Shown here piece after piece: positions 1 to 64,000 of a DNA stretch of 64,000 bases. Source of the DNA: Chryseobacterium indologenes (lineage in GTDB: Bacteria; Bacteroidota; Bacteroidia; Flavobacteriales; Weeksellaceae); assembly GCA_016025055.1 (NCBI GenBank), contig CP065590.1:2604001-2668000 (forward strand). Direction: 5' to 3'. Within the stretch, counting starts at the first letter, position 1; every line of letters starts with the position of its first letter. Position numbers and translations under genes: made by a program. The notes under the pieces are model-generated. The model saw only the letters and a program-made list of their open reading frames with translations, was not told where the DNA came from and did not search any database.

Positions 1-9
1 AAAAAGTTA

Positions 10-17
10 TATCTTTG
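10..17 (+). promoter_or_regulatory. Bacteroidetes -7 box for the Rrf2 gene
   Basis: TATCTTTG matches the Bacteroidetes -7 consensus TAnnTTTG and lies 14 bases before the ATG at 31. The -33 element would fall outside the window. Confidence 0.6.
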
Positions 18-30
18 CCATGTAATTGAA

Positions 31-441
31 ATGAATAATACAAGATTTGCTACGGCAGTACATATTATGACCTTATTGGCAAAAAGTCCTCAGGAGTGGC
101 TTACTTCTGAATGGATGGCGGGTAGCATTAATGTCAACCCGGTCATTGTACGCAAAGAAATCAGTGTATTGAGGGAAGCAGGTTTGATTGTAAGCAGACA
201 GGGAAAAGAAGGTGGCAGCCAGCTTGCAAAAAATGCGGAAAGCATTACTATTTCACAGATCTACAGAGCAGTGAAAAATACCGAAGTATTAGGAAAGAAA
301 AATCAAAATCCTAATCCGGCATGTAGTGTGGGAAAAGAAATTAATATTCATTTAAATACTTTATTTGAAGAAACAGATCAATTGGTAACACAATTTTTAG
401 GCGATAAGTCATTACAGGAATTTACCGACCAGTTCGACTAA
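31..441 (+). CDS. Rrf2 family transcriptional regulator
   Basis: A 136-residue DNA-binding regulator of the Rrf2 family. The N-terminal half (about residues 1-80) has the winged-helix pattern, with a recognition region around NVNPVIVRKEISVLREAGL and a wing containing GKEGGSQLAKNAE. Iron-sulfur Rrf2 members (IscR, NsrR) use three clustered cysteines; here I see only one, Cys98, so an Fe-S cluster is unlikely and it resembles the YwnA-like subgroup. It precedes an NAD(P)-binding protein by 61 bases on the same strand, a pairing that suggests it controls that gene in response to redox or electrophile stress (inference). A TATCTTTG box sits just upstream. Confidence 0.88.
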   Translation: MNNTRFATAVHIMTLLAKSPQEWLTSEWMAGSINVNPVIVRKEISVLREAGLIVSRQGKEGGSQLAKNAESITISQIYRAVKNTEVLGKKNQNPNPACSVGKEINIHLNTLFEETDQLVTQFLGDKSLQEFTDQFD

Positions 442-502
442 AATTTTTTACCTATAAATGTAACAAGATTTATTACAATTTAATTTTTAAAAATAAAACA
501 TT

Positions 503-1156
503 ATGAAAAAAGTAGCAGTAATCGGAGCAACCGGATTTGTAGGAACACAAATAGTAAATGAACTTGCTCACAGAGGCTATACAGTTGAAGCGTTGGTAAG
601 AGATGCATCGAAGGTAAAAACACAGGAAAATGTAACCGCAAAGAGCGTTGATGTAAACAATGTAAACGAACTGGCAGGCGCTTTAAAAGGTAGCGATGCT
701 GTAATCAGTGCTTTCAACGCAGGTTGGACGAATCCTAATCTTTACAATGATTTCTTACATGGGTCTGAAAATATTGAAAAAGCCGTAGAAGAAGCAGGAG
801 TAAAAAGATTAATCGTTGTTGGTGGTGCAGGCAGCCTTTATACACCTGATAATGTTCAAATTGTAGACACACCGGACTTTCCGGATGCTTACAAACCGGG
901 AGCAACCGCAGCAAGGGACTATTTAAATAAAATCAAAGAAAACAACACTCTAGACTGGACTTTCTTTAGCCCTGCTGTAGAAATGAATCAGGCCAACGTA
1001 GGAGAAAGAACAGGAAAATACAGAACTTCACTGGAAACTCCCGTATTTGATGACAATGGAAGAAGCCGTCTTTCTGTAGAAGATGTAGCCGTAGTTTTAG
1101 TTGATGAATTGGAACAAAACAACCACATCCGTGAACGTTTTACAGCAGCTTACTAA
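503..1156 (+). CDS. NAD(P)H-binding atypical SDR (NmrA-like) protein
   Basis: A 217-residue Rossmann-fold protein. The nucleotide-binding loop GATGFVG is at residues 8-14, followed by an ALVRD motif after the second strand, which suggests NADP preference. The later part has LIVVGGAGSLY and a conserved DVAVVLVDELE segment, as in the NAD(P)H-binding family (PF13460) related to NmrA and flavin reductases. The typical Tyr-x-x-x-Lys of classical SDRs is not evident, so it may act as a reductase of quinones or as a redox sensor; substrate unknown. It follows the Rrf2 regulator and precedes the MBL-fold gene by 21 bases, so the three probably form one transcription unit. Confidence 0.85.
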   Translation: MKKVAVIGATGFVGTQIVNELAHRGYTVEALVRDASKVKTQENVTAKSVDVNNVNELAGALKGSDAVISAFNAGWTNPNLYNDFLHGSENIEKAVEEAGVKRLIVVGGAGSLYTPDNVQIVDTPDFPDAYKPGATAARDYLNKIKENNTLDWTFFSPAVEMNQANVGERTGKYRTSLETPVFDDNGRSRLSVEDVAVVLVDELEQNNHIRERFTAAY

Positions 1157-1177
1157 TTTTTAATCTAAAAGAACAAA

Positions 1178-2353
1178 ATGTTAAAAAAGAAATTATTATC
1201 GTTGATCACAGTACTGAGCTTCGTCAGCTTGGTGTGGGCAGGGAATCTGAAAGTGAAGGTGTATAATCCGGGAACAAAAGCGATTTTTCCCATTACCTCT
1301 ACTATTATTTATGGAGATAAAGATGCGATACTTGTTGATGCACAGTTTCAGAAGCAATATGCAGAACAGCTGGTAAAAGAAATAAAGGCTACGGGTAAAA
1401 ACCTTACCACCGTTTTTATCTCTCACAGTGATCCGGATTTTTACTTTGGACTGGATGTGATTAAAAAAGCTTTCCCGAATGTGAAAATTATTTCAACAGC
1501 ACAAACAGCCTATCTGATCTCAGCTTCAAAAGATGATAAATTGGCGGTATGGAAGCCACAGTTGAAGTCGGATGCTCCTTCTGAGATAATTGTTCCGGAA
1601 GCAGCAGTTTCAATTCCTGATCTTGAAGGAAATAAAATTGAAATCAAACAAAATCCTGAAGATCCTGCTCACAGTTTTCTCTGGATCCCATCAATCAAAA
1701 CAATTGCCGGAGGAATTTCTGTTTCTGTAGATTCGCACCTTTGGATGGCAGATACACAGAATGTAAAGGCTATTGATCAGTGGATCGGTCAAATTGATGC
1801 TATGAAAGCACTGCATCCTCAGCAGGTTATACCTTCACACTTCGCAAAACAATCCTTAGCTCCTCAATCGCTTGATTTTGTGAAAAGTTATCTTGAGAAT
1901 TACAGGAAAGCCGTAACAGAAAATAAGACGACACCTGCGATTGTAGATTTTATGGTTAAAAAATATCCGAATCTTCCGGGAAAAGATGAGCTTGAAATGG
2001 GAGTGAAAGTCTTCCGCGGAGAAATGGATTGGGATTTAAAATCTCCTTATCCCGCTATCGGCAGAAAGGTTGAAGTAGATTTCGGAACAGTGAAATTTGT
2101 TCTTGATTTTAAAGACAACAAAACCATGACATTTATAGGAACGGAAGGAAGTTCAAAGAACAGTACTGATACGGTAGAATATACAGCCGTTGAAGTAGCC
2201 AGAAATGTTTTTATGGTGTATTGGCATGAGCCTCATCTCGGTTTTAATGTAACCCATATTCAGGATTATAATAAAAATATTGTTTATTCTAATATTGCCG
2301 GTCCTGACGGGACATTTACACATCCTAAAGGAACTATTAAAATTTTAAAATAA
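1178..2353 (+). CDS. MBL-fold metallo-hydrolase with C-terminal MoaF-like domain
   Basis: 391 residues. Residues 1-21 form a signal peptide, so the protein is exported. Residues about 25-230 look like a metallo-beta-lactamase fold: ILVDAQF strand, then a metal loop SHSDPDFYFG at 82-91, and later PAHSFLW and MADTQ. The usual HxHxDH is altered: His83 and Asp87 are kept, but the second and last His positions are Asp85 and Phe88. Residues about 290-391 resemble a MoaF-type lipocalin-like domain (IGRKVEVDFGTVKFVLDF, then TVEYTAVEVARNVFMVYW and GFNVTHIQDY). Function unknown; the altered metal site leaves catalysis uncertain. It is the last gene of the Rrf2-led unit and is followed by a strong terminator. 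Confidence 0.8.
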   Translation: MLKKKLLSLITVLSFVSLVWAGNLKVKVYNPGTKAIFPITSTIIYGDKDAILVDAQFQKQYAEQLVKEIKATGKNLTTVFISHSDPDFYFGLDVIKKAFPNVKIISTAQTAYLISASKDDKLAVWKPQLKSDAPSEIIVPEAAVSIPDLEGNKIEIKQNPEDPAHSFLWIPSIKTIAGGISVSVDSHLWMADTQNVKAIDQWIGQIDAMKALHPQQVIPSHFAKQSLAPQSLDFVKSYLENYRKAVTENKTTPAIVDFMVKKYPNLPGKDELEMGVKVFRGEMDWDLKSPYPAIGRKVEVDFGTVKFVLDFKDNKTMTFIGTEGSSKNSTDTVEYTAVEVARNVFMVYWHEPHLGFNVTHIQDYNKNIVYSNIAGPDGTFTHPKGTIKILK

Positions 2354-2354
2354 A

Positions 2355-2384
2355 ATCTCGGCTGCCTCTGGCAGCCGAGATTTT
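2355..2384 (+). terminator. Rho-independent terminator of the Rrf2-led unit
   Basis: A perfect stem, CTCGGCTGCC pairing with GGCAGCCGAG around a TCT loop, ends in ATTTTT two bases after the MBL stop codon. Confidence 0.9.
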
Positions 2385-2576
2385 TGAATAAATTACTCCT
2401 CAAGATTAACCTTAAATCTTCATCCAATCAGCCGGCTGATTGTCTCCTTAGCTCACTTAAAATTATAGGAAGGTTTATAAAAACTCTGCGTCGAACCTAT
2501 CTCCCACGGATTCCTCAGATATATAAGAATCTGCAAAATCAACCCAATCAGCGACAGAATAATTAAATAGCATAAA

Positions 2577-2602
2577 AAAGCTGCCTCATCAGAGACAGCT
2601 TT
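2577..2602 (-). terminator. Terminator of the M23 peptidase gene
   Basis: On the minus strand AAAGCTGTCTC pairs with GAGGCAGCTTT around a four-base loop, followed by a T run. It lies just after the stop of the M23 gene. Confidence 0.85.
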
Positions 2603-2605
2603 CTT

Positions 2606-3625
2606 TTATAGATTCATAAACAATTTCGGATTCACCGGAGTATTGTTTTTGTGTACTTCATAGTGAAGGTGAGGCCCTGTAGATCGTCCTGAGTTTCCTG
2701 ATTTGGCAATTACCTGACCTACTTTCACTTTATCATTTACTTTAGAAACAAGTTGTGATAAATGTCCGTAAAGGGTGGCTAGCCCGTTTCCGTGAGAAAC
2801 GATGACACAGTTTCCATAACCTCCCTTTTGCCCGGAAAATATTACGGTTCCGGCTGCAGCAGCTCTTACGTCAGATCCAAAAGCAACAGCAATATCCAGT
2901 CCTTTATGGAATTGCATCTGGTCTGCCTCAGCAGGCGGATTGTTCTTCTCAGCAGGACCAGCTTTTGGGGCATTGGTAGCAACAGTTTGAGCGGTTGTTT
3001 GAGCTGTCGGCGCAGAAGCCACCGGCGCAGCTTTTGGAGTTACCATTACTTTTACCTCCCTTTTATTTCCGTAGCTGTCGGTTAGTTCAACAATTTTTTC
3101 AACAGGTTCAGCTTTGACTTCCGGTTGTGGAGCTGCTACTGCCGCTGTTGAGGTTGAATGAGATTTCACCGAAGCGTAGACTGTTTTAAACGGAATAGGA
3201 TTTTTTCTCACCCCAAAGTTTGATGAAATATAGCCGTCTGTAGGCATTCCCAGCGGTACCTCCATCAATTTTTTCTGAAGGTCCATTAAGTATTGACTAT
3301 ATCGGTTGGCTTGCTTGAAAAGGTAAATGGAATTTGAAATACTGTCCTGGTCGAGCATCATCAGCTTTTCATTAGAAATATCTTTGGATCTGAGGAAAGA
3401 ATTCAGCTGACCAACGGTCTGATCTACCAGAGTAAGATCAGTTTTCATTTTTAAATAATCTACACTGTCTTTTTCAGTGTTTATTTTCACAAGGTTTACT
3501 TCATAGTTCTTGTCATCTTTTTCAGAAAACAGTTTGGCAATAAAGATACCTTGGCCAAAAACTACTAGTAAAAGTCCTCCGAGAAGAATATTTACGTTCT
3601 TTTTGCTGTTTAGAAATTTTTTCAT
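2606..3625 (-). CDS. Membrane-anchored M23 family metallopeptidase
   Basis: 339 residues, a likely peptidoglycan endopeptidase facing the periplasm. One membrane segment lies at about 12-31, then a helical stretch (about 40-125). The M23/LytM domain starts at GYISSNFGVR (131-140) and resumes at FHKGLD (239-244). His240, Asp244, His288 (YGHLS) and the H-L-H pair 319/321 supply the zinc ligands and catalytic His. Between the two parts sits an insert of roughly 90 residues (about 148-237), rich in Ala, Pro, Val and Thr and interrupted by a short charged segment. The gene is transcribed alone, with a TAAATTTG box upstream and a terminator after it. Confidence 0.9.
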   Translation of the reverse strand: MKKFLNSKKNVNILLGGLLLVVFGQGIFIAKLFSEKDDKNYEVNLVKINTEKDSVDYLKMKTDLTLVDQTVGQLNSFLRSKDISNEKLMMLDQDSISNSIYLFKQANRYSQYLMDLQKKLMEVPLGMPTDGYISSNFGVRKNPIPFKTVYASVKSHSTSTAAVAAPQPEVKAEPVEKIVELTDSYGNKREVKVMVTPKAAPVASAPTAQTTAQTVATNAPKAGPAEKNNPPAEADQMQFHKGLDIAVAFGSDVRAAAAGTVIFSGQKGGYGNCVIVSHGNGLATLYGHLSQLVSKVNDKVKVGQVIAKSGNSGRSTGPHLHYEVHKNNTPVNPKLFMNL

Positions 3626-3663
3626 ATTTCTTCAGTATGGGTAAAACGGTTTTTTTAAGACTG

Positions 3664-3671
3664 CAAATTTA
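3664..3671 (-). promoter_or_regulatory. -7 box of the M23 gene
   Basis: On the minus strand TAAATTTG, 39 bases before the M23 start, matches TAnnTTTG. I see no clear TTG at the right distance. Confidence 0.45.
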
Positions 3672-3823
3672 CATAAAAATAATCTTTGGTGATTATTCTT
3701 AAGTAAAATTCAGTTTTTTCTGTATCTAACGTCAGATTTTATATTTAATTGTGTATGCATAGCATTTTTTTAAGAATATGGTTTTTATCATATTTTCGAG
3801 CCCTGTGTTAAATCTTTGTTTAA

Positions 3824-3831
3824 TATATTTG
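3824..3831 (+). promoter_or_regulatory. -7 box of gpsA
   Basis: TATATTTG matches TAnnTTTG. Transcription would begin near 3838, which rules out the in-frame TTG at 3816 as a start and supports the ATG at 3849. Confidence 0.55.
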
Positions 3832-3848
3832 CAGTTCACATTCCAATT

Positions 3849-4889
3849 ATGGCTAAAAAGAAAATAATTTCAGAATCTTCGAATCCAAAAAAGAATAAAA
3901 AGGATGTTTCTGTTGGGGTAGTAGGAAGCGGAAGTTTTGCTACTGCTATCGTAAAAATGTTGGTTGAAAACTGTAAAGTAGTACATTGGTGCGTAAGAAG
4001 TGAGTTTGTAAAAGGGGCTATTGAACTTCGTGGGCATAATCCTACCTACCTTACTGCTGCCCACTTTAACCTTAAAAGTTTAAAACTGACGACAGATATC
4101 AATGAGCTGGTCTCTGCCTGCGATGTCATTGTCTTGGCAACACCTTCGATTTATCTTTCGGATGCGTTGGATAAAATGACGTGTGATTATTCAGACAAAA
4201 TTTTTGTTTCAGCTATTAAAGGGATTATTCCGAGAGTAAATGATGTGGTTGCTCATTATCTTCGTGATGAATTTAAAATAGGATTCAGAAATCAGGCTGT
4301 AATTGCCGGTCCTTGCCATGCAGAAGAAGTGGCAATGGAGAGGCTGTCATATCTTACGATTGCAACAGTAGAAGACGAGATCGCTGAAAAGCTTGAAAAT
4401 GTTTTCAGTTCAGATTTTATTAAAGTACATACGAGTAAGGACATTTTAGGTAACGAATACAGTGCTATTCTTAAAAATATTTTTGCCATTGGAGCGGGTA
4501 TTGCCAGTGGGTTAGGATATGGAGACAACTTTACGGCAGTCTTTGTGTCTAATGCCATCCGTGAAATGGAAACTTTTCTCGAAGCAATTTATGAAGCTCC
4601 CAGAGATGTAAACGAAAGTGCTTACCTTGGAGATCTTTTGGTAACGGCCTATTCTCTTTTCTCAAGAAACAGGAACCTGGGTAACCTTATTGGAAAAGGA
4701 TACACTGTAAAATCAGCTATTCAATCCATGAATATGGTGGCAGAAGGGTATTATGCTGCTGACTCGATTTATAAAACAGCAAAGCAGAAGAATCTTAAGT
4801 TACCTATCATTGATACTGTTTATGCTATTTTATATGAAGGTAAAAATGCAGAGAAGCAATTTAAAAAACTGACGGCAAAGCTGAATTAA
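3849..4889 (+). CDS. gpsA: Glycerol-3-phosphate dehydrogenase [NAD(P)+]
   Basis: 346 residues from the chosen ATG. It reduces dihydroxyacetone phosphate to sn-glycerol 3-phosphate for phospholipid synthesis in the cytoplasm. After a lysine-rich N-terminal extension (1-19) comes the nucleotide-binding motif GVVGSGSFA (23-31), then IVLATPS, the SAIKGI segment, AGPCHAEEVA, and the C-terminal helical domain with LKNIFAIGAGIASGLGYGDN bearing the conserved lysine. The start at 3849 is preferred because a promoter box overlaps the upstream in-frame codons. It is a single-gene unit, convergent with the surface-protein operon. Confidence 0.95.
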   Translation: MAKKKIISESSNPKKNKKDVSVGVVGSGSFATAIVKMLVENCKVVHWCVRSEFVKGAIELRGHNPTYLTAAHFNLKSLKLTTDINELVSACDVIVLATPSIYLSDALDKMTCDYSDKIFVSAIKGIIPRVNDVVAHYLRDEFKIGFRNQAVIAGPCHAEEVAMERLSYLTIATVEDEIAEKLENVFSSDFIKVHTSKDILGNEYSAILKNIFAIGAGIASGLGYGDNFTAVFVSNAIREMETFLEAIYEAPRDVNESAYLGDLLVTAYSLFSRNRNLGNLIGKGYTVKSAIQSMNMVAEGYYAADSIYKTAKQKNLKLPIIDTVYAILYEGKNAEKQFKKLTAKLN

Positions 4890-4892
4890 AAA

Positions 4893-4920
4893 AATAAGGT
4901 CCTGCAGTGAGAACCTTATT
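4893..4920 (-). terminator. Terminator of the minus-strand surface-protein operon
   Basis: AATAAGGT pairs with ACCTTATT across a 12-base loop; on the minus strand the stem runs straight into a T tract. It lies beyond the gpsA terminator as seen from the surface-protein genes. Confidence 0.65.
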
Positions 4921-4934
4921 GTAAAATATATCTG

Positions 4935-4966
4935 AAACTTAAGCATTCCTCATATGCTTAAGTTTT
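4935..4966 (+). terminator. Terminator of gpsA
   Basis: A 12-base-pair stem (AAACTTAAGCAT with ATGCTTAAGTTT) and a T run, 46 bases after the gpsA stop and just before the 3' end of the convergent gene. Confidence 0.85.
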
Positions 4967-4967
4967 T

Positions 4968-5744
4968 TTATTGACTCATTTTAGTAATAATAAGAGCCAG
5001 TGAGGATCTTATATTCAGGTTGCTGGCCGTAAATCCGTTTCCTGTATCAAATTCAAATTTTTGTCGGATCGTAGTAGGTGCTGCTAACGTTAAAAAATAA
5101 CTTCCCTGGAAAAATGTGAAAGAACTTGATAACTGACACATTCTGTTCGTCTCCGTAATATTTGTACCGGTCGCCGCATTGATCATGTATGAGCGCGTAC
5201 AGGTAAAATTTTGTGAAAGGTATTGGGTATTAGCCGTTCCATTATTATTACCTCCATTACTTGAATCTACAGAATAGCGAAGGATATACGTTCCGGCAGG
5301 TAATGTAATGGTCGAATTATCTGCTCCCAGTGAAGCACCGGTAATTTTATTGGCGGCTACACTAAAGTTGGCCAAAGTATTATTGGTACTTCCTGTAGGA
5401 ATTAAAACACCGGAATTAATGATCAGCGACATCGCCTGAGGCTCAGAACCCGAAAGAATAGCCCGTTGCCACTGGTTCCTGATCCAAATATAGTATCCTT
5501 TCGGAAAAGTGGAGGCTCCTCCTTTGTTATAAATCATCAAACCATCTGCCGGATTGGCTATAGGAGTTGCTGTACTGTTGAGTACAGTGAGGTCATATTG
5601 AGGAAAAAGTACTCCTTTATTAGAAGAAGTGATGTCCAAAACACTGCTTGCGCTGGGGGTGCTTGTATTGATACCTACTTGAGCATTAACGGGTATGGCC
5701 AATAGTATGGTAAACAGACAAACAATATAAAAATAATTTTTCAT
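4968..5744 (-). CDS. Secreted flavobacterial protein, third of three paralogs
   Basis: 258 residues with a signal peptide ending near NAQ (21-22). The N-terminal region carries a signature shared with the two genes upstream: QVGINTSTPSASSVLDI, then SNKGVLFPQ, NPADGLMIYNKG and YYIWIRNQWQR. In Flavobacteriia this signature is common in exported proteins of unknown function and resembles the entry to phage tail-spike-like proteins. The rest (about 100-258) is predicted beta-rich, with TGASLGADNSTITLPAGTYILRYSVDSS, and could be a jelly-roll-like domain. No T9SS sorting signal is obvious at the end. It is the last gene of the operon, 11 bases after its neighbour. Function unknown. Confidence 0.75.
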   Translation of the reverse strand: MKNYFYIVCLFTILLAIPVNAQVGINTSTPSASSVLDITSSNKGVLFPQYDLTVLNSTATPIANPADGLMIYNKGGASTFPKGYYIWIRNQWQRAILSGSEPQAMSLIINSGVLIPTGSTNNTLANFSVAANKITGASLGADNSTITLPAGTYILRYSVDSSNGGNNNGTANTQYLSQNFTCTRSYMINAATGTNITETNRMCQLSSSFTFFQGSYFLTLAAPTTIRQKFEFDTGNGFTASNLNIRSSLALIITKMSQ

Positions 5745-5755
5745 TGTAATACTGA

Positions 5756-6577
5756 TTATTGATTAAGAGCTGATCTTTGAATGTCAACTTTTGCATTCGT
5801 TATAATGATTTCACCATTGTTTGGAGCAGTGCCTCCGGCTCCCATCTGATAGGTGCCTCCCGCATCATGAGCGATGGAAGGAATTAATGTGATAGGAGTA
5901 GCAGAGGTAGAGACAAATGAAAAGCTCATATTGAGTGTATGCGTTTTATTACTTGCTATTGATTGAGCATTGATGCTGATGGTCTTTCCATATACATTAC
6001 CCGTTACCGGATCTACCAGCCTGACCAGGTACTGATGCAAATGAACCTGGGTTCCTCCGATTCCCGCTGTTGTGCTTTCCTGGGTTGTTCTGATATTCAG
6101 ACATACGTTGACTAAATAACCACTGTTTCCGGGAAGAGTGATTGCACCTGTTGCTGCATTATAAGAACCTCCGATATCATTAGACATCACAGTAAAAGCT
6201 GCATCGTTGAAGTTTTTAAATGTACCGTTCGCGAAACTCCCCAATACGGTATAATCCGTACTGCGCTGGAGCATCATATAGCTTACCAGATTATACGTAT
6301 CTGCCATTTGTGTCCATTTATTGCCTTTCCATACATAAATTCCGGGGCTGATTGAATTACCTTTATTATACACCACAAGACCTTCCGCAGGATTATTAAC
6401 TGGTGTAGTTTTGTTTAATATATCGATTATGTCAACTCTGGGAAGAAGAACTCCCTTATTGCTAGATTCAGATATTTCAAGCGCTGCAGAGCTGTTGATG
6501 GTTGTTTTACCTATTCCTACTTGAGCATATAGGGTCTGTGCTATGATAAATAATAGCAGGATATAACTTTTTTTCAT
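5756..6577 (-). CDS. Secreted flavobacterial protein, second of three paralogs
   Basis: 273 residues, signal peptide 1-18 (ending LYA). It shows the same N-terminal signature as its neighbours: QVGIGKTTINSSAALEI, SNKGVLLPR, TPVNNPAEGLVVYNKG and YVWKGNKWTQM. The C-terminal part (about 105-273) is beta-rich and Gly/Thr-rich, with AITLPGNSGYLVNVCLNIRT that parallels ITLPAGTYILRYS of the downstream paralog, so all three may present a similar beta domain. Spaced 12 bases from the gene before it and 11 from the one after, consistent with one transcript. Function unknown. Confidence 0.75.
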   Translation of the reverse strand: MKKSYILLLFIIAQTLYAQVGIGKTTINSSAALEISESSNKGVLLPRVDIIDILNKTTPVNNPAEGLVVYNKGNSISPGIYVWKGNKWTQMADTYNLVSYMMLQRSTDYTVLGSFANGTFKNFNDAAFTVMSNDIGGSYNAATGAITLPGNSGYLVNVCLNIRTTQESTTAGIGGTQVHLHQYLVRLVDPVTGNVYGKTISINAQSIASNKTHTLNMSFSFVSTSATPITLIPSIAHDAGGTYQMGAGGTAPNNGEIIITNAKVDIQRSALNQ

Positions 6578-6589
6578 AGGTCGGCTTTT

Positions 6590-7696
6590 TTAAAGTTGTG
6601 ATATTTTAATATAAGACCCGTTAGCAATGACATTGACCAGGTCATAAAAGGTGCTGTTTTGCATTCTTCCTAATCTCAACCTCAATCCTCCGATGATATT
6701 ACCATCAGCATTACTCGGAACACTGTAATAATAAGACCAGGTTGCCAGATGGTTTGTATTCACTTTTGAAACTATAGGAACTTCTTTTCTGGTGTTGGCA
6801 CCTCCGGTGAATGTATTGGTCGTATTGTTGTACGTATCATTCGTAAAATCGATGAAATATCCCATCAGATAATAGGTGCTGCCTGACAAAGGTGCAGTTC
6901 CTCCCTGGCCGGCCGGATTCTCCTGAGGAGAATTGAGATTCAGGTTTACTTCCACCAGGTAATTTCCTTGCGGAAGAACCAGTGAATAGCCTCCCGAATT
7001 TGGGTTCTGGACAACTTTGAAACCATTGATGTTGGATACTCCGGAAATTGCAGGGGGATTTACTAAAAGCTGAGTGTTTGCACCCGCGACTGCATTGTCT
7101 AATGCAGATAGTGATCCCGTAAAATCGAGGTAAGCAACTTTAGGTGTATTTTCTGCATCAATGTTACTTTGCCATTGATTGGTTGTACTGTTGAAAGTAT
7201 GCAGTGTTTTATTGTTGCTGTTACTACCTCCATTATATGCAATAAGACCATTGGCAGGAGATGCCACAGGACTGGTAGTGCTGCTTAGGTTGGCAATATT
7301 CAGATTGGGAAATAACATTCCTTTATTTCCTCCCGATATCACAACGGCAGGAGCTGTACTGTAGCCGCTTCCTCCATTGTTGATCGTTACACCCGTAATC
7401 ACACCATTGGAAAGTATAGCTGTAGCACGTGCTTTGTTGCCACCGTTTACAACGGATCCTCCTCCATAGAAGTTGACCGTAGGGACAGTGGTGTATCCAC
7501 TTCCTCCATTGGTAATGGTAATCCCTGTTACTGCTCCTCCTGATATGGTAGCAGTGGCAGTAGCTGGAACTCCATTGAAATTTTCGATATGCAGAATTGC
7601 ACTGGGGTCCGGTTTGGACGTATTGATTCCTACACTTCCGCTTTGGGCAAATGCCACTGTTGCGAAAAACGTACACACGAAGTTAACAATTTTCAT
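6590..7696 (-). CDS. Secreted flavobacterial protein with internal repeat insert, first of three paralogs
   Basis: 368 residues, signal peptide ending near FAQ (17-18). It opens like its paralogs (GSVGINTSKPDPSAILHI), but the signature is interrupted between about residues 45 and 125 by two related units of roughly 40 residues, each containing ITGVTINNGGSGYST-like text (TGITITNGGSGYTTVP and TGVTINNGGSGYSTAP). The signature then resumes with GGNKGMLFPN, SPVASPANGLIAYNGG and TNQWQS. The C-terminal part is beta-rich, with GGYSLVLPQGNYLVEVNLNL matching the beta domain of the other two. First gene of the operon. Function unknown. Confidence 0.75.
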   Translation of the reverse strand: MKIVNFVCTFFATVAFAQSGSVGINTSKPDPSAILHIENFNGVPATATATISGGAVTGITITNGGSGYTTVPTVNFYGGGSVVNGGNKARATAILSNGVITGVTINNGGSGYSTAPAVVISGGNKGMLFPNLNIANLSSTTSPVASPANGLIAYNGGSNSNNKTLHTFNSTTNQWQSNIDAENTPKVAYLDFTGSLSALDNAVAGANTQLLVNPPAISGVSNINGFKVVQNPNSGGYSLVLPQGNYLVEVNLNLNSPQENPAGQGGTAPLSGSTYYLMGYFIDFTNDTYNNTTNTFTGGANTRKEVPIVSKVNTNHLATWSYYYSVPSNADGNIIGGLRLRLGRMQNSTFYDLVNVIANGSYIKISQL

Positions 7697-7758
7697 CCTT
7701 GTAATGTTTTACGAAATAATTTTAATTTAAATACACTGGAATATGGTATTTATTTATT

Positions 7759-7766
7759 GAAAGATA
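7759..7766 (-). promoter_or_regulatory. Possible -7 box of the surface-protein operon
   Basis: On the minus strand TATCTTTC differs from TAnnTTTG only in the last base, 63 bases before the start of the first surface-protein gene. Confidence 0.4.
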
Positions 7767-7801
7767 CATATAAAAAACATTCTTTTTGTATTTTTTAAAT
7801 A

Positions 7802-7867
7802 GATTTTTATCGATAAATGTGATTATTTATCAATAAAATGTGATTTTTAATCAATATTTATTAATGT
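7802..7867. repeat. Three imperfect tandem units with an ATCnATAAA core
   Basis: Units begin with GATT at 7802, 7821 and 7842 and end in ATGT. The first contains the perfect palindrome TTTATCGATAAA and the second the near palindrome TTTATCAATAAA. They lie upstream of the surface-protein operon within the 514-base gap before mqo; the rest of that gap is AT-rich with no gene that I can see. Regulator binding is possible but unproven. Confidence 0.45.
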
Positions 7868-8210
7868 TTTATCACCTTTTATTGAAAAAAAGTACTGGCG
7901 TAAAGTATTATGGTTGAAGTATTTTATATCGTGAACTTAAATAAACTTAAGTTTTTATAAAATTTTACCCTTTATGCAACCCCTTCATTAGTGAATTAAA
8001 TACTTTGAAAATGTGGTATTTTTTTATTTCAAATAAGACTTCTTGTCATTGTCTTTATGAATCATTTCAATGAAACTATATTGAAACTTTCCATTGCATT
8101 TTGTTGTGTATGTAAGAAGTCGTTTTACTTCAAAAAATAACGTGTTAAAATCGTTAAACGCGTTTCTGTTTTTAAAACTTTTCCCGAAATTTGAAGTAAA
8201 ATTTAAAATT

Positions 8211-9717
8211 ATGTCACAATCGCTTACAAGCAGAACACCGAAACCTAAATATGACGTTGTACTGATAGGCGGCGGAATTATGAGCGCCACTTTAGCAACG
8301 CTGCTTCATGAGTTTGATCCCCATCTTGAAATTGCCATCTTCGAAAGACTCGGAAGATTTGCCAAGGAAAGTACAGCAGCATGGAACAACGCAGGAACTG
8401 GCCATTCGGCTTTTTGTGAGCTAAATTATACCCCTGAAAAAGAAGACGGATCCATTGATATTAAGAAAGCGGAGAGTATAGCCGAACAATTTGAAATTTC
8501 AAAACAATTCTGGGCGTATCTGGTAAGCAAAGGATACATCCAGGAACCCAAAGATTTTATCAATTCCTGTCCGCACATGAGTCTGGTATTTGGTGAAAAA
8601 GATGCAGATTACCTTAAAAGGCGCCACGATAAAATGTCTGAATCTGTACTTTTCTCCGGAATGGAATTTTCTACAGATCATGAGAAACTGAAAGAATGGA
8701 TTCCTTTGGTGATGAGCAAAAGAAATAAATCTGAAGTGATGGCAGCCACCAAGATGGATATGGGAACGGATGTGAACTTTGGAACATTGACCCGAAAGAT
8801 GGGAAGACATTTGCTTGAAGATTCTAATGTAGAAGTTTTCCTTTACCATGAAGTGAAAGATATTGATCCTCGCGAAGACGGAAAGTGGGAGATGAAGGTA
8901 AAAGACAGAATCCACAATCATAAGCAGGAAGTAGTAGCCGACTTTGTATTTATCGGGGCTGGAGGATATGCGCTTCCATTACTGGATAGTTCAGATATCA
9001 AAGAAAGTGAAGGATATGGCGGTTTCCCGGTTTCCGGACAATGGTTGGTAACGCACAATCAGGAATTGGTAGAAAAGCATCAGGCTAAAGTATATACACA
9101 AGCAACGGTAGATGCCCCGCCTATGTCTGTACCTCACCTTGACCTTAGAATCATCGATGGTAAAAAAGCTCTTCTGTTTGGTCCTTTTGCAGGGTTTTCA
9201 ACAAAATTTTTAAAAGAAGGAAGCTACCTGGATCTGCCAGAAAGTGTAAATACTAAAAATTTAAGATCGCTTTTTGGGGCATGGTGGCATAATCTTCCTT
9301 TAACAAAATACCTTATTCAGCAGGTAGCGATGACAAAATCTCAGAGAATACAGCATTTGAGAGAGTTTATCAAAGATGCCAAAGAAGAAGACTGGGAATT
9401 GAAAGTAGCAGGACAGAGGGTTCAGATCATTAAGAAAGATGATAAATTAGGAGGAAAACTTGAATTTGGAACAGAGGTGGTAGTTAACAAAAAGGGTACT
9501 ATCAGCGTCACTGTTAGGGGCTTCACCCGGGGCTTCCACTGCGGTACATGCCATGCTGACCGTTATTGAAAAGTGTTTCCCTGAGAAACTTAACGGGGAA
9601 TGGAACAGCAAACTCCTTGAAATGGTACCTTCTTATGGGAAAAAGCTGGCAGAACATCCTGAGCTTACAGAGGAATTAAGAAATTATACAAAAGAAAAAT
9701 TAGAATTAGAATACTAA
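8211..9717 (+). pseudogene. mqo: Malate:quinone oxidoreductase, frameshifted near the 3' end
   Basis: Mqo oxidises malate to oxaloacetate and passes electrons to quinone; FAD-dependent, on the membrane. The start is the ATG at 8211 by family length; the reading frame stays open further upstream, but that stretch does not look like Mqo. The FAD loop GGGIMSATL begins at residue 20, followed by AAWNNAGTGHSA and GPFAGFSTKFLKEGSY. After codon 432 (ending 9506) the frame breaks: the downstream frame from 9508 reads SLLGASPGASTAVHAML through NYTKEKLELEY and stops at 9717, as expected for Mqo. Removing one base at about 9507-9509 restores 501 residues. Without it the protein ends at 9569 with a foreign tail. 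A sequencing error is likely, though this site is not a homopolymer. Confidence 0.9.
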
Positions 9718-9721
9718 CATC

Positions 9722-9764
9722 AATAATGGGCAATAGGTACAAATAGTATCAATTGCCCGTTATT
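9722..9764 (+). terminator. Inverted repeat after mqo, likely terminator
   Basis: AATAATGGGCAAT pairs with ATTGCCCGTTATT (one G-T pair) around a 17-base loop, starting four bases after the mqo stop. No strong T run follows, so termination is inferred. Confidence 0.5.
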
Positions 9765-9777
9765 CATACTTATAAAA

Positions 9778-10179
9778 GTGGAAGAAATAGTTGTAAAACC
9801 GGTCATTGCAAAAGAGCTTCTTGAATCTCTTCAGACAAAAGTAGAAGAGGAAAAGCAGGTTATTGTTCATTGTTGTTTTCCGGCCTCACCATTTTTAGGC
9901 AATCTCATTAGAATCTGGCATTCCACTTATCTTTTTGATAACCAGTCTGAACATAGAAGTAAGCTGATTCATGCTGAAAATATTTCTATTTCCCCTTATT
10001 GGACGCCTGTTCCCTTTATGAAGGATTTCTGGTTTACCTTAATATTTTCAGGTCTTCCTAAAGATTGCAAAAGCTTTGATTTAAAAGAAGTCATTCCTGA
10101 AGAAGGCGGATTTTTTGTAGAATCAATTAAAAGGAATTCAACAGATGTGTATCGTGTGAAAATCTCAGAATCCTATTAA
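9778..10179 (+). CDS. Hypothetical protein, coupled to the adenylyltransferase gene
   Basis: 133 residues from a GTG start, for which I see no in-frame ATG nearby. I do not recognise the family. It is soluble, without a signal peptide or membrane segment. Visible features are a central block VIVHCCFPASPFLGNLIRIW with a double cysteine and a later PYWTPVPFMKDFWFTLIFSGLP block rich in aromatic residues. Only one base separates its stop codon from the next ATG, so the two genes are almost certainly co-translated. Any functional link to the aminoglycoside-type enzyme is inference. Confidence 0.65.
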   Translation: MEEIVVKPVIAKELLESLQTKVEEEKQVIVHCCFPASPFLGNLIRIWHSTYLFDNQSEHRSKLIHAENISISPYWTPVPFMKDFWFTLIFSGLPKDCKSFDLKEVIPEEGGFFVESIKRNSTDVYRVKISESY

Positions 10180-10180
10180 C

Positions 10181-11050
10181 ATGAAAATAAGAGAAGATAA
10201 GCTTGAACAAATCATTCAATGGGCAACCGACAACCGGGATGTTCGTGTCGTTCTGCTGACGAGTTCTTTAGTGAATCCTTATGCACCGGTAGATGATTTC
10301 AGCGATCTGGACGTTGAACTTGTTTTTGAAAGCAGGAAACCCTATGAAGATGATCATCAGTGGATCAGTCTATTCGGCCAGCCAATTTCAATGGTTGAGG
10401 AAGGTGACGAAGTTTTTGAGGGAAAACATGCGATGAAAATGGTTTTGTATAAAGATCATGTGAAGGTTGATTTTAAATTGTATCAGCTTTCAGACTTTAT
10501 TGCTGAAATTAAAGCTGAAAAACTTCCCGACGACTGGGATTTGGGCTACAGGGTGCTGGTTGATAAAGATGGATTGACCACAGAGATGAAACCTCCAAGC
10601 TACCGGTCGATCATGATTCATCAGCCTGAAGAAAAAGAGTTCAGACAACTGCTTAATGATTTTTGGTGGGACACCACTTACGTTGCCAAATGCCTTAAGC
10701 GTGGAGATATTTTTTATGCCAAATTTATGTCCGAAAATATCCTGAGGACAGATTACCTGGTTCCCTTGATAGAATGGTATATTGCCTCTTCCCATGACTG
10801 GAATAACATTACCACCAATAAACATGGCAGACTCTTTAAAAAATATCTTTCACAGGAATTGTGGAATAAGGTTGAACTAACCTTCTCAGGCAGTAACATT
10901 GAAGAAAACTGGGCTGCTTTATTCGCTTTTGCTGACCTGGTTCATGAACTGGGAACTGCTTTGGCTTATCAACTCAATTTCACCTACCCGGTTACACTCG
11001 AAAATGATATCCGGAATTATCTGGCTGAAGTACGGGAAATATCGTTTTAA
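10181..11050 (+). CDS. Aminoglycoside 6-adenylyltransferase-like (AadS/ANT(6) family)
   Basis: 289 residues, full length for the streptomycin adenylyltransferase family. The nucleotidyltransferase motif is LLTSSLVNP (25-33) followed by DDFSDLDVELVF (38-49), where Asp42 and Asp44 are the expected metal-binding pair; a third acidic residue is in VKVDFKL. The C-terminal helical half contains NDFWWDTTYVAKCLKRGD and LRTDYLVPLIEWY, typical of the family. Family members transfer AMP to the 6-hydroxyl of streptomycin. It resembles AadS described in Bacteroidetes. Its stop codon overlaps that of the convergent GMC gene by four bases. Whether it confers resistance cannot be told from sequence. Confidence 0.85.
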   Translation: MKIREDKLEQIIQWATDNRDVRVVLLTSSLVNPYAPVDDFSDLDVELVFESRKPYEDDHQWISLFGQPISMVEEGDEVFEGKHAMKMVLYKDHVKVDFKLYQLSDFIAEIKAEKLPDDWDLGYRVLVDKDGLTTEMKPPSYRSIMIHQPEEKEFRQLLNDFWWDTTYVAKCLKRGDIFYAKFMSENILRTDYLVPLIEWYIASSHDWNNITTNKHGRLFKKYLSQELWNKVELTFSGSNIEENWAALFAFADLVHELGTALAYQLNFTYPVTLENDIRNYLAEVREISF

Positions 11051-12627
11051 GCAAACTCATTGTGCTGAATCAGATTTTCAATACAATATTCGGCGATGGC
11101 AGTAATAGTTACAAAAGGATTTACACCGATCGTTCCGGGAATAAGTGATCCATCCAGAACATAAAGATTTTCGTGACCCTTTAATTTACCATATTGATCA
11201 GTGGCTTCCCCGAGTACACAACCACCGAGTGGATGGTAACAAATATCAGCTCCGAAACCATTATTGAACAAAAAATGACTTCGGGTGCCTCCATTGGCTT
11301 TATTCATTTTTCTGACAAAATATTTAGCATTTTCCCGCATTTTCACAGTATGATTTTGGTTCCAGTCAAGTTGTAAAGCCTGCTTTGCCTTATCAAATGT
11401 CACTTCACCTTTTTTGTCAACCCTGTTGATCAGTAAATATAAAGCGGTTGCAACATCCATACCCATTGGGAGAGGAGCTATTTCAGTGAAAAACGGATGT
11501 TCAGAATCATCCCAGTTATCAATTCCTCCAACAGGAATCGTTGATTGCTTTGAGCCGGTTCCTCCTGATAAAGGATGTACCCAATTTCTTCCGGTCATGA
11601 AATTGCCGTTATTCCCCCAGCTTTTTCCTACTTTTTCATTGATAGGAAAGGTATGAATAGCATTTGATTTCAGGAGAAGCTGTAAAGTTCCCATTGTTCC
11701 GGCAGAAAGAATTAATTTTTTACAATTGAATGTTTTACTGGCAAGTATATTTCCGGAAGTGCCAATCTGCTCCGTGCTGACGGAGTAGCTTTTATCATCA
11801 TTGAGTTGAATATGTTCTACACGATGAAGATCAAGGATCTCAAGATTACCGGTTGCCAGTGCCTTTTTTAAGTATGTTTTGTCTAAACTGTTTTTGCCGT
11901 AGTTGTTTCCATAGATGACTTCTGTATTGAGAGCCGAGCGGGGAACTTCATTCCGGAATTCTTTTTCCATGTACTTAAAATCATATACATTAGGCACTCT
12001 TATCGTCCTAAAACCTGCTTTATGTGCTTCCGCTTCACCTACTCTTGTGAATTTGTAATAAGGACAATCCTTTACAAACTGCTCATCAATGACATTGACT
12101 TTAAGTTCTTCCCGTACTAACGGAAAATAATGACTGTAAAACTTTCCGGAATCAAGATCAGGGAAAATTTCTTTGAAGTAACTTTCTTTAGGAGTAACAG
12201 CCATTCCACCGTTTACCAGTGAGCCTCCGCCAACACCCCGTCCTACCCAGATGTTAATGTTTTCAAATTCCAGCCGGTCCAAGGTTCCGGTGAAAGGAGT
12301 TAAAGAAAAAATATTCATAAAAGGAGCAATTGTTTTTTTCTTTAACCAAGCCGAGCTTTTGCCCGGTTTCAGTAAATTGGAATAAGGAATTCCGGACTTT
12401 TCCCAGTGAAGACCCATCTCAAGAAGAATGACTTTTTTTCCGGCTTCGCACAAACGAAGGGCAGAAACAGCACCACCATATCCGCTCCCGATAATAATGA
12501 TAGGAGCTTCTATTGTTTTTTCCTGTTTAGCGATTCTAGGTTGTACTGCTTTCAATACATCGGAATAAAGAAAATAAAAACCTGATAAGGCTAGTACACT
12601 CGTCTTAATAAATCCTTTTCTGTCCAT
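11047..12627 (-). CDS. GMC family FAD-dependent oxidoreductase (cholesterol-oxidase-like)
   Basis: 526 residues. The N-terminus (about 1-28) is a hydrophobic leader after MDRKGFIKTS, so the protein is probably exported or membrane-bound. The FAD loop GSGYGG is at 47-52, with VILLEMG at the end of the second strand. GRGVGGGSLVNGGM is the GMC substrate/FAD signature. Near the C-terminus ICYHPLGGCVLG and GSLIPGTIGVNPFVTITAIAE carry the active-site His and the closing GMC motif. Members oxidise sterols or other alcohols; the substrate here is unknown. It is convergent with the adenylyltransferase gene and divergent from the DUF1684 gene. Confidence 0.88.
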   Translation of the reverse strand: MDRKGFIKTSVLALSGFYFLYSDVLKAVQPRIAKQEKTIEAPIIIIGSGYGGAVSALRLCEAGKKVILLEMGLHWEKSGIPYSNLLKPGKSSAWLKKKTIAPFMNIFSLTPFTGTLDRLEFENINIWVGRGVGGGSLVNGGMAVTPKESYFKEIFPDLDSGKFYSHYFPLVREELKVNVIDEQFVKDCPYYKFTRVGEAEAHKAGFRTIRVPNVYDFKYMEKEFRNEVPRSALNTEVIYGNNYGKNSLDKTYLKKALATGNLEILDLHRVEHIQLNDDKSYSVSTEQIGTSGNILASKTFNCKKLILSAGTMGTLQLLLKSNAIHTFPINEKVGKSWGNNGNFMTGRNWVHPLSGGTGSKQSTIPVGGIDNWDDSEHPFFTEIAPLPMGMDVATALYLLINRVDKKGEVTFDKAKQALQLDWNQNHTVKMRENAKYFVRKMNKANGGTRSHFLFNNGFGADICYHPLGGCVLGEATDQYGKLKGHENLYVLDGSLIPGTIGVNPFVTITAIAEYCIENLIQHNEFA

Positions 12628-12761
12628 GAATCTTGTTTTTCAAAAAGTATGCTAATGATGTTGAAGAATATTTTATTTACAACAGATTATCATTTTTTAT
12701 TACAAATTTAACGCTGCTGTCCCGTGAAAAATTCATAGTTTTACTTTATAATTTTAGATTC

Positions 12762-13379
12762 ATGAAAAAATATATATTGATTTTTTTACTCGTTCCATTA
12801 TGTTTTTTTTCACAACGGATCGTTTCTCAGGAAGTCATGGATGTGAAGAAATTTCAGGATGATCTCAACGAAGAATACCTGAATCCTAAAACAACACCAT
12901 TACGCGGGGATAATTTTAAAAACTTTAAAGAACATCCATTCTTTCCTTTTGATTTAAAATACAGAATCACCGCAAAATTTGTGAAAACAAAAGATCCGAA
13001 ACCTTTTGACCTGCCAACTTCTTCAGGAAAAACAAAATCGTACCGGGAATATGGAAAAGCTACCTTTAAGCTGGATGGTAAATCATACACGGTTACTTTA
13101 TACCAAAGCCTGGATCTGATCAGGCAAGAAAAATATAAAAATGATCTTTTCCTGCCTTTCAGGGATGCTACCAATGAAAAAGAAACATATGGTGGAGGAA
13201 AATATATGGACCTGAAGATTCCGAAAGGAAATACAATTTTGTTGGATTTTAACCAGTCCTATCAGCCGTTTTGTGCTTACAACGCTTATGACTACAACTG
13301 TCCGATCGTTCCTGATGAGAATAAACTTCCCGTAGAAATAAGGGCCGGTGTTATGTATCAGGATATTTACCATCACTAA
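12762..13379 (+). CDS. DUF1684 domain-containing exported protein
   Basis: 205 residues from the ATG at 12762; the frame is open further upstream, but the signal peptide MKKYILIFLLVPLCFFSQ fixes this start. The mature protein matches DUF1684, with the run from KEHPFFPFD, GKATFKLDGKSYTVTLYQS, LFLPFRDATNEKETYGGGKYMD to the C-terminal FNQSYQPFCAYNAYDYNCPIVPDENKLPVEIRAG. That last block, with two cysteines and the NP-like turn, is the family hallmark. Function is not established. The next gene starts two bases after its stop, so they form an operon. Confidence 0.85.
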   Translation: MKKYILIFLLVPLCFFSQRIVSQEVMDVKKFQDDLNEEYLNPKTTPLRGDNFKNFKEHPFFPFDLKYRITAKFVKTKDPKPFDLPTSSGKTKSYREYGKATFKLDGKSYTVTLYQSLDLIRQEKYKNDLFLPFRDATNEKETYGGGKYMDLKIPKGNTILLDFNQSYQPFCAYNAYDYNCPIVPDENKLPVEIRAGVMYQDIYHH

Positions 13380-13381
13380 TC

Positions 13382-13855
13382 ATGATACAGCTACGATTTT
13401 TTACTAAAGGAGATCTTTCTGAACTCAACTATGCTCTGGATGAAAACCAGTCTCGCTTTACGGCAAACGTTGAACAGGCATTGCACAATCTCGAACTAAG
13501 GGAAGATCATAAGGGATTTGCTGTGACCATCACCGAAGATGAAAAACCTGTAGGATTTTTTGTGCTTGATTTTGGTGAAGATAAATTTGAACTGACAGAT
13601 AATGAAAGTTCTGTTTTGGTACGATCATTATCTGTAAACCCTGAAATGCAGGGCAAAGGAATTGGAAAAGCTGCCATGCTGAAAGTTGACGGCTTTGTAA
13701 GAGATAATTTCAGAAACTGCAACGAAATTGTACTGGCAGTCAACCAGAAAAATGAAGCGGCATACCATATCTATCTCAGTGTCGGATACGTTGATGAGGG
13801 CAAGACCAGAATAGGGCGGAGCGGACCGCAATATCTGATGTATAAAAAACTTTAA
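13382..13855 (+). CDS. GNAT family N-acetyltransferase
   Basis: 157 residues. The acetyl-CoA binding motif A is clear: LVRSLSVNPEMQGKGIGKAAM at about residues 79-99, with the Q-x-x-G-x-G pattern, followed by a helix and EIVLAVNQKNEAAYHIYLSVGYV (motif B with the Asn and Tyr that often act in catalysis). Substrate unknown. Directly follows the DUF1684 gene with a two-base gap, so translation is probably coupled. Confidence 0.9.
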   Translation: MIQLRFFTKGDLSELNYALDENQSRFTANVEQALHNLELREDHKGFAVTITEDEKPVGFFVLDFGEDKFELTDNESSVLVRSLSVNPEMQGKGIGKAAMLKVDGFVRDNFRNCNEIVLAVNQKNEAAYHIYLSVGYVDEGKTRIGRSGPQYLMYKKL

Positions 13856-13899
13856 TAAAATTTTAAAACCATAATTTCTTTACTGCTGATTTCTTTCCC

Positions 13900-13907
13900 T
13901 AACTTTG
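13900..13907 (+). promoter_or_regulatory. -7 box of the SDR gene
   Basis: TAACTTTG matches TAnnTTTG, 20 bases before the ATG at 13928. Confidence 0.5.
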
Positions 13908-13927
13908 AGTAACATCAAATTCAAAAT

Positions 13928-14737
13928 ATGGAAGTATCACTTCATAACCAGGTTGCTGTAGTTACAGGAGCCTCCAGCGGAATAGGTTCCGGAATTGCAA
14001 AATCATTAGCCGCAGCAGGAGCAATAGTCATTGTCAACCATTCTTCTGAAAGATCTGTAGAAGAAGCAAAAGCTGTATTGAAAGAAATCACTGATGCCGG
14101 CGGAAGTGGAACAACCTATCAATGTGATGTTTCTAAGGAAGATCAGGTTGTTAAAATGTTTCAGGACATCGTTTTACAATTCGGGACAGTAGATATTTTG
14201 ATCAACAACGCCGGAGTGCAGAAAGATGCAAAGTTCACAGAAATGACTTTAGACCAATGGAATACTGTCATTGGGATCAATCTTACAGGTCAGTTTTTAT
14301 GTGCCAGAGAAGCGATCAAAGAATTTTTACGCCGGGGAATTGATCCTTCAAGGTCTGTAGCCTGCGGAAAAATTATTCATATCAGTTCTGTTCATGAGAT
14401 TATACCATGGGCTGGGCATGCGAATTATGCTGCCAGCAAAGGAGCGATCAGGATGCTTATGCAGACTCTGGCTCAGGAATATGGTGCAGACAAAATCCGG
14501 GTTAATTCTATTTGTCCGGGTGCCATTCAAACCCCGATTAATAAAGATGCGTGGAGCACACCTCAGGCACTGAATTCACTTCTCAACCTTATTCCTTATA
14601 ACAGGATCGGACAACCACAGGATATCGGTAACCTTGCAGCATTCTTAGCCAGTGATCTTGCGGATTATATTACAGGTACCAGCATTTTTGTGGATGGAGG
14701 AATGACCACTTTTGAAAGCTTTTCAACCGGAGGATAG
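13928..14737 (+). CDS. Short-chain dehydrogenase (glucose 1-dehydrogenase type)
   Basis: 269 residues, a classical SDR with TGASSGIGSGIAKSL near the N-terminus, the NNAG motif, the catalytic HISSVHEIIPWAGHANYAASKG (Ser, Tyr and Lys of the triad) and the closing DYITGTSIFVDGGM. After the second strand the text VNHSSERS suggests NADP use. Best resemblance is to glucose/ribitol dehydrogenases of the SDR family. A large glucosidase gene follows on the same strand after 129 bases; a shared role in glucose release and oxidation is possible but unproven. Confidence 0.9.
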   Translation: MEVSLHNQVAVVTGASSGIGSGIAKSLAAAGAIVIVNHSSERSVEEAKAVLKEITDAGGSGTTYQCDVSKEDQVVKMFQDIVLQFGTVDILINNAGVQKDAKFTEMTLDQWNTVIGINLTGQFLCAREAIKEFLRRGIDPSRSVACGKIIHISSVHEIIPWAGHANYAASKGAIRMLMQTLAQEYGADKIRVNSICPGAIQTPINKDAWSTPQALNSLLNLIPYNRIGQPQDIGNLAAFLASDLADYITGTSIFVDGGMTTFESFSTGG

Positions 14738-14828
14738 TCCTGATATTCACAGTATCGTGTTTGTCGTTTAAAATTTAAATCTTACCATTTGAAAACTTTG
14801 TCAGTCCGGAGGTTTTGTTCAATACAGC

Positions 14829-14857
14829 ACTCATTACCTATTACTCATTACTCATAA
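14829..14857. repeat. Short tandem repeat, ATTACTC units
   Basis: ACTCATTACC, then TATTACTC, ATTACTC and ATAATTA follow in a row just before the start codon at 14867. It lies in the leader of the glucosidase gene and could vary by slippage. Confidence 0.5.
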
Positions 14858-14866
14858 TTATCGTTT

Positions 14867-17530
14867 ATGTCAGAAAAAGAAAGAATTTCAGATGTTTCAT
14901 GGAAGAAGTGGGGCCCTTACGTAAGTAACCGTGAATGGGGCCTTGTACGTGAAGATTATAGTGAAAACGGAGATGCCTGGAATTACACCAATCATGATAC
15001 GGCTGAAGCCAAAACATACCGATGGGGTGAGGAAGGAATATGCGGAATCTGTGATGACCTTCAAAAGCTAGTATTTTCGGTAGGATTCTGGAATAAAAAA
15101 GATAAAATGGTGAAAGAGCGATTCTTTGGCCTTACCAACGGACAAGGAAATCATGGAGAAGATGTGAAAGAATATTTTTATTATCTGGATTCCACTCCCA
15201 CGCACTCTTACATGAAGATGTTGTATAAATACCCTCAAAACTCTTTTCCTTACGAAGATCTGATAACAACCAACGGCAGAAGGAGCAAAGAGGAACCGGA
15301 ATACGAACTTATTGACACAGGCATTTTTGATCACAATGAATATTTTGATATTTTTATTGAATATGCCAAAGAAAGTCAGAATGACATTTTAGTGAGGATA
15401 ACGGTTGTTAATAAATCTGAAAATGAAGCTTCTCTGGTTCTGTTACCTACTATTTGGTTCAGAAATACATGGAACTGGGGCTACGATGATTATCAGCCAC
15501 AGCTTTCCGGAGGAGAGGCGCGACGTATTAAAGTAAATTGTAAAGATCTCGAAATAAAAAATCTGTATGCAAAACAATCTTTAAAAACGCTGTTCTGTAA
15601 CAATGAAACGAATAACCACAGATTGTATCAGTCTGCTAATGTAAATGAATATTGTAAAGACGGTATCAATCAATTTATTCTTACAGGAAACTCTGCAACC
15701 GTTAATCCGGAAAACACCGGGACCAAAGCCGCATTCTTTATTGATGAAGATTTTAATGGTAATGAGTCAAAGACATTTGAATTCAGGATTACCGATAAAG
15801 ATATAAGAGATCCTTTCAGTGATTTTACTACTGTTTTTGATGAAAGAACCAGAGAGGCCGACGAATTTTATGCGGAGATTCAGAAAGGGATAAAATCAGA
15901 TGATGAGAAGCTTGTACAGCGGCAGGCATTTGCCGGTATGCTGTGGAATAAAATGTTTTATCATTATAATGTTGAAAAGTGGCTGAAAGGAGATCCTTCT
16001 CAAATGCCACCCCCAAAATCCCGTGAAAAAATAAGGAATTATGACTGGAAGCACCTGAATAACGAACATATTATTTCGATGCCTGATAAGTGGGAATATC
16101 CCTGGTATGCCACATGGGATCTGGCATTTCATACCATCAGTTTCTCATTGATAGACCCGGATTTTGCCAAGCATCAGTTGAAACTGTTTCTGTTTGAATG
16201 GTATATGCATCCTAACGGCCAGCTCCCTGCTTACGAATGGGATTTAAGCGATGTTAATCCTCCGGTGCATGCCTGGGCCGTTTTCAGGGTATTCAAAATT
16301 GATGAATATTTAAGAGATAAGCCGGATCTGGAGTTTTTAGAAAGTGCTTTTCAGAAGCTGCTGATGAATTTTACCTGGTGGGTCAATAAAAAAGATGTCA
16401 ACGGCAATAATATCTTCGAAGGCGGATTCCTGGGGCTTGATAATATCGGTGTCTTTGACAGAAACGCTACGCTTCCCAATGGTGAGCAACTGGAACAGTC
16501 CGACGGAACAAGCTGGATGGCCATGTTTGCGCTGAATATGATGAGGATAGCTTTGGAACTGGCTTTGTACAACAATGTATATGAAGAAATGGCGATGAAG
16601 TTCTTTGAGCATTTTCTTTCTATTGCCCATTCACTGGATAATATGGGGGATGAAAAATTCAGCCTCTGGGATGATGAAGATGAGTTCTTTTATGATGCTA
16701 TTACCTCCAGTGACGGTACTCATATGTACTTAAGGATGCGAACAATCGTAGGCCTTATTCCGATGTTTGCCGTTGAGGTGATCGATGATGAGATGATCGA
16801 GAATCTCCCCAATTTTAAGAAAAGAATGAAATGGGTGCTCGAGAATAAGCCGGAACTGGCGTCCCTTGTTTCAAGATGGGAAGTGAAAGGACAGGATTCC
16901 AAACACCTTTTGTCTCTGTTGCGGGGACATCGTTTGAAAAGGTTGTTAAGCAGAATGCTGAATCCCGATGAATTTTTAAGCGATTATGGTGTCAGAGCTC
17001 TTTCTAAAGAATATGAGAAAAATCCGTATACTTTAAATCTTAATGAAACAAATTATACGGTAAAATATACTCCTGCAGAAAGTGATAGCGGTCTTTTCGG
17101 AGGCAACAGCAATTGGCGCGGTCCTATCTGGTTTCCTATTAATTTTTTAATCATTGAAAGCCTGCAACGTTTTTTCTTTTATTATAGTCCTGATTTTTTG
17201 GTGGAATATCCCACCGGAAGTGGAAACTATTCCAATTTAGATCAGATTGCCAACTCATTAAACAAAAGGCTTTCTAAAATTTTCTTACAGGATGCAGAGG
17301 GCAAGCGGCCTGTTCATGGTCAGTATGAAAGATTTCAGACAGACCCGGACTTTAAAGATTATCTATTGTTTTATGAATATTTTCACGGGGACAACGGACG
17401 TGGGGTAGGAGCGTCGCATCAGACGGGCTGGACGGGGCTTATTGCAAAAATTCTGCAGCCTAGATTTTCCCAAAAAGAAATTGCAGAATCAGAGACTGAA
17501 ATGCCGGAAGATACCGGTGAAAAGAAGTGA
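14867..17530 (+). CDS. MGH1-like glycoside hydrolase (GH63-type glucosidase)
   Basis: 887 residues with no signal peptide, so probably cytoplasmic. The N-terminal part (about 1-330) is a beta-rich domain, and the C-terminal part an (alpha/alpha)6 barrel with WEYPWYATWDLAFHTISFSLID, QLPAYEWDLSDVNPPVHAW, SDGTSWMAMFALNMM and GNSNWRGPIWFPINFLI, typical of the GH63/MGH1 group. Bacterial members cleave glucosides or mannosylglycerate-type compounds; the substrate here is unknown. Acidic residues in ATWDLAFH and LPAYEWDLSD are candidates for catalysis. It follows an SDR gene that may be functionally related. Confidence 0.88.
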   Translation: MSEKERISDVSWKKWGPYVSNREWGLVREDYSENGDAWNYTNHDTAEAKTYRWGEEGICGICDDLQKLVFSVGFWNKKDKMVKERFFGLTNGQGNHGEDVKEYFYYLDSTPTHSYMKMLYKYPQNSFPYEDLITTNGRRSKEEPEYELIDTGIFDHNEYFDIFIEYAKESQNDILVRITVVNKSENEASLVLLPTIWFRNTWNWGYDDYQPQLSGGEARRIKVNCKDLEIKNLYAKQSLKTLFCNNETNNHRLYQSANVNEYCKDGINQFILTGNSATVNPENTGTKAAFFIDEDFNGNESKTFEFRITDKDIRDPFSDFTTVFDERTREADEFYAEIQKGIKSDDEKLVQRQAFAGMLWNKMFYHYNVEKWLKGDPSQMPPPKSREKIRNYDWKHLNNEHIISMPDKWEYPWYATWDLAFHTISFSLIDPDFAKHQLKLFLFEWYMHPNGQLPAYEWDLSDVNPPVHAWAVFRVFKIDEYLRDKPDLEFLESAFQKLLMNFTWWVNKKDVNGNNIFEGGFLGLDNIGVFDRNATLPNGEQLEQSDGTSWMAMFALNMMRIALELALYNNVYEEMAMKFFEHFLSIAHSLDNMGDEKFSLWDDEDEFFYDAITSSDGTHMYLRMRTIVGLIPMFAVEVIDDEMIENLPNFKKRMKWVLENKPELASLVSRWEVKGQDSKHLLSLLRGHRLKRLLSRMLNPDEFLSDYGVRALSKEYEKNPYTLNLNETNYTVKYTPAESDSGLFGGNSNWRGPIWFPINFLIIESLQRFFFYYSPDFLVEYPTGSGNYSNLDQIANSLNKRLSKIFLQDAEGKRPVHGQYERFQTDPDFKDYLLFYEYFHGDNGRGVGASHQTGWTGLIAKILQPRFSQKEIAESETEMPEDTGEKK

Positions 17531-17565
17531 TCCATCGCTTCCAACATTCACTGTTTTATCATGTT

Positions 17566-18251
17566 TTAATCAAAAATCTGCTGTATAATTTCCAGTGAGG
17601 CTGGTGTTTTAAAATCAGTGATATGGTAATGGTAATACACCAGAAGGCTATCCAAAAAGTCTTTTCTTAACCGACTATGAATTTTTGTGGCATATAAGTT
17701 ATCGCTGCTGAGTGCTTGTTTCCATAGCATTGAAACTTCTTCGCTGAATAACTGATGAGACGGATAAGGTGAAAAAGTTCCGGTTTCAGGATCTAAAAAA
17801 TGTCCGTCAGCCAATAAAGGCGCAACTCCCTGGATTTTTAAAACAGCGACCAGAAAAAGTAAATGAGCCTGGTAATTCTTGTTTGTCAATTCGCTGATAA
17901 ACCTGTCAATTCCGGAATAAATACTGAGGTTTTTATTTTCATATTTAAGAATCTGATTCAAAAATCTGAAATGAAAAAAATGACTGTATTGGTTTTTATG
18001 TCGGTATACATGTCATTATTTTTTACCAGTTCAAATTTTGATACGGACGATATACCGTTGCCTCTTGCTACGGATACAGAAAAACAGAGTTCATTCAGCG
18101 GTTGCAGCAGGGCTTTCTTTTTATTTTTTTTGGAATAAATTCCTTTTAAAAAATAGCTCTGAAAACCCTCTTCCTCAGTAAAACAATGCAGTACAGCATC
18201 ATTTTCCCCATATTTAATAAATGAAAGTAAAAAACCGTTTTGCGAATTCAT
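17566..18251 (-). pseudogene. recO: DNA repair protein RecO, frameshifted
   Basis: RecO helps RecF and RecR load RecA at gaps. The first part, from ATG 18251, gives the OB-fold region (MNSQNGFLLSFIKYGENDAVLHCF) and runs into a stop after FFISDF. A second frame continues without loss: NQILKYENKNLSIYSGIDRF to LEIIQQIFD. The break is at the minus-strand T5 run at 17960-17964; one more T would join both parts into 228 residues, the normal RecO length. recO is usually kept intact, so a missing base in the sequence is the likeliest cause. The start codon overlaps the porZ stop (TAATG), showing an operon with porZ. Confidence 0.9.
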
Positions 18252-20509
18252 TAATTGACCACTCCTATTTTAGCTGTAGCTTTATCAGATCCATCTTCAT
18301 TAGTCATCAGAACAAAGTAAATTCCAGAGGCCACTCTGTTTCCTTTCTGATTATTAAGATCCCATTCGTAATAGCCTCCTCTTGCTACAGCTGAATGCAC
18401 TACATTTCCTGCAGCATCTACAATCCGTATATTGGTCTTTTCAGCAAGACCCTTAATAGTAACTTTTCCTTTGAAATTAGAATATACAACGGGGTTAGGA
18501 TATACCATTACGTCGCCAAAATTAGACGTCACATCAGATACATCTCCCTGATAGGTCACAATTCCGCTATAGGTTGCAAAATATACTTTTCCTGTTTTTT
18601 TATCTACTTTAATGTCTGTCACACTGTTGGTTGGAAGTGGGGAGTTTTCTTTAGTGAAATGCTTAATGGTTTTCTGGCCGTCAGAAGATAGATAATAAAC
18701 ACCGCCTCCGTCGACAGATACCCATTTGTAATCACCACCGTCTACTTCAATCTGGAGGATATGAGAGTCTTTGAATAATTCTTCAGGAATACCATTTTGC
18801 TCGATGACCACAGCTTCCATTTTGGGTTTAGAAGATCTGATTTCTGATGCTGCATTAGACATTACCCTTAAGCCGCTGTCGGTACCGATCCATGCATCCC
18901 CGGATTTGTCAAAAGCAACAGATAGTGATCCGGCAGAACTGCTCGGGAGACCGTTGGGCTCACTAAGAATATAGTCCGAATCATCGGAAAGATTAGCTGC
19001 GTTTTTATAGTCGTATACCCAAAAGTTATTCGTCCTGGGTAGAGGAATCCATAGCATATTCTCGTAGAATATGGGTTTTTGTACACCTGTACTTGTGAAA
19101 ACAATCTTTTTTAAAACGAAATCATCCGTAGCCTTGTCATATATTCCTATCGCCGGATTTCCATCGTTATCAAATCCGATAGAGGCGAAAATATTATTTT
19201 GTGGATCAGTTGCAAGACCTGTTCCGCGTCTTAAATAAGGTTGAGCTCCCAAGTCATAATATTTTACCAACTCAAAATCTTTATTGGTAGCGTTGTATTT
19301 CATTCTGTAAACCCCCTGATCCTGCATAGCATAATTGGTGAAAAACACTTCATTATTGTTGAGAGGGTTGAGTATGGCATCCAATACGTTAATGCTCCTT
19401 GTATTATTGATGAAAAACGATGAGTAGATCCATTCTGTACCATTGAAATAATAAAATCCTGGTTTTTTAGGAATAACAACAGGATAGTTATATGTTTCTG
19501 CTCTTGCTCCTGTAGAGACAAGAATCTGGTTGTTGTCATACAGGTTTATTTTGTATGCATAATTATAAAATGGTCCTGATGGTTTGTAGGTAGTATTTCC
19601 CTCATCTTTTATTCCGGAAAGTACAGTTCCTCCGAATACTTTTCCACCCGCCATCAGTGCCGTATTACATTCCTCACCGAGACTGACGGCATTTAAAGAA
19701 ACGCCATTGGTGCCGTATGTGTAAATCCTGTTGTCGGTAACTACAATATTGTTGGGAGTGATGACCACATCCTTGATATCGCTAAAACTTGTTGGAAGTT
19801 GAGTAGGAGTACCATTATTATAAAGATATGCAGTAGTAGCATTTGAAAAAACAATATCAGATTCAGAATCTATATGCTTGAATGCACCCGGAATTTCTGT
19901 AGTCCATGTGGTGTATACGGGGAAGGTCGTATTCATTTCATGGCTTTTTAATCCTGAATTTGTAACTGTATACACTTTATTTCCAAATATTACTGCTTCA
20001 TTGCTGGCCTGATAAACACCGGATTGAATGAAAAAAGCAGAATCTCCGAATTCTTTCTTTTTCAAATTAAATAATGAAAGACCATAACCGACAGAAATTA
20101 CAGCCTGATCTCCGGTAATCGAAATATGATTGATTTTTTTACTTCCGTTGTAACCGGTAGCAATAGGAATATCAACGATATATTTGATTTCCTGTGGTGT
20201 AATAACGTCCATGGAACCATTATCATAGCCTATAAGAGCTGTTTTGGTCTGCGGATTATAATCAAAAGCAGTGATTCCGATATTGTGAAGGCCGTTCGCT
20301 TTAGATAACTTCGTAATTTCTCCTGTAGATATAGTATAATAGAATATTCCACTTTCTGTTGCGGCAATTATTTTTCCATTGTCTTCTTTCATAGCAATGA
20401 CATTGTTGTAGGAAAAAAGATCTGCCCACTTTTTTGAGGAAATCACCTGCGCTTTTGTAAGTTGCAGAGCGGCTAAAATACCAAGAGAAATTATATAAAG
20501 TTTTTTCAT
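18251..20509 (-). CDS. porZ: Type IX secretion system protein PorZ
   Basis: 752 residues with signal peptide 1-20. PorZ acts on the cell surface in the T9SS attachment complex that links anionic LPS to cargo after cleavage of the C-terminal signal. The body is made of repeated beta-propeller units with WIGTDSGLRVMS and ITKLSKANGLHNIGITAFDYN (two-component-regulator-like propellers), and the end (about 680-752) is a T9SS-type sorting domain: VMVYPNPV, IRIVDAAGNVV, GGYYEWDLNNQKGNRVASGIY. The length agrees with PorZ proteins. Lies downstream of the two nucleotidase genes and overlaps recO by one base; the porZ-recO junction TAATG suggests translational coupling. Confidence 0.88.
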   Translation of the reverse strand: MKKLYIISLGILAALQLTKAQVISSKKWADLFSYNNVIAMKEDNGKIIAATESGIFYYTISTGEITKLSKANGLHNIGITAFDYNPQTKTALIGYDNGSMDVITPQEIKYIVDIPIATGYNGSKKINHISITGDQAVISVGYGLSLFNLKKKEFGDSAFFIQSGVYQASNEAVIFGNKVYTVTNSGLKSHEMNTTFPVYTTWTTEIPGAFKHIDSESDIVFSNATTAYLYNNGTPTQLPTSFSDIKDVVITPNNIVVTDNRIYTYGTNGVSLNAVSLGEECNTALMAGGKVFGGTVLSGIKDEGNTTYKPSGPFYNYAYKINLYDNNQILVSTGARAETYNYPVVIPKKPGFYYFNGTEWIYSSFFINNTRSINVLDAILNPLNNNEVFFTNYAMQDQGVYRMKYNATNKDFELVKYYDLGAQPYLRRGTGLATDPQNNIFASIGFDNDGNPAIGIYDKATDDFVLKKIVFTSTGVQKPIFYENMLWIPLPRTNNFWVYDYKNAANLSDDSDYILSEPNGLPSSSAGSLSVAFDKSGDAWIGTDSGLRVMSNAASEIRSSKPKMEAVVIEQNGIPEELFKDSHILQIEVDGGDYKWVSVDGGGVYYLSSDGQKTIKHFTKENSPLPTNSVTDIKVDKKTGKVYFATYSGIVTYQGDVSDVTSNFGDVMVYPNPVVYSNFKGKVTIKGLAEKTNIRIVDAAGNVVHSAVARGGYYEWDLNNQKGNRVASGIYFVLMTNEDGSDKATAKIGVVN

Positions 20510-20510
20510 A

Positions 20511-21461
20511 TTATGCGATTATACTGCTGTCTATTGCCTGGTTGTTCCAGGAGATATGTTTTACATTTTTGTTTGTATCAAAATAAAAATCTATCCTGCC
20601 TAAAAGAAGGCCTGCCCATCCCACTTGATTGACAAGAACATTTTTCCCCTGTCTGTTGGTGAAAGTTTGAGGTTCCGGTAGAAAGGTATGGGTGTGACCG
20701 CCTAAGATGATATCAATATTCTCTGTATTGGCAGCCAAAATTTTATCACTGATCTTATCAGGTTCTTCCTTGTAATCATAACCGATATGTGAAAGGCAGA
20801 TCACAAGATCACATTTTTCTTCGTTTTTCAGGAAGTTGGAATAGTGCTGGGCTACATCAATAGGGTTTGAATATACTGTTTCTCCATATTGCTTCTTGCC
20901 TACGAGACCATCCAGCTGAATTCCCAGTCCGAAAATTCCTACTTTGATACCGTTTTTATTAAAAATCTTGTAAGGAGAAGTTTTCCCGTCCAGAATGGTA
21001 TTCTTAAAATCATAATTGGAACAGATAAAAGGAAATTTTGCATTGGGAAGAACTTTCAGAAATCCCTCCAATCCGTTATCAAAATCGTGATTTCCCATCG
21101 TAGATGCATCATACTTCATCATCGACATTAATTTGAATTCCAGTTCTCCTCCAAAAAAGTTGAAGTAAGGGGTGCCCTGGAAAATATCTCCTGAATCAAG
21201 GAGCAATACATTGCTCTCCTGATTTCTGATTTGCTGAATTAGGCTTGCCCTTCTGGCAAAACCTCCCTGGTTGGGATTTTTAATATAGCTGGCATCAAAA
21301 GGTTCTATCCTGCTATGCTGATCGTTGGTATGAAGGATCGTCAGTTTATGGGCAGATTTTAAGTCAAGAACTTTGAATTCTTCCGCCATCATCATATTCG
21401 GAGCCAGAGCTATTGCCAAAGATCCACCACCTATTGCTTTTAAAAAACTTTTTCTATCCAT
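20511..21461 (-). CDS. Metallophosphoesterase, 5'-nucleotidase N-terminal (catalytic) domain
   Basis: 316 residues with a leader MDRKSFLKAIGGGSLAIALA, which suggests export. The dimetal phosphoesterase motifs are present: HTNDQH (44-49), LLLDSGDIFQGTP, GNHDFDNG, CLSHIGYD and GGHTHTF. This is the catalytic half of a 5'-nucleotidase/2',3'-cyclic phosphodiesterase. The C-terminal substrate-binding half is encoded by the separate gene directly upstream, whose stop overlaps this start by one base (TAATG). The two products probably assemble into one enzyme that dephosphorylates nucleotides in the periplasm. Confidence 0.88.
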   Translation of the reverse strand: MDRKSFLKAIGGGSLAIALAPNMMMAEEFKVLDLKSAHKLTILHTNDQHSRIEPFDASYIKNPNQGGFARRASLIQQIRNQESNVLLLDSGDIFQGTPYFNFFGGELEFKLMSMMKYDASTMGNHDFDNGLEGFLKVLPNAKFPFICSNYDFKNTILDGKTSPYKIFNKNGIKVGIFGLGIQLDGLVGKKQYGETVYSNPIDVAQHYSNFLKNEEKCDLVICLSHIGYDYKEEPDKISDKILAANTENIDIILGGHTHTFLPEPQTFTNRQGKNVLVNQVGWAGLLLGRIDFYFDTNKNVKHISWNNQAIDSSIIA

Positions 21462-22218
21462 TACTTTTTACCAATAAAATTTAAACGAACGTCTGTAGCA
21501 GGAACAATTTCAGGATTTTTTTGAAACATTCAATATATAAATCTCTGAGTTTAACTCCCGTTGGGATTGCTTCTCCTTTTGAGAAAAACTTCATATTATC
21601 ACCACCCAGAGCAAGATAGTCTGAAGTGGCAATATAGTAGTCTTTGTTGGGGTCAACTACTTTTCCGTTAATTAAAGATTGGGATAATTGTCCGTTTTTT
21701 GTTTCAATATAAAGGTGAGAAACAGGGTTGTTTACCTGTGTTTTTGCATAATATTCAAAAAGTCCCGGTAAATCTGCTCCGTTCATCTTGACAATGATCA
21801 GTTCATTTTCAAAAGGCATTACCTCAAAAACATTTTTCAGCATAATGTCACCTTTTCCAATCGTGGTACGAATACCTCCGATATTGATCAACGCTGCATC
21901 TACATTTTGCTTGAGATGAGTTTTTGCCCACTGATCGCCTCCTTCAAGGGTATAGTCTGCTAAAAGATTACCCAGATTGCTGTTATCACCCTGTTTTGTA
22001 AGATCAACATTGGTATGGGAGATTTTTTGATTCATCTCTCTGTCCAGTTTTTGCTTGTAGGGTTCGATAAACTTTACAAATTCCTCATCATTCTTTAGTT
22101 CATTATTAATAGAAATATTTTTCTGGGTCTTTACATTCGCAAGTTGCGGCGTAGAGGCCGTTTTGCATGCTGTAAGAGATGCCAGAGCAATTCCTAGTAA
22201 CAAGAATTTATTTTTCAT
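21461..22218 (-). pseudogene. 5'-nucleotidase C-terminal domain lipoprotein, frameshifted
   Basis: Lipoprotein signal MKNKFLLLGIALASLTACK gives the start at 22218; the farther upstream ATG at 22239 lies at the -7 box. The domain matches the nucleotidase C-terminal part: NLLADYTLEGGDQW, INIGGIRTTI and FEVMPFENELIIVKMNG. The frame breaks at the minus-strand A7 run (21516-21522): reading on gives CFKKILKLFLLQTFV and a stop. With eight A the text becomes CFKKNPEIVPATDVRLNFIGKK and ends at 21461, giving 252 residues. That ending fits the family, so a base is probably missing from the sequence. Confidence 0.85.
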
Positions 22219-22236
22219 AATATCTTTTAGTATATG

Positions 22237-22244
22237 CAAATATA
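22237..22244 (-). promoter_or_regulatory. -7 box of the nucleotidase-porZ-recO operon
   Basis: On the minus strand TATATTTG matches TAnnTTTG and sits 19 bases before the ATG at 22218. Confidence 0.55.
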
Positions 22245-22298
22245 ACTATATGTATAATAAAACATTATTATTTATAACAAATTCTTGACGTAAATGAT

Positions 22299-22306
22299 TA
22301 AATTTG
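22299..22306 (+). promoter_or_regulatory. -7 box of dapA
   Basis: TAAATTTG, 20 bases before the dapA start, matches TAnnTTTG. No TTG at the ideal spacing. Confidence 0.45.
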
Positions 22307-22325
22307 GCAAAAATAATTCGAACAG

Positions 22326-23198
22326 ATGAGCATTTTAAAAGGAGTAGGTGTTGCATTGGTGACACCCTTTAATGAAGATTTATCCGTTGATTTCGATAGT
22401 TTAACAAAGCTTGTTGAATATAATATCGACAACGGTACCAATTATTTGGTAGTATTGGGAACTACGGCAGAAGCCGCAACGCTTTCTGATGATGAAAAGA
22501 AACAGGTAATTGAGCATATCATTAAGGTGAATAATAAACGTCTTCCTCTTGTATTGGGAATTGGCGGAAACAATACCCTTGAAGTCAAGAAACAGATCGA
22601 AGAAGCGGATCTTTCTGCATTTGAAGCAGTGCTTTCTGTATCACCTTACTACAATAAACCTAATCAGGAAGGTCTTTATCAGCATTATAAAGCTTTAGCA
22701 TCCACAGGGAAGAATATTATTATCTATAATGTTCCGTCAAGAACAGGGCAGAATGTTGAAGCAGATACAACGATACGTCTTGCAAAAGAATTCCCGAATT
22801 TATTCATGATCAAGGAAGCTTCACCCAATATTCTGCAGTATTTTGATATCTTGAGAAAGAAGCCTGAAGGATTCTCTCTTGTATCAGGAGATGATGAATA
22901 TACTCTTCCTGTGACGTTAGCAGGAGGTGATGGTGTGATTTCCGTGATCGGACAAGGATATCCGAAGGAGTTTTCTACGATGGTGCAGCTGGCTTTTGAG
23001 GGAAAGGTGAAAGAAGCTTACGAAATTCATAATAAACTGGTAGAAATTACCCGTTTAATTTTTGCAGAAGGAAACCCTTGCGGTATTAAAGTCGTATTGG
23101 CTGAAAAAGGTATTATTAAAAATTATCTTAGACTTCCGTTGGTTCCTGCTTCGGAAGGGCTATACGCGAAAATTAAAGCAGAAATGGCAAATATTTAG
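22326..23198 (+). CDS. dapA: 4-hydroxy-tetrahydrodipicolinate synthase
   Basis: 290 residues, the normal DapA length. It condenses pyruvate and aspartate semialdehyde in the lysine/diaminopimelate pathway. GTTAE is at 45-49; the SPYYNKP block at about 106-112 and Tyr134 (IIIYNVPSRTG) line the active site, and Lys163 (FMIKEASPN) is the Schiff-base lysine. The C-terminal SVIGQGYP and AEGNPCGIK segments match the family. It stands alone between a divergent nucleotidase operon and a terminator. Confidence 0.95.
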   Translation: MSILKGVGVALVTPFNEDLSVDFDSLTKLVEYNIDNGTNYLVVLGTTAEAATLSDDEKKQVIEHIIKVNNKRLPLVLGIGGNNTLEVKKQIEEADLSAFEAVLSVSPYYNKPNQEGLYQHYKALASTGKNIIIYNVPSRTGQNVEADTTIRLAKEFPNLFMIKEASPNILQYFDILRKKPEGFSLVSGDDEYTLPVTLAGGDGVISVIGQGYPKEFSTMVQLAFEGKVKEAYEIHNKLVEITRLIFAEGNPCGIKVVLAEKGIIKNYLRLPLVPASEGLYAKIKAEMANI

Positions 23199-23284
23199 TC
23201 AATGATTTGTTTCTGGTAAATTTTTACTGTAATTTTAATGTTTATCAGTATTCTTAAATTAGAAAGACTAAACAAAATATCATA

Positions 23285-23314
23285 AAGTGAGAAGCTCCGG
23301 CTTTTCACTTTTTT
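23285..23314 (+). terminator. Terminator of dapA
   Basis: AAGTGAGAAGC pairs with GCTTTTCACTT around a four-base loop, followed by a T run. Confidence 0.85.
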
Positions 23315-23334
23315 AATCATAATAATACCAACTT

Positions 23335-23838
23335 ATGAAATTAATACAAGCAACACTGGAAAATATTCCTTTAATTCAGGACCTGGCACGACGCTCCTGG
23401 GAAAATGCCTATGCGGATATACTTTCTGCAGAACAAATGGAATACATGCTATCCGAAATGTATTCTGAAACGGAAATAGCAAGCCATTTTCAAAATCCTG
23501 ATTATCATTATTATCTGATTTTTGATGAAAACAACGGATCATATGAAGGCTTTATCGGCTACCAGCATCATTACGAAGATAAAACGACCAAATTGCACCG
23601 TATTTACCTGACTCCGGAAAGTAAGGGAAAAGGTTTTGGAAAAGAAGCTCTTCAGTTTATAAATGGGCAGGTGTCTGAAAACGGAAACAGCAGAATTATT
23701 TTAAATGTTAATAAGCATAATGTAGCCAGGAAGTTCTATGAATCGCAGGGATACAGGGTCTATGACGAGGGTGTTTTCGATATTGGAAACGGTTTTGTAA
23801 TGGATGATTTTCTGATGGAATTTCTAATTCACGATTAA
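23335..23838 (+). CDS. GNAT family N-acetyltransferase
   Basis: 167 residues. Motif A is IYLTPESKGKGFGKEALQFI (about 90-109) with the Lys-x-Gly-x-Gly acetyl-CoA loop; RIILNVNKHNVARKFYESQGYRV supplies motif B with the Asn and Tyr. The C-terminal DEGVFDIGNGFVMDDFLMEF resembles GNATs that act on small amines or ribosomal protein-like targets; the substrate is unknown. Single-gene unit with a terminator on each side. Confidence 0.9.
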   Translation: MKLIQATLENIPLIQDLARRSWENAYADILSAEQMEYMLSEMYSETEIASHFQNPDYHYYLIFDENNGSYEGFIGYQHHYEDKTTKLHRIYLTPESKGKGFGKEALQFINGQVSENGNSRIILNVNKHNVARKFYESQGYRVYDEGVFDIGNGFVMDDFLMEFLIHD

Positions 23839-23860
23839 TTGACTTAAAATTTTGTAACTT

Positions 23861-23898
23861 TCACCTGTAATTCTATAACGGGTGATTTCTTTTTTTAA
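23861..23898 (+). terminator. Likely terminator of the GNAT gene
   Basis: TCACC pairs with GGTGA around a 15-base loop, followed by a T-rich tract, 23 bases after the GNAT stop. A short stem, so moderate confidence. Confidence 0.55.
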
Positions 23899-24009
23899 GT
23901 CATCTTTGCTTCAGAACCAAATCACTTATAATACAATACATTCATATGCTTGGTTTTGAGCTTTTTGAGCTTTTTATCAGTATATTTTTTTCATCCTTAG
24001 TGTTTAAAT

Positions 24010-24041
24010 TCCTGTATTCAAGAATACAGGAGTTTTTTTTT
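24010..24041 (+). terminator. Strong orphan terminator before the AraC-type gene
   Basis: TCCTGTATTC is followed by AA and GAATACAGGA, then a run of nine T. It lies 140 bases after the GNAT terminator, with no protein gene in between, so it may end a small RNA. Confidence 0.8.
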
Positions 24042-24133
24042 CTATAAAATATGTTAAAAAATATAATCCTATTTCACATTCAATTGAAATAAATTATTAT
24101 ATTTACTAAAAAATTGGCTTACTTATTACTAGG

Positions 24134-24715
24134 ATGAAAATGTACGTAAAATTTGACTTCAATGCTCTTTGTAAAAAGGTATTGGAGGAAAAACTTAGAG
24201 AGCATGGGCTAAAGTACCGGCTACTGAACTTCGGTGAGGTAGAGTTTTACGAACCCATTACTCAGGAGCAGCATAATCTTTTTAAGAAAAATCTTGGAGA
24301 TTATGGGATCGAGATCATTGAAAGCCAAAAAACGGCTTTGGTGCAGAAAATAAAAGATGCTATTGTAGAACTTGTTTTTTCAGATGAGATTATTCCTGTA
24401 AAAGCGTCTATTTATATTTCCGAAAAACTGAATCACAGCTATGGATACCTTTCCAATCTGTTTTCAGAGGTCGCTTACACATCTATTGAGAATTTTATTA
24501 TTCTGCAAAAAATTGAGCATGCGAAAGCTCTCATTATAAGAAATAAGCAGAGTCTCACTGAGATTGCTCATAAGCTGAACTATTCCAGTGTCGCTCACCT
24601 GAGTACACAATTTAAAAATACCACAGGGATTACTCCCTCCCAGTTTCAAAAGATCATAGGAAAAAGAAGAAGGGCCCAGACTACGGTAATAAATCCTAAA
24701 ATGCAGTATGAATAA
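24134..24715 (+). CDS. AraC-type helix-turn-helix regulator
   Basis: 193 residues. The N-terminal 65 residues form a small alpha-beta unit (MKMYVKFDFNALCKKVLEEKL), then a helical link, and the AraC DNA-binding part fills the last ~85 residues: FIILQKIEHAKALIIRNKQS, then LTEIAHKLNYSSVAHLSTQF and KNTTGITPSQFQ, which are the two helix-turn-helix units. The gene overlaps the following receiver-like gene by eight bases, so both are co-translated. The arrangement suggests a signalling pair, the N-terminal part of which is short for a sensor. Confidence 0.85.
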   Translation: MKMYVKFDFNALCKKVLEEKLREHGLKYRLLNFGEVEFYEPITQEQHNLFKKNLGDYGIEIIESQKTALVQKIKDAIVELVFSDEIIPVKASIYISEKLNHSYGYLSNLFSEVAYTSIENFIILQKIEHAKALIIRNKQSLTEIAHKLNYSSVAHLSTQFKNTTGITPSQFQKIIGKRRRAQTTVINPKMQYE

Positions 24716-25154
24716 AGAATTTCTGAACGTAATAGTAGCAGATAGCGATGAAAATACTTTAACCTTTTTTAAAAATATATTCAAAGAACAGAAGATATCT
24801 ATAAAAATTCAAAGCTTCAACAACGGAAAAAATATGATGAAGTATCTGAATCATGAAGATGCAGTGGTTCCTGAAATTGTTTTTATTCAGTATGCAATTC
24901 CTGAGATAGATAGTATAGAATGTATTGCAGAATTTAAATCACATTCAAAGTTCAATAATATGGTGACTGTTATATTTTCCGACCAGATTTCAGAACATGA
25001 GATTGAAGATATTTTTGTGGCGGGCACCAATATTTACATGAGAAAACCGGAAGATTTCAAGAGTTTAAAGAAAGTTCTTTCAGATATTATCAGTATCAAT
25101 TGGCAGTACCACACTTCAGGATTGAATAAAGATCATTTTATCCTGAAAATATGA
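24708..25154 (+). CDS. Receiver-like protein lacking the phosphoacceptor aspartate
   Basis: 148 residues, the size of a single receiver domain. The acid cluster Asp12-Ser-Asp14-Glu15 and the Lys-Pro of YMRKPEDF fit the CheY fold, as does VIFSDQ. At the place of the phosphoacceptor aspartate, however, the text is EIVFIQYAIPEID, with Gln61 where Asp is expected. It is therefore probably a phosphorylation-independent receiver. It overlaps the AraC-type gene by eight bases and may partner with it (inference). Confidence 0.75.
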   Translation: MNKEFLNVIVADSDENTLTFFKNIFKEQKISIKIQSFNNGKNMMKYLNHEDAVVPEIVFIQYAIPEIDSIECIAEFKSHSKFNNMVTVIFSDQISEHEIEDIFVAGTNIYMRKPEDFKSLKKVLSDIISINWQYHTSGLNKDHFILKI

Positions 25155-25734
25155 TGGATACAAGATTTAAAAGCTCTGGTTTTTGTTAAAAATCGACTTA
25201 TATTTCATGCATACTATTCACACAAAAGTGAAAATTTTATAACTAATAGTTGAAATCATATAAAAAAAATATCAATTAATATTCTGACATTTGTAATCAT
25301 AAAATAATTACACAAATTTAACCATATACGAAAATACGGATGAATGAAAAGGAAATTGTTTCTAAAAACAAAAAAATATATAAATCACGATGTTAGCTAA
25401 CAAAATGAATTATACTCATTTCCAATTTTAAAGCATAGAAGATCTTTAAACAAAACGGTACAATCATGAAAACTTAAGAGTGTTGGAGATATTTTTTATT
25501 CGTTTCATTCCCTCATCTTCAACCTCGACACAGTTAGTTTTTATAATAAGCAAGTTGGAAAAATAATTCATTTTGTTTTTTATAATTTATTTTAATAGTT
25601 GATGGTTTTGAGCCTATTCAAATAGTAGATACATATTTTCACACCACATCACAAAATATTAAGCCTAAACTATTAAAATAAATTTTTTTGAAGACCAAAA
25701 GTAATTTCTTCTAAATAACAGTTTTATAAGGGGA
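25155..25734. other. Gene-free AT-rich stretch
   Basis: About 580 bases without a convincing gene on either strand. It holds the palindrome GTTAGCTAAC (25392-25401), a 17-base-pair inverted repeat (25584-25684), and ends at a forward-facing terminator. No tRNA or recognised RNA family was seen. Confidence 0.6.
25584..25684. repeat. 17-base-pair perfect inverted repeat with a 67-base loop
   Basis: AATTTATTTTAATAGTT at 25584-25600 is the exact reverse complement of 25668-25684. The loop contains CTATTCAAATAG, itself a small inverted repeat. A structured RNA or remnant of a mobile element is possible. Confidence 0.65.
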
Positions 25735-25764
25735 CCGCAGGAAATTTTTTTCTGCGGTTTTTTT
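25735..25764 (+). terminator. Forward-strand terminator at the recG 3' end
   Basis: CCGCAG pairs with CTGCGG around an 11-base loop, then seven T on the plus strand. No plus-strand gene precedes it closely; the nearest ends at 25154. Confidence 0.8.
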
Positions 25765-27850
25765 ATGAAATCTTACTCCACTTATTCTTCCCTTTATAAT
25801 TTCTGAGATAATAATTTTTCATGACAAGATTGTCTGGCCTTACCAGTAACGGATCTGCTTCCAGTATTTTCTCAACCGTATTTTTCGTGGTCTTAATAAT
25901 GGCAGAATCTTTTACCAGGTCCAGTCTTTTGAAATCTACCACACCACTTTGTTGTGTTCCCAGAATATCTCCGGGCCCGCGAAGCTGCATGTCAACTTCA
26001 GAGATTTTGAATCCGTCATTGGTCTCTGTCATGGTACGGATACGGGTTCTGCTTTCTTTGCTCAGCTTATCCGAGGTCATCAGAATGCAGTAGCTCTGCT
26101 CTGCACCTCTTCCTACACGGCCCCTGAGCTGATGAAGCTGAGAAAGACCAAATCTTTCCGAACTTTCTATAACCATTACGGAAGCATTAGGTACATTGAC
26201 ACCTACTTCAATAACCGTTGTTGCAACCATGATTTCAGCTTTCCCTGAAGCAAAATACGCCATAGCAGCATCTTTTTCATCGGGTTTCATTTTCCCGTGC
26301 AGCATCGTTACATTATAGTCTGAAAAATAATCCATGACATGCTCAAGACCTTCCATGAGATTCTTGTAATCTAACGTCTCGGATTCCTCAATAAGTGGAT
26401 ATACAAAATAAATCTGTCTGCCTTTTTTAATTTCATCTTTACAGAAATTATATACATACGATCTGTCTTTCTCCCGTCTGTGAGCAGTGATAATGGGTTT
26501 TCTTCCTACAGGCATTTCATCAATAACCGATACATCAAGGTCGGAATAGAAACTCATTGCCAGAGTTCTTGGAATAGGAGTAGCCGTCATCACCAGGATA
26601 TGAGGTGGAATTTTGTTTTTGGCCCAAAGCTTAGCGCGTTGTGCCACACCAAACCTGTGTTGCTCGTCAATGATGGCCAGCCCAAGGTTTTTAAACTTAA
26701 CCTTATCTTCCAAAACAGCGTGAGTTCCCACTAAAATAGAAAGGCTTCCATTTTCCAGTTCTTCATGAATAATTCTTCTTTCTGCTGCCTTTGTGGATCC
26801 GGTTAAAAGGCGAATGTTAACTTCCGTATTTTCAAGCAATTCCTTTATGCCATTATAGTGCTGCTGCGCAAGGATTTCTGTAGGCGCCATAAGGCAGCTT
26901 TGAAATCCATTATCCATGGCAATAAGCATTGTCAGCAAAGCCACCATTGTTTTCCCGGAACCCACATCACCTTGCAGGAGCCTGTTCATCTGGATAGGTT
27001 TTTTCATATCCATACGAATTTCCTTTAAGACTCTTTTTTGCGCATTGGTGAGTTCAAAGGGCAGATGATTTTCATAAAAACCATTGAAATGATCTCCTAT
27101 AATAGGAAAGGGATTACCCAATGACTGCGTTTTATGATGGAGCTTTTTTAAGCCATATCCGAGCTGAAAAAAGAAGGACTCTTCAAACTTTAATCTGAAA
27201 TCTGCTTTTTCAAAATGTTCCATATCCTTTGGGAAATGTACATTCAGAAAGGCATGCTGTCTTGAGATGAATTTAAAAGTTTTCACCATGTATTCCGGAA
27301 AGTTTTCTTCAATCAGATTAGGAATTTCTTTGCATATATTTCTTAATGCATTCTGGAAGAACCTCTGGCTTAATCCTCTTTTGGTTAATTTTTCGGAGCT
27401 CGGGTAAATCGGTTTCAGGCGATTATCACTTTCTTTATTTTCTTCAGCTTCAATCTCCGGGTGGGGCATAGAAAACTGACGGTTAAAAACATTGATTTTT
27501 CCAAAGATATACACCTCACGGTTGATGGGAAGCTGTTCTTTCAGCCATTTTGAATACTGGAACCATACCAGATCCATGCTACCGGTGTCATCATTAAATT
27601 TTGCAGAAAGTCTCTTGGTTTTTCCGGTTTGAATTTCCTGTACCTGGGTGATTTTTCCTTTCAGCTGTATTTCAACACTGGTTTCCTCGTGAAGCTGGGA
27701 GATTTTATAGACTTTGCTTTTATCCAGATACCGGATAGGGTAGAAGTTCAACATATCTTCTACGGTGGATAGGCCCAACACACTTTTTATGAGTTTGGCT
27801 CTTTCCGGACCTATTCCTTTTACATATTCTATGGAGGTTTCTAAAGTCAT
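25763..27850 (-). CDS. recG: ATP-dependent DNA helicase RecG
   Basis: 695 residues from the ATG at 27850; the frame continues upstream but MTLETSIEYVKGIGPERAKL is the typical start. RecG remodels stalled forks and Holliday junctions. The wedge (OB) domain is at about 60-150; Walker A is LLQGDVGSGKTMVAL, the Walker B box is AIIDEQHRFGV, then TATPIPRTLAM and the helicase C motifs MVATTVIEVGVNVPNA and HQLRGRVGRG. The C-terminal RecG region with LRGPGDILGTQQSG is present. Follows the thioredoxin gene with its own terminator between them. Confidence 0.95.
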   Translation of the reverse strand: MTLETSIEYVKGIGPERAKLIKSVLGLSTVEDMLNFYPIRYLDKSKVYKISQLHEETSVEIQLKGKITQVQEIQTGKTKRLSAKFNDDTGSMDLVWFQYSKWLKEQLPINREVYIFGKINVFNRQFSMPHPEIEAEENKESDNRLKPIYPSSEKLTKRGLSQRFFQNALRNICKEIPNLIEENFPEYMVKTFKFISRQHAFLNVHFPKDMEHFEKADFRLKFEESFFFQLGYGLKKLHHKTQSLGNPFPIIGDHFNGFYENHLPFELTNAQKRVLKEIRMDMKKPIQMNRLLQGDVGSGKTMVALLTMLIAMDNGFQSCLMAPTEILAQQHYNGIKELLENTEVNIRLLTGSTKAAERRIIHEELENGSLSILVGTHAVLEDKVKFKNLGLAIIDEQHRFGVAQRAKLWAKNKIPPHILVMTATPIPRTLAMSFYSDLDVSVIDEMPVGRKPIITAHRREKDRSYVYNFCKDEIKKGRQIYFVYPLIEESETLDYKNLMEGLEHVMDYFSDYNVTMLHGKMKPDEKDAAMAYFASGKAEIMVATTVIEVGVNVPNASVMVIESSERFGLSQLHQLRGRVGRGAEQSYCILMTSDKLSKESRTRIRTMTETNDGFKISEVDMQLRGPGDILGTQQSGVVDFKRLDLVKDSAIIKTTKNTVEKILEADPLLVRPDNLVMKNYYLRNYKGKNKWSKIS

Positions 27851-27927
27851 TTTTTTTAAAGATCCGCGATTCCGGACCTGTATTTTTTGAATGGAAAAAC
27901 AAAGGTCCGAATTTCGGGAAAATAAAA

Positions 27928-27950
27928 AAGACTTCAAAAAAATGGAAGTC
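27928..27950 (-). terminator. Terminator of the thioredoxin-family gene
   Basis: On the minus strand AGACTTC pairs with GAAGTCT around a loop of nine bases, followed by a T run. Confidence 0.8.
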
Positions 27951-27983
27951 TGATTTTTTATAAGGTAATCGGAAGTTCGAGTG

Positions 27984-28514
27984 TTAGTCTTTTATTTTGG
28001 ATTTAAATTTCTTCTGGTAATCTTCCCATTGCTCCCGGGTTTTGATTTTTTTAAATACATCTTTTGAGATCAGTTCAAGGTAGGGTTCCAGCTCTTTGGC
28101 CGACAATTCTCCCTGAAGGATGGTGATGGGATCTCCGTGCTCATCCAAAAAAACAGTGCTTGGAACAGCTCCTACATTCATGTATTGGGTAAATTCATGT
28201 AATGAATTTCTGCCTTTATGCTCAGTACCATGGTTGGAAAAAGTTCTTCCAAAGATTTCAAATGATTTTTTTTCTTCTGCATTAAATTTTACAGGATAAT
28301 AATTTTCATTTAAGATCTGAGCAATAATGGGATGTCCGTACGTTTTTTTATCCATTATTTTACATGGGCCACACCAATCTGCATAGAAGTCAATAAGGAT
28401 TTTCTTCGGACTTACTTTTTGTGCTTTTAAAGCTTCGTCTATAGTCATCCATTTTACCTGGGCAAAAGTAAAATTTAATAAAAATAAGAGTGTTATGCTT
28501 AGAATTTTCTTCAT
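27984..28514 (-). CDS. Thioredoxin-family protein, exported
   Basis: 176 residues with signal peptide 1-18 (LNFTFA). The thioredoxin active site WCGPC has Cys48 and Cys51, followed by KKTYGHPIIAQILNENYYPVKF, the arrangement of the thiol:disulfide interchange group (DsbD gamma-like or TlpA-related). A later VGAVPSTVFLDEHGDP has the cis-proline. It likely reduces disulfides in the periplasm. The peptide transporter gene is 42 bases upstream on the same strand. Confidence 0.88.
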   Translation of the reverse strand: MKKILSITLLFLLNFTFAQVKWMTIDEALKAQKVSPKKILIDFYADWCGPCKIMDKKTYGHPIIAQILNENYYPVKFNAEEKKSFEIFGRTFSNHGTEHKGRNSLHEFTQYMNVGAVPSTVFLDEHGDPITILQGELSAKELEPYLELISKDVFKKIKTREQWEDYQKKFKSKIKD

Positions 28515-28556
28515 AATTTGATATTTACGTAAAAATAAGCATAATTACTTATTTTT

Positions 28557-30032
28557 TTATTTTACATCCTGCATTAATTTTTTCACGAGTGATGAAAGCA
28601 ATATTAATACCACTCCGGCAATTAAAGCGTAAATACCCAGTGTTTTATATCCATCTGTATAAGCCAGAAGTTTACTCATATTGGTATTACCTGTATTGGA
28701 TTCAGAGAAACTGGCTCCGATCTTTCCTGCGGCAAACTGCCCGAATGCACTTGCTAAAAACCATAATCCCATCATCATTCCAAACATCTTTTTCGGAGAT
28801 AGTTTAGTGATAATAGACATACCTATCGGACCTAAACAAAGTTCCCCGAAAGTAATGACAAGCCATGTGAAAGTAAATAAGTTAAGAGAAGACTTTCCGT
28901 CTGCTCCTGCAAAATATCTTAAACTATAGAATAAGAAAAACCCGGCGGCCAGAAATAAAAACCCGATTCCGAACTTGTTAATTGTATTAGGTTCAAGTTT
29001 CTTTTTGTTTAAACCAACCCATGCTAAGCCGATAAGAGGGCTGAAGATGATGATAAAAAATGAATTGGCACTATTGTTAATCACATTTGGATCCATCCCA
29101 AATCCCAGCAAATTGTGCACAAGGTTATCTTTTGCAAACAAAGATAAAGACCCGCCACTCTGTTCATATATAGAATTGAAAACAAAATACATGAAAATAA
29201 ATATAAAGGCAGCGATCAGTTTCTTCTGATAAGGAGTTGTTTGCTTTAAGGTTTCTATAATGAAATAGCCTACAGCCGCTACACCGATTAAGTACATGAA
29301 ATAATCTGTAAAGCTTGTATTTTTAACCATGACAAAAATAAGGGGCATACTTAATAATGCACCAATATAGACCAATACTTCACGTAATGTTCTCTTTGAT
29401 TTAGGAATAAATTGCAACGGAGAATCACCGATAGGACCTAATGTCTTTCTGGTAGCAAAAAATGTAATAAGGCCTAAAACCATTACAATGGCAGCTGCAA
29501 GGAAGCACCAAGACCACGAATGGTATTTTCCGAGATAAACACAGAGAGCGCCTCCTAAAAGTCCGCCAATATTGATTCCTGCGTAGAAAAGCCCATATCC
29601 GGCATCTCTTCTCGGGTCATCCTCTTTGTAAAGTTCGCCTACCATAGAAGAAATATTCGGTTTGAAAAACCCGGTACCTATAATGGAACAGGTAATTCCG
29701 AAATAAAAGAAATCGTGTGGAGAAAGAGCGATAATCAGATTACCGACAGCCATAATAAGTCCTCCAAAAACGAGAGATTTTTTAAAACCTAAGATTTTAT
29801 CAGCAAAAATCCCTCCTATGAAAGTAAAGGCGTAAATGAAAGCCTGTATGGCTCCATATTGTAAATTGGCTTTGTCTTCCAATAATCCTAATTGGTCTAC
29901 CATAAAAATAGTAAGGACACCACGCATTCCATAAAAACAGAAACGTTCCCACATTTCAATGGTGAATAAGGTCCAAAGTTGTTTTGGATACTTGCCTTTA
30001 AAGTCTTGTATTTCTTCTAGAGTTAAGCTCAT
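28557..30032 (-). CDS. POT/PTR2 family peptide transporter, first of three
   Basis: 491 residues with about 12-14 membrane helices. It brings di- and tripeptides in with protons. The family ExxER motif is at Glu26 to Arg30 (EMWERFCFYG), and the GFFKPNISSMVGELY and FYAGINIGGLLGG segments are POT signatures. The shape NTIYSEQSGGSLSLFA is present later. It is followed by the thioredoxin gene and preceded by a YhcG-type gene, 23 bases away. Related copies are at 31.1-32.9 kb and 33.0-34.7 kb. Confidence 0.92.
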   Translation of the reverse strand: MSLTLEEIQDFKGKYPKQLWTLFTIEMWERFCFYGMRGVLTIFMVDQLGLLEDKANLQYGAIQAFIYAFTFIGGIFADKILGFKKSLVFGGLIMAVGNLIIALSPHDFFYFGITCSIIGTGFFKPNISSMVGELYKEDDPRRDAGYGLFYAGINIGGLLGGALCVYLGKYHSWSWCFLAAAIVMVLGLITFFATRKTLGPIGDSPLQFIPKSKRTLREVLVYIGALLSMPLIFVMVKNTSFTDYFMYLIGVAAVGYFIIETLKQTTPYQKKLIAAFIFIFMYFVFNSIYEQSGGSLSLFAKDNLVHNLLGFGMDPNVINNSANSFFIIIFSPLIGLAWVGLNKKKLEPNTINKFGIGFLFLAAGFFLFYSLRYFAGADGKSSLNLFTFTWLVITFGELCLGPIGMSIITKLSPKKMFGMMMGLWFLASAFGQFAAGKIGASFSESNTGNTNMSKLLAYTDGYKTLGIYALIAGVVLILLSSLVKKLMQDVK

Positions 30033-30055
30033 AGCGCTATATGATTAAGTTTTAG

Positions 30056-31048
30056 TTAAGGGGTTTTATTTTCCTGATCCAGTTCAAAACGAATTCTGTC
30101 CTGATCAATAAGTTGTTTTAATTCTTCTTCTTTTGGGAGATACAGCAGGTATTTGCTGGCGAATAAATTGTTTTTATCATTGAGTACGGAATATTTTACG
30201 ATTGTTTCATCTTTTTCAGAACAGAGTAAAATTCCGATAGTGGGATTATCTCCTTCACCACGTTTCATATCATCATACATTCTTACGTACATATCAATTT
30301 GCCCGATGTCCTGGTGAGACAGTTCGCCAGTTTTCAGGTCGATGATTACAAAACATTTTAGGATGTAATTATAAAAAACCAGATCGATATAAAAGTCTGA
30401 GGTATCAGTAGAGATATGTTGTTGCCTGGCAACAAAAGCGAATCCTTTTCCAAATTCCAGTAAAAACTTTTGAATATGGTCGATGATGGCGGTTTCAATT
30501 TCTTTTTCTGAAAACTGTTCATCAACTTTTAAACCGAGAAATTCAAAAATATAAGGATCTTTTAAAACACTGTGGATACTTTCAGTTGAAGTTTTTTTAT
30601 GTTTTAAAACTCTTTCGTAGGCAAGTGAACTGATCTGTCTTTTTAAATCTCTTACATTCCAGTTATTTTGTACAGCTTCATTGAGATAATATTCTCTCTT
30701 GGATTTATCATCCTGACTTGAAAGCAGTCGGTAGTGCGACCAGCTCAATTGTTGAGACAATGTGTCAACAATTGGGAAAGCGGTATAAAACTTACGCATA
30801 TTGGAAAGATTTGTGTAATCAAAACCTTTTCCAAACTCCAGAGTCAGTTTTTGTGAAAGATTCTTTAAGGTGTATTTTCCATATTCCGCACGTTCTTTTC
30901 CTTGCTGCTCATTTTCAACAATCAGTTTTCCGATTTGCCAATAGGTAAGCAATAGCGTAGAATTCGCTATCCGAAAAACTTTTTCGCGCGATTGCCTAAC
31001 AATTTCCTTTACGGACTGGAATAAAGAATCTTCGGAAATTTCCATCAT
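30056..31048 (-). CDS. YhcG/DUF1016 family PD-(D/E)XK nuclease-domain protein
   Basis: 330 residues. The N-terminal half is the DUF1016 helical part (VFRIANSTLLLTYWQIGKLI, GKYTLKNLSQKLTLEFGKGF, SWSHYRLL) and the C-terminal half the nuclease fold, with Asp222 (FYIDLVFYN) and Asp237-x-Lys239 (VIIDLKTGEL) forming the core. Members of this family are implicated in DNA repair or defence in several bacteria; its role here is unknown. It sits between two POT transporter genes without an evident partner, and a terminator separates it from the upstream one. Start is the first of two adjacent ATGs. Confidence 0.85.
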   Translation of the reverse strand: MMEISEDSLFQSVKEIVRQSREKVFRIANSTLLLTYWQIGKLIVENEQQGKERAEYGKYTLKNLSQKLTLEFGKGFDYTNLSNMRKFYTAFPIVDTLSQQLSWSHYRLLSSQDDKSKREYYLNEAVQNNWNVRDLKRQISSLAYERVLKHKKTSTESIHSVLKDPYIFEFLGLKVDEQFSEKEIETAIIDHIQKFLLEFGKGFAFVARQQHISTDTSDFYIDLVFYNYILKCFVIIDLKTGELSHQDIGQIDMYVRMYDDMKRGEGDNPTIGILLCSEKDETIVKYSVLNDKNNLFASKYLLYLPKEEELKQLIDQDRIRFELDQENKTP

Positions 31049-31060
31049 ACGAAAATAAAA

Positions 31061-31086
31061 AAAACCTCTGACTTAGCAGAGGTTTT
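31061..31086. terminator. Terminator of the second POT gene
   Basis: AAAACCTCTG pairs with CAGAGGTTTT around ACTTAG; A and T flanks make it usable in both directions. It separates the POT gene at 31108 from the nuclease-domain gene. Confidence 0.8.
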
Positions 31087-31107
31087 ATTCATATTTTGTT
31101 AATGCTG

Positions 31108-32862
31108 CTAGTTGACACCGTGCATCATTTTCTTTAAGATCGGCGACAGTAGACCTAAGATTACTGAAGCAATACCACAAAGTACCACAAACACCATGAA
31201 GAATTCAAATAAGTTATGAATCTCAAATCCCACAAAACTAGGGTTGTGTAACGGTAGCTGTGCTTTTTCAAATGCTGCAATCTGATCAGCATTTAAAGTA
31301 ATTTTTTTATCTAAAACATCCTGTAAGTTAACTCCGATTTCCTGAGCTTTCTTAAATTTATCACCTGTTGCAGGGATAAGTGCTCCTAATGAACCTGCCA
31401 ATGCGTATCCGGCAGCATTAGAGATAAAGAAAACACCATATAGCAATGAAGCAAATCTTTTTGGAGCCAGTTTACCTACCAGCGAAAGCCCGATTGGTGA
31501 TAAACAAAGCTCACCACAAGTCTGGATGAAATATAAAAGCATCAACCATTTGATTGCCAATAAACCGGAGTTTCCTAGATCTTTTACATTATGTGCAATG
31601 ATGAAATAAGAAAGAGCAATTAATGCAAGCCCCATCGCTTGTTTGAATGGAGATACCGGCTCTTTTCCTTTTGCTCTAAGCTTATCCCAACATAAACTGA
31701 AAGGAACCGCTAGTAGAACTACAAAAATTCCGTTAAATATCTGAACCATTGATGGTGGCATATTCCATCCAAAAATATTTCTGTCTGTCTGGTTATCTGC
31801 AATAAACGTTAATGAAGAACCTGCCTGTTCGAAAGCTGCCCAGAAAAAGATGATGAAAAAAGAAACGATATAAATGACCCAAATTCTTTGTCTTTCTACC
31901 TTGTTTTCAGCTGAAGACATAATTAAGAAAGCTAATGAAATACCTGCTGCATAGATGAAAGGATAGATAATCCCTTTGATCATCTGTCCCATTTCCACAG
32001 AGTTGAATCCGAGTTCTCCTACCAATAAATATCTGAATACAAAGAAGAGAACAACAAAAATTGCTATTGTAGCTCCCAGGAAAGCACCCGAAAATTTTGC
32101 TGTCTGAGATTCTCCTTCTTCAAAATCTGCAGTGGTATTGTTCTTTGGTAATCCTCCGATAGGCCTTCCTTCAGGAGTTACTACATATTTATTTTTAAGA
32201 ATGAAGAATGTAACTGTTCCGATTACCATCGCAATGGAAGCTGCCAAGAACCCCCATTTGAAAGCAAAAATATCTCTTACACCGGTCGTAGCATCCTTTA
32301 CGTCTCCTACATAAGGACAGATAAACTGGCCAAGGAATGCTCCGATGTTGATCCCCATATAGAAAATAGTGAATGCAGAATCCAGCTTAGATTTTTCCTG
32401 TTTTGGATATAGACTTCCCACCATTGAGGAAATATTCGGTTTGAAAAATCCATTACCAAAGATGATAACAAATAAAGCCAGCCACATAATCAGTTTAGCA
32501 CTTCCGATATCCGCAGAGAAAGTAGATGCACTGATAAATAATAAAAACTGTCCGATGGCCATTAGGGATCCTCCCACAATAATGGCAAATCTGTTTCCGA
32601 TATATTTATCGGCAATAAATCCTCCCAAAAGCGGAGTAAGATAACATAAAGCTAAAAATCCACCATAGATGATTGCAGCATCTGCTTCTTTTATTAATAA
32701 GGAATTTACCATAAAGAGCGTTAAAAGTGCTCTCATTCCATAAAAGTTGAAACGCTCCCACATTTCCGTTCCGAAAAGAACCCATAATCCCTTTGGATGT
32801 CTGGAATTCTTATTCTCCACAAATTCATCCGGTTTCGGACTTAATGCTTCAATATTATCCAT
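31108..32862 (-). CDS. POT/PTR2 family peptide transporter, second of three
   Basis: 584 residues, longer than the first copy, with 12-14 helices and an N-terminal extension of about 25 residues. ExxER lies at Glu33-Arg37 (EMWERFNFYG), followed by GGFIADKYIGNRFAI, NGFFKPNISSMVGSLYP and FYMGINIGAFLGQFICPYVG. The later FWAAFEQAGSSLTF segment also fits. Imports small peptides with protons. A promoter (TTG, 19 bases, TATATTTG) precedes it, so it is transcribed independently. Confidence 0.92.
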   Translation of the reverse strand: MDNIEALSPKPDEFVENKNSRHPKGLWVLFGTEMWERFNFYGMRALLTLFMVNSLLIKEADAAIIYGGFLALCYLTPLLGGFIADKYIGNRFAIIVGGSLMAIGQFLLFISASTFSADIGSAKLIMWLALFVIIFGNGFFKPNISSMVGSLYPKQEKSKLDSAFTIFYMGINIGAFLGQFICPYVGDVKDATTGVRDIFAFKWGFLAASIAMVIGTVTFFILKNKYVVTPEGRPIGGLPKNNTTADFEEGESQTAKFSGAFLGATIAIFVVLFFVFRYLLVGELGFNSVEMGQMIKGIIYPFIYAAGISLAFLIMSSAENKVERQRIWVIYIVSFFIIFFWAAFEQAGSSLTFIADNQTDRNIFGWNMPPSMVQIFNGIFVVLLAVPFSLCWDKLRAKGKEPVSPFKQAMGLALIALSYFIIAHNVKDLGNSGLLAIKWLMLLYFIQTCGELCLSPIGLSLVGKLAPKRFASLLYGVFFISNAAGYALAGSLGALIPATGDKFKKAQEIGVNLQDVLDKKITLNADQIAAFEKAQLPLHNPSFVGFEIHNLFEFFMVFVVLCGIASVILGLLSPILKKMMHGVN

Positions 32863-32890
32863 TTCTATTGTTAATTTTTGTTAAGACTGA

Positions 32891-32920
32891 CAAATATAGT
32901 TTATTTTGGGTTTTTGGCAA
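32891..32920 (-). promoter_or_regulatory. Bacteroidetes promoter of the second POT gene
   Basis: On the minus strand TTG (32920-32918), 19 bases, then TATATTTG (32898-32891): both elements of the Bacteroidetes promoter at the expected distance, 29 bases before the start codon. Confidence 0.65.
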
Positions 32921-32947
32921 GTTTTTAATTTTATTTTTAAATAAAAA

Positions 32948-32971
32948 AGCTGCGGAACCGGTCCACAGCTT
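32948..32971 (-). terminator. Terminator of the third POT gene
   Basis: On the minus strand AAGCTGTGG pairs with CCGCAGCTT around ACCGGTT, followed by a T run. Confidence 0.85.
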
Positions 32972-32995
32972 GATATTTGTTATAGATATAAAGGA

Positions 32996-34650
32996 TTAAT
33001 GTCCTTTTTCTTTCATGATTTTATTTAATCTTTTCAACATAGAAAGGCCTAATAGTGTAGCAAATATTAACAAACCGAAATTTACAAGAAAATAATTCGT
33101 CTTGTTTTCATAGCTGTACCACGTACTGGCAAGGATTCCTGAAAGTTTGTTTCCTACAGAGTTGGCCAGAAAAAAACCACCCATCATCAATGCTGTAATT
33201 CTGGCTGGTGAAAGCTTTGAAACAAAGGAAAGTCCCATTGGTGAAAGGCATAATTCGCCGATAGTAATTACCCCGTAGCTGGCAACAAGCCATAAAGGAG
33301 AAACTTTTACCGATCCATTATCTCCGGCCATTACAGCAAGAACCATTACCAGGCATGATAAGCCTGAAATAAATAACCCCAGAACAATCTTCGTAGGAGT
33401 TAAAGGCTCTTTTCCTTTTCTTCTCAGCAATGCCCAGAACCCGACGATCACCGGAGTCAGTGCGATTACCCAGAATGGATTAATAGACTGGAAAAGTTCT
33501 GTATTGTATAAGTATACTTTATTTTCAGGGTTCTTTTCTAAGACAGCACGTTGTTCCGGAGATATATTTTTAAAATAAACATCTTTGCCTGTTTCTTTTT
33601 AGTATCACCATTTTCATCCTTCTGAGATCTGAACTGATTATCGTAAACCGGAGTTTCTTTGTCTTCATAGCTCTTGCCATCCACCATATAGATACCTTCT
33701 AATGGTTTTTCCAGGGAAGCAGGAACACTTCTGTCGGTGTAATAATTTGCCCATCTTGTCAGTGCAGTACCATTTTGTTTGAATACAGCCCAGAAGAACA
33801 TACTGATCAAAAAGACAGACAACAATGCTCCGATTGAAGCTTTTTCCTCAGGTTTAGCCTTGAAATAAAGGGAAGCATAAAAGTAAATAACAGGAATACA
33901 GGCGAAAATAAAAGCGTCAGTACTGTCACTTCCAAAAATATTGTTCGGAATAAACCAGCCGATTGCTCCTGCTGCAATAGCGGGAACAAATACTTTGATA
34001 AGGATCTCTGAAAGCTTAGTATCTCCTTCCTGTACCGGCTTCATCTGAGCGGCGTGGAGATAATGTTTTCTACCGATGGTAAAAATAACCATACCGATCA
34101 GCATTCCTACTCCGGCAGTAATGAAAGCTTCACCCCAACCGAATTTATTACGCATGAATGCTGCAATAATATTACAGATAAACGCTCCGATATTGATTCC
34201 CATGTAAAAAATATTATACCCGGAATCTTTGTTGGCTTTATAAGGTTCTTCAGAATATAGATTTCCCAGAAGGGTTGAGATAGTAGGCTTAAAGAAACCA
34301 TTTCCGATAATAATTAATGCTAAAGAAGTATAAAATAAAGGTAGATCTTTGAAAACTCCCATTCCGATATATCCTGCAGCCATTAAAAAACCACCCAGAT
34401 AGATCGATTTTATATATCCTAAAACCCTGTCTGCCAAGAAACCTCCAATAAAAGGAGTAAGATAAGTCAATGCAATATAAGTCCCGAAAATGTCATCGGC
34501 GGTTTTATCCGGTAATCCAAGGCCTCCTTTCATACCGGCAGGCTCGATAACATACAAAACAAAGATTCCAAGAATCAGGTAATACCCGAAACGCTCCCAC
34601 ATTTCTGTAAAAAAGAGAAAAGGCAGCCCTTTAGGATGTTTAGTCTTCAT
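32996..34650 (-). pseudogene. POT/PTR2 family peptide transporter, third copy, frameshifted
   Basis: From the ATG at 34650 (a TTG at 34674 overlaps the -7 box and is not the start) the text reads MKTKHPKGLPFLFFTEMWER, with the ExxER motif at Glu16-Arg20, and NGFFKPTISTLLGNLYSEE. The frame breaks at a minus-strand A5 run (33596-33600): as written it turns into KKKQAKMFILKIYL and stops at 33538. With a sixth A it continues KKETGKDVYFKNISPEQRAVLE into the remainder, including NPFWVIALTPVIVGFWALL. The restored length is 551 residues. A missing base in the sequence is likely. Confidence 0.88.
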
Positions 34651-34671
34651 ATAATCAATTTTCAAATTTCC

Positions 34672-34679
34672 CAAAATTA
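34672..34679 (-). promoter_or_regulatory. -7 box of the third POT gene
   Basis: On the minus strand TAATTTTG matches TAnnTTTG, 21 bases before the ATG at 34650. Confidence 0.5.
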
Positions 34680-34742
34680 GGTTTTTAATTTTAATTGATA
34701 AAATAAATAATCATTGAGTAAACGATTAATGAAATAAATATA

Positions 34743-34771
34743 AAAACCTCTTGTTGTTGACAAGAGGTTTA
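34743..34771 (-). terminator. Terminator of the XRE regulator gene
   Basis: On the minus strand AAACCTCTTGT pairs with ACAAGAGGTTT around CAACA, then TTTATATT. Just after the regulator stop. Confidence 0.8.
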
Positions 34772-34794
34772 TTGTTTTATATGTAATTAGATTT

Positions 34795-35175
34795 TTATTT
34801 ATTTGATTTCATTTTCAATTCTTGGTTTTCTTTCTTTAGAATTTCATTTTGCTCTTTTAGTATAGCAATGTAATCTTGTAGGTTTTCTAATAAGGAGCTA
34901 GGAATATTAAAATGTTGATTGTAATAGTTTCCAGAATTGTCATTAAATGTCGAATTATCATTGTGTACTATTCTCAATTCTTTCTCTTCCTTAATATCTT
35001 CAACCGGAACTTCAAGAGCTGCAGCCAATTTTTGCCATTCCTCATCATGAATTCTTACCTCCCCACGTTCTTTGCGGGAATAATTAGATGGATCTGTTGA
35101 TAGTATTTTAGCCATTTTTTCTTGGGATATACCTTTTTGTTTACGTAAATTTCTAAGTTTTTCTTGAACCATCAT
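34795..35175 (-). CDS. XRE-type helix-turn-helix regulator with coiled-coil tail
   Basis: 126 residues. Residues about 5-62 are the XRE helix-turn-helix (LRNLRKQKGISQEKMAKILS, then STDPSNYSRKERGE and WQKLAAALEVPVEDI). The last ~35 residues form a coiled coil (LQDYIAILKEQNEILKKENQ), likely for dimer formation. A polar middle (NDNSTFNDNSGNYYNQ) links them. It is divergent from the Cys-rich precursor gene, with 150 bases between their starts, so it is the natural candidate regulator of that locus. A set of TGCA-rich repeats (TGCAAAATATGCATTTATT) lies in the shared promoter region and could be its operator (inference). Confidence 0.88.
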   Translation of the reverse strand: MMVQEKLRNLRKQKGISQEKMAKILSTDPSNYSRKERGEVRIHDEEWQKLAAALEVPVEDIKEEKELRIVHNDNSTFNDNSGNYYNQHFNIPSSLLENLQDYIAILKEQNEILKKENQELKMKSNK

Positions 35176-35275
35176 TTTAAATGTTTTTTACAAATGTGCA
35201 AAATATGCATTTATTCTGCAAGAAAATTACAATAAAATTGCATTGGTTATTTCACTGTTGTTTGATTTTTATTTT

Positions 35276-35283
35276 TAGCTTTG
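35276..35283 (+). promoter_or_regulatory. -7 box of the Cys-rich precursor gene
   Basis: TAGCTTTG matches TAnnTTTG, 42 bases before the precursor ATG. A TTG at 35258-35260 is 15 bases upstream, slightly closer than ideal. Confidence 0.5.
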
Positions 35284-35325
35284 GCAATGTCAATAGTGAC
35301 ATAAAATCATTCTAAAAAAAACATC

Positions 35326-35499
35326 ATGAAAAAAATTGATTTGAAAAAATTGAAGGGAAGCTTGTCCAGAGACGAGCAGAGAACAATTAAGGGAGGGCTT
35401 ATTGCGGCTAGTGGATGCGGATGCACTAATGCTGCCTGTGCAAACACTCATAATGGTAATGGAGATTCTTATTGCAATGGTACTTTTTGCTGTGGATAA
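35326..35499 (+). CDS. Gly-Gly-leader, six-cysteine peptide precursor (bacteriocin-like)
   Basis: 57 residues, missed by length filters. The leader, about 24 residues (MKKIDLKKLKGSLSRDEQRT, then IKGG), is helical and ends in a Gly-Gly site (23-24), as in precursors cleaved by C39 peptidases. The core (25-57) is small, Gly/Asn-rich and holds six cysteines at 31, 33, 38, 50, 55 and 56 (CGCTNAAC, then YCNGTFCCG), enough for three disulfides. An A-rich stretch upstream serves as the ribosome-binding region. It faces the XRE regulator and is followed, after a hairpin, by a VKOR/thioredoxin fusion gene that could oxidise the cysteines. Function unknown; bacteriocin-like is an analogy. Confidence 0.82.
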   Translation: MKKIDLKKLKGSLSRDEQRTIKGGLIAASGCGCTNAACANTHNGNGDSYCNGTFCCG

Positions 35500-35521
35500 T
35501 CACTGAAACTTTTTTAAAATG

Positions 35522-35550
35522 GCAACGGGAAACTGTTGCTATTTTTTTTG
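35522..35550 (+). terminator. Hairpin between the precursor and the VKOR gene
   Basis: GCAAC pairs with GTTGC around GGGAAACT, followed by TATTTTTTTTG. It may end or attenuate transcription, making much more precursor mRNA than enzyme mRNA. Confidence 0.7.
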
Positions 35551-35571
35551 AACAATAAAGATGCATTAGAG

Positions 35572-37131
35572 ATGACACATAAAAGTTATATAGCTGTTAT
35601 GAATTATCTGGATGATAATAAAATATATATTGATAGGGATGAGTTCGAACTTCAATTGGAAGGGCATCCTGATTTTCCAAGTCTTCTGGCATTTTCTGAT
35701 GCTTTACACTTTTTCAATATTGAAAATTACAGTTACAGAATAGATAATGATGAAAAAGATTTTTTACCTGAGGATTTCCTGGCCTTAGTAAAAGGAGAGT
35801 TGGCAGTGGTGAATAATAAAGATAATAAAATAACAGTCAATGGTTCGCAAACGGACGATTTTTTTTCAGAATGGGAAAATATAATACTTATTGTAGAAAA
35901 ATCTGAAGACCAGTTTTACAAAAAATCAAAATTTGAGTATACATATGTCAACTGGGGAATTGTAGCGCTGGTGTTTCTGTTTCTTTTCGCATATGATCAC
36001 TCCAATCTGATTTTGAAATTGATCTTTGCCGCTACCGGACTTATCGGCTTCATCTTTGCCCGTGAAGCCTACAAAAAAACTCATGGTAAAGGAACATTCA
36101 TTCCGGTTGGAGTATGTAAAAGCAATTATCTGAATACGGATTGTGACCTGGTTTTTAATTCGAAAAAATGGAAGATTTTTAACAAAATAGATTTATCTGA
36201 GATTTCATTGTTGTTTTTTACGAGTCAGATCGTGTGTTTTGTTTTACTTGGCCTGATAAAAAATGTTGAATTCTTTTTTGAGACCTATCGGTATGGGTTA
36301 TTTGCATTTATACCCGTTGCTGTTTTATCATTATACTATCAGATATTTGTTGTTAAAAAATACTGTCCTGTCTGCATGGTAATCATAGCTTTAGTAGGTA
36401 TTCAACTGGTGGCTGCCAATCTTATCTCCTTTACGAGTAAGAAACCGGACATAAGTGCTGTTCTGTTTTTAATCGGGAGCTTGGGTTCGCTCATTGTTCT
36501 GATGAATTTTAGGATAAAAAATCAAAATGCCCAGAAAGATGAAAATACACTTAAAAGAAATTTAAAATTCAGAAGAAACTATCAGTTTTTCAAAAATAAT
36601 TTGTCTTTACAAAAACGGTTGGTCAATACTGATTTTTCAAGTGCTTTTGTATTTGGAAACGAAAATGCAGACCAGAATTTGACCTTTGTGACTAATCCCT
36701 TTTGTAAGCATTGTAAAGAATTTTATCCTGTTTTTCTAAAGCTGGTTAAAAAGTATTCAGATGAGTTGAGAATCACTATTTTTTTTGATATAGACCTTAG
36801 CAGGGATGATCTGGATAATAGAACGGTTCATGTAAATCTTACCAATATTTATATCAATAGCGAAAATAAAATAGAATTTCTGGAAGCGTTAAGCGGCTGG
36901 TATAACGTTCAGGGATATAGTGAAGACAAAAGTGGCTGGTATCAAAAGTATTCTAAATATTTTGGAAACCCGGAGAGTGCACTAGCACTATTAAAAGGAC
37001 ATGAAGAATGGGTAAGCAGCAATGGTGTGCATTTTACACCCAATATCTTTATCAATGACACGGAGTACCCGGTTCAGTACGAAAGAGCAGATCTTGAGTT
37101 CTTTATTCCGGAATTATTATCTGAAAATTAA
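35572..37131 (+). CDS. C39-like domain fused to VKOR and thioredoxin modules
   Basis: 519 residues from the ATG at 35572; the open frame goes up to a TTG at 35536 inside the hairpin, so that start is unlikely. Residues 1-110 resemble a C39 peptidase (LEGHPDFPSLLAFSDALHFF, later VKGELAVVNNKDNKITV) but lack its catalytic Cys and His. Residues about 125-310 carry membrane helices of a vitamin K epoxide reductase family domain, with Cys182 and Cys191 (VCKSNYLNTDCDLVFNS) and the CPVC motif (265-268). The C-terminal domain (about 355-519) is thioredoxin/DsbA-like with CKHC at 378-381. VKOR regenerates oxidised thioredoxin-like partners using quinone. It probably oxidises the adjacent peptide. Confidence 0.85.
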   Translation: MTHKSYIAVMNYLDDNKIYIDRDEFELQLEGHPDFPSLLAFSDALHFFNIENYSYRIDNDEKDFLPEDFLALVKGELAVVNNKDNKITVNGSQTDDFFSEWENIILIVEKSEDQFYKKSKFEYTYVNWGIVALVFLFLFAYDHSNLILKLIFAATGLIGFIFAREAYKKTHGKGTFIPVGVCKSNYLNTDCDLVFNSKKWKIFNKIDLSEISLLFFTSQIVCFVLLGLIKNVEFFFETYRYGLFAFIPVAVLSLYYQIFVVKKYCPVCMVIIALVGIQLVAANLISFTSKKPDISAVLFLIGSLGSLIVLMNFRIKNQNAQKDENTLKRNLKFRRNYQFFKNNLSLQKRLVNTDFSSAFVFGNENADQNLTFVTNPFCKHCKEFYPVFLKLVKKYSDELRITIFFDIDLSRDDLDNRTVHVNLTNIYINSENKIEFLEALSGWYNVQGYSEDKSGWYQKYSKYFGNPESALALLKGHEEWVSSNGVHFTPNIFINDTEYPVQYERADLEFFIPELLSEN

Positions 37132-37137
37132 ATTATT

Positions 37138-37955
37138 ATGAAAGGCTTATTATTTATATTGCTGGGAACATGTATGATGTTTGCTCAGAACAACAGGTTC
37201 ATCTATGAGGTGAAATACAAGAAAGATTCAACCTCAAAAGATATTACCAGGGAAAATTATTATCTGGATATCACAAAAGAGGATATAGCCTATTATAACA
37301 GATTGAATTATATTAATGACTCAATATTTAGTGTTACCGGGCAATATACATCTGGTAGGTTGACTTCTTTTATTATCAAAAAGAACAAAAGTAATATTTA
37401 TCAAAACTATGAATATATTGGAGATGCAAACTACTATAAATTATCCGAAGAACCCAAACAACAGTGGAATATTACAGACAGTGTAAAGATTTCTAATAAT
37501 TTACGGATTCAAAAAGCTACTACTCGGTTCGGAGGAAGAAACTGGATCGCATGGTTTACAAAAGATATTCCAATGGCCTACGGACCTTATAAGTTTAACG
37601 GATTGCCGGGATTGATTATGGAATTGTATGATACAAAAAGAATTATTATTTTAAGGTGATTAAGAGTGAAAAGATTGCGGATGATTATCAACGTAATTCA
37701 TTAAATAATTATATCCTCAGAGCGATTTCCGTTACTCAGAAAGATTTAAATAAACTAAGGCTGGACCTCTATTCCAATCCTTTTAAATATATATTTAATG
37801 GAAATCTGACTATGCGCGAAGGGCAAAAATTACAGCTTGATGACGGTACAATTCTCACCAAAGAACAACTGAAACCAGCAGAAACCAACGAAAGAAAAAA
37901 ATTAAAAGCCTTTAATAATCCGATAGAGTTAGATAAGGCCGTAAAGTATCCTTAA
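37138..37955 (+). pseudogene. GLPGLI family protein, frameshifted
   Basis: An exported protein with a short signal peptide (MKGLLFILLGTCMMFAQ). It matches the GLPGLI family through the hallmark FNGLPGLIMELYD; the rest is beta-rich (YEVKYKKDST, YYLDITKEDIAYY). The frame breaks just after the hallmark at the A5 run 37635-37639: with one more A the text continues KKNYYFKVIKSEKIADDYQR and runs to 37955, giving 272 residues. As written it stops at 37659. A missing base in the sequence is likely. It starts six bases after the VKOR/thioredoxin gene, so it belongs to that operon. Family function is unknown. Confidence 0.85.
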
Positions 37956-37973
37956 TGAATGTGTTTTATGAAA

Positions 37974-38003
37974 ACTCCCTTTCAGAATTTCTGAAAGGGA
38001 GTT
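37974..38003. terminator. Bidirectional terminator between GLPGLI and DPP IV genes
   Basis: A near-perfect palindrome, ACTCCCTTTCAG against CTGAAAGGGAGT, between two converging genes. Confidence 0.85.
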
Positions 38004-38022
38004 TATCTGTTTTATTTATTTT

Positions 38023-40152
38023 TTATAAATTTTGTACAATGAAATCCGTCATCTTCTGATAAAGCTGAGGTCTTGTCTGCCCACCATTGATTCCATGGTT
38101 TTTATCAGGATAAGCCATGAAATCAAATTGCTTTTTATTTTGAATCAATGCTTCAGATAATTCCATCGAATTTTGAAAATGTACGTTATCGTCAGCCGTT
38201 CCATGGATTAACAGGAATTTGCCTTTCAGCAGATTTGCATATTCTGTAGGAGAGTTTTTATCATACCCATCAGGATTTTCCTGTGGAGTTCTCATAAATC
38301 TTTCAGTATACACCGAATCATAATATCTCCAGTTGGTTACCGGTGCTACAGCAATTCCCATTTTGAAAACATCTGCACCTTTGGTCATTGCTAAGCTGGT
38401 CATGTAACCTCCGAAGCTCCATCCGAACATTCCGATTCTGCTTTTATCAATATAAGATTGATTTCCGAACCATTTTGCAGCAGTGATCTGATCTTCAATC
38501 TCATATTTACCAAGATTCATATAAGTTACTTTCTTATATTTTGCACCTTTATATCCTGTTCCGCGTCCGTCTACACAAGCTACAATATATCCTTTTTGTA
38601 CCAGGTGATTAAACCACAAGGCATTACCGTTATCCCACGAATTGGCAACCTGCTGAGATCCCGGTCCGGAATATTGGAACATGAAAAGCGGATACTTTTT
38701 ATTAGGATCAAAATTCTTCGGTTTCATTACCCAGGCATTCATTTGATCACCCACCGCATTAGGAATCGTAATGAACTCTTTTTCTGCAAAATTATCCGTT
38801 TTTAATTTCTGCAGCTGGTCATTATTATTGTGAAGTTCCTTTACTGTTTTACCGTTTCCGTCTTTCAATACATACGTGTAAGGTCTTGAAGCTGTAGAAG
38901 AGGTCTCGATAAAATAGTTGTAATTTTTACTGAAATTGGCAGAATTGTTTCCTTCCCCATTGGAAATCAGTTGAATCTTCCCGCTTTCGATATTTACCTT
39001 AGAAACAACCTTGTTGATGCTTCCTTTCTCAGTAGTCTGGATGTAAATTTCTTTTGTCTTGGGATTGAATCCATAATAATTGGTTACCTCCCAGTTTCCT
39101 TTCGTGATTTGCTTTTTAAGCTTACCATCCTTATCATACCAGTATAAATGACGATTTCCGTCTCTTTCAGAAGACCAGAGGAAAGAATTGTCATCCAGGA
39201 ATTGAAGTGTAGGGCTATCTGTTTCTATCCATTTATCATCCGTTTCTGTAAATAGTTTCTGAACTGCCCCCGTTTTGGTATTTACTTTCAAGATGTCGGA
39301 TGCATTCTGAATTCTTTCTGAAGTAATCAACACCATTTCATCAGGCTTTGCCGTCTGGAACACATTCGGGATATAGTAATTTTTGAAAGAAGCTAAGTTG
39401 AGTTGTATTGTTTTTCCGCTATCAAGACGATACAGCTGAGCTGAAACTACAGAGTTTTTCTCTCCGGCTTTCGGATATTTATAACGCATCTCAGCAGGAT
39501 AAAGATTTTTTCCGTAGATGGGAATGTAAACTTCCGGAACCTGGCTTTCATCAGACTTTACAAATACAATGGCATCAGAATTTTTGGTCCATTCATATTG
39601 TTTTGCATGACCGAATTCTTCTTCATACACCCAGTCTGCCAGCCCATTGAGAATAGAATTTTTCTTGCCGTCGGTCGTGATCTGCGTAATTTTTCCTGAA
39701 GTTAAATCCTGATAAAACAAATTATTGTCTACAATAAAAGCAACTTTTGTAGCGTCAGGTGAAAAGCTAGGTTCCTGTACCGGTTTTCCATCATTTAAAC
39801 TGATTGTTTTTCCTGACTTCAGATCTTTGACATCAAATTTTCCAAGGAAAGAATGTCTGTAGACCGGTTGACGGCCTATTTGTAACAGAATTTTAGACTC
39901 GTCATCAGAAAAAATATAGCTTTCAAATTTTCCATCTACAAGATTTCCTTCTTTCTGAGAATTTTTATAAGAATATTTAGCTATTCCGGTAGGTTCAATA
40001 ACAAGATAATTTTCACCGTTTTTCATAGATGTGATTCCGGCAATGCCTTTGCCACGGTAATATCCTGAATATATTTTGTCTAGTGTGATTTCCTGGGCTG
40101 ATGCATTATAGAATGCGGCTGCCATAGTAAGAGTTAAAAGTAGTTTTTTCAT
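38023..40152 (-). CDS. S9 family dipeptidyl peptidase IV
   Basis: 709 residues from the ATG at 40152, with signal peptide MKKLLLTLTMAAAFYNASA. A periplasmic or surface serine protease that removes Xaa-Pro dipeptides. The N-terminal two-thirds is the beta-propeller of the DPP IV domain with the GLADWVYEEEFGHAKQYEW block (Glu-Glu for binding the N-terminus). The C-terminal alpha/beta hydrolase has GMFGWSFGGYMTS with the nucleophile, LIHGTADDNVH with the Asp and YPDKNHGI with the His. A promoter box is 20 bases before this start and the ATG at 40161 lies almost at the expected transcription start. Confidence 0.92.
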   Translation of the reverse strand: MKKLLLTLTMAAAFYNASAQEITLDKIYSGYYRGKGIAGITSMKNGENYLVIEPTGIAKYSYKNSQKEGNLVDGKFESYIFSDDESKILLQIGRQPVYRHSFLGKFDVKDLKSGKTISLNDGKPVQEPSFSPDATKVAFIVDNNLFYQDLTSGKITQITTDGKKNSILNGLADWVYEEEFGHAKQYEWTKNSDAIVFVKSDESQVPEVYIPIYGKNLYPAEMRYKYPKAGEKNSVVSAQLYRLDSGKTIQLNLASFKNYYIPNVFQTAKPDEMVLITSERIQNASDILKVNTKTGAVQKLFTETDDKWIETDSPTLQFLDDNSFLWSSERDGNRHLYWYDKDGKLKKQITKGNWEVTNYYGFNPKTKEIYIQTTEKGSINKVVSKVNIESGKIQLISNGEGNNSANFSKNYNYFIETSSTASRPYTYVLKDGNGKTVKELHNNNDQLQKLKTDNFAEKEFITIPNAVGDQMNAWVMKPKNFDPNKKYPLFMFQYSGPGSQQVANSWDNGNALWFNHLVQKGYIVACVDGRGTGYKGAKYKKVTYMNLGKYEIEDQITAAKWFGNQSYIDKSRIGMFGWSFGGYMTSLAMTKGADVFKMGIAVAPVTNWRYYDSVYTERFMRTPQENPDGYDKNSPTEYANLLKGKFLLIHGTADDNVHFQNSMELSEALIQNKKQFDFMAYPDKNHGINGGQTRPQLYQKMTDFIVQNL

Positions 40153-40171
40153 TTCTAGCATTAATCAATTT

Positions 40172-40179
40172 CAAAGATA
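40172..40179 (-). promoter_or_regulatory. -7 box of the DPP IV gene
   Basis: On the minus strand TATCTTTG matches TAnnTTTG, 20 bases before the ATG at 40152. Confidence 0.55.
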
Positions 40180-40274
40180 ATAATTTTATTAAAATATATA
40201 AAAAAGCTTTTCCAAATATGCTTTTTGGCAAAAAAATTGAATATCATTTCATATAATCAAATCAAATAATAATT

Positions 40275-40748
40275 ATGGAAACGAATGCCTATAACCAGAA
40301 ATTAAACCGTTACGTATTGAACGACCAGATTGTCTATACCGGTTTTTCCAGCTTTAATGATGCTGACGAATGTGCCCGCAAAAAAGGTGGAACTCTTGTG
40401 GAAGTGGGCTTTAAGGACGGAAACGACAACCCTGAAATCACTGATGAAGCAGGTTTGATAGAAAAAAAACTTCACTATTATGTGTATGCCGGCGATGAAT
40501 ACAAATTTATCCATTCTTCAGATCCGGGATTCCGGAAATATGCAGATGAACTGCAGAAAATTAAAGCAAAGCAACAACAATCTCCACCGGATGAAAGATA
40601 TTTAGCCAATTTCGAGATTGAAAATGCAGAAGACCCGATAATTGTGATTAAAAATGATCATTTTCAATCGGTAACTTCAAGAGAGCGTTCAAAATATTTG
40701 AAACACGCCAGAGTTTACGAACTGGGGGTAGCCCTGCCAAAATCTTAA
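40275..40748 (+). CDS. Hypothetical protein, coupled to a DUF6496-type gene
   Basis: 157 residues, no signal peptide or membrane segment, acidic-basic mixed. I do not recognise its family. Visible features are an N-terminal block (NRYVLNDQIVYTGFSSFNDADE), a C-x-x-K-K-G-G turn (CARKKGGTLVEVGFKDG), a YAGDEYKFIHSS block, a KIKAKQQQSPPDERY linker and a final IVIKNDHFQSVTSRERSKY. It starts the two-gene unit with the small lysine-rich gene ten bases after its stop. Confidence 0.7.
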   Translation: METNAYNQKLNRYVLNDQIVYTGFSSFNDADECARKKGGTLVEVGFKDGNDNPEITDEAGLIEKKLHYYVYAGDEYKFIHSSDPGFRKYADELQKIKAKQQQSPPDERYLANFEIENAEDPIIVIKNDHFQSVTSRERSKYLKHARVYELGVALPKS

Positions 40749-40758
40749 AACAAGTATC

Positions 40759-40947
40759 ATGAGCAAGACAAAATATTCAGAAAAAGCTCAGGACAAAGTA
40801 GGAAAAGTTATGCACGAATTTAAGGAAGGAAAACTGAAATCTTCTTCCGGTAAAAAAGTGACAAGCAAGAAGCAAGCCGTAGCTATCGGTATTTCTGAAG
40901 CAAGAGAGAAAGGCTTAAAGGTGCCTGCAAAGAAAAAAAGTAAATAA
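40759..40947 (+). CDS. Small lysine-rich protein (DUF6496-like)
   Basis: 62 residues, with about a third Lys/Arg. The sequence SEKAQDKVGKVMHEFKEGKL then KKVTSKKQAVAIGISEARE matches the DUF6496 pattern of short nucleic-acid-binding-like proteins found in many bacteria. The C-terminal tail VPAKKKSK resembles histone-like tails. DNA binding is inference. Ten bases after the upstream gene and followed by a terminator. Confidence 0.8.
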   Translation: MSKTKYSEKAQDKVGKVMHEFKEGKLKSSSGKKVTSKKQAVAIGISEAREKGLKVPAKKKSK

Positions 40948-40970
40948 TTAATTCTCAATAAAAAACCGCC

Positions 40971-41000
40971 TAGTAAAAGTTTTACAGGGCGGTTTTGTTT
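40971..41000 (+). terminator. Terminator of the DUF6496-type unit
   Basis: AAAACCGCC pairs with GGGCGGTTTT around an AGTAAAAGTTTTAC-type loop, followed by GTTTT. It also faces the phosphorylase gene on the minus strand. Confidence 0.75.
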
Positions 41001-41021
41001 TATTTATTTGATAGCAGGATA

Positions 41022-42682
41022 TTATCTTTCTTGATAGAGTATTCTGTAATATTCATCTGCCATTCTATCACTATTGAACTGATCTTTCACGTCATTCATT
41101 GAGTTGTACTGAATTTTTCTCCATTGCTCCGGATGATCATAGTAGGTGGGAAGAATTTCATTTTCAAGGATTTCGTATAATTTATTTAAATCATAGTTAT
41201 CCTGCTCATAAATACTCATATTCTGGTAGTCTGCTTTTGGTACTACAAAAGCATTTTCCCATGTTTTGCGAATTCAGGGATCCAGCCATCGTCAGTAGAT
41301 AAATTGATCGATCCATTCATTGCAGCGGTCATACCGGAAGTACCCGAAGCTTCACGGGGTACCCTTGGATTGTTGAGCCACAGATCTGAACCTTGCTTTA
41401 AAGATTTGCTGAGAGACAATTCATACCCTGTAAGGACAGCCATATTTTTATGGTTCTTACTTTCTTCCACGAGTGTATTGAAAGTAGAAATAGCCGAATA
41501 ATCCATAGGGTAGGGTTTCCCGGCCCAGATAATCTGTACCGGATATTTCGGATGATTTAAAAGCCTGTAAAATCTGTCTTTATCATGCAGCAGCAGTTCT
41601 GCACGTTTGTAGCCTGCAAATCGTCTTGCCCACACAATAGTAAAGATGTTGGGGTTGAATAGATTTCCGGTCTGATCGGCAACAATGTTGAATAATTTTT
41701 TCTTTAAATTCTTTTTACGGTAGTCGAAAACGGTTTCGTCATTTTCATCCTTTGCGTTATAAAGAGGCTTATCCGCCCAGTATTTAAATTCCTGAGCATT
41801 GGTGATGGAAGTGATCTCACAGATTCCCGGATATTTATTCCACATCGTTCTGGAAACTACTCCGTGGAGTTGGGAAACTCCGTTGGCCTTCCGGGCCATC
41901 TTCAGAGCACAGAGAGAATGGTTGAAGCGATCTCCATCACCTCCTTCAATACTTTTTATCTCTTCCATGCTGTATCCTGAGAAGTATGACATATCGTAGC
42001 ATAGCTTCAGATTATGTTTTTCGTTACCTGCTTCTTCCGGTGTATGGGTAGTGAAGACCAGTTTTTCCCTTACTTTACCCAGGTCACCATTGTACTTTTT
42101 CAACAGATAAAATGCAGCAGGAAGACCGTGAGCTTCATTGAGGTGGTAGACCTCTCTTTCAAGATTCATCTCATCCAGTAACTGAGCTCCGCCTTTTCCC
42201 AGTAAAATATATTGTGCCAGCTTGGTAGATTCGTTGGCATCATACAATTTATGACAGATCGTTTTCGATACGTGATCATTCTCCGGAACATCTGTAGACA
42301 GAAAAAACATAGGCGCTGTATTGAATGTTTCGGGATTGAGGTACCATACCTTTACCCAGACAGGTGCACTATGAATTTCAATTTGGAACTTTATCCCTGT
42401 GTCTTCAAGAAAGCTGTACATTTTTCTGGTCCATACAGGTTGTAAAGTCTGATCATGATTCCTGGCCTGATCATAATAACCAAATTTCCAGAGAATACCA
42501 ATTCCTATTAAATCCTGCTTCAGGTTATAGGCGCTTCTCATATGAGATCCTGCCAGAAAGCCGAGACCGCCGGAGTATATTTTAAGTACCTGCTCAAGGG
42601 CAAATTCCATTGAGAAGTACGCTGTTTTCTTTGAATATTGGGGATTGATGTTGTAGGGTATCTTAAAATTCCTAAAATCCAT
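41022..42682 (-). pseudogene. glgP: Alpha-glucan phosphorylase (GlgP-type), frameshifted
   Basis: Releases glucose 1-phosphate from glycogen-like glucans in the cytoplasm. The start is the ATG at 42682, since the ATG at 42709 lies inside the -7 box. The text includes KTAYFSMEFALEQVLKIYSG, YHLNEAHGLPAAFYLLKKY, VWARRFAGYKRAELL and RVPREASGTSGMTAAMNG (the phosphate/PLP region). The frame breaks at a minus-strand G3 run (41258-41260), giving HGKMLL and a stop; with a fourth G it reads HGENAFVVPKADYQN and continues to MSIYEQDNYDLNKLYEI and the end at 41022, giving 553 residues. A missing base is likely. Confidence 0.88.
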
Positions 42683-42706
42683 AATGCTGATTTGTGTTAC
42701 AAGAGA

Positions 42707-42714
42707 CAAAGGTA
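42707..42714 (-). promoter_or_regulatory. -7 box of glgP
   Basis: On the minus strand TACCTTTG matches TAnnTTTG and lies 25 bases before the ATG at 42682. Confidence 0.5.
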
Positions 42715-42883
42715 TTAATAATGAAAATAAACCTTACATTAATTATTTGATAAATAAATGATAAAACCGGATGTTGAATTGTTTTTTTACTTATCTTTAA
42801 GTGTGTAAATTTTTGATTATCAAAAACTTTTAATGATGAAAGCCATTGGCTGCATGTGTTCGTAATTTTTAAAAAATAATCAC

Positions 42884-43681
42884 ATGAAAAAGACGTTTTC
42901 TGATGAAGATCTGATTAAAAATCTAAGTTTATATTATCTCAACAGGCATTTGAAAAAAAAGCCCATAGAAAAGTACCACCGTACCATAGACGAGTCTCCG
43001 CTTCATGATCGTGAAAAATACAGAAAGAAGTCCGAGATTTTGCTACTCAATTCTTTCATGCATCATTTTCCCGAAGTGAAATTTGAAAACTTTACCTGCG
43101 AAAGTCCTGACTTTATCGCTAAGTTAAACGACAAAAAAATCGGAATAGAACTGACCGAAGTGATCAATCATCTGGAAATGAAAAAGGTGGAAAGCACTTT
43201 AAATAAAATATTCCGTCAGGCAGAAATACTACTAGAACAAGAAGACACTACGAAATATCGTGGTGTTTATTTTTTAGAATTTCATTCCAATGTAAAATTT
43301 GATCACTTGGAACAACAGGAGGAAAATATTACCAGTATTTATAAAAGTATAAAAAAGAATAAACCGTTAGGATGTGTAAAAAGTATACGAAAATCTTTCC
43401 ACAGAAGAAATGTATTTATTACTCATGAGTACAGTATGAATCTTTTTGACGAATTATGCTCTGAGAAAATTCTTGAACTGATCGAAAAGAAAAATGAAAA
43501 GTTCCCTTATTATGACACCTCTGTGGATGAATGTTGGCTGGTCATTGTGTCTGATATGAACTCTATCGCTTCCAGGTATACTTTTATTCAGGATAAAGAA
43601 CATTTGAAAGAAGTCAAGAGCCCTTTCCATAAAATTTTTCACCTTGAAAACCTTTGTGGAAATATTACAAGTATAAAATAA
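42884..43681 (+). CDS. Hypothetical protein with a PD-(D/E)xK-like motif
   Basis: 265 residues, soluble, no signal peptide. I do not recognise the family. The block SPDFIAKLNDKKIGIELTEV has Asp76 in a Pro-Asp-Phe turn and Glu89-x-Thr91 on the next strand, the spacing of a PD-(D/E)xK nuclease core with Thr in place of Lys. A helix (EMKKVESTLNKIFRQAEIL) precedes GVYFLEFHSNVKF, and the end has DECWLVIVSDMNS. These fit a restriction-endonuclease-like fold, but the missing Lys makes activity uncertain. Single gene between divergent glgP and a T9SS cargo gene. Confidence 0.6.
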   Translation: MKKTFSDEDLIKNLSLYYLNRHLKKKPIEKYHRTIDESPLHDREKYRKKSEILLLNSFMHHFPEVKFENFTCESPDFIAKLNDKKIGIELTEVINHLEMKKVESTLNKIFRQAEILLEQEDTTKYRGVYFLEFHSNVKFDHLEQQEENITSIYKSIKKNKPLGCVKSIRKSFHRRNVFITHEYSMNLFDELCSEKILELIEKKNEKFPYYDTSVDECWLVIVSDMNSIASRYTFIQDKEHLKEVKSPFHKIFHLENLCGNITSIK

Positions 43682-43776
43682 ATCGATTTATGTAGAGTAT
43701 TACGCAATAAAATATTTTTTTTATTTAAAATATTTTAAAATAATGTAAACTTTATTATTTGTAATGAAATTATAGG

Positions 43777-43784
43777 TATATTTG
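43777..43784 (+). promoter_or_regulatory. -7 box of the T9SS type B cargo gene
   Basis: TATATTTG matches TAnnTTTG, 51 bases before the start codon. A TTG is 15 bases upstream of it. Confidence 0.45.
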
Positions 43785-43835
43785 ATATGTGTTGAGAGGG
43801 ATATGTGGATGTAACTAATTCAACCATAAAAACAT

Positions 43836-45944
43836 ATGTCTATGAGAAAACTTTTACTATTTGTTCTTTTATTGATATCCCATACTTTTTATTCTCAGCA
43901 AGATTGTGCCACAGCATTGGCCGTCTGCGGAAACTCAAATATTACATACAGCCCGTCAGGATACGGTGATATCAAAGAATTGGAAAACTCTGGAAGTTGT
44001 ATAGATTTCACTGGGGAGCACAATTCGATTTGGTATAAAATTACAATAGCAACCGGAGGTACCCTTACTTTTGATCTTACTCCGAATAACCCCGGTGCAG
44101 ACTACGACTGGGCTATTTTCGGCCCCAATGTGAATTGTGGCAGCCTGGGAGCGCCAATACGTTGTAATGCCGCCACGGTGATTGGTGTTGGAGCGGCCAC
44201 AGGCCTTAATATGACAAGTACAATTACAAGTGCTCCCGGAGGTTCCCCAACACCGTACTGCAAATATATGGATGTTTTGCCCGGAGAAACATATTATTTA
44301 TTCATAGACAACTGGGTGAGTAGTACCAGTAGTATAACAGCGCCGTTTTCTTTAACATGGGGAGGAACGGCAACCCTGGCTTCTCCTTTTACCGACCCGA
44401 ATATTCAGGTTTACCCATTTGTGCCTCCCGGAATTCCTGCAACGAATCCTGCTGACCCCAGAGAAGTGGTAATCTGTGGTGCCACTGAATTATTTGACTT
44501 TTCACTCCTGACTCCGGGAATTCTTAACGGGAATCAACATTTCGGGGTAAGCTATCACGTGAGTCAAAATGATGCTTTAACAGGAAATAACCCGATTACA
44601 ACTCCTCAGACGGTAAATACGACGACGGTTTATTACTACAGTATCAGCTATACGGATGCGTCAAATCCTGATAATCCACTTAACAAATGTAAACAGGTTG
44701 GCGCTTTCAGATTTAAAAATGGAGCAATTACAGCAAAAAATGCAACATTAACGCAGTGTAATAACAATAATGCGGGTACTGCCTTATTTGACCTTACATC
44801 AGCGGACGTCGGGTCAAACCCCAATTCCATTAAGAGGTATTTTCTAAGCATGACAGATCTTAATGCCAATGCTAATGAAATTACAAATCCTATGACTTTT
44901 GTATCCGCAGAAGGAACTATTTATGTAAAGGTAACTTCTGAATTCGGATGTAAAGCTATTGCTCAGATCAGTTTGAAATTTCATCCTGTCGTCGTCGTTA
45001 ATGATGCAATATTAAGATCGTGTGCTCTCGAAACAAACCTTTCTACAGGAGCTTTCAACCTTGGGAATGCGTCTGTTACAGGCCAGACAAATCCTATCAA
45101 AAAATATTATCCCTCTCTGACAGATGCTGTTAATCAAACCAATGAAATAGTAACCTTCAACAATTATATTGCGCCTAATGGAGTAGTATATGTAAGAGTC
45201 TCCAATGCGCAGGGATGTTATAATGTGGCAAAGATTACACTGGTAGTCATTGAGCCGGTGTATTCTGCGATACTCAAAGATAAAATTATTTGTGCCGAAG
45301 CAAGAACTGTTTTAGATGCCGGCCCGGGATTCAAAAGTTATGAGTGGAGTACCGGAGCGACTACCCAGACGATCAATGTAGGAATCGGAACTTACTGGGT
45401 GAAGCTCAAAACCGGAGAATGTGTAATTACCCAGCCGGTAAAAGTATACGCTTCGGAACAGCCGGTTATTTCTACAGTTGATATTGGCAATACTACGGTT
45501 ACGGTATCTGTGATGGGTGGTACACCTCCTTATCAATATTCATTGGATAACGTAACGTGGCAGAATTCCAATATTTTCAATAATGTGGCGAGAGGAGATT
45601 ATAAAATATTTGTAAAAGATACCTATGATTGTGTTCCTGTAGAAATAGGAATTGTTGTGCCTAATCTTGTCAATGTTATTACTCCCAATGCGGATGGTAT
45701 TAATGATATTGTCGATTATTCCGCATTAGGAGGTAAGCAAAATCTGGTAATGGATATTTTTGACCGGTATGGAACTAAAATCCATCAGCTTAATAAACTG
45801 AGCGGCTATACATGGGATGGAACTCAGAAAGGAAGAAAAGTCCCTACAGGAACTTATTGGTATTCTGTAATGTGGAATGAAAATGATAAAAATAATACAG
45901 CCATTAAATTTACAGGTTGGATATTGGTGAAAAACAGAGAATAA
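43836..45944 (+). CDS. T9SS type B (CHU_C-type) sorting domain protein
   Basis: 702 residues with an N-terminal signal peptide (LLLFVLLLISHTFYSQ). The body has a pre-peptidase-like beta domain (about 25-190, SIWYKITIATGGTLTFDLTP), then repeated beta modules with FDLTSADV, IKRYFLSMTDLNANANEITN and IKKYYPSLTDAVNQTNEI, and a SprB-like repeat near 555-610 (GGTPPYQYSLDNVTWQNSN). The final ~90 residues are the type B sorting domain: VITPNADGINDIVDYSALGG, DIFDRYGTKI and PTGTYWYSVMWN. Such proteins are secreted by the type IX system and displayed on the surface. Cargo function, probably adhesion, is inferred. Confidence 0.88.
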   Translation: MSMRKLLLFVLLLISHTFYSQQDCATALAVCGNSNITYSPSGYGDIKELENSGSCIDFTGEHNSIWYKITIATGGTLTFDLTPNNPGADYDWAIFGPNVNCGSLGAPIRCNAATVIGVGAATGLNMTSTITSAPGGSPTPYCKYMDVLPGETYYLFIDNWVSSTSSITAPFSLTWGGTATLASPFTDPNIQVYPFVPPGIPATNPADPREVVICGATELFDFSLLTPGILNGNQHFGVSYHVSQNDALTGNNPITTPQTVNTTTVYYYSISYTDASNPDNPLNKCKQVGAFRFKNGAITAKNATLTQCNNNNAGTALFDLTSADVGSNPNSIKRYFLSMTDLNANANEITNPMTFVSAEGTIYVKVTSEFGCKAIAQISLKFHPVVVVNDAILRSCALETNLSTGAFNLGNASVTGQTNPIKKYYPSLTDAVNQTNEIVTFNNYIAPNGVVYVRVSNAQGCYNVAKITLVVIEPVYSAILKDKIICAEARTVLDAGPGFKSYEWSTGATTQTINVGIGTYWVKLKTGECVITQPVKVYASEQPVISTVDIGNTTVTVSVMGGTPPYQYSLDNVTWQNSNIFNNVARGDYKIFVKDTYDCVPVEIGIVVPNLVNVITPNADGINDIVDYSALGGKQNLVMDIFDRYGTKIHQLNKLSGYTWDGTQKGRKVPTGTYWYSVMWNENDKNNTAIKFTGWILVKNRE

Positions 45945-45964
45945 TAATCAATAAAATAAATAGA

Positions 45965-45990
45965 TAAAACCACTTCGTCAGAGGTGGTTT
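45965..45990 (+). terminator. Terminator of the T9SS cargo gene
   Basis: AAAACCAC pairs with GTGGTTTT around a ten-base loop and leads into a T-rich tail. Confidence 0.7.
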
Positions 45991-46031
45991 TATGCTGCAA
46001 ATACTTTAGATTAGTAACAAAATAGAAAAAA

Positions 46032-46622
46032 ATGAAAGAGCTGTTTGTAAAGCGTTTTAGATATTATAAATCTCTTGGTGATCAATCATTTGAGCAATTG
46101 TCAGATCAGCAGATTTGCTGGCAGTATAATGAAGAAAGTAATTCTATTGCTGTCATTGTAAATCATATCGCAGGAAATATGCTGTCAAGGTGGACGGACT
46201 TCCTTACTGAAGATGGCGAAAAATCCTGGCGTAACCGTGACGAAGAATTTATAAATACACCCAAAACCAAAAAAGATGTTATTGAATTTTGGGAAAAAGG
46301 GTGGAGATGTCTGTTTAACGCTTTAGAACAAATTACCGATGAAAATTTATATTCAACAATTTACATTAGAGGAGAAGCACATCCTGTTATTGATGCAGTT
46401 TTAAGACAACTGGCTCACTATCCTTATCATATCGGACAAATTGTATATATCGCCAAAATGATAAAGAATGAAGACTGGAAAACACTTTCTATTCCAAGAA
46501 ACAAGTCTCAGGAGTATAATGCTGAAATGAAGAATAAATTTTCAGGCAGTGAACCTGATGCAAATTCCTCACCAGTATGTTTCCAAAATAGTTCCGAAGT
46601 AAGGGATGAATACAAGCAATAG
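46032..46622 (+). CDS. DUF1572 (DinB-like) family protein
   Basis: 196 residues of mainly helical character. It resembles the DinB/YfiT-like four-helix bundle group (DUF1572): DQSFEQLSDQQICWQYNEES, then SIAVIVNHIAGNMLSRWTDF with a His, and LRQLAHYPYHIGQIVYIAKM with two further His, which together fit the metal-binding triad of this fold. The C-terminal tail (about 160-196) is polar and likely disordered. Function unknown, possibly thiol transfer by analogy to DinB-fold enzymes. Confidence 0.85.
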   Translation: MKELFVKRFRYYKSLGDQSFEQLSDQQICWQYNEESNSIAVIVNHIAGNMLSRWTDFLTEDGEKSWRNRDEEFINTPKTKKDVIEFWEKGWRCLFNALEQITDENLYSTIYIRGEAHPVIDAVLRQLAHYPYHIGQIVYIAKMIKNEDWKTLSIPRNKSQEYNAEMKNKFSGSEPDANSSPVCFQNSSEVRDEYKQ

Positions 46623-46634
46623 ATTGAATCAATC

Positions 46635-46663
46635 TTGAGTTCTTATTAAAATTACTATCTTTG
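46635..46663 (+). promoter_or_regulatory. Bacteroidetes promoter of mtaB
   Basis: TTG (46635-46637), 18 bases, then TATCTTTG (46656-46663), 26 bases before the mtaB start. Confidence 0.65.
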
Positions 46664-46688
46664 CACCCATAAAATTAAGGAGTACCTC

Positions 46689-48034
46689 ATGTCTAGTTTT
46701 CAAAGAACTGCCGCGTATCACACACTTGGCTGCAAGTTAAACTTTGCAGAAACATCTACTATTGCCCGTCAATTAACAGATGCAGGTTATGATAAGGTGG
46801 GCTTTGATGAGAAAGCCAATATCTATGTGATCAATACATGTTCTGTTACCGAAAATGCAGACCGCGAATGTAAGCTTCACGTAAAAAGAGCAATGAAAGC
46901 CAACCCTGAAGGTCTCGTGGTAATTGTGGGTTGCTATGCTCAGTTGAAACCTGAGGAAATTTCACAGATTGAAGGAGTAGACCTTGTGTTGGGGGCTAAA
47001 GAAAAATTCAATATTCTAAGCTACCTTGACGATCTGGAGAAAACAGAAAACGAAGGAATCGTTCATTCATGTGAGATTGAAGAAACCGATTTCTTTATCG
47101 GAAGCTATTCAATTGGTGACCGGACAAGAGCCTTTCTGAAAGTTCAGGATGGCTGTGATTACAAATGTACCTATTGTACCATTCCGTTGGCAAGAGGTAT
47201 TTCACGTTCAGACACCATAGAGAATGTTCTCAGAAATGCTGCTGAGATTGCAGCAAAAGATATTAAAGAAATTGTTCTTACCGGAGTGAATATCGGGGAC
47301 TATGGAAAGGGAGAATTTGGAAACAAAAGACACGAACATACTTTCCTTGATCTGATTTCAGAACTTGATAAAGTGGAAGGTATTGAAAGGATCCGTATTT
47401 CATCCATAGAGCCTAATCTGCTGAAGGATGAAAGTATCGAACTGGTTTCTAAAAGCAGAAGTTTTGTTCCGCATTTCCATATTCCGTTGCAGTCAGGAAG
47501 CGATGATGTATTGAAAAAAATGAAACGCCGTTACCTGACCAAACTGTACAGTGACAGAGTAAGCAAGATCCGCGAGGTAATGCCTGATGCTGCTATTGGG
47601 GTAGACGTTATTGTCGGATTCCCGGGAGAAACCGAGGAAAAATTTATGGAAACCTATAATTTCCTTAATGAACTTCCTATTACTTATCTTCATGTATTTA
47701 CTTATTCGGAAAGAGAAAATACAGAAGCAACAGCTATGGACGGCGTAGTACCGGTAGCTGAAAGAAAAAAACGTAATAAAATGCTGAGGATTCTTTCTGA
47801 AAAAAGAAAATGGCATTTTATCAGACTCAACTTGGAAAAACGCTTCCTGTCCTTTGGGAGCATGAAAATAAAGACGGCAAAATGTTTGGCTTCACAGAAA
47901 ATTATGTGAGGGTTCAGAAAGACTTTGATCCTGCATCCGTTAATCAGATAGAATTTCTAAATTTAGAAAAAATCCTGTCAGATGGCACAGTTTCTGTGCA
48001 ATCTTCCTACCAAAATTTTTTAGCAAAAGCATAG
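46689..48034 (+). pseudogene. mtaB: tRNA t6A37 methylthiotransferase MtaB, frameshifted
   Basis: A radical SAM enzyme that adds a methylthio group to t6A37 of tRNAs. The N-terminal part carries YHTLGCKLNFAETS and NTCSVTENADREC, with the UPF0004 cysteines, the radical SAM triad is DGCDYKCTYCTIP, and later IGVDVIVGFPGETEEKF fits. The frame breaks in the A4 run at 47807-47810: as written the text turns into KRKWHFIRLNLEKRF and stops at 47909. With a fifth A it continues KRKMAFYQTQLGKTLPVLWE, the TRAM domain, to 48034, for 448 residues. A missing base in the sequence is likely. Confidence 0.9.
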
Positions 48035-48088
48035 GCTCTTTGCAAAATTTCTACTAAATTTATTTTTAAACTTTAAAATACTACATTC

Positions 48089-49606
48089 ATGAGAGATAAG
48101 TTTTTATCTTGGGGAATTGTATTAGTTATTGCTACCTGGATTGTCGCAATACTGATCAGAGCGCATTATTGGATACCGACGCTGTTATCCGCAATTTATG
48201 CATTGGGAGTGTATAATGCTTACCAATCGAAACATGCTATTTTGAGGAATTTCCCGGTTTTGGGATACTTCAGGTACTTTTTCGAGAGTATTTCGCCGGA
48301 AATGCAGCAATATTTTATTGAAAGGGAAACAGACGGAAAGCCTTTTCCAAGAAATCAGCGTTCTGCAGTGTACAGGCGTGCTAAAAACTTAAGCGACACG
48401 GTGGCTTTTGGTACTCAGCTGGAAGTAAATCACAGAAAATATGAAGGTATTAAGCATTCCATTTATGCAAAATCCCCTTCCGAGGAGCTTCCGAGAGTTT
48501 GGGTGGGAGGAGAACAATGTACGCAACCCTACCATGCTTCTTTATTGAATATCTCAGCAATGAGTTTTGGGGCATTAAGTGACAGAGCTCAGATTTCCCT
48601 GAACAGAGGGGCCAAAAAAGGAAACTTTTACCATAATACAGGAGAAGGAGGTATTTCTCCATATCATCTGGAAGGAGGCGATTTATGCTGGCAGATCGGT
48701 ACCGGATATTTCGGATGTCGTGATGAGGAAGGAAAGTTTAATCCTGAATTATTCACGAAATATTCAACACTTCCCAATGTGAAAATGATTGAAATCAAAT
48801 TGTCACAGGGAGCAAAACCGGGACACGGTGGAGTACTTCCGGGAGTAAAGAACACTCCGGAGATTGCAGCCATCCGTCACGTAACACCGGGAATGACGGT
48901 GATTTCACCACCATCACATACTTCTTTCTCTGATGCTGCCGGACTATTAAGATTTGTACAGGAATTAAGAGAGCTTTCAGGAGGAAAACCGGTTGGGTTC
49001 AAGCTTTGTATCGGTGATACTAAAGAATTTGAAGATATCTGTGTACAAATGAATGTTCTGAAAATTTATCCTGACTTTATCACCATTGACGGTGCAGAAG
49101 GGGGAACAGGAGCCGCTCCGCCGGAATTTTCAGATGGAGTAGGGATGCCACTTGAGCCTGCCTTGATCTTTGTAAACAGAACACTGAATAACTACAACGT
49201 AAGAAATAAATTAAGGGTTATTGCCAGTGGTAAAGTCCTTACCAGCCTTGATATCTTAAGGGCTATCGCTATGGGAGCAGATATGTGTAATAACGCAAGA
49301 GGATTTATGTTTTCTTTAGGTTGTATCCAGGCGCTGAGATGTAATTCCAACAATTGTCCTACAGGAGTTGCCACTCAGGATAAAATGCTGATCAAAGGAC
49401 TTGATGTAACCGATAAAAGTGAAAGAGTATATCACTTCCATAAAAATACCCTTCATACATGCAATGAGCTTATTGCCGCTGCAGGAAGGAGTTCTTATGA
49501 AGAGGTAGATGCTACAATGTTTATGCGTGGAGATGAATTTGATCACCTTGCAGATCTGTATTTCCCGGATATTTTAGGAAATGTAAAACAAAAAGCAAGA
49601 ACATAA
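48089..49606 (+). CDS. FMN-binding glutamate synthase family protein
   Basis: 505 residues. Two membrane segments at the N-terminus (about 8-45) are followed by a glutamate-synthase-like FMN barrel: HNTGEGGISPYHLEGGDLCW, KPGHGGVLPGVKNTPEIA, TIDGAEGGTGAAPPEFSDGVG and VIASGKVLTSLDILRAIAMG. The CIQALRCNSNNCPTGVAT motif has the C-x5-C-x4-C spacing for a 3Fe-4S cluster. It lacks the amidotransferase domain, so glutamate synthase activity on its own is uncertain. Single-gene unit ending in a strong terminator. Confidence 0.9.
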   Translation: MRDKFLSWGIVLVIATWIVAILIRAHYWIPTLLSAIYALGVYNAYQSKHAILRNFPVLGYFRYFFESISPEMQQYFIERETDGKPFPRNQRSAVYRRAKNLSDTVAFGTQLEVNHRKYEGIKHSIYAKSPSEELPRVWVGGEQCTQPYHASLLNISAMSFGALSDRAQISLNRGAKKGNFYHNTGEGGISPYHLEGGDLCWQIGTGYFGCRDEEGKFNPELFTKYSTLPNVKMIEIKLSQGAKPGHGGVLPGVKNTPEIAAIRHVTPGMTVISPPSHTSFSDAAGLLRFVQELRELSGGKPVGFKLCIGDTKEFEDICVQMNVLKIYPDFITIDGAEGGTGAAPPEFSDGVGMPLEPALIFVNRTLNNYNVRNKLRVIASGKVLTSLDILRAIAMGADMCNNARGFMFSLGCIQALRCNSNNCPTGVATQDKMLIKGLDVTDKSERVYHFHKNTLHTCNELIAAAGRSSYEEVDATMFMRGDEFDHLADLYFPDILGNVKQKART

Positions 49607-49616
49607 TAAAACATAA

Positions 49617-49640
49617 AAAAACCGTCCTCAGGACGGTTTT
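49617..49640. terminator. Bidirectional terminator, glutamate-synthase-like gene and FKBP-like gene
   Basis: ACCGTCCT followed by AGGACGGT with A and T flanks, between two converging genes. Confidence 0.85.
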
Positions 49641-49662
49641 TTTATTAGTATATCTATTATCT

Positions 49663-50427
49663 CTATTGTTGTTGTTCTGAAGTTTGCGCCTGATCGGCAG
49701 GTCTGTCCGATCTTCCGTAAATCTGGAAGTTGAAAACAAAAGATCTGTTTCTGTGAGACATGCTCAGGTAAGGATAGTGTGGGTTTCTTGCAAATGCGGC
49801 TCTCGAAGGAACAATAATTACCCCCTGAAGATTATAAGGCGTTTCGCTTGGAAGATTATCAAAAGCATTGAACTTTTGTAATGCTTCTCTAAACCCTGGT
49901 ATCTGATAGTATTTTGCTTTTTTAGCAGCTTCTACAGTCGCATCATCCAATACCTTTTTCTTAACATAGTAATACATGGGGTCAATCACAGGAACTGTAT
50001 AGCCGTCTATTGTATTAAAAAAAGTCTGCTGAGATGCAAATGCTACTTTTCCGTCTGTTTCAACAGCTATGAAAGAATAAGCCCTACCCATCATTTTAAT
50101 AACGTCATCCGTCTTAATGACCTGCGGATTAGTCGTTGGCTGTGCACCTTCTCTTTTAATGTAAATAGTTCCGGAAGGTAGTTTTTCATTAGGTAATTCA
50201 GACAATTTTTTGTATTTGTCATCAGTAGTATCAGTGGCACTGAAAGGTTTTATATTCCCCTGTACATCCAGATAGTTTTCGTCCATAAATTTCTTAATAG
50301 ACTGATCATCATAGCTATCCTGGGTGGCAACATCTGCAGGTTCTTGATAGCCTACCACTTCATCATCTTTTTTACATGCAGAAAAGCATAAAGATCCTAC
50401 AAGGGTATATAAAAATATTTTTTTCAT
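49663..50427 (-). CDS. FKBP-like lipoprotein
   Basis: 254 residues with a lipoprotein signal MKKIFLYTLVGSLCFSACKK (Cys18). The N-terminal third contains QDSYDDQSIKKFMDENYLDV, and the rest appears to be a distant FKBP fold with IPGFREALQKFNAFDNLPSE and the closing NLQGVIIVPSRAAF. It probably assists folding of exported proteins. The C-terminal tail (DRPADQAQTSEQQQ) is low in complexity. Isomerase activity is inferred; the key aromatic residues are not easily matched. Confidence 0.65.
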   Translation of the reverse strand: MKKIFLYTLVGSLCFSACKKDDEVVGYQEPADVATQDSYDDQSIKKFMDENYLDVQGNIKPFSATDTTDDKYKKLSELPNEKLPSGTIYIKREGAQPTTNPQVIKTDDVIKMMGRAYSFIAVETDGKVAFASQQTFFNTIDGYTVPVIDPMYYYVKKKVLDDATVEAAKKAKYYQIPGFREALQKFNAFDNLPSETPYNLQGVIIVPSRAAFARNPHYPYLSMSHRNRSFVFNFQIYGRSDRPADQAQTSEQQQ

Positions 50428-50483
50428 TTCAAAAAACTTTTAATTACTTTACAAATAATATAACGGCAAAAGTATAAAAAATT

Positions 50484-50921
50484 ATGAGAATAGATAAATT
50501 TTTATGGAGCATTCGTTTTTATAAAACAAGAAGTATTGCAGCAGAAGAGATTAAAAAGAACAGAGTTTCTATCGGAACGTCTGCCGTAAAGTCATCTAAA
50601 GAGGTAAAAGAAGGGGATGTTATCAAAATTCGTAAAAATCAGATTGATTACAAAATAAAGGTTATCCAGATTCCTAAAAGCAGAATTGGAGCCAAATTGG
50701 TCCCACTTCACATACAGGATGTGACGGATAAAGAACAATATGAATTGTTAAAACTTCGCAAAATGTCACAGGATTATTACCGTAATAAAGGTGAAGGAAG
50801 GCCAACTAAAAAAGACAGAAGAGATATGGATGATTATGTAGGTAATGATATCGATTCAGATTTTACAGATTGGGATGACTTCTTTGGAGAAACAGGTGAC
50901 GAAACAGAAGGTGACGATTAA
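50484..50921 (+). CDS. RNA-binding S4 domain protein (Hsp15-like)
   Basis: 145 residues. The first ~60 residues are the S4 RNA-binding domain (MRIDKFLWSIRFYKTRSIAA, EEIKKNRVSIGTSAVKSSKE, then GDVIKIRK). The middle is basic (LRKMSQDYYRNKGEGRPTKK) and the tail acidic (DDYVGNDIDSDFTDWDDFFG). It resembles the Hsp15 group that binds the large ribosomal subunit with stalled nascent chains. Convergent with aroK; the two share a terminator. Confidence 0.88.
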   Translation: MRIDKFLWSIRFYKTRSIAAEEIKKNRVSIGTSAVKSSKEVKEGDVIKIRKNQIDYKIKVIQIPKSRIGAKLVPLHIQDVTDKEQYELLKLRKMSQDYYRNKGEGRPTKKDRRDMDDYVGNDIDSDFTDWDDFFGETGDETEGDD

Positions 50922-50926
50922 AATAA

Positions 50927-50949
50927 AAAAGCTCTAGGGATAGAGCTTT
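50927..50949. terminator. Bidirectional terminator between the S4 gene and aroK
   Basis: AAAAGCTCTA pairs with TAGAGCTTTT; the aroK stop codon lies inside the stem. Confidence 0.75.
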
Positions 50950-51449
50950 TCTATTATTTCGTTGACGATCTCTTCCGGATCACGCGAATCTGTTCCTACT
51001 GTAAATTGAGCCTTACTATAGAACTGATTTCTTTCAAACAGGTGTTTAGCAATGAACTCCGGGAGATCCTCATCGGATATATTGGCTATTAAAGGTCTTT
51101 TTTCCTTTTGCTTAGACAATCTTTCTACCAAAGTGCCCACAGAGCTCCTTAAAAAGAAGCTTTTCGAATTGTGGTTGATGATCTCCATATTATTATAGTA
51201 AACAGGAGTTCCTCCGCCAAGGCTTAAAACTACATTTTCTTCAGAGGCAAGAATCTCTTCCAGAGCCTCTCTTTCAAGCTTTCTAAAATAAATTTCTCCT
51301 TTTTTTTCGAAGATTTCTGGAATCGTTAATTTGTTCTTTCTCGAAATCTCTTTATCAAGATCTATCAATTTGAAATTTATTTTCTCGCTTAATATTTTGG
51401 AAACGTGAGATTTGCCACTGCCCATGTATCCGATCAATGAAACTATCAT
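50934..51449 (-). CDS. aroK: Shikimate kinase
   Basis: 171 residues, normal for the family. Phosphorylates shikimate in aromatic amino acid synthesis. The P-loop GYMGSGKS is at 7-14; the shikimate-binding Asp is in LIDLDKEISRKN, the Arg in IYFRKLEREALEE, and the GGG turn in LSLGGGTPVYY. The lid motif is KEKRPLIA. Single gene, divergent from the tRNA unit. Confidence 0.94.
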   Translation of the reverse strand: MIVSLIGYMGSGKSHVSKILSEKINFKLIDLDKEISRKNKLTIPEIFEKKGEIYFRKLEREALEEILASEENVVLSLGGGTPVYYNNMEIINHNSKSFFLRSSVGTLVERLSKQKEKRPLIANISDEDLPEFIAKHLFERNQFYSKAQFTVGTDSRDPEEIVNEIIEKLYP

Positions 51450-51481
51450 GAATTTTTTTTAAACAAATTTGCGAAAAAGTT

Positions 51482-51510
51482 TTGAGATAAAGAAAAAAGT
51501 CATATCTTTG
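51482..51510 (+). promoter_or_regulatory. Bacteroidetes promoter of the tRNA unit
   Basis: TTG (51482-51484), 18 bases, TATCTTTG (51503-51510), 53 bases before the first tRNA. Confidence 0.65.
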
Positions 51511-51563
51511 CACCACTTAAAACAAGGGACATTACTTAAATGAAACTTGATGCATAAGTGGCC

Positions 51564-51636
51564 GACTCGGTAGCTCAGCTGGTAGAGCAATACACTTTTA
51601 ATGTATGGGTCCTGGGTTCGAATCCCAGCCGGGTCA
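51564..51636 (+). tRNA. tRNA-Lys (UUU), first copy
   Basis: 73 bases. Acceptor GACTCGG pairs with CCGGGTC (discriminator A), D-arm GCTCAGCTGGTAGAGC, anticodon stem ATACA/TGTAT with loop CTTTTAA (anticodon TTT), T-arm CTGGG-TTCGAAT-CCCAG. CCA is not encoded. Confidence 0.95.
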
Positions 51637-51674
51637 CAAGCAAAAAAAGTTACTGGAATTTTGTAATTTTTATT

Positions 51675-51757
51675 GCCTGCGTGGTGAAATTGGTAGACAC
51701 GCCATCTTGAGGGGGTGGTTTCCTAAGGATGTGCTGGTTCGAGTCCAGTCGCAGGCA
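51675..51757 (+). tRNA. tRNA-Leu (GAG)
   Basis: 83 bases with a long variable arm. Acceptor GCCTGCG pairs with CGCAGGC (discriminator A), anticodon stem CCATC/GGTGG with loop TTGAGGG (anticodon GAG), T-loop TTCGAGT. CCA is not encoded. Confidence 0.95.
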
Positions 51758-51812
51758 CTGCAAAGAAAATTTAATAATTAATAGTGAAATTTATTCATTT
51801 TTAATTGTGGCC

Positions 51813-51885
51813 GACTCGGTAGCTCAGCTGGTAGAGCAATACACTTTTAATGTATGGGTCCTGGGTTCGAATCCCAGCCGGGTCA
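51813..51885 (+). tRNA. tRNA-Lys (UUU), second copy
   Basis: Identical to the first copy (51564-51636), including the bases GTGGCC just before it and CAAG just after. Recent duplication or gene conversion is likely. Confidence 0.95.
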
Positions 51886-51998
51886 CAAGTTTACTGAAAA
51901 GTAAATTTTTTTCATATTAATATTTTGTGATTTGGTGTTTCAAAGGCTTCCTTCCGGAGGCCTTTGATTTTTTATATTAAACCTTTACTTAGGGGAAT

Positions 51999-52340
51999 AT
52001 GAGTATTATTAATGAAGAATTAGCCTGGGTGCTATTAATTGCTTTGCTGTCAGCAGGAATTTTCTACTTGATTTTTCTATTTCATGTCATTAACGGGAAT
52101 AGAAAAGCGGGCAAAGAAAATATAACACTAAAACAAACCTTGTCATATGGTTATATTGCGGGTGGCGTGATCTTATTTGGACTGCAATCAATCTGTTTAT
52201 TTTGTCTTAGCATCAGCAATGGAATGATACAGGATATTGTGGCTGTGATACTCCTTGCGGTGTTGTTTCTTTCCCCTGTTATTATTTTATTATCAGGATG
52301 GTATTATAACAGAATAAAAAACTCTGATTATAGAGTCTGA
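51999..52340 (+). CDS. Hypothetical small membrane protein
   Basis: 113 residues with three membrane segments (about 8-29, 50-71 and 80-101). I do not recognise its family. The loop HVINGNRKAGKENITLKQT is charged and probably cytoplasmic. The short C-terminal tail, NRIKNSDYRV, is basic. It stands alone between the tRNA unit and panC on the other strand. Confidence 0.65.
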   Translation: MSIINEELAWVLLIALLSAGIFYLIFLFHVINGNRKAGKENITLKQTLSYGYIAGGVILFGLQSICLFCLSISNGMIQDIVAVILLAVLFLSPVIILLSGWYYNRIKNSDYRV

Positions 52341-52394
52341 AAGACTTTCATAACCAGAGTCGGAGATTTTATTTTGCTGTATGTTATTTTGGAA

Positions 52395-53242
52395 TTAATC
52401 CAAATGCATATTGTCAATTAATCTAACACCGTCTACTACAACTACAATGAATGCTCTGTAGTTTCTATCCTTGTAAAAGAAATCAGTTTCTTTTAAAGTA
52501 TCTTCATCGGCAATCAGAAAGTACTCAAGTCTCATTCCCTGTTGCTGATCGAAAATGTCTGTCACTCTTTCTTTGATCTCAGGGACGGAAACTGTTCTGA
52601 ACCAGTCGTTCACTTTTTTCAACGTTTCATAAATTACTTTTGAAGTTTCTTTTCGGTCTTCATGCAGCCTCTGGTTTCTTGAGCTTAAAGCCAGTCCGTT
52701 TTCTGCCCGATAAATAGGGACTCCTTTTATGTTAACCGGAAGATGTTTTTTCTCAACCATTTTTTTGATGATCGCAAGCTGTTGAAAGTCTTTTTCACCA
52801 AAGTAGGCGTTGTCCGGCTGTACTTGTCTGAAAAGCTCTTCCACCACAGTTCCTACACCATCAAAATGTCCCGGTCTGGATTTTCCCTCCATTTCATTTT
52901 CTAATCCGTCGTAGTCGTAATGCTGGCTTTCTGCCTTTTCAGGATATATATCTACGACTTCAGGAATATAAACGGCATCTACCAGTCCTGAATTTTCCAG
53001 AATTAAAATATCTCTGTTGATATCTCTCGGATACTTCTCAAGATCCTCAGGATTGTTGAATTGAGTAGGATTTACAAAAATTGAAGAAATAACAAGATCA
53101 TTATCTTTTCTTGCTTCTTCATAAAGAGAAAGATGGCCTTTATGAAGTGCTCCCATAGTAGGGGCAAAGCCAATTCTTTTCCCATTTCTTTCTGTCTTTC
53201 AATGAAATCCTTCAGGACTTTACTGTTTTTAATAACTTCCAT
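52395..53242 (-). pseudogene. panC: Pantothenate synthetase, frameshifted near the start
   Basis: Joins pantoate and beta-alanine for coenzyme A synthesis. From the ATG at 53242 the text reads MEVIKNSKVLKDFIERQKEM and then breaks at a minus-strand A4 run (53177-53180). With a fifth A it continues GKRIGFAPTMGALHKGHLSL, the HIGH-like motif, and on to the end, for 282 residues. As written, the frame from 53156 starts inside that motif (MGALHKGH). The KMSKS-like loop LALSSRNQRL is intact. A missing base in the sequence is likely. Confidence 0.9.
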
Positions 53243-53366
53243 AGTTTATTTTAATACTAATTCAAAATTACTAAAAATATCACATAATAAGGTGTGTTTT
53301 TAATAATTTGAAAATCGGAATTTTCGTAAAAAAATGTTAATTAAAATAATGTTGGATGTTTTTTTG

Positions 53367-53374
53367 TAATTTTG
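53367..53374 (+). promoter_or_regulatory. -7 box of the GT5-like gene
   Basis: TAATTTTG matches TAnnTTTG and lies 39 bases before the ATG at 53414. It overlaps the upstream in-frame TTG at 53372, which therefore cannot be the start. Confidence 0.5.
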
Positions 53375-53413
53375 CACATTAAAGCATTTTTACAAAAATT
53401 AGATAGAAAGTTT

Positions 53414-54184
53414 ATGCCGAATCAAAAAATACTGTACATTACTACAGAGATGTATCCATATCAGGAAGATACAAATATGGCTGCTGTGGTAAACAAAATG
53501 GCACTTAAGATGCACAATGAAGGCAATGATGTAAGAGTTTTTATGCCAAGATTTGGACAAATAAGTGAGAGGAAATTCCAACTTCATGAGGTGATCCGTC
53601 TTTCAGGAATGAATATTATTATCAATGACCTGGACCAGCCCTTAATCATTAAAGTAGCGTCTCTTCCGGGGGAAAGACTTCAGGTTTACTTTATTGACAA
53701 TGAAGAATACTTCAAAAGAAAGCAGTACTATTTTGACGACGAAGGGAATCCTTTCGATGACAATGACGAGAGAGCTATTTTCTTTGCAAGAGGAGTTATC
53801 GAAACCATCAAGAAACTGAACTGGGTTCCTGATGTTATTCATCTGAACGGATGGATGGCTTCTTTTGTTCCAATTTATCTTAAAACTTACTACGAATCAG
53901 ATACTTATTTCAAGGACGCGAAAATTGTTCTTTCTCTGTACAACGAGAAGGATGCAGATCTTGATAAAAAGATTGATGAAAAGTTGAAGTTTGATAATAT
54001 TTCAGGATTAAAAGCGTTAGATAACCCAACAATTAAAAGTTTTGTTATCGAAAGTATGAACTATGTAGATACGGTAGTGAAGGGCGATGAGTTTCTTGAC
54101 GAAGACCTTGACCAGGCATTTAAAGAAACGGCTACTCAAAAATCAGAGTATCTTGATGTAGATTCTATAAACCAACTTTATTAA
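53414..54184 (+). CDS. Short glycogen/starch synthase-like (GT5 N-terminal domain) protein
   Basis: 256 residues, about half of a GlgA. It keeps the N-terminal GT5 fold (KILYITTEMYPYQEDTNMAA, NDVRVFMPRFGQI, VPDVIHLNGWMASFVPIYL), but the Lys-x-Gly-Gly-Leu motif that binds ADP-glucose is replaced by EDTNM (18-22) and the C-terminal nucleotide-sugar half is missing. It is therefore probably not a glycogen synthase on its own; a regulatory or binding role is inferred. It opens a plus-strand run with DUF4270 and glmS 14 and 11 bases apart. Confidence 0.82.
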   Translation: MPNQKILYITTEMYPYQEDTNMAAVVNKMALKMHNEGNDVRVFMPRFGQISERKFQLHEVIRLSGMNIIINDLDQPLIIKVASLPGERLQVYFIDNEEYFKRKQYYFDDEGNPFDDNDERAIFFARGVIETIKKLNWVPDVIHLNGWMASFVPIYLKTYYESDTYFKDAKIVLSLYNEKDADLDKKIDEKLKFDNISGLKALDNPTIKSFVIESMNYVDTVVKGDEFLDEDLDQAFKETATQKSEYLDVDSINQLY

Positions 54185-54198
54185 AAAACACATTTTTA

Positions 54199-55866
54199 AT
54201 GACTCATACTCTTAAAAGGACTTTCGCCGTGCTTTTACTGGCGATTTTCGGAAGTACAATCCTTTATAACTGTGAACCGGATCCGGATGCTCTCGGAGAG
54301 CAGCTGTTTAACAATGATGCAGCACAAGGTACGGAAGTTTCATATCCCGTTGTAGCATACAACTCCAGCAATAACGACTCAATCAGAAGTGATGCATCCA
54401 GACTTATTAACTCATTAAACACCACAGGTGGAGGTCTTTCCGTTGGGGTGTTAGGAGCTTTTAAAGATTCACAATTTGGTATGCAGAAGGCATCGTACGT
54501 TACGCAGTTCAGAATGCCTACCGATAATTTTGATTTTAACGGGCCTAATGCGAAAGTAGATTCCGTAGTTTTGGTATTGAGAACTCCTGCGAATACGGCT
54601 GATGATACTTATTATATCACTGATTCAATCAAAGCACCGGGCGCTTATGATAAAAATGACTTCCCGGTAGGTGATGAAAAAGTTGCGGTTTCCATTGAGA
54701 AAAAATCTTATCCTGTACGTAAATATGGTAATTATAAAACCATGAAATCAATGAAGATTAACGTACATGAAATTACAACTTTCCTTGATATAAATACAGA
54801 AAGTCTTACCCGTTCGAATCTAAACGTTGGTCTTGGTGAAAAATTAGGATCAGCAACTTTTGACGGCAATGTAAGTACCGTGACTGTGACGAAAAAGTCT
54901 GATAATACCAATGTGTTTACAGGTAATTTAGGATTTAGAATAAAATTGGATAATACCGATTTCTTCCAAAACCGTATTATTGCTAAAAAAGGTAAGCCTG
55001 AGCTTCAGGATGCTTCAAACTTTGTGAGATATATCAGAGGACTTAGAATTTCTACAGAAAGTAATGACGGTTATCTTTTCCAGTTTGCACCTGATGATAT
55101 GGAAATGATTATGTATTACAAATATGATGTAACCAATAATGGAGTAGTAACCCGTCCTCAGACTTCTTTGAAATTTTCTATGGGAAGTCCTAATGCTCAT
55201 GTGGGACAGTATGAGTATGACAGAACAGGATCTGCTCTGGCCAATGCACCAGCAAGCGATCCTATAGGTGGAGATGCAAGACTTTTTGTACAGGGAATGG
55301 GTGGACCATCCGTCAATGTGAAAATTCCTGATGAAAAAATTAACGAGCTTAAAGCTTTATTTGAAAAAGATAAAATAGGTATCGTTGGAGCTAAAATCAG
55401 ATTTTTTGTAGATCCTCAATCTCAAAACTGGACGAATATTACAAATACGATAAGTGGAGATCGTAAATTTAATCTTGTTCCGGTAATTACAGACGATAAA
55501 GGAAAAATTGATCTTACTCAGTTTACTTCAGATGCTTTAAACGGATTTAATATTTATACGTATACTCCGAAAAAGGACCCTGTACCGGAATATTATGATT
55601 TTGTAATTACAAAAACCCTTAAAGATATCGTTGAAGGTAAACTGGTAAATAATAAATTAGCTGTTAATACTCCTTTCCTTATCAATATGGGATCATTTGT
55701 GAGAAATGCTTCAGGAGCTCCTGTAGGTGCGAGATACACAACCAGAGCATTTGATATGAGCAGAGTCATTTTAACAGGTACAACTAAAGATTCAAACCCT
55801 TACAAAACTCAGTTGATAGTTACGTACGGAAAGAAAAAAATAAAACACAATAAACAACAACACTAG
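54199..55866 (+). CDS. DUF4270 family lipoprotein
   Basis: 555 residues with a lipoprotein signal (KRTFAVLLLAIFGSTILYNC, Cys27) followed by acidic EPDPDALG. The rest is beta-rich with IINDLNTTGGG-type and FRMPTDNFDFN segments typical of DUF4270, found across Bacteroidetes. It lies between the GT5-like gene and glmS, a frequent flavobacterial arrangement. Function unknown; surface location likely. Confidence 0.85.
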   Translation: MTHTLKRTFAVLLLAIFGSTILYNCEPDPDALGEQLFNNDAAQGTEVSYPVVAYNSSNNDSIRSDASRLINSLNTTGGGLSVGVLGAFKDSQFGMQKASYVTQFRMPTDNFDFNGPNAKVDSVVLVLRTPANTADDTYYITDSIKAPGAYDKNDFPVGDEKVAVSIEKKSYPVRKYGNYKTMKSMKINVHEITTFLDINTESLTRSNLNVGLGEKLGSATFDGNVSTVTVTKKSDNTNVFTGNLGFRIKLDNTDFFQNRIIAKKGKPELQDASNFVRYIRGLRISTESNDGYLFQFAPDDMEMIMYYKYDVTNNGVVTRPQTSLKFSMGSPNAHVGQYEYDRTGSALANAPASDPIGGDARLFVQGMGGPSVNVKIPDEKINELKALFEKDKIGIVGAKIRFFVDPQSQNWTNITNTISGDRKFNLVPVITDDKGKIDLTQFTSDALNGFNIYTYTPKKDPVPEYYDFVITKTLKDIVEGKLVNNKLAVNTPFLINMGSFVRNASGAPVGARYTTRAFDMSRVILTGTTKDSNPYKTQLIVTYGKKKIKHNKQQH

Positions 55867-55877
55867 ACAAAATAAAT

Positions 55878-57731
55878 ATGTGCGGAATAGTAGGATATAC
55901 AGGTTTTCAGGATGCTTATGATATTGTAATCAATGGGCTTAGAAGACTAGAATACAGAGGATATGACAGTGCCGGAATTGTTTTAGAAGGTTCAGACAAT
56001 AAGCTTGAAGTAGAAAAAACAAAAGGTAAAGTTGATGATTTGGTGAATATTTCGAAAGATTTAAAAGGAAAATTCAAAGTGGGGATGGGACATACGCGTT
56101 GGGCAACTCACGGAGTACCAAGTGACAGAAACTCACACCCGCATTTGTCAAATAACGGTAAAATAGCAATTGTACACAACGGGATCATTGAAAATTATGA
56201 TACCATCAAAACAATGCTTACAGAAAAAGGATTTTCTTTTAAATCAGAAACAGATACTGAAGTATTGGTGAATTTAATCCAGTATTTTATGGATCTGAAC
56301 CCTGAAATAGATTTCCCGACAGCAGTAAGATATGCATTGAATGAAGTATATGGGGCGTATGCCATTACAGTACTTCATGAAGATTATCCTGGCGTTTTGG
56401 TCGTAGGAAGATTAGGATCTCCATTGGCGATCGGAATCGGTGATAAAGAATATTTTATTGCTTCTGATGCTTCTCCTTTTGTGGAATTTACAAAAGAAGC
56501 TATTTACCTTGAAGAAGGACACATGGCGACCATTTCTCTTGAAAATGGAGTAGATATCAGAACCATCAATGAAAACTCTAAGATTGAGCCTGAAATTCAG
56601 AAACTAAAATTAAGCTTAGAGCAGATTGAAAAAGGAGGTTATGAGCATTTCATGCTTAAAGAAATCTTTGAACAGCCAAAATCCATCCACGATACTATGA
56701 GAGGTAGACTTCTTGTAGATGAAGGAGTTATCAAAATGGCAGGAATCTGGGATCATGTTGAGAAGTTTAAAAATGCCAACAGGATTATTATCATCGCTTG
56801 TGGAACTTCATGGCATGCAGGTCTTATCGGGGAGTATCTTATCGAAGAATATGCAAGAATTCCTGTAGAAGTAGAATATGCTTCTGAATTCAGATACAGA
56901 AACCCTATTATCACAGATAAAGACGTTGTTATTGCCATTTCTCAGTCAGGAGAAACAGCAGATACAATGGCAGCCTTAAAATTAGCTAAAGAAAAAGGAG
57001 CATTTATATATGGTATATGTAATGTAGTAGATTCTTCTATTGCAAGGATTACAGATGCCGGTTCATATACCCATGCAGGCCCTGAAATTGGGGTAGCTTC
57101 TACAAAAGCATTTACTGCTCAGCTTACCATTCTTACGTTAATAGCTTTCAAATTAGGAAAACATAACGGGAATTTAGGAAATGCAGACTTTATGAGTCTT
57201 ATTGCCGAGCTTGACGCAATTCCTAAAAGAGTAGAAGACGTACTAAACTCTACCCATGAGCAAATTCAGGAGATTGCAAAAGATTTTGTAGCCACTACAA
57301 ACTTCCTTTATTTAGGAAGAGGATACAACTATCCGGCAGCTCTGGAAGGTGCTTTAAAATTAAAAGAAATTTCCTATATCCATGCAGAAGGATATCCGGC
57401 AGCAGAAATGAAGCACGGACCTATCGCATTGATAGACGAAAACATGCCGATTGTTATTATAGCCCCTAAAAAAGGTCACTATGATAAAATAGTAAGTAAT
57501 GTTCAGGAAATTAAGGCAAGAAAAGGAAAAGTTATTGCTGTCGTTAATAAAGGTGACCGCCAGGTTAGCGAAATGGCAGACTATGTTATTGAAATTCCTG
57601 AGACATCAGAATGCTTCTCTCCGATTGTGGCTTCAGTACCTCTACAACTGCTTGCATACTACATTGCAGTATATAGAGGAGCGAACGTAGATCAGCCGAG
57701 AAACTTAGCAAAATCTGTAACTGTGGAATAA
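55878..57731 (+). CDS. glmS: Glutamine--fructose-6-phosphate aminotransferase (isomerizing)
   Basis: 617 residues, normal for GlmS. It makes glucosamine 6-phosphate for cell wall and LPS. The N-terminal amidotransferase domain starts with Met-Cys-Gly-Ile-Val, with the nucleophile Cys2, and includes HTRWATHG and VHNGIIENY. Two SIS domains follow: IACGTSWHAG with ISQSGETADT, and YLGRGYNYPAALEGALKLKE, then EGYPAAEMKHGPIALID. Eleven bases after the DUF4270 gene, which suggests a common transcript. Confidence 0.96.
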   Translation: MCGIVGYTGFQDAYDIVINGLRRLEYRGYDSAGIVLEGSDNKLEVEKTKGKVDDLVNISKDLKGKFKVGMGHTRWATHGVPSDRNSHPHLSNNGKIAIVHNGIIENYDTIKTMLTEKGFSFKSETDTEVLVNLIQYFMDLNPEIDFPTAVRYALNEVYGAYAITVLHEDYPGVLVVGRLGSPLAIGIGDKEYFIASDASPFVEFTKEAIYLEEGHMATISLENGVDIRTINENSKIEPEIQKLKLSLEQIEKGGYEHFMLKEIFEQPKSIHDTMRGRLLVDEGVIKMAGIWDHVEKFKNANRIIIIACGTSWHAGLIGEYLIEEYARIPVEVEYASEFRYRNPIITDKDVVIAISQSGETADTMAALKLAKEKGAFIYGICNVVDSSIARITDAGSYTHAGPEIGVASTKAFTAQLTILTLIAFKLGKHNGNLGNADFMSLIAELDAIPKRVEDVLNSTHEQIQEIAKDFVATTNFLYLGRGYNYPAALEGALKLKEISYIHAEGYPAAEMKHGPIALIDENMPIVIIAPKKGHYDKIVSNVQEIKARKGKVIAVVNKGDRQVSEMADYVIEIPETSECFSPIVASVPLQLLAYYIAVYRGANVDQPRNLAKSVTVE

Positions 57732-57839
57732 AAAATTGTTGTAAATAAAATAAATTTAGATTTCTTTCGTTATTTCAAAATAAATCTTAAAAGTTTCTTA
57801 AAAAAATTATATATTTACGGCTTAATTATAAAAATTAAC

Positions 57840-59261
57840 ATGAAAAGGATATTTCTTTTATTATTGTCTGCGTCGGTAGCATCGGTATCTTGTTCAGGTG
57901 GTGGCAGCTCTTCTGTAGGGAAGCCAGGAACAAAAGGAGAATTGATACCAAGAGAAAAAACTAAATCATTTGTTGCGGAAAGACCATACGGAATGGTGGC
58001 GATTCCTGCAGGTTCATTTGTGGCTGGTTTAGCAGACCAGGATCCAACAAATACACCTGAAAAAGCATCATTGAAGACAGTTACTGTTTCTTCTTTCTTC
58101 ATGGATGAAGCAGAAACTACCAATTCAGAATACAGGGTATTTATCAATTATGTAAGAGATTCTATTGCAAGAACTTTACTTGCCGAAGCTGCCGGAGAAG
58201 GTGGTGACGAAGGCGGACGTAGAGGTGCAGCTATAGGAGATTACGCATACCTTGCTAAAAAAGAAGAAAATTTAACTCCTTATCAGGAATATATGGAAGG
58301 TCAGGGCGGCCGTGAAGACGGAACCTATGACGCAAGCAAAAGACTAGACTGGAAAATCCCATTGCACTGGAGTACTTCAAAATACCCGGATGTAGAATAT
58401 GCGGAAGTTTTGGAATCTATGTATTTACCTGCTTCTTCCAGAATAGGAAACGAAAGAATTTTAGATGTAAGTAAGCTTAAATATACGTACCGTTGGGGAG
58501 ATATGGATGCTGCACTTGCGGATAACGAAAGAGGAGCCAATTACCTGAAGAGTCAAAGTATTGCGATTTATCCTGATACGACTGTTTGGGTAAAGGATTT
58601 CCACTTTGCTTACAATGAGCCATTATTTGAACAATACTTCTGGCACAAGGCTTACAAAAACTACCCTGTAGTGGGAGTAACCTGGGATCAGGCAAGAGCT
58701 TATTGTAACTTCAGATCTAAATTAAAGACAGACTACAACGAAAGCCTGAAAAGAAAAAAACAAAGACCATTGCAGTTCCGTCTTCCGACAGAAACAGAAT
58801 GGGAATATGCTGCAAGAGGTGGAATGCAAAATGCTACTTATCCTTGGGGTGGTCCGTATTTAATGGACGACAGAGGTTGCTACTTAGCCAACTTCAAACC
58901 TAAGAGAGGTAACTACATGGAAGACGAGAAAAAAGGTACTTATACATATACAGCTCCAGTTAAGAAATTTAAGAAAAATGGATTTGGGTTATTTGATATG
59001 GCTGGAAACGTTTCTGAGTGGACAGAATCTGCTTACAACAATTCTTCATATGGATTCTCTTCTACATTAAATCCTTCTACTAAAGATAAAAAGGATGTAA
59101 AAAAATCTGTAAGAGGTGGATCTTGGAAAGATATAGGATATGCGTTGATGACAGGGGCAAGAGATTGGGAAAGAAAAGATTCAGCAAGAAGCTATATCGG
59201 ATTTAGAACTGTACAGGATATTCCTGAAGCAGCTGTTAAGCCAAGAAGAGTTAATAGATAA
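57840..59261 (+). CDS. gldK: Gliding motility/T9SS lipoprotein GldK
   Basis: 473 residues with a lipoprotein signal (SVASVSCSGG, Cys18). GldK, with GldN, forms the outer-membrane ring-like part of the type IX secretion system. The fold is that of formylglycine-generating enzyme/sulfatase-modifying (FGE-like) proteins: YGMVAIPAGSF, VSSFFMDEAETTNSEYRVF, VVGVTWDQARAYCNFRS, FRLPTETEWEYAARGG and GLFDMAGNVSEWTESAY. It begins the gldKLMN run; gldL is 58 bases downstream. Confidence 0.94.
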   Translation: MKRIFLLLLSASVASVSCSGGGSSSVGKPGTKGELIPREKTKSFVAERPYGMVAIPAGSFVAGLADQDPTNTPEKASLKTVTVSSFFMDEAETTNSEYRVFINYVRDSIARTLLAEAAGEGGDEGGRRGAAIGDYAYLAKKEENLTPYQEYMEGQGGREDGTYDASKRLDWKIPLHWSTSKYPDVEYAEVLESMYLPASSRIGNERILDVSKLKYTYRWGDMDAALADNERGANYLKSQSIAIYPDTTVWVKDFHFAYNEPLFEQYFWHKAYKNYPVVGVTWDQARAYCNFRSKLKTDYNESLKRKKQRPLQFRLPTETEWEYAARGGMQNATYPWGGPYLMDDRGCYLANFKPKRGNYMEDEKKGTYTYTAPVKKFKKNGFGLFDMAGNVSEWTESAYNNSSYGFSSTLNPSTKDKKDVKKSVRGGSWKDIGYALMTGARDWERKDSARSYIGFRTVQDIPEAAVKPRRVNR

Positions 59262-59319
59262 TAACAAAACAATTATTTTTCAATACAATTTTATTTAACA
59301 TTAAAAAAACTAACTCAAT

Positions 59320-60012
59320 ATGTTTAAGACTAAAGATGCTTGGATGAATTTCTTCTATTCATTCGGTGCTGCAATTGTAATTCTTGGAGCTTGGCTTAAA
59401 ATTACTCACATTACCCTGGGACCAATTAACGGTAATATAGCTCTTACAGTAGGGCTTATTACAGAGGCAATTATCTTTATCATTTTTGCATTTGACCCTC
59501 CGAAAACTGAAGAGTCTTATGCCTGGGAAAATGTTTATCCTGAATTATTAGATAAACATGCCAACCCAAACCCATTGCATTCTAACGTAACAACAAGAAA
59601 TACAGGTGCTCAGTTTGCTGAATTAGAAAACTCTCTTTCAAACAAATTAGATAAAATGCTTGAAGATGCTAGACTAGACGTTCAATTATTTGAAAGACTA
59701 AGAACAGGTATCGACAAGTTCTCAAATTCTGTTGACCAGATTAACCAAACGGTGGACGTTTCGGCTTCTACTCATAAATATAACGACCAGCTTAATAAAG
59801 CAGCTCAGCATATGGAAAGCATGAATGCCTTATACGCCATGCAGCTGGAAAGCGGTAAAAAACAATCGGAGTTTGCCAATAAATATGTAGCAGATATGCA
59901 AAAATCTGCTGAGCAATCTGAAAAATTCAATCAAGAACTACAAGGTTTAACATCTAATCTAAACAACTTAAATAGAGTTTATGGTGGTATGCTAACTGCT
60001 ATGAAGTCTTAA
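59320..60012 (+). CDS. gldL: Gliding motility/T9SS inner-membrane protein GldL
   Basis: 230 residues. Two membrane helices (about 12-30 and 38-57) carry FYSFGAAIVILGAWLKITH and LTVGLITEAIIFIIFAF, with the buried Glu and Lys/His that drive the T9SS motor in this family. The rest is a long cytoplasmic helical region (coiled coil, about 95-230). GldL and GldM form the proton-driven motor that powers secretion and gliding. Confidence 0.95.
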   Translation: MFKTKDAWMNFFYSFGAAIVILGAWLKITHITLGPINGNIALTVGLITEAIIFIIFAFDPPKTEESYAWENVYPELLDKHANPNPLHSNVTTRNTGAQFAELENSLSNKLDKMLEDARLDVQLFERLRTGIDKFSNSVDQINQTVDVSASTHKYNDQLNKAAQHMESMNALYAMQLESGKKQSEFANKYVADMQKSAEQSEKFNQELQGLTSNLNNLNRVYGGMLTAMKS

Positions 60013-60064
60013 TTCCTAACCATTTCTAAATTTAACTACTTAATCAAAAAACAAAAAACAGAAA

Positions 60065-61657
60065 ATGGCACAAGGAAAACAGACCCCTCGTCAGAAGATG
60101 ATCAACCTGATGTATCTGGTGTTCATCGCGATGATGGCCCTCAATATTGATGCAGAAATCATCAGATCATACTACGACTCTACCAGAGCATTGAATGAAA
60201 CCAGAACTTTAACGGAGAAGAAAAACGAAAAGATCTTTGAAAAAACGCTTGAAGCTAAAGCACAACAAGTTCCCGATACTTATGCTAAACCTTGGGAGGA
60301 TTACAAAGTATTAAAGAGCAAAATTGATGCACTCGTGAAATCAGCTCAGGATGTTAAGGTTTTATTAAAAAAACAATCCGAGTTTCATGATAAAGATCCT
60401 AAAACCGGAAAAGATATTGATGTAAGCGAAAATTTTGCGGCATTAAATAATAATGAAGCTACTACTGAATACTTCTTTAACGAAGGAGATGAAAACTCAC
60501 CTTCAAAGAATGCACTGGACTTAAAAGCTAAAATCGATGACGTAAGAAATTATATCAACGCAACTTTTGGGAACAATGCACAGCTTAGAGATTTAGTAGA
60601 CAGAGCCAACAAGTCTTTGATTGCAGAATATCCTAAAGGAAAATCTCCAAACGAAAAGACCTGGTTCCAGAATAAATTCTATCATCAGCCGCTTATCGCT
60701 GCAATATCTAATCTGGAAATTATCCAAAATGATGCCAGAAATGTTCAGTCTGATGCATTAGCATTATTACTTCAGGAAAAAGTTGATGCAAGCATTAAAT
60801 TCACAAGCTATGAGCCGATTATTTCCGGACCTACCGATATTCAGGCGGGTAAACAAGCGGAGATAAAAGTAATGTTAGGAACTTATTCTAATAGCAATAA
60901 GATCAACATTTCAGGAGTAAGCAGACAAGAAAATGGTAAAGGTATTATTCCAATCTCAGGTGCTGGAATTGGAGAACATAAACTAGGAGGTACTATTACA
61001 TTAACAGATGCTTCAGGTAAACCGCAAAGTTTCCCATGGACTCATACGTACAATGTTATCGCCGGACCAAGAGAAGTTAAACTTGAAAAAGGATTGCTAC
61101 TTTCTGCCGATAAGATGAATGTAATGTACAGAGGACTTGAAAACCCTGTTTCAGGATCAATCTTAGGTGCAGACAACTCAAAACTTTCATTATCAGCTCC
61201 GGGTGCTAGCGTAAGAAATACAGGACCAGGAAAATGGATTGTAAAACCTTCTACAGGTACAACTGTGAAGCTGACCTTATCCGGTGTAGATCCTTATGGA
61301 AAATCAGTATCTCAGGTATTTGAATACAGAATTAAGAATGTACCGCCACCTCAAGGTCAGATGAGAGGTCAGAATGTATTGTCGATGCCGGCAACTTCTA
61401 TCCCGAATCAGTCTGTGCAGGCAGCGATTCCTGACTTCGACTTCCCGGTTTCATTCACTGTAACTCAGTTTATGGTAAGAGTACCTGGCAGAGCAGCATT
61501 ACTGATTCATGGTAACTCATTAAATGATGCAGCAGGATTAATTAAAAATCTAAGAAGTGGAGATGTTGTTTCAATCTTTGATATTAAAGCAACTGCTCAA
61601 GGTTTAGAAGGACAACAGATTAAAAATATTACTCCTATATTAATTAACGTTCAATAG
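60065..61657 (+). CDS. gldM: Gliding motility/T9SS motor protein GldM
   Basis: 530 residues. One membrane helix near the N-terminus (QKMINLMYLVFIAMMALNID, about 10-30), then a helical bundle domain (40-230) and beta-rich periplasmic domains (YEPIISGPTDIQAGKQAEIK, YNVIAGPREVKLEKG). It spans from the inner-membrane GldL ring to GldK/GldN. Follows gldL by 52 bases. Confidence 0.95.
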   Translation: MAQGKQTPRQKMINLMYLVFIAMMALNIDAEIIRSYYDSTRALNETRTLTEKKNEKIFEKTLEAKAQQVPDTYAKPWEDYKVLKSKIDALVKSAQDVKVLLKKQSEFHDKDPKTGKDIDVSENFAALNNNEATTEYFFNEGDENSPSKNALDLKAKIDDVRNYINATFGNNAQLRDLVDRANKSLIAEYPKGKSPNEKTWFQNKFYHQPLIAAISNLEIIQNDARNVQSDALALLLQEKVDASIKFTSYEPIISGPTDIQAGKQAEIKVMLGTYSNSNKINISGVSRQENGKGIIPISGAGIGEHKLGGTITLTDASGKPQSFPWTHTYNVIAGPREVKLEKGLLLSADKMNVMYRGLENPVSGSILGADNSKLSLSAPGASVRNTGPGKWIVKPSTGTTVKLTLSGVDPYGKSVSQVFEYRIKNVPPPQGQMRGQNVLSMPATSIPNQSVQAAIPDFDFPVSFTVTQFMVRVPGRAALLIHGNSLNDAAGLIKNLRSGDVVSIFDIKATAQGLEGQQIKNITPILINVQ

Positions 61658-61677
61658 GACTAAAATTGTAATAGATT

Positions 61678-62616
61678 ATGAAAAAATATATTAGTACCCT
61701 TTTAGTATTAGTTTCGGGATTTGCTTTTTCCCAGACTATTCTGAACGCTTCTTCTCCGGAAGAGTTTAGAAAGATGAGAGAGGAGAACAAACAAAAAGTT
61801 GGTGATACTATTATAGATAAAACAGTAAAGCCTCTTGAATACGGATTTGTTGAAGATAAAGATATCCTTAAAAGTATGTTTGTTTGGGAAATCATTGACA
61901 TGAATGATAAGATCAATCAGCCATTCTATTATGACAATCCGGACGGCCTTCTTTCCACTCCTACAAGATCTTTATATCAGCTATTGCTGGATGCAGCTTT
62001 AACAGGTAAAATAGAGCAGGTATATGATGATGAAAATTTTACGGTAAAACTTTCACCTGAAGGAATTCAGAAAAGATTGGAGAATGTTAGAATCAACGAT
62101 GCTGCTATCGACATTTTAAATTCAGGAAGACAATTAACGGATAAGGAGAAAAAAGAATATACAGACGTATTTAAGACAACTACCGATAAAGTAAAAGTTC
62201 TTAAAATTATGGGAATGTGGTTCGTTGATAAAAGAGACGGTCAGATGAAATACAGACCTCTTGGTATCGCAGCTATGGGGCCTGATCCTGCCGTACAGGG
62301 AGTTATCGGACCGGATGGTAAACCCATCGCAGGAAATGATGAACTTATAGACCTGTTCTGGATTTTCTATCCTAATGCAAGAGATGTTTTAGCAAACAAT
62401 TATGTTTTCAACAGAAAAAACTCTTCTGCTGACTTATCTTTCGATGATATCATCAATGCAAGAAGATTCTCTTCAGTGATCTATAAATCTTCCAGTGGTT
62501 TAGGAGACGGTACAATCAAAGATTATATCCCTAAAGATGCTGATGATCAGATAGATGAAAGTGATAGAATCAAAAAGCAGATTCTTGAAATGGAAAATGA
62601 TATGTGGAATTACTAG
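61678..62616 (+). CDS. gldN: Gliding motility/T9SS protein GldN
   Basis: 312 residues with signal peptide 1-19. GldN pairs with GldK in the periplasmic/outer-membrane ring. MFVWEIIDMNDKINQPFYYD, LKIMGMWFVDKRDGQMKYRP, PLGIAAMGPD and FWIFYPNARDVLANNYVFN match the family. Ends the gldKLMN run, 20 bases after gldM, and is followed by a terminator. Confidence 0.95.
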   Translation: MKKYISTLLVLVSGFAFSQTILNASSPEEFRKMREENKQKVGDTIIDKTVKPLEYGFVEDKDILKSMFVWEIIDMNDKINQPFYYDNPDGLLSTPTRSLYQLLLDAALTGKIEQVYDDENFTVKLSPEGIQKRLENVRINDAAIDILNSGRQLTDKEKKEYTDVFKTTTDKVKVLKIMGMWFVDKRDGQMKYRPLGIAAMGPDPAVQGVIGPDGKPIAGNDELIDLFWIFYPNARDVLANNYVFNRKNSSADLSFDDIINARRFSSVIYKSSSGLGDGTIKDYIPKDADDQIDESDRIKKQILEMENDMWNY

Positions 62617-62636
62617 ATTTCACTTGATATTTATAC

Positions 62637-62668
62637 AAAACCTGAGTATTTTTACTCAGGTTTTTTTA
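62637..62668 (+). terminator. Terminator of gldKLMN
   Basis: AAAACCTGAGTA pairs with TTACTCAGGTTTT around TTT, followed by a T run. Confidence 0.85.
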
Positions 62669-62756
62669 TGATGAAATTGCCCTTTGATGTATTGTCAATC
62701 GGTAATCAGTAATGTAAGCGATTGTATATAACCTTTAAGTAAATGAAATTTTCCAT

Positions 62757-63791
62757 ATGAAAAATGTAGATTATATTATTGTAGGAGATGGATATGCCGG
62801 ACTGTTCTTTGCCCATCAGTTAATCAGAAATAATAAATCATTCGTGATTTTTTCTGAAGGCAGAAAAAGTGCCTCCCAGGTCTCAGCCGGAATTATCAAT
62901 CCCGTTGTTCTTAAAAAGTTTACGACATTCTGGAAAGCACAGGAGCAAATTGATTTCCTCAAAAACAGCCTCAGGGAAATAGAGACATATACAGGGAAGA
63001 ACTACCTCATAGATGCACCTATTCACAGGATTTTTCATGATGAAAACGAACAGAAACTTTGGCTGAAAAAGTCAGCGAATGAAGAATTATCAGGTTTTCT
63101 CAGTGAAAAATTTGAGCGTTTAAATGGAGTAAAAAACGACTTTCAGACAGGAAAGGTCAATCAGTCTGCCAGACTTGATGTAAATGGATTTTTCAGCGGT
63201 TTATTCGATTATTTTGAAAAAAATGATTTTTTGATCAGAGAAAAATTTGAATATACACAGTTGGATCCGGCACGAGCAATATATAAGGATTTTAATTTTA
63301 AAAATATTATTTTCTGTGAAGGGATGCGTGTCAGAGATAATCCCTACTTTTCTGAAATCAGTGTAAATCCGAATAAGGGACATCACATAAAAGTCAGGCT
63401 TTCTCAGCCAATTCCCGAAAACATAACCATAAAGAAAAAACATTTCTTATTTCCCACAGGAACGGGACTGTATTTTTATGGTGGAACTTACGACAGAGAC
63501 CAACTTCATCATCATATTGATGAATCGGCAGTTGACCAACTGGTCAAAGGACTTTCTGAAATCTATCCGTATGATTTTGACGTGAAAGAGGTACATTTCG
63601 GTTTCAGACCTACGGTAAAAGACAGAAGGCCAATTATTGGAAGACATGAAACTCATGATAATTTATACGTATTCAATGGCCTTGGAGCAAGGGGAATTCT
63701 TAACGGGTGTTACTTTGCAAGAGACCTGTACCGTTGTATTGAAGAAGGTGTTCCGTTGCATGAAGAAGTTTCATCGGACAGGTTTAAGTAA
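62757..63791 (+). CDS. FAD-dependent oxidoreductase (DAO family)
   Basis: 344 residues. The FAD motif DYIIVGDGYAGLFFAHQLI is at the N-terminus, and a second region (SAGIINPVVLKKFTTFWKAQ) resembles the glycine oxidase/MnmC-type oxidase group. The C-terminal HFGFRPTVKDRRPIIGRHET and FNGLGARGILNGCYFARDL segments close the FAD site. Substrate unknown; D-amino-acid or glycine-type oxidation is inferred. Confidence 0.88.
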   Translation: MKNVDYIIVGDGYAGLFFAHQLIRNNKSFVIFSEGRKSASQVSAGIINPVVLKKFTTFWKAQEQIDFLKNSLREIETYTGKNYLIDAPIHRIFHDENEQKLWLKKSANEELSGFLSEKFERLNGVKNDFQTGKVNQSARLDVNGFFSGLFDYFEKNDFLIREKFEYTQLDPARAIYKDFNFKNIIFCEGMRVRDNPYFSEISVNPNKGHHIKVRLSQPIPENITIKKKHFLFPTGTGLYFYGGTYDRDQLHHHIDESAVDQLVKGLSEIYPYDFDVKEVHFGFRPTVKDRRPIIGRHETHDNLYVFNGLGARGILNGCYFARDLYRCIEEGVPLHEEVSSDRFK

Positions 63792-63862
63792 TCTAAGCTT
63801 TTCTTCAGTAACCGAAGTGTAAAGAAAATAATAAGATGATATAATTTTAAAGATGACAGCTT

Positions 63863-64000
63863 ATGAATGAAAACCTCTTAGGTATTATTGCAGGAGTACT
63901 GACTTCCATCTCCATGATTCCCCAGCTTATCAAAGTTATCCGGGAGAAAAATGTCGAAGATATTTCATTGCTTATGCTTTTGGTTCTTATTTCAGGACTA
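63863..64000 (+). CDS. SemiSWEET (PQ-loop) transporter, cut by the window end
   Basis: The first 46 residues are visible from ATG 63863. IIAGVLTSISMIPQLIKVIR has the Pro-Gln pair of the PQ-loop, followed by EKNVEDISLLMLLVLISGL, the start of the second helix. SemiSWEETs are ~90-residue sugar transporters that dimerise. The rest of the gene lies outside the window. Confidence 0.8.
   Translation, partial: MNENLLGIIAGVLTSISMIPQLIKVIREKNVEDISLLMLLVLISGL

Follow-up and report, generated by a model that had tools for sequence, protein, structure and literature searches.

A C39-like/VKOR/thioredoxin fusion beside double-Gly, cysteine-rich peptides of Bacteroidota: a candidate leader-guided disulfide-forming enzyme

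Closest described systems and the gene cassette

VKOR proteins re-oxidise a thioredoxin partner and transfer the electrons to quinone, and the bacterial VKOR systems known to us face the periplasm. The cytoplasm is reducing, and disulfides are unusual there. The archaeal VKOR of Aeropyrum pernix reportedly has a membrane topology that promotes disulfide formation in two compartments, with VKOR acting on the cytoplasmic side; we know of no leader docking or peptide export in that system. The sublancin oxidoreductases BdbA and BdbB are separate proteins, to our knowledge without a C39-like domain.

The combination of a Gly-Gly peptide, a thiol oxidoreductase and an exporter is already known from bacteroidetocins and sublancin, as the relevant sections of two papers describe. 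For the bacteroidetocin regions of Bacteroidetes, these sections report a Gly-Gly Cys precursor, a thiol oxidoreductase gene and a peptidase-ABC exporter, and the authors propose that the thiol oxidoreductase forms the disulfides (Coyne et al. 2019, PMC6671954). The present locus likewise has a thiol oxidoreductase adjoining a Gly-Gly Cys peptide, and differs in several respects. The bacteroidetocin five-TM protein and thiol oxidoreductase are separate genes, the core has 42 aa and 4 Cys compared with 33 aa and 6 Cys here, and an exporter is present, whereas the cassette studied here has a GLPGLI gene and no exporter (one is present in the genome's second cluster); a C39-like domain, VKOR and orientation go unmentioned in those sections. 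The sublancin operon sunA-sunT-bdbA-sunS-bdbB, in the parts of PMC4336743 that deal with it, encodes a leader-cutting ABC exporter and thiol-disulfide oxidoreductases and has, as the present locus does, a hairpin 3' of the precursor gene; it differs in being Gram-positive and in its S-glycosylated peptide. Dead C39-like domains that recruit substrate have been described for toxin exporters, together with LahT150, in passages of PMC6363468 that place the binding of Gly-Gly leaders at positions -4, -7 and -12; the domain lies there within an ABC transporter, whereas here it is fused to a putative disulfide-forming enzyme. No description of a C39-VKOR-thioredoxin fusion was found in the open-licence PMC literature, among the matches listed.

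The window is the whole stretch of DNA analysed, 64,000 nt from Chryseobacterium indologenes (GCA_016025055.1, CP065590.1, 2,604,001-2,668,000), and all positions refer to it. The components named in the preliminary description, an XRE regulator, a Gly-Gly peptide with six Cys, a C39-like/VKOR/thioredoxin fusion and a GLPGLI protein, were all recovered by ORF and profile analysis. The divergent XRE-type regulator (34795..35175, minus strand; HTH_3, E 5e-11) also adjoins several related loci, e.g. L068, L071, L072, L120, L124, L127 and L128. On the plus strand, the precursor gene (35326..35499) encodes 57 aa, a 24-aa leader with the double-Gly at residues 23-24 and a 33-aa core with 6 Cys; the last 27 aa are strongly conserved between species. 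Folding gave a stem-loop of -15.9 kcal/mol, followed by a T-run, between the peptide and fusion genes (35516..35545, plus strand), and both hairpin and T-run were present in 13/13 loci compared by folding and conservation. It may be a terminator- or attenuator-like element; a consensus scan did not list it. The genes of the fusion (35575..37131) and of the GLPGLI protein (37138..37955) follow on the same strand. The same gene order, peptide then fusion then GLPGLI, was found in 17/17 of the nearest named loci (L112-L128), which is beyond chance.

Domains and predicted orientation of the fusion

The reading frame of the fusion is open from a TTG at 35536, and relatives begin at the ATG equivalent to 35575, giving 518 aa with six predicted membrane spans. 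The VKOR domain (residues 150-279; 36022..36411, plus strand), flanked by an extra span on either side, matched PF07884 with E 7.5e-11 and 42.8 bits, above the cut-off of 27.5. A Thioredoxin_4 match was also obtained (E 9e-7), and the DsbA-like thioredoxin domain covers about residues 350-518 (36622..37128, plus strand). The cysteines C181, C190, C264 and C267 of the VKOR domain and C377 and C380 of the thioredoxin domain were invariant in 64 aligned rows. When a model of the whole fusion was submitted to Foldseek, 602 matches were returned; the 50 listed were all DsbA-like and aligned to the C-terminal part.

The N-terminal domain (residues 1-111; 35575..35907, plus strand) gave no Pfam match when the window copy was searched alone. 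Among the aligned family members, 34/64 matched Peptidase_C39 (PF03412) at E<=0.01 (best 7.9e-8), and comparison of the N-domain profile with the exporter C39 profile gave 95.7% and E 9.4e-9, four control profiles reaching E>=0.05. These results point to homology with Peptidase C39; no C39 chain was retrieved when the sequences of the PDB were searched with the N-domain profile. The aligned segment starts after the helix that bears the catalytic Cys, which the N-domain lacks, and the family has no conserved Cys, the commonest Cys column being filled in 10/94 N-domains. The domain had been described as Cys-less, which is true of the window copy; across the family 65/94 are free of Cys.

We consider it fairly probable that the fusion is a dedicated, quinone-coupled and leader-guided disulfide-forming enzyme, acting at the cytoplasmic face before export. 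The dead C39-like domain would dock the precursor leader in the cytoplasm, the DsbA-like domain would oxidise the core cysteines while the peptide is held, and would itself be re-oxidised by the VKOR domain, which would pass the electrons to membrane quinone. With docking and oxidation on the cytoplasmic face, a peptidase-ABC exporter would then cut the leader and export the folded core. The exporter for the window peptide would be supplied in trans, most simply from the complete cluster of the same genome, and the LolA-like GLPGLI protein would probably handle or sense the peptide in the periplasm, which is the weakest step. The fuller reading is in our estimate evenly poised: a cytoplasmic leader-guided disulfide synthase with a dead-C39 grip and an inverted VKOR-DsbA module, whose folded peptide is exported, scattered through Bacteroidota and serving more than 100 dissimilar Cys-rich cores with one kind of leader.

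Two helices, 122-140 and 145-169, separated by a four-residue joint, were predicted ahead of the VKOR cysteine loop. It was found that K/R are richer on the active-site side in 96/96 fusions, the compared loops being unequal in length, and that net charge favours this side in 93/96 fusions against 2/24 VKORs without the N-domain. The set of 96 comprised 94/97 N-domain matches (480-600 aa), the window copy and the second copy of the genome, and was drawn from 77 named loci and 14 phylum loci. For the control, 30/34 VKORs were taken, leaving out the split protein and three whose frame was much extended at the N-terminus, and 24/30 were analysable. These proteins share with the fusion the VKOR, often a thioredoxin-like domain, and identical cysteine pairs, and differ in a charge pattern that is opposite in 22/24 of those analysed. 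Two spans precede the cysteine loop and the active-site side carries the positive charges, from which a cytoplasmic active site is predicted; the C39-like domain, the VKOR active site and the thioredoxin domain would all be cytoplasmic, opposite to ordinary periplasm-facing VKORs with one span before the loop and a K/R-poor active-site side. The positive-inside rule is statistical, and the cytoplasmic orientation is what we infer from it. Split fusions occur in seven genomes of the genus; in both of the two that were examined, the protein with the thioredoxin domain has an N-tail without K/R, one span and then a basic segment.

The same role could instead be played in the periplasm, with VKOR and thioredoxin facing out and the core oxidised while it emerges from the exporter. 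This would agree with the orientation of the bacterial VKOR systems known to us, and requires either that one N-terminal hydrophobic segment does not span the membrane or that the N-domain lies outside. Both the pair of helices ahead of the cysteine loop and the reversal of charge relative to VKORs without the N-domain argue against it, and an external N-domain is unlikely since no obvious signal sequence was seen at the N-terminus by eye. The attribution of bacteroidetocin disulfides simply to a thiol oxidoreductase, in the sections of PMC6671954 concerned, fits periplasmic oxidation, which we regard as unlikely although it is the most serious alternative.

Recurrence with cysteine-rich peptides

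Relatives of the fusion were gathered by genome scans. The preliminary description had made co-occurrence with Gly-Gly peptides the check that might refute it, and the relatives do usually adjoin such peptides: under the strict pattern, 57/77 named loci have a Gly-Gly peptide with 4 or more Cys near the fusion and on its strand, and 62/77 have a peptide under a looser pattern that also allows Gly-Ala. No such peptide was found on the opposite strand (0/77), in 385 resampled flanks (first-order Markov samples, not exact shuffles) or in 68 control flanks 6-8 kb upstream; one of these 68 did contain a Gly-Gly frame, but its Cys numbered under 4. The strict scan gave no peptide at 20/77 loci. This pattern misses plausible peptides: it picked up a peptide with at least 3 Cys in 10/20 hand-picked core loci, and a looser look at the remaining 10 gave Cys-rich candidates in 8 and none in L083 and L098. 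With the looser pattern, a peptide, a catalytic peptidase-ABC exporter or both lie nearby in 72/77 loci; neither was found near 5/77 fusions, both Kordia loci included. A peptide or exporter adjoins 18/18 VKORs with the N-domain (one locus counted twice) and 1/34 without it (p 4e-13), a comparison confounded by lineage because other classes of the phylum contributed 32/34 of the latter. In the single exception, which has the Gly-Gly peptide, the N-domain is encoded in a separate upstream frame.

From the 77 loci, 132 non-redundant cores were obtained with the strict leader pattern. Cys counts of the cores near fusions are predominantly even (even:odd 158:14; 122:9 for non-redundant cores, p 2e-26). 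In loci with at least 3 peptides, leaders were more alike than cores (0.67 vs 0.28, in 24/24 loci), also when only the pattern-free leader positions were compared (0.52 vs 0.28, in 23/24). The even counts, the conserved leaders with divergent cores, the dead C39 fold and the intact VKOR and thioredoxin cysteines fit the leader-guided oxidation first proposed for the fusion, of which docking and oxidation themselves we infer.

The N-domain might, alternatively, bind the exporter or serve assembly only, the substrate being chosen by proximity or by its Cys-rich core. Conservation of leaders over diverging cores argues against this, as do L112-L128, where peptide and fusion are paired in all seventeen loci with no catalytic exporter in the examined flanks. 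Its attraction is that, with the C39-aligned segment beginning after the catalytic helix, the leader site might be incomplete, and we rank it second among the alternatives, as an unlikely one. In loci not of the GLPGLI type, a catalytic exporter lies in the examined flanks of only 35/61; the filter for GLPGLI counts 16 loci and misses L123, although its GLPGLI frame is present.

Completeness of the cassette and implications

As had been stated from the window alone, no peptidase-ABC exporter lies within it, and export had been expected to be encoded elsewhere: four C39 exporter-type matches were found in the genome, all outside the window. The same genome has a complete second cluster, with an exporter and a second copy of the fusion, and the window locus is an exporter-less satellite cassette.

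The GLPGLI gene is conserved as a member of the cassette. The family assignment made earlier held, with 136.7 bits for TIGR01200 over the first piece against a cut-off of 50, but the reading frame is broken by a frameshift in the assembly into two overlapping ORFs (37138-37659 and 37656-37955). In relatives the gene is one intact ORF of about 272 aa, and a LolA/RseB-like fold was predicted for a relative. A POT transporter gene nearby is likewise split in the window assembly and intact in 4/4 relatives checked, so that the frameshifts point to assembly indels. A general link between GLPGLI and Gly-Gly peptides was considered and rejected: a Cys-rich peptide lies directly upstream in 1/11 loci of the same genome (a count excluding the window's own peptide, which is separated by the fusion) and in 0 among the best 30 loci of the genus. 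The link is limited to some subgroups.

Decay of the window locus to a remnant, with a broken GLPGLI gene and a lost exporter, is improbable; the frameshift and the missing exporter would suit this, whereas the exporter-less form occurs in 17/17 nearest loci, 16/27 codons of the peptide core show synonymous variation only (13 loci), and the split POT gene speaks for assembly indels. It is very improbable that a radical-SAM or other RiPP enzyme acts on the peptide and that the fusion is incidental: the leader scores 19.7 bits against TIGR04149 (radical-SAM-modified RiPP), short of the curated threshold of 25, and the pairing of fusion with peptide is seen again in other genera.

Bacteroides is said to be without general disulfide machinery in the part of PMC6671954 that addresses it. 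A search of the C. indologenes genome found no DsbB and no VKOR besides the two fusions, yet relatives encode many Cys-rich export peptides, and a dedicated leader-docking enzyme would explain how these are oxidised. The N-domain may be used as a handle to search for further peptides, given the cores already obtained, and the enzyme could become a tool for the production of disulfide-rich peptides. If cytoplasmic action is true, the leader would direct the formation of disulfides as a pre-export modification, and peptidase-ABC exporters must admit cargo that is already folded and cross-linked.

Association with Cys-rich Gly-Gly peptides

The window locus encodes a 57-aa precursor (35326-35499, + strand), whose 24-aa Gly-Gly leader is followed by a 33-aa core containing six Cys, and a 518-aa fusion of a C39-like N-terminal domain (N-domain), VKOR and a DsbA-like thioredoxin domain (ATG start, 35575-37131, + strand; the open frame extends back to a TTG at 35536). 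An XRE regulator is encoded divergently upstream of the precursor, and a GLPGLI gene lies 3' of the fusion on the + strand. The surrounding genome is a single contig of 4.92 Mb from a close relative of named Chryseobacterium species. The fusion is 90% identical to its relatives in C. aquifrigidense and C. candidae, and 89% to one in C. indologenes. A frameshift splits the GLPGLI gene, which is a single ORF in relatives. A POT-family peptide transporter gene (32996-34674, - strand) is present as two ORFs, while in 4/4 relatives checked it forms one ORF of 559-584 aa. With two nearby genes each broken in the window but whole in relatives, both splits are likely indel errors of assembly.

The pairing of peptide and fusion, from which the preliminary description started, was found to recur. 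Using the strict pattern for Gly-Gly leaders, a same-strand peptide with at least four Cys was detected near the fusion (≤2 kb upstream, ≤2.5 kb downstream) in 57 of 77 named relatives. The same pattern gave none on the opposite strand (0/77 loci), in 385 resampled flanks or in 68 flanks 6-8 kb upstream. Two loci, L118 and L126, carry a peptide that the strict pattern missed, the latter ending in Gly-Ala. With the looser pattern, which also allows Gly-Ala, a peptide was found in 62/77 loci; a peptide, a catalytic peptidase-ABC exporter or both were found in the flanks examined of 72/77. Neither was found in the flanks of five loci, including both from Kordia. The peptide-bearing loci span Chryseobacterium, Flavobacterium, Tenacibaculum, Aquimarina, Bizionia, Dokdonia, Roseivirga, a Saprospiraceae bacterium and others.

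VKORs with and without the N-domain served as a control. VKOR was present in 42 of 198 genomes of a phylum sample, and 52 matches outside the window's own genome were compared (18 with the N-domain, 34 without). A peptide or catalytic exporter was nearby in 18/18 VKORs with the N-domain (peptide 12, exporter 14; two of the 18 are neighbours within one locus), versus an exporter in 0/34 and a peptide in 1/34 without it, a comparison confounded by lineage, as 32 of these 34 come from other classes. In the single peptide-adjacent case, an N-domain is encoded upstream in a frame of its own. Outside the class, two genomes with the N-domain (G150 and G161) also have peptide and exporter, and G214, a genome of the same family that lacks the N-domain, has neither.

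The number of Cys was even (at least 2) in 158 of 173 distinct cores and odd (at least 3) in 14, with one core holding a single Cys; once similar cores were removed the even and odd counts were 122 versus 9. In loci with at least three peptides, leaders were more alike than cores (0.67 vs 0.28; 24/24 loci), a likeness partly built in by the search pattern; at the ten leader positions left free by the pattern, the values were 0.52 vs 0.28, with the leader higher in 23/24 loci. In the leaders found, position -12 is Leu, -4 is mostly Ile or Val and -7 is mostly Gln; the pattern itself partly sets the residues at -12 and -4. Looser-pattern candidates show other hydrophobic residues at -12. In LahT150, a hydrophobic groove is described as binding leader positions -4, -7 and -12 (PMC6363468).

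Across 13 window-type loci, the last 27 core residues comprise 16 codons with synonymous-only variation, 5 with residue-changing variation and 6 invariant ones, and both the length and the sequence of the spacer after the Gly-Gly vary. Peptide and fusion are separated in 13/13 loci by a stem-loop with a T-run. This structure resembles the terminator described downstream of sunA in the sublancin operon (PMC4336743), and may serve to make more peptide than enzyme.

Domain content and predicted membrane orientation of the fusion

Among 64 aligned members, VKOR was matched in 64, Thioredoxin_4 in 63 and Peptidase_C39 (E ≤ 0.01) in 34; the window copy gave no C39 match in the domain search. In profile-profile comparison, the N-domain matched the exporter C39 domains from the same loci (95.7%, E 9.4e-9, 98 columns), and the control profiles (exporter nucleotide-binding and membrane parts, VKOR part and thioredoxin part) gave E ≥ 0.05. 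Searching PDB sequences with the N-domain profile gave no C39 chain. The C39 alignment starts past the helix bearing the catalytic Cys; the N-domain has no conserved Cys, and 65/94 N-domains are Cys-free. All three cysteine pairs, two in VKOR and one in the thioredoxin domain, are invariant across the 64 rows. Foldseek with the fusion model gave BdbD, ScsC and DsbA as top matches among those listed, all to the C-terminal part.

The model (mean pLDDT 83.5, pTM 0.63, 64 sequences) has two helices, 122-140 and 145-169, ahead of the VKOR cysteine loop and four further long helices after them, a total of six spans as counted from its secondary structure. Because of this parity, the N-domain, VKOR cysteines and thioredoxin domain are predicted to lie on one membrane side. 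In 96 fusions, mean K+R on this active-site side was 2.70 in the segment preceding the first span, 5.53 in the cysteine loop, 2.11 ahead of the CxxC and 7.71 beyond the last span. The three loops of the opposite side had 0.25, 0.27 and 0.66, and are also shorter (6-11 vs 8-42 residues). When at most 12 residues beside each span were counted on the active-site side, it was still richer in 96/96 (11.6 vs 1.2). By an anchor-based net-charge count, it was the positive side in 93/96 fusions (one opposite, two ties), and in 2/24 VKORs without the N-domain counted identically.

By the positive-inside rule, the positively charged side of a membrane protein tends to be cytoplasmic. The charge pattern therefore predicts that the fusion faces the cytoplasm, the reverse of ordinary VKORs. 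This would fit leader recognition, because the cytoplasmic side is where the C39 domains of exporters act. The membrane topology of A. pernix VKOR is reported to promote the formation of disulfides in two compartments. At L233 and L253, two short VKORs that lack the N-domain likewise show a reversed charge pattern and are possibly other inward-facing VKORs.

In the two split forms examined, the thioredoxin protein starts with an N-tail free of K and R, followed by a single span and then a basic segment. Loci L075 and L076 hold a split version with a C39-like-VKOR protein (284 aa), a membrane-anchored thioredoxin protein (220 aa) and a GLPGLI gene. Besides a Gly-Gly Cys peptide and a peptidase-ABC exporter, bacteroidetocin regions are described as encoding a five-TM protein and a thiol oxidoreductase (PMC6671954). 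The split C39-like-VKOR protein ends after the fifth hydrophobic segment, with the thioredoxin protein separate, and the two could correspond to that five-TM protein and thiol oxidoreductase. No account of the fusion, its peptide link or its orientation was found in open-licence papers, searched partly through best matches only.

Distribution and two arrangements

The fusion is near-universal in Chryseobacterium (94/98 genomes) and scattered elsewhere (21/296 genomes of the class and 10/165 genera, with at most five candidates scored per genome). The window's own genome encodes a second fusion, 27% identical to the first. Genes for a Gly-Gly peptide with four Cys, a peptidase-ABC exporter (730 aa, Cys motif intact) and HlyD follow it 3'. 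At 17/20 hand-picked core loci of Chryseobacterium, an exporter of 730-748 aa adjoins the fusion; in the other three, the exporter is cut by the stretch end, the stretch ends at a contig edge, or exporter fragments are present. A peptide with at least three Cys was found by the strict pattern in 10/20 core loci, and a looser look gave candidates in 8 of the other 10.

Window-type fusions (≥72% identity) occur in 9/98 genomes, own included, all of which have another fusion too. The cassette of peptide, fusion and GLPGLI characterizes the window type and sister types, and was present in 17/17 of the nearest named loci (L112-L128). A catalytic exporter was found in the flanks examined of 0/17 of these, and of 35/61 loci outside the 16 GLPGLI-type loci counted by filter. 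At L124, which belongs to the 17, an HlyD gene and part of a further fusion lie within 5 kb.

Gly-Gly peptide genes were also observed at further loci. At L087 (genus genome G067, ~2750-6450), three successive pairs of Gly-Gly Cys-rich peptide and GLPGLI adjoin a core fusion-exporter cluster. L029 (G000:C1:4508000-4520000, ~4235-7833) has six Gly-Gly leader peptides, mostly Cys-rich, in two groups within 3.6 kb. L028 (G000:C1:1916000-1930000, ~4814-8055) has a Gly-Gly Cys-rich peptide, then two proteins without Pfam match (E ≤ 0.001) and a family 2 glycosyltransferase, and is possibly another modified-peptide cluster.

Proposed function

The GLPGLI model of a relative (pLDDT 79.5) was similar to a part of PNGase F-II (E 2.5e-8 at best) and to the LolA, LolB and RseB folds (E 3e-5 and above, TM-scores 0.3-0.5). 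Because of these fold likenesses, GLPGLI may be a periplasmic carrier, binder or sensor of the peptide. A general link between GLPGLI and Gly-Gly Cys-rich peptides was rejected, as GLPGLI genes overall are not tied to such peptides.

Dead C39-like domains of toxin exporters have been assigned a part in substrate recruitment (PMC6363468). A search of the window's own genome gave no DsbB match and no VKOR besides the fusions. The observations themselves cover the association of genes, the domain content, the conserved cysteines, the span parity and the charge pattern; leader docking, core oxidation, membrane orientation and export in trans are inferred. In the simplest account, the leader would dock on the N-domain of the fusion and the DsbA-like domain would oxidise the core, to be re-oxidised in turn by VKOR and quinone. 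The peptide would then be exported by a peptidase-ABC exporter, which for the window cassette would act in trans.
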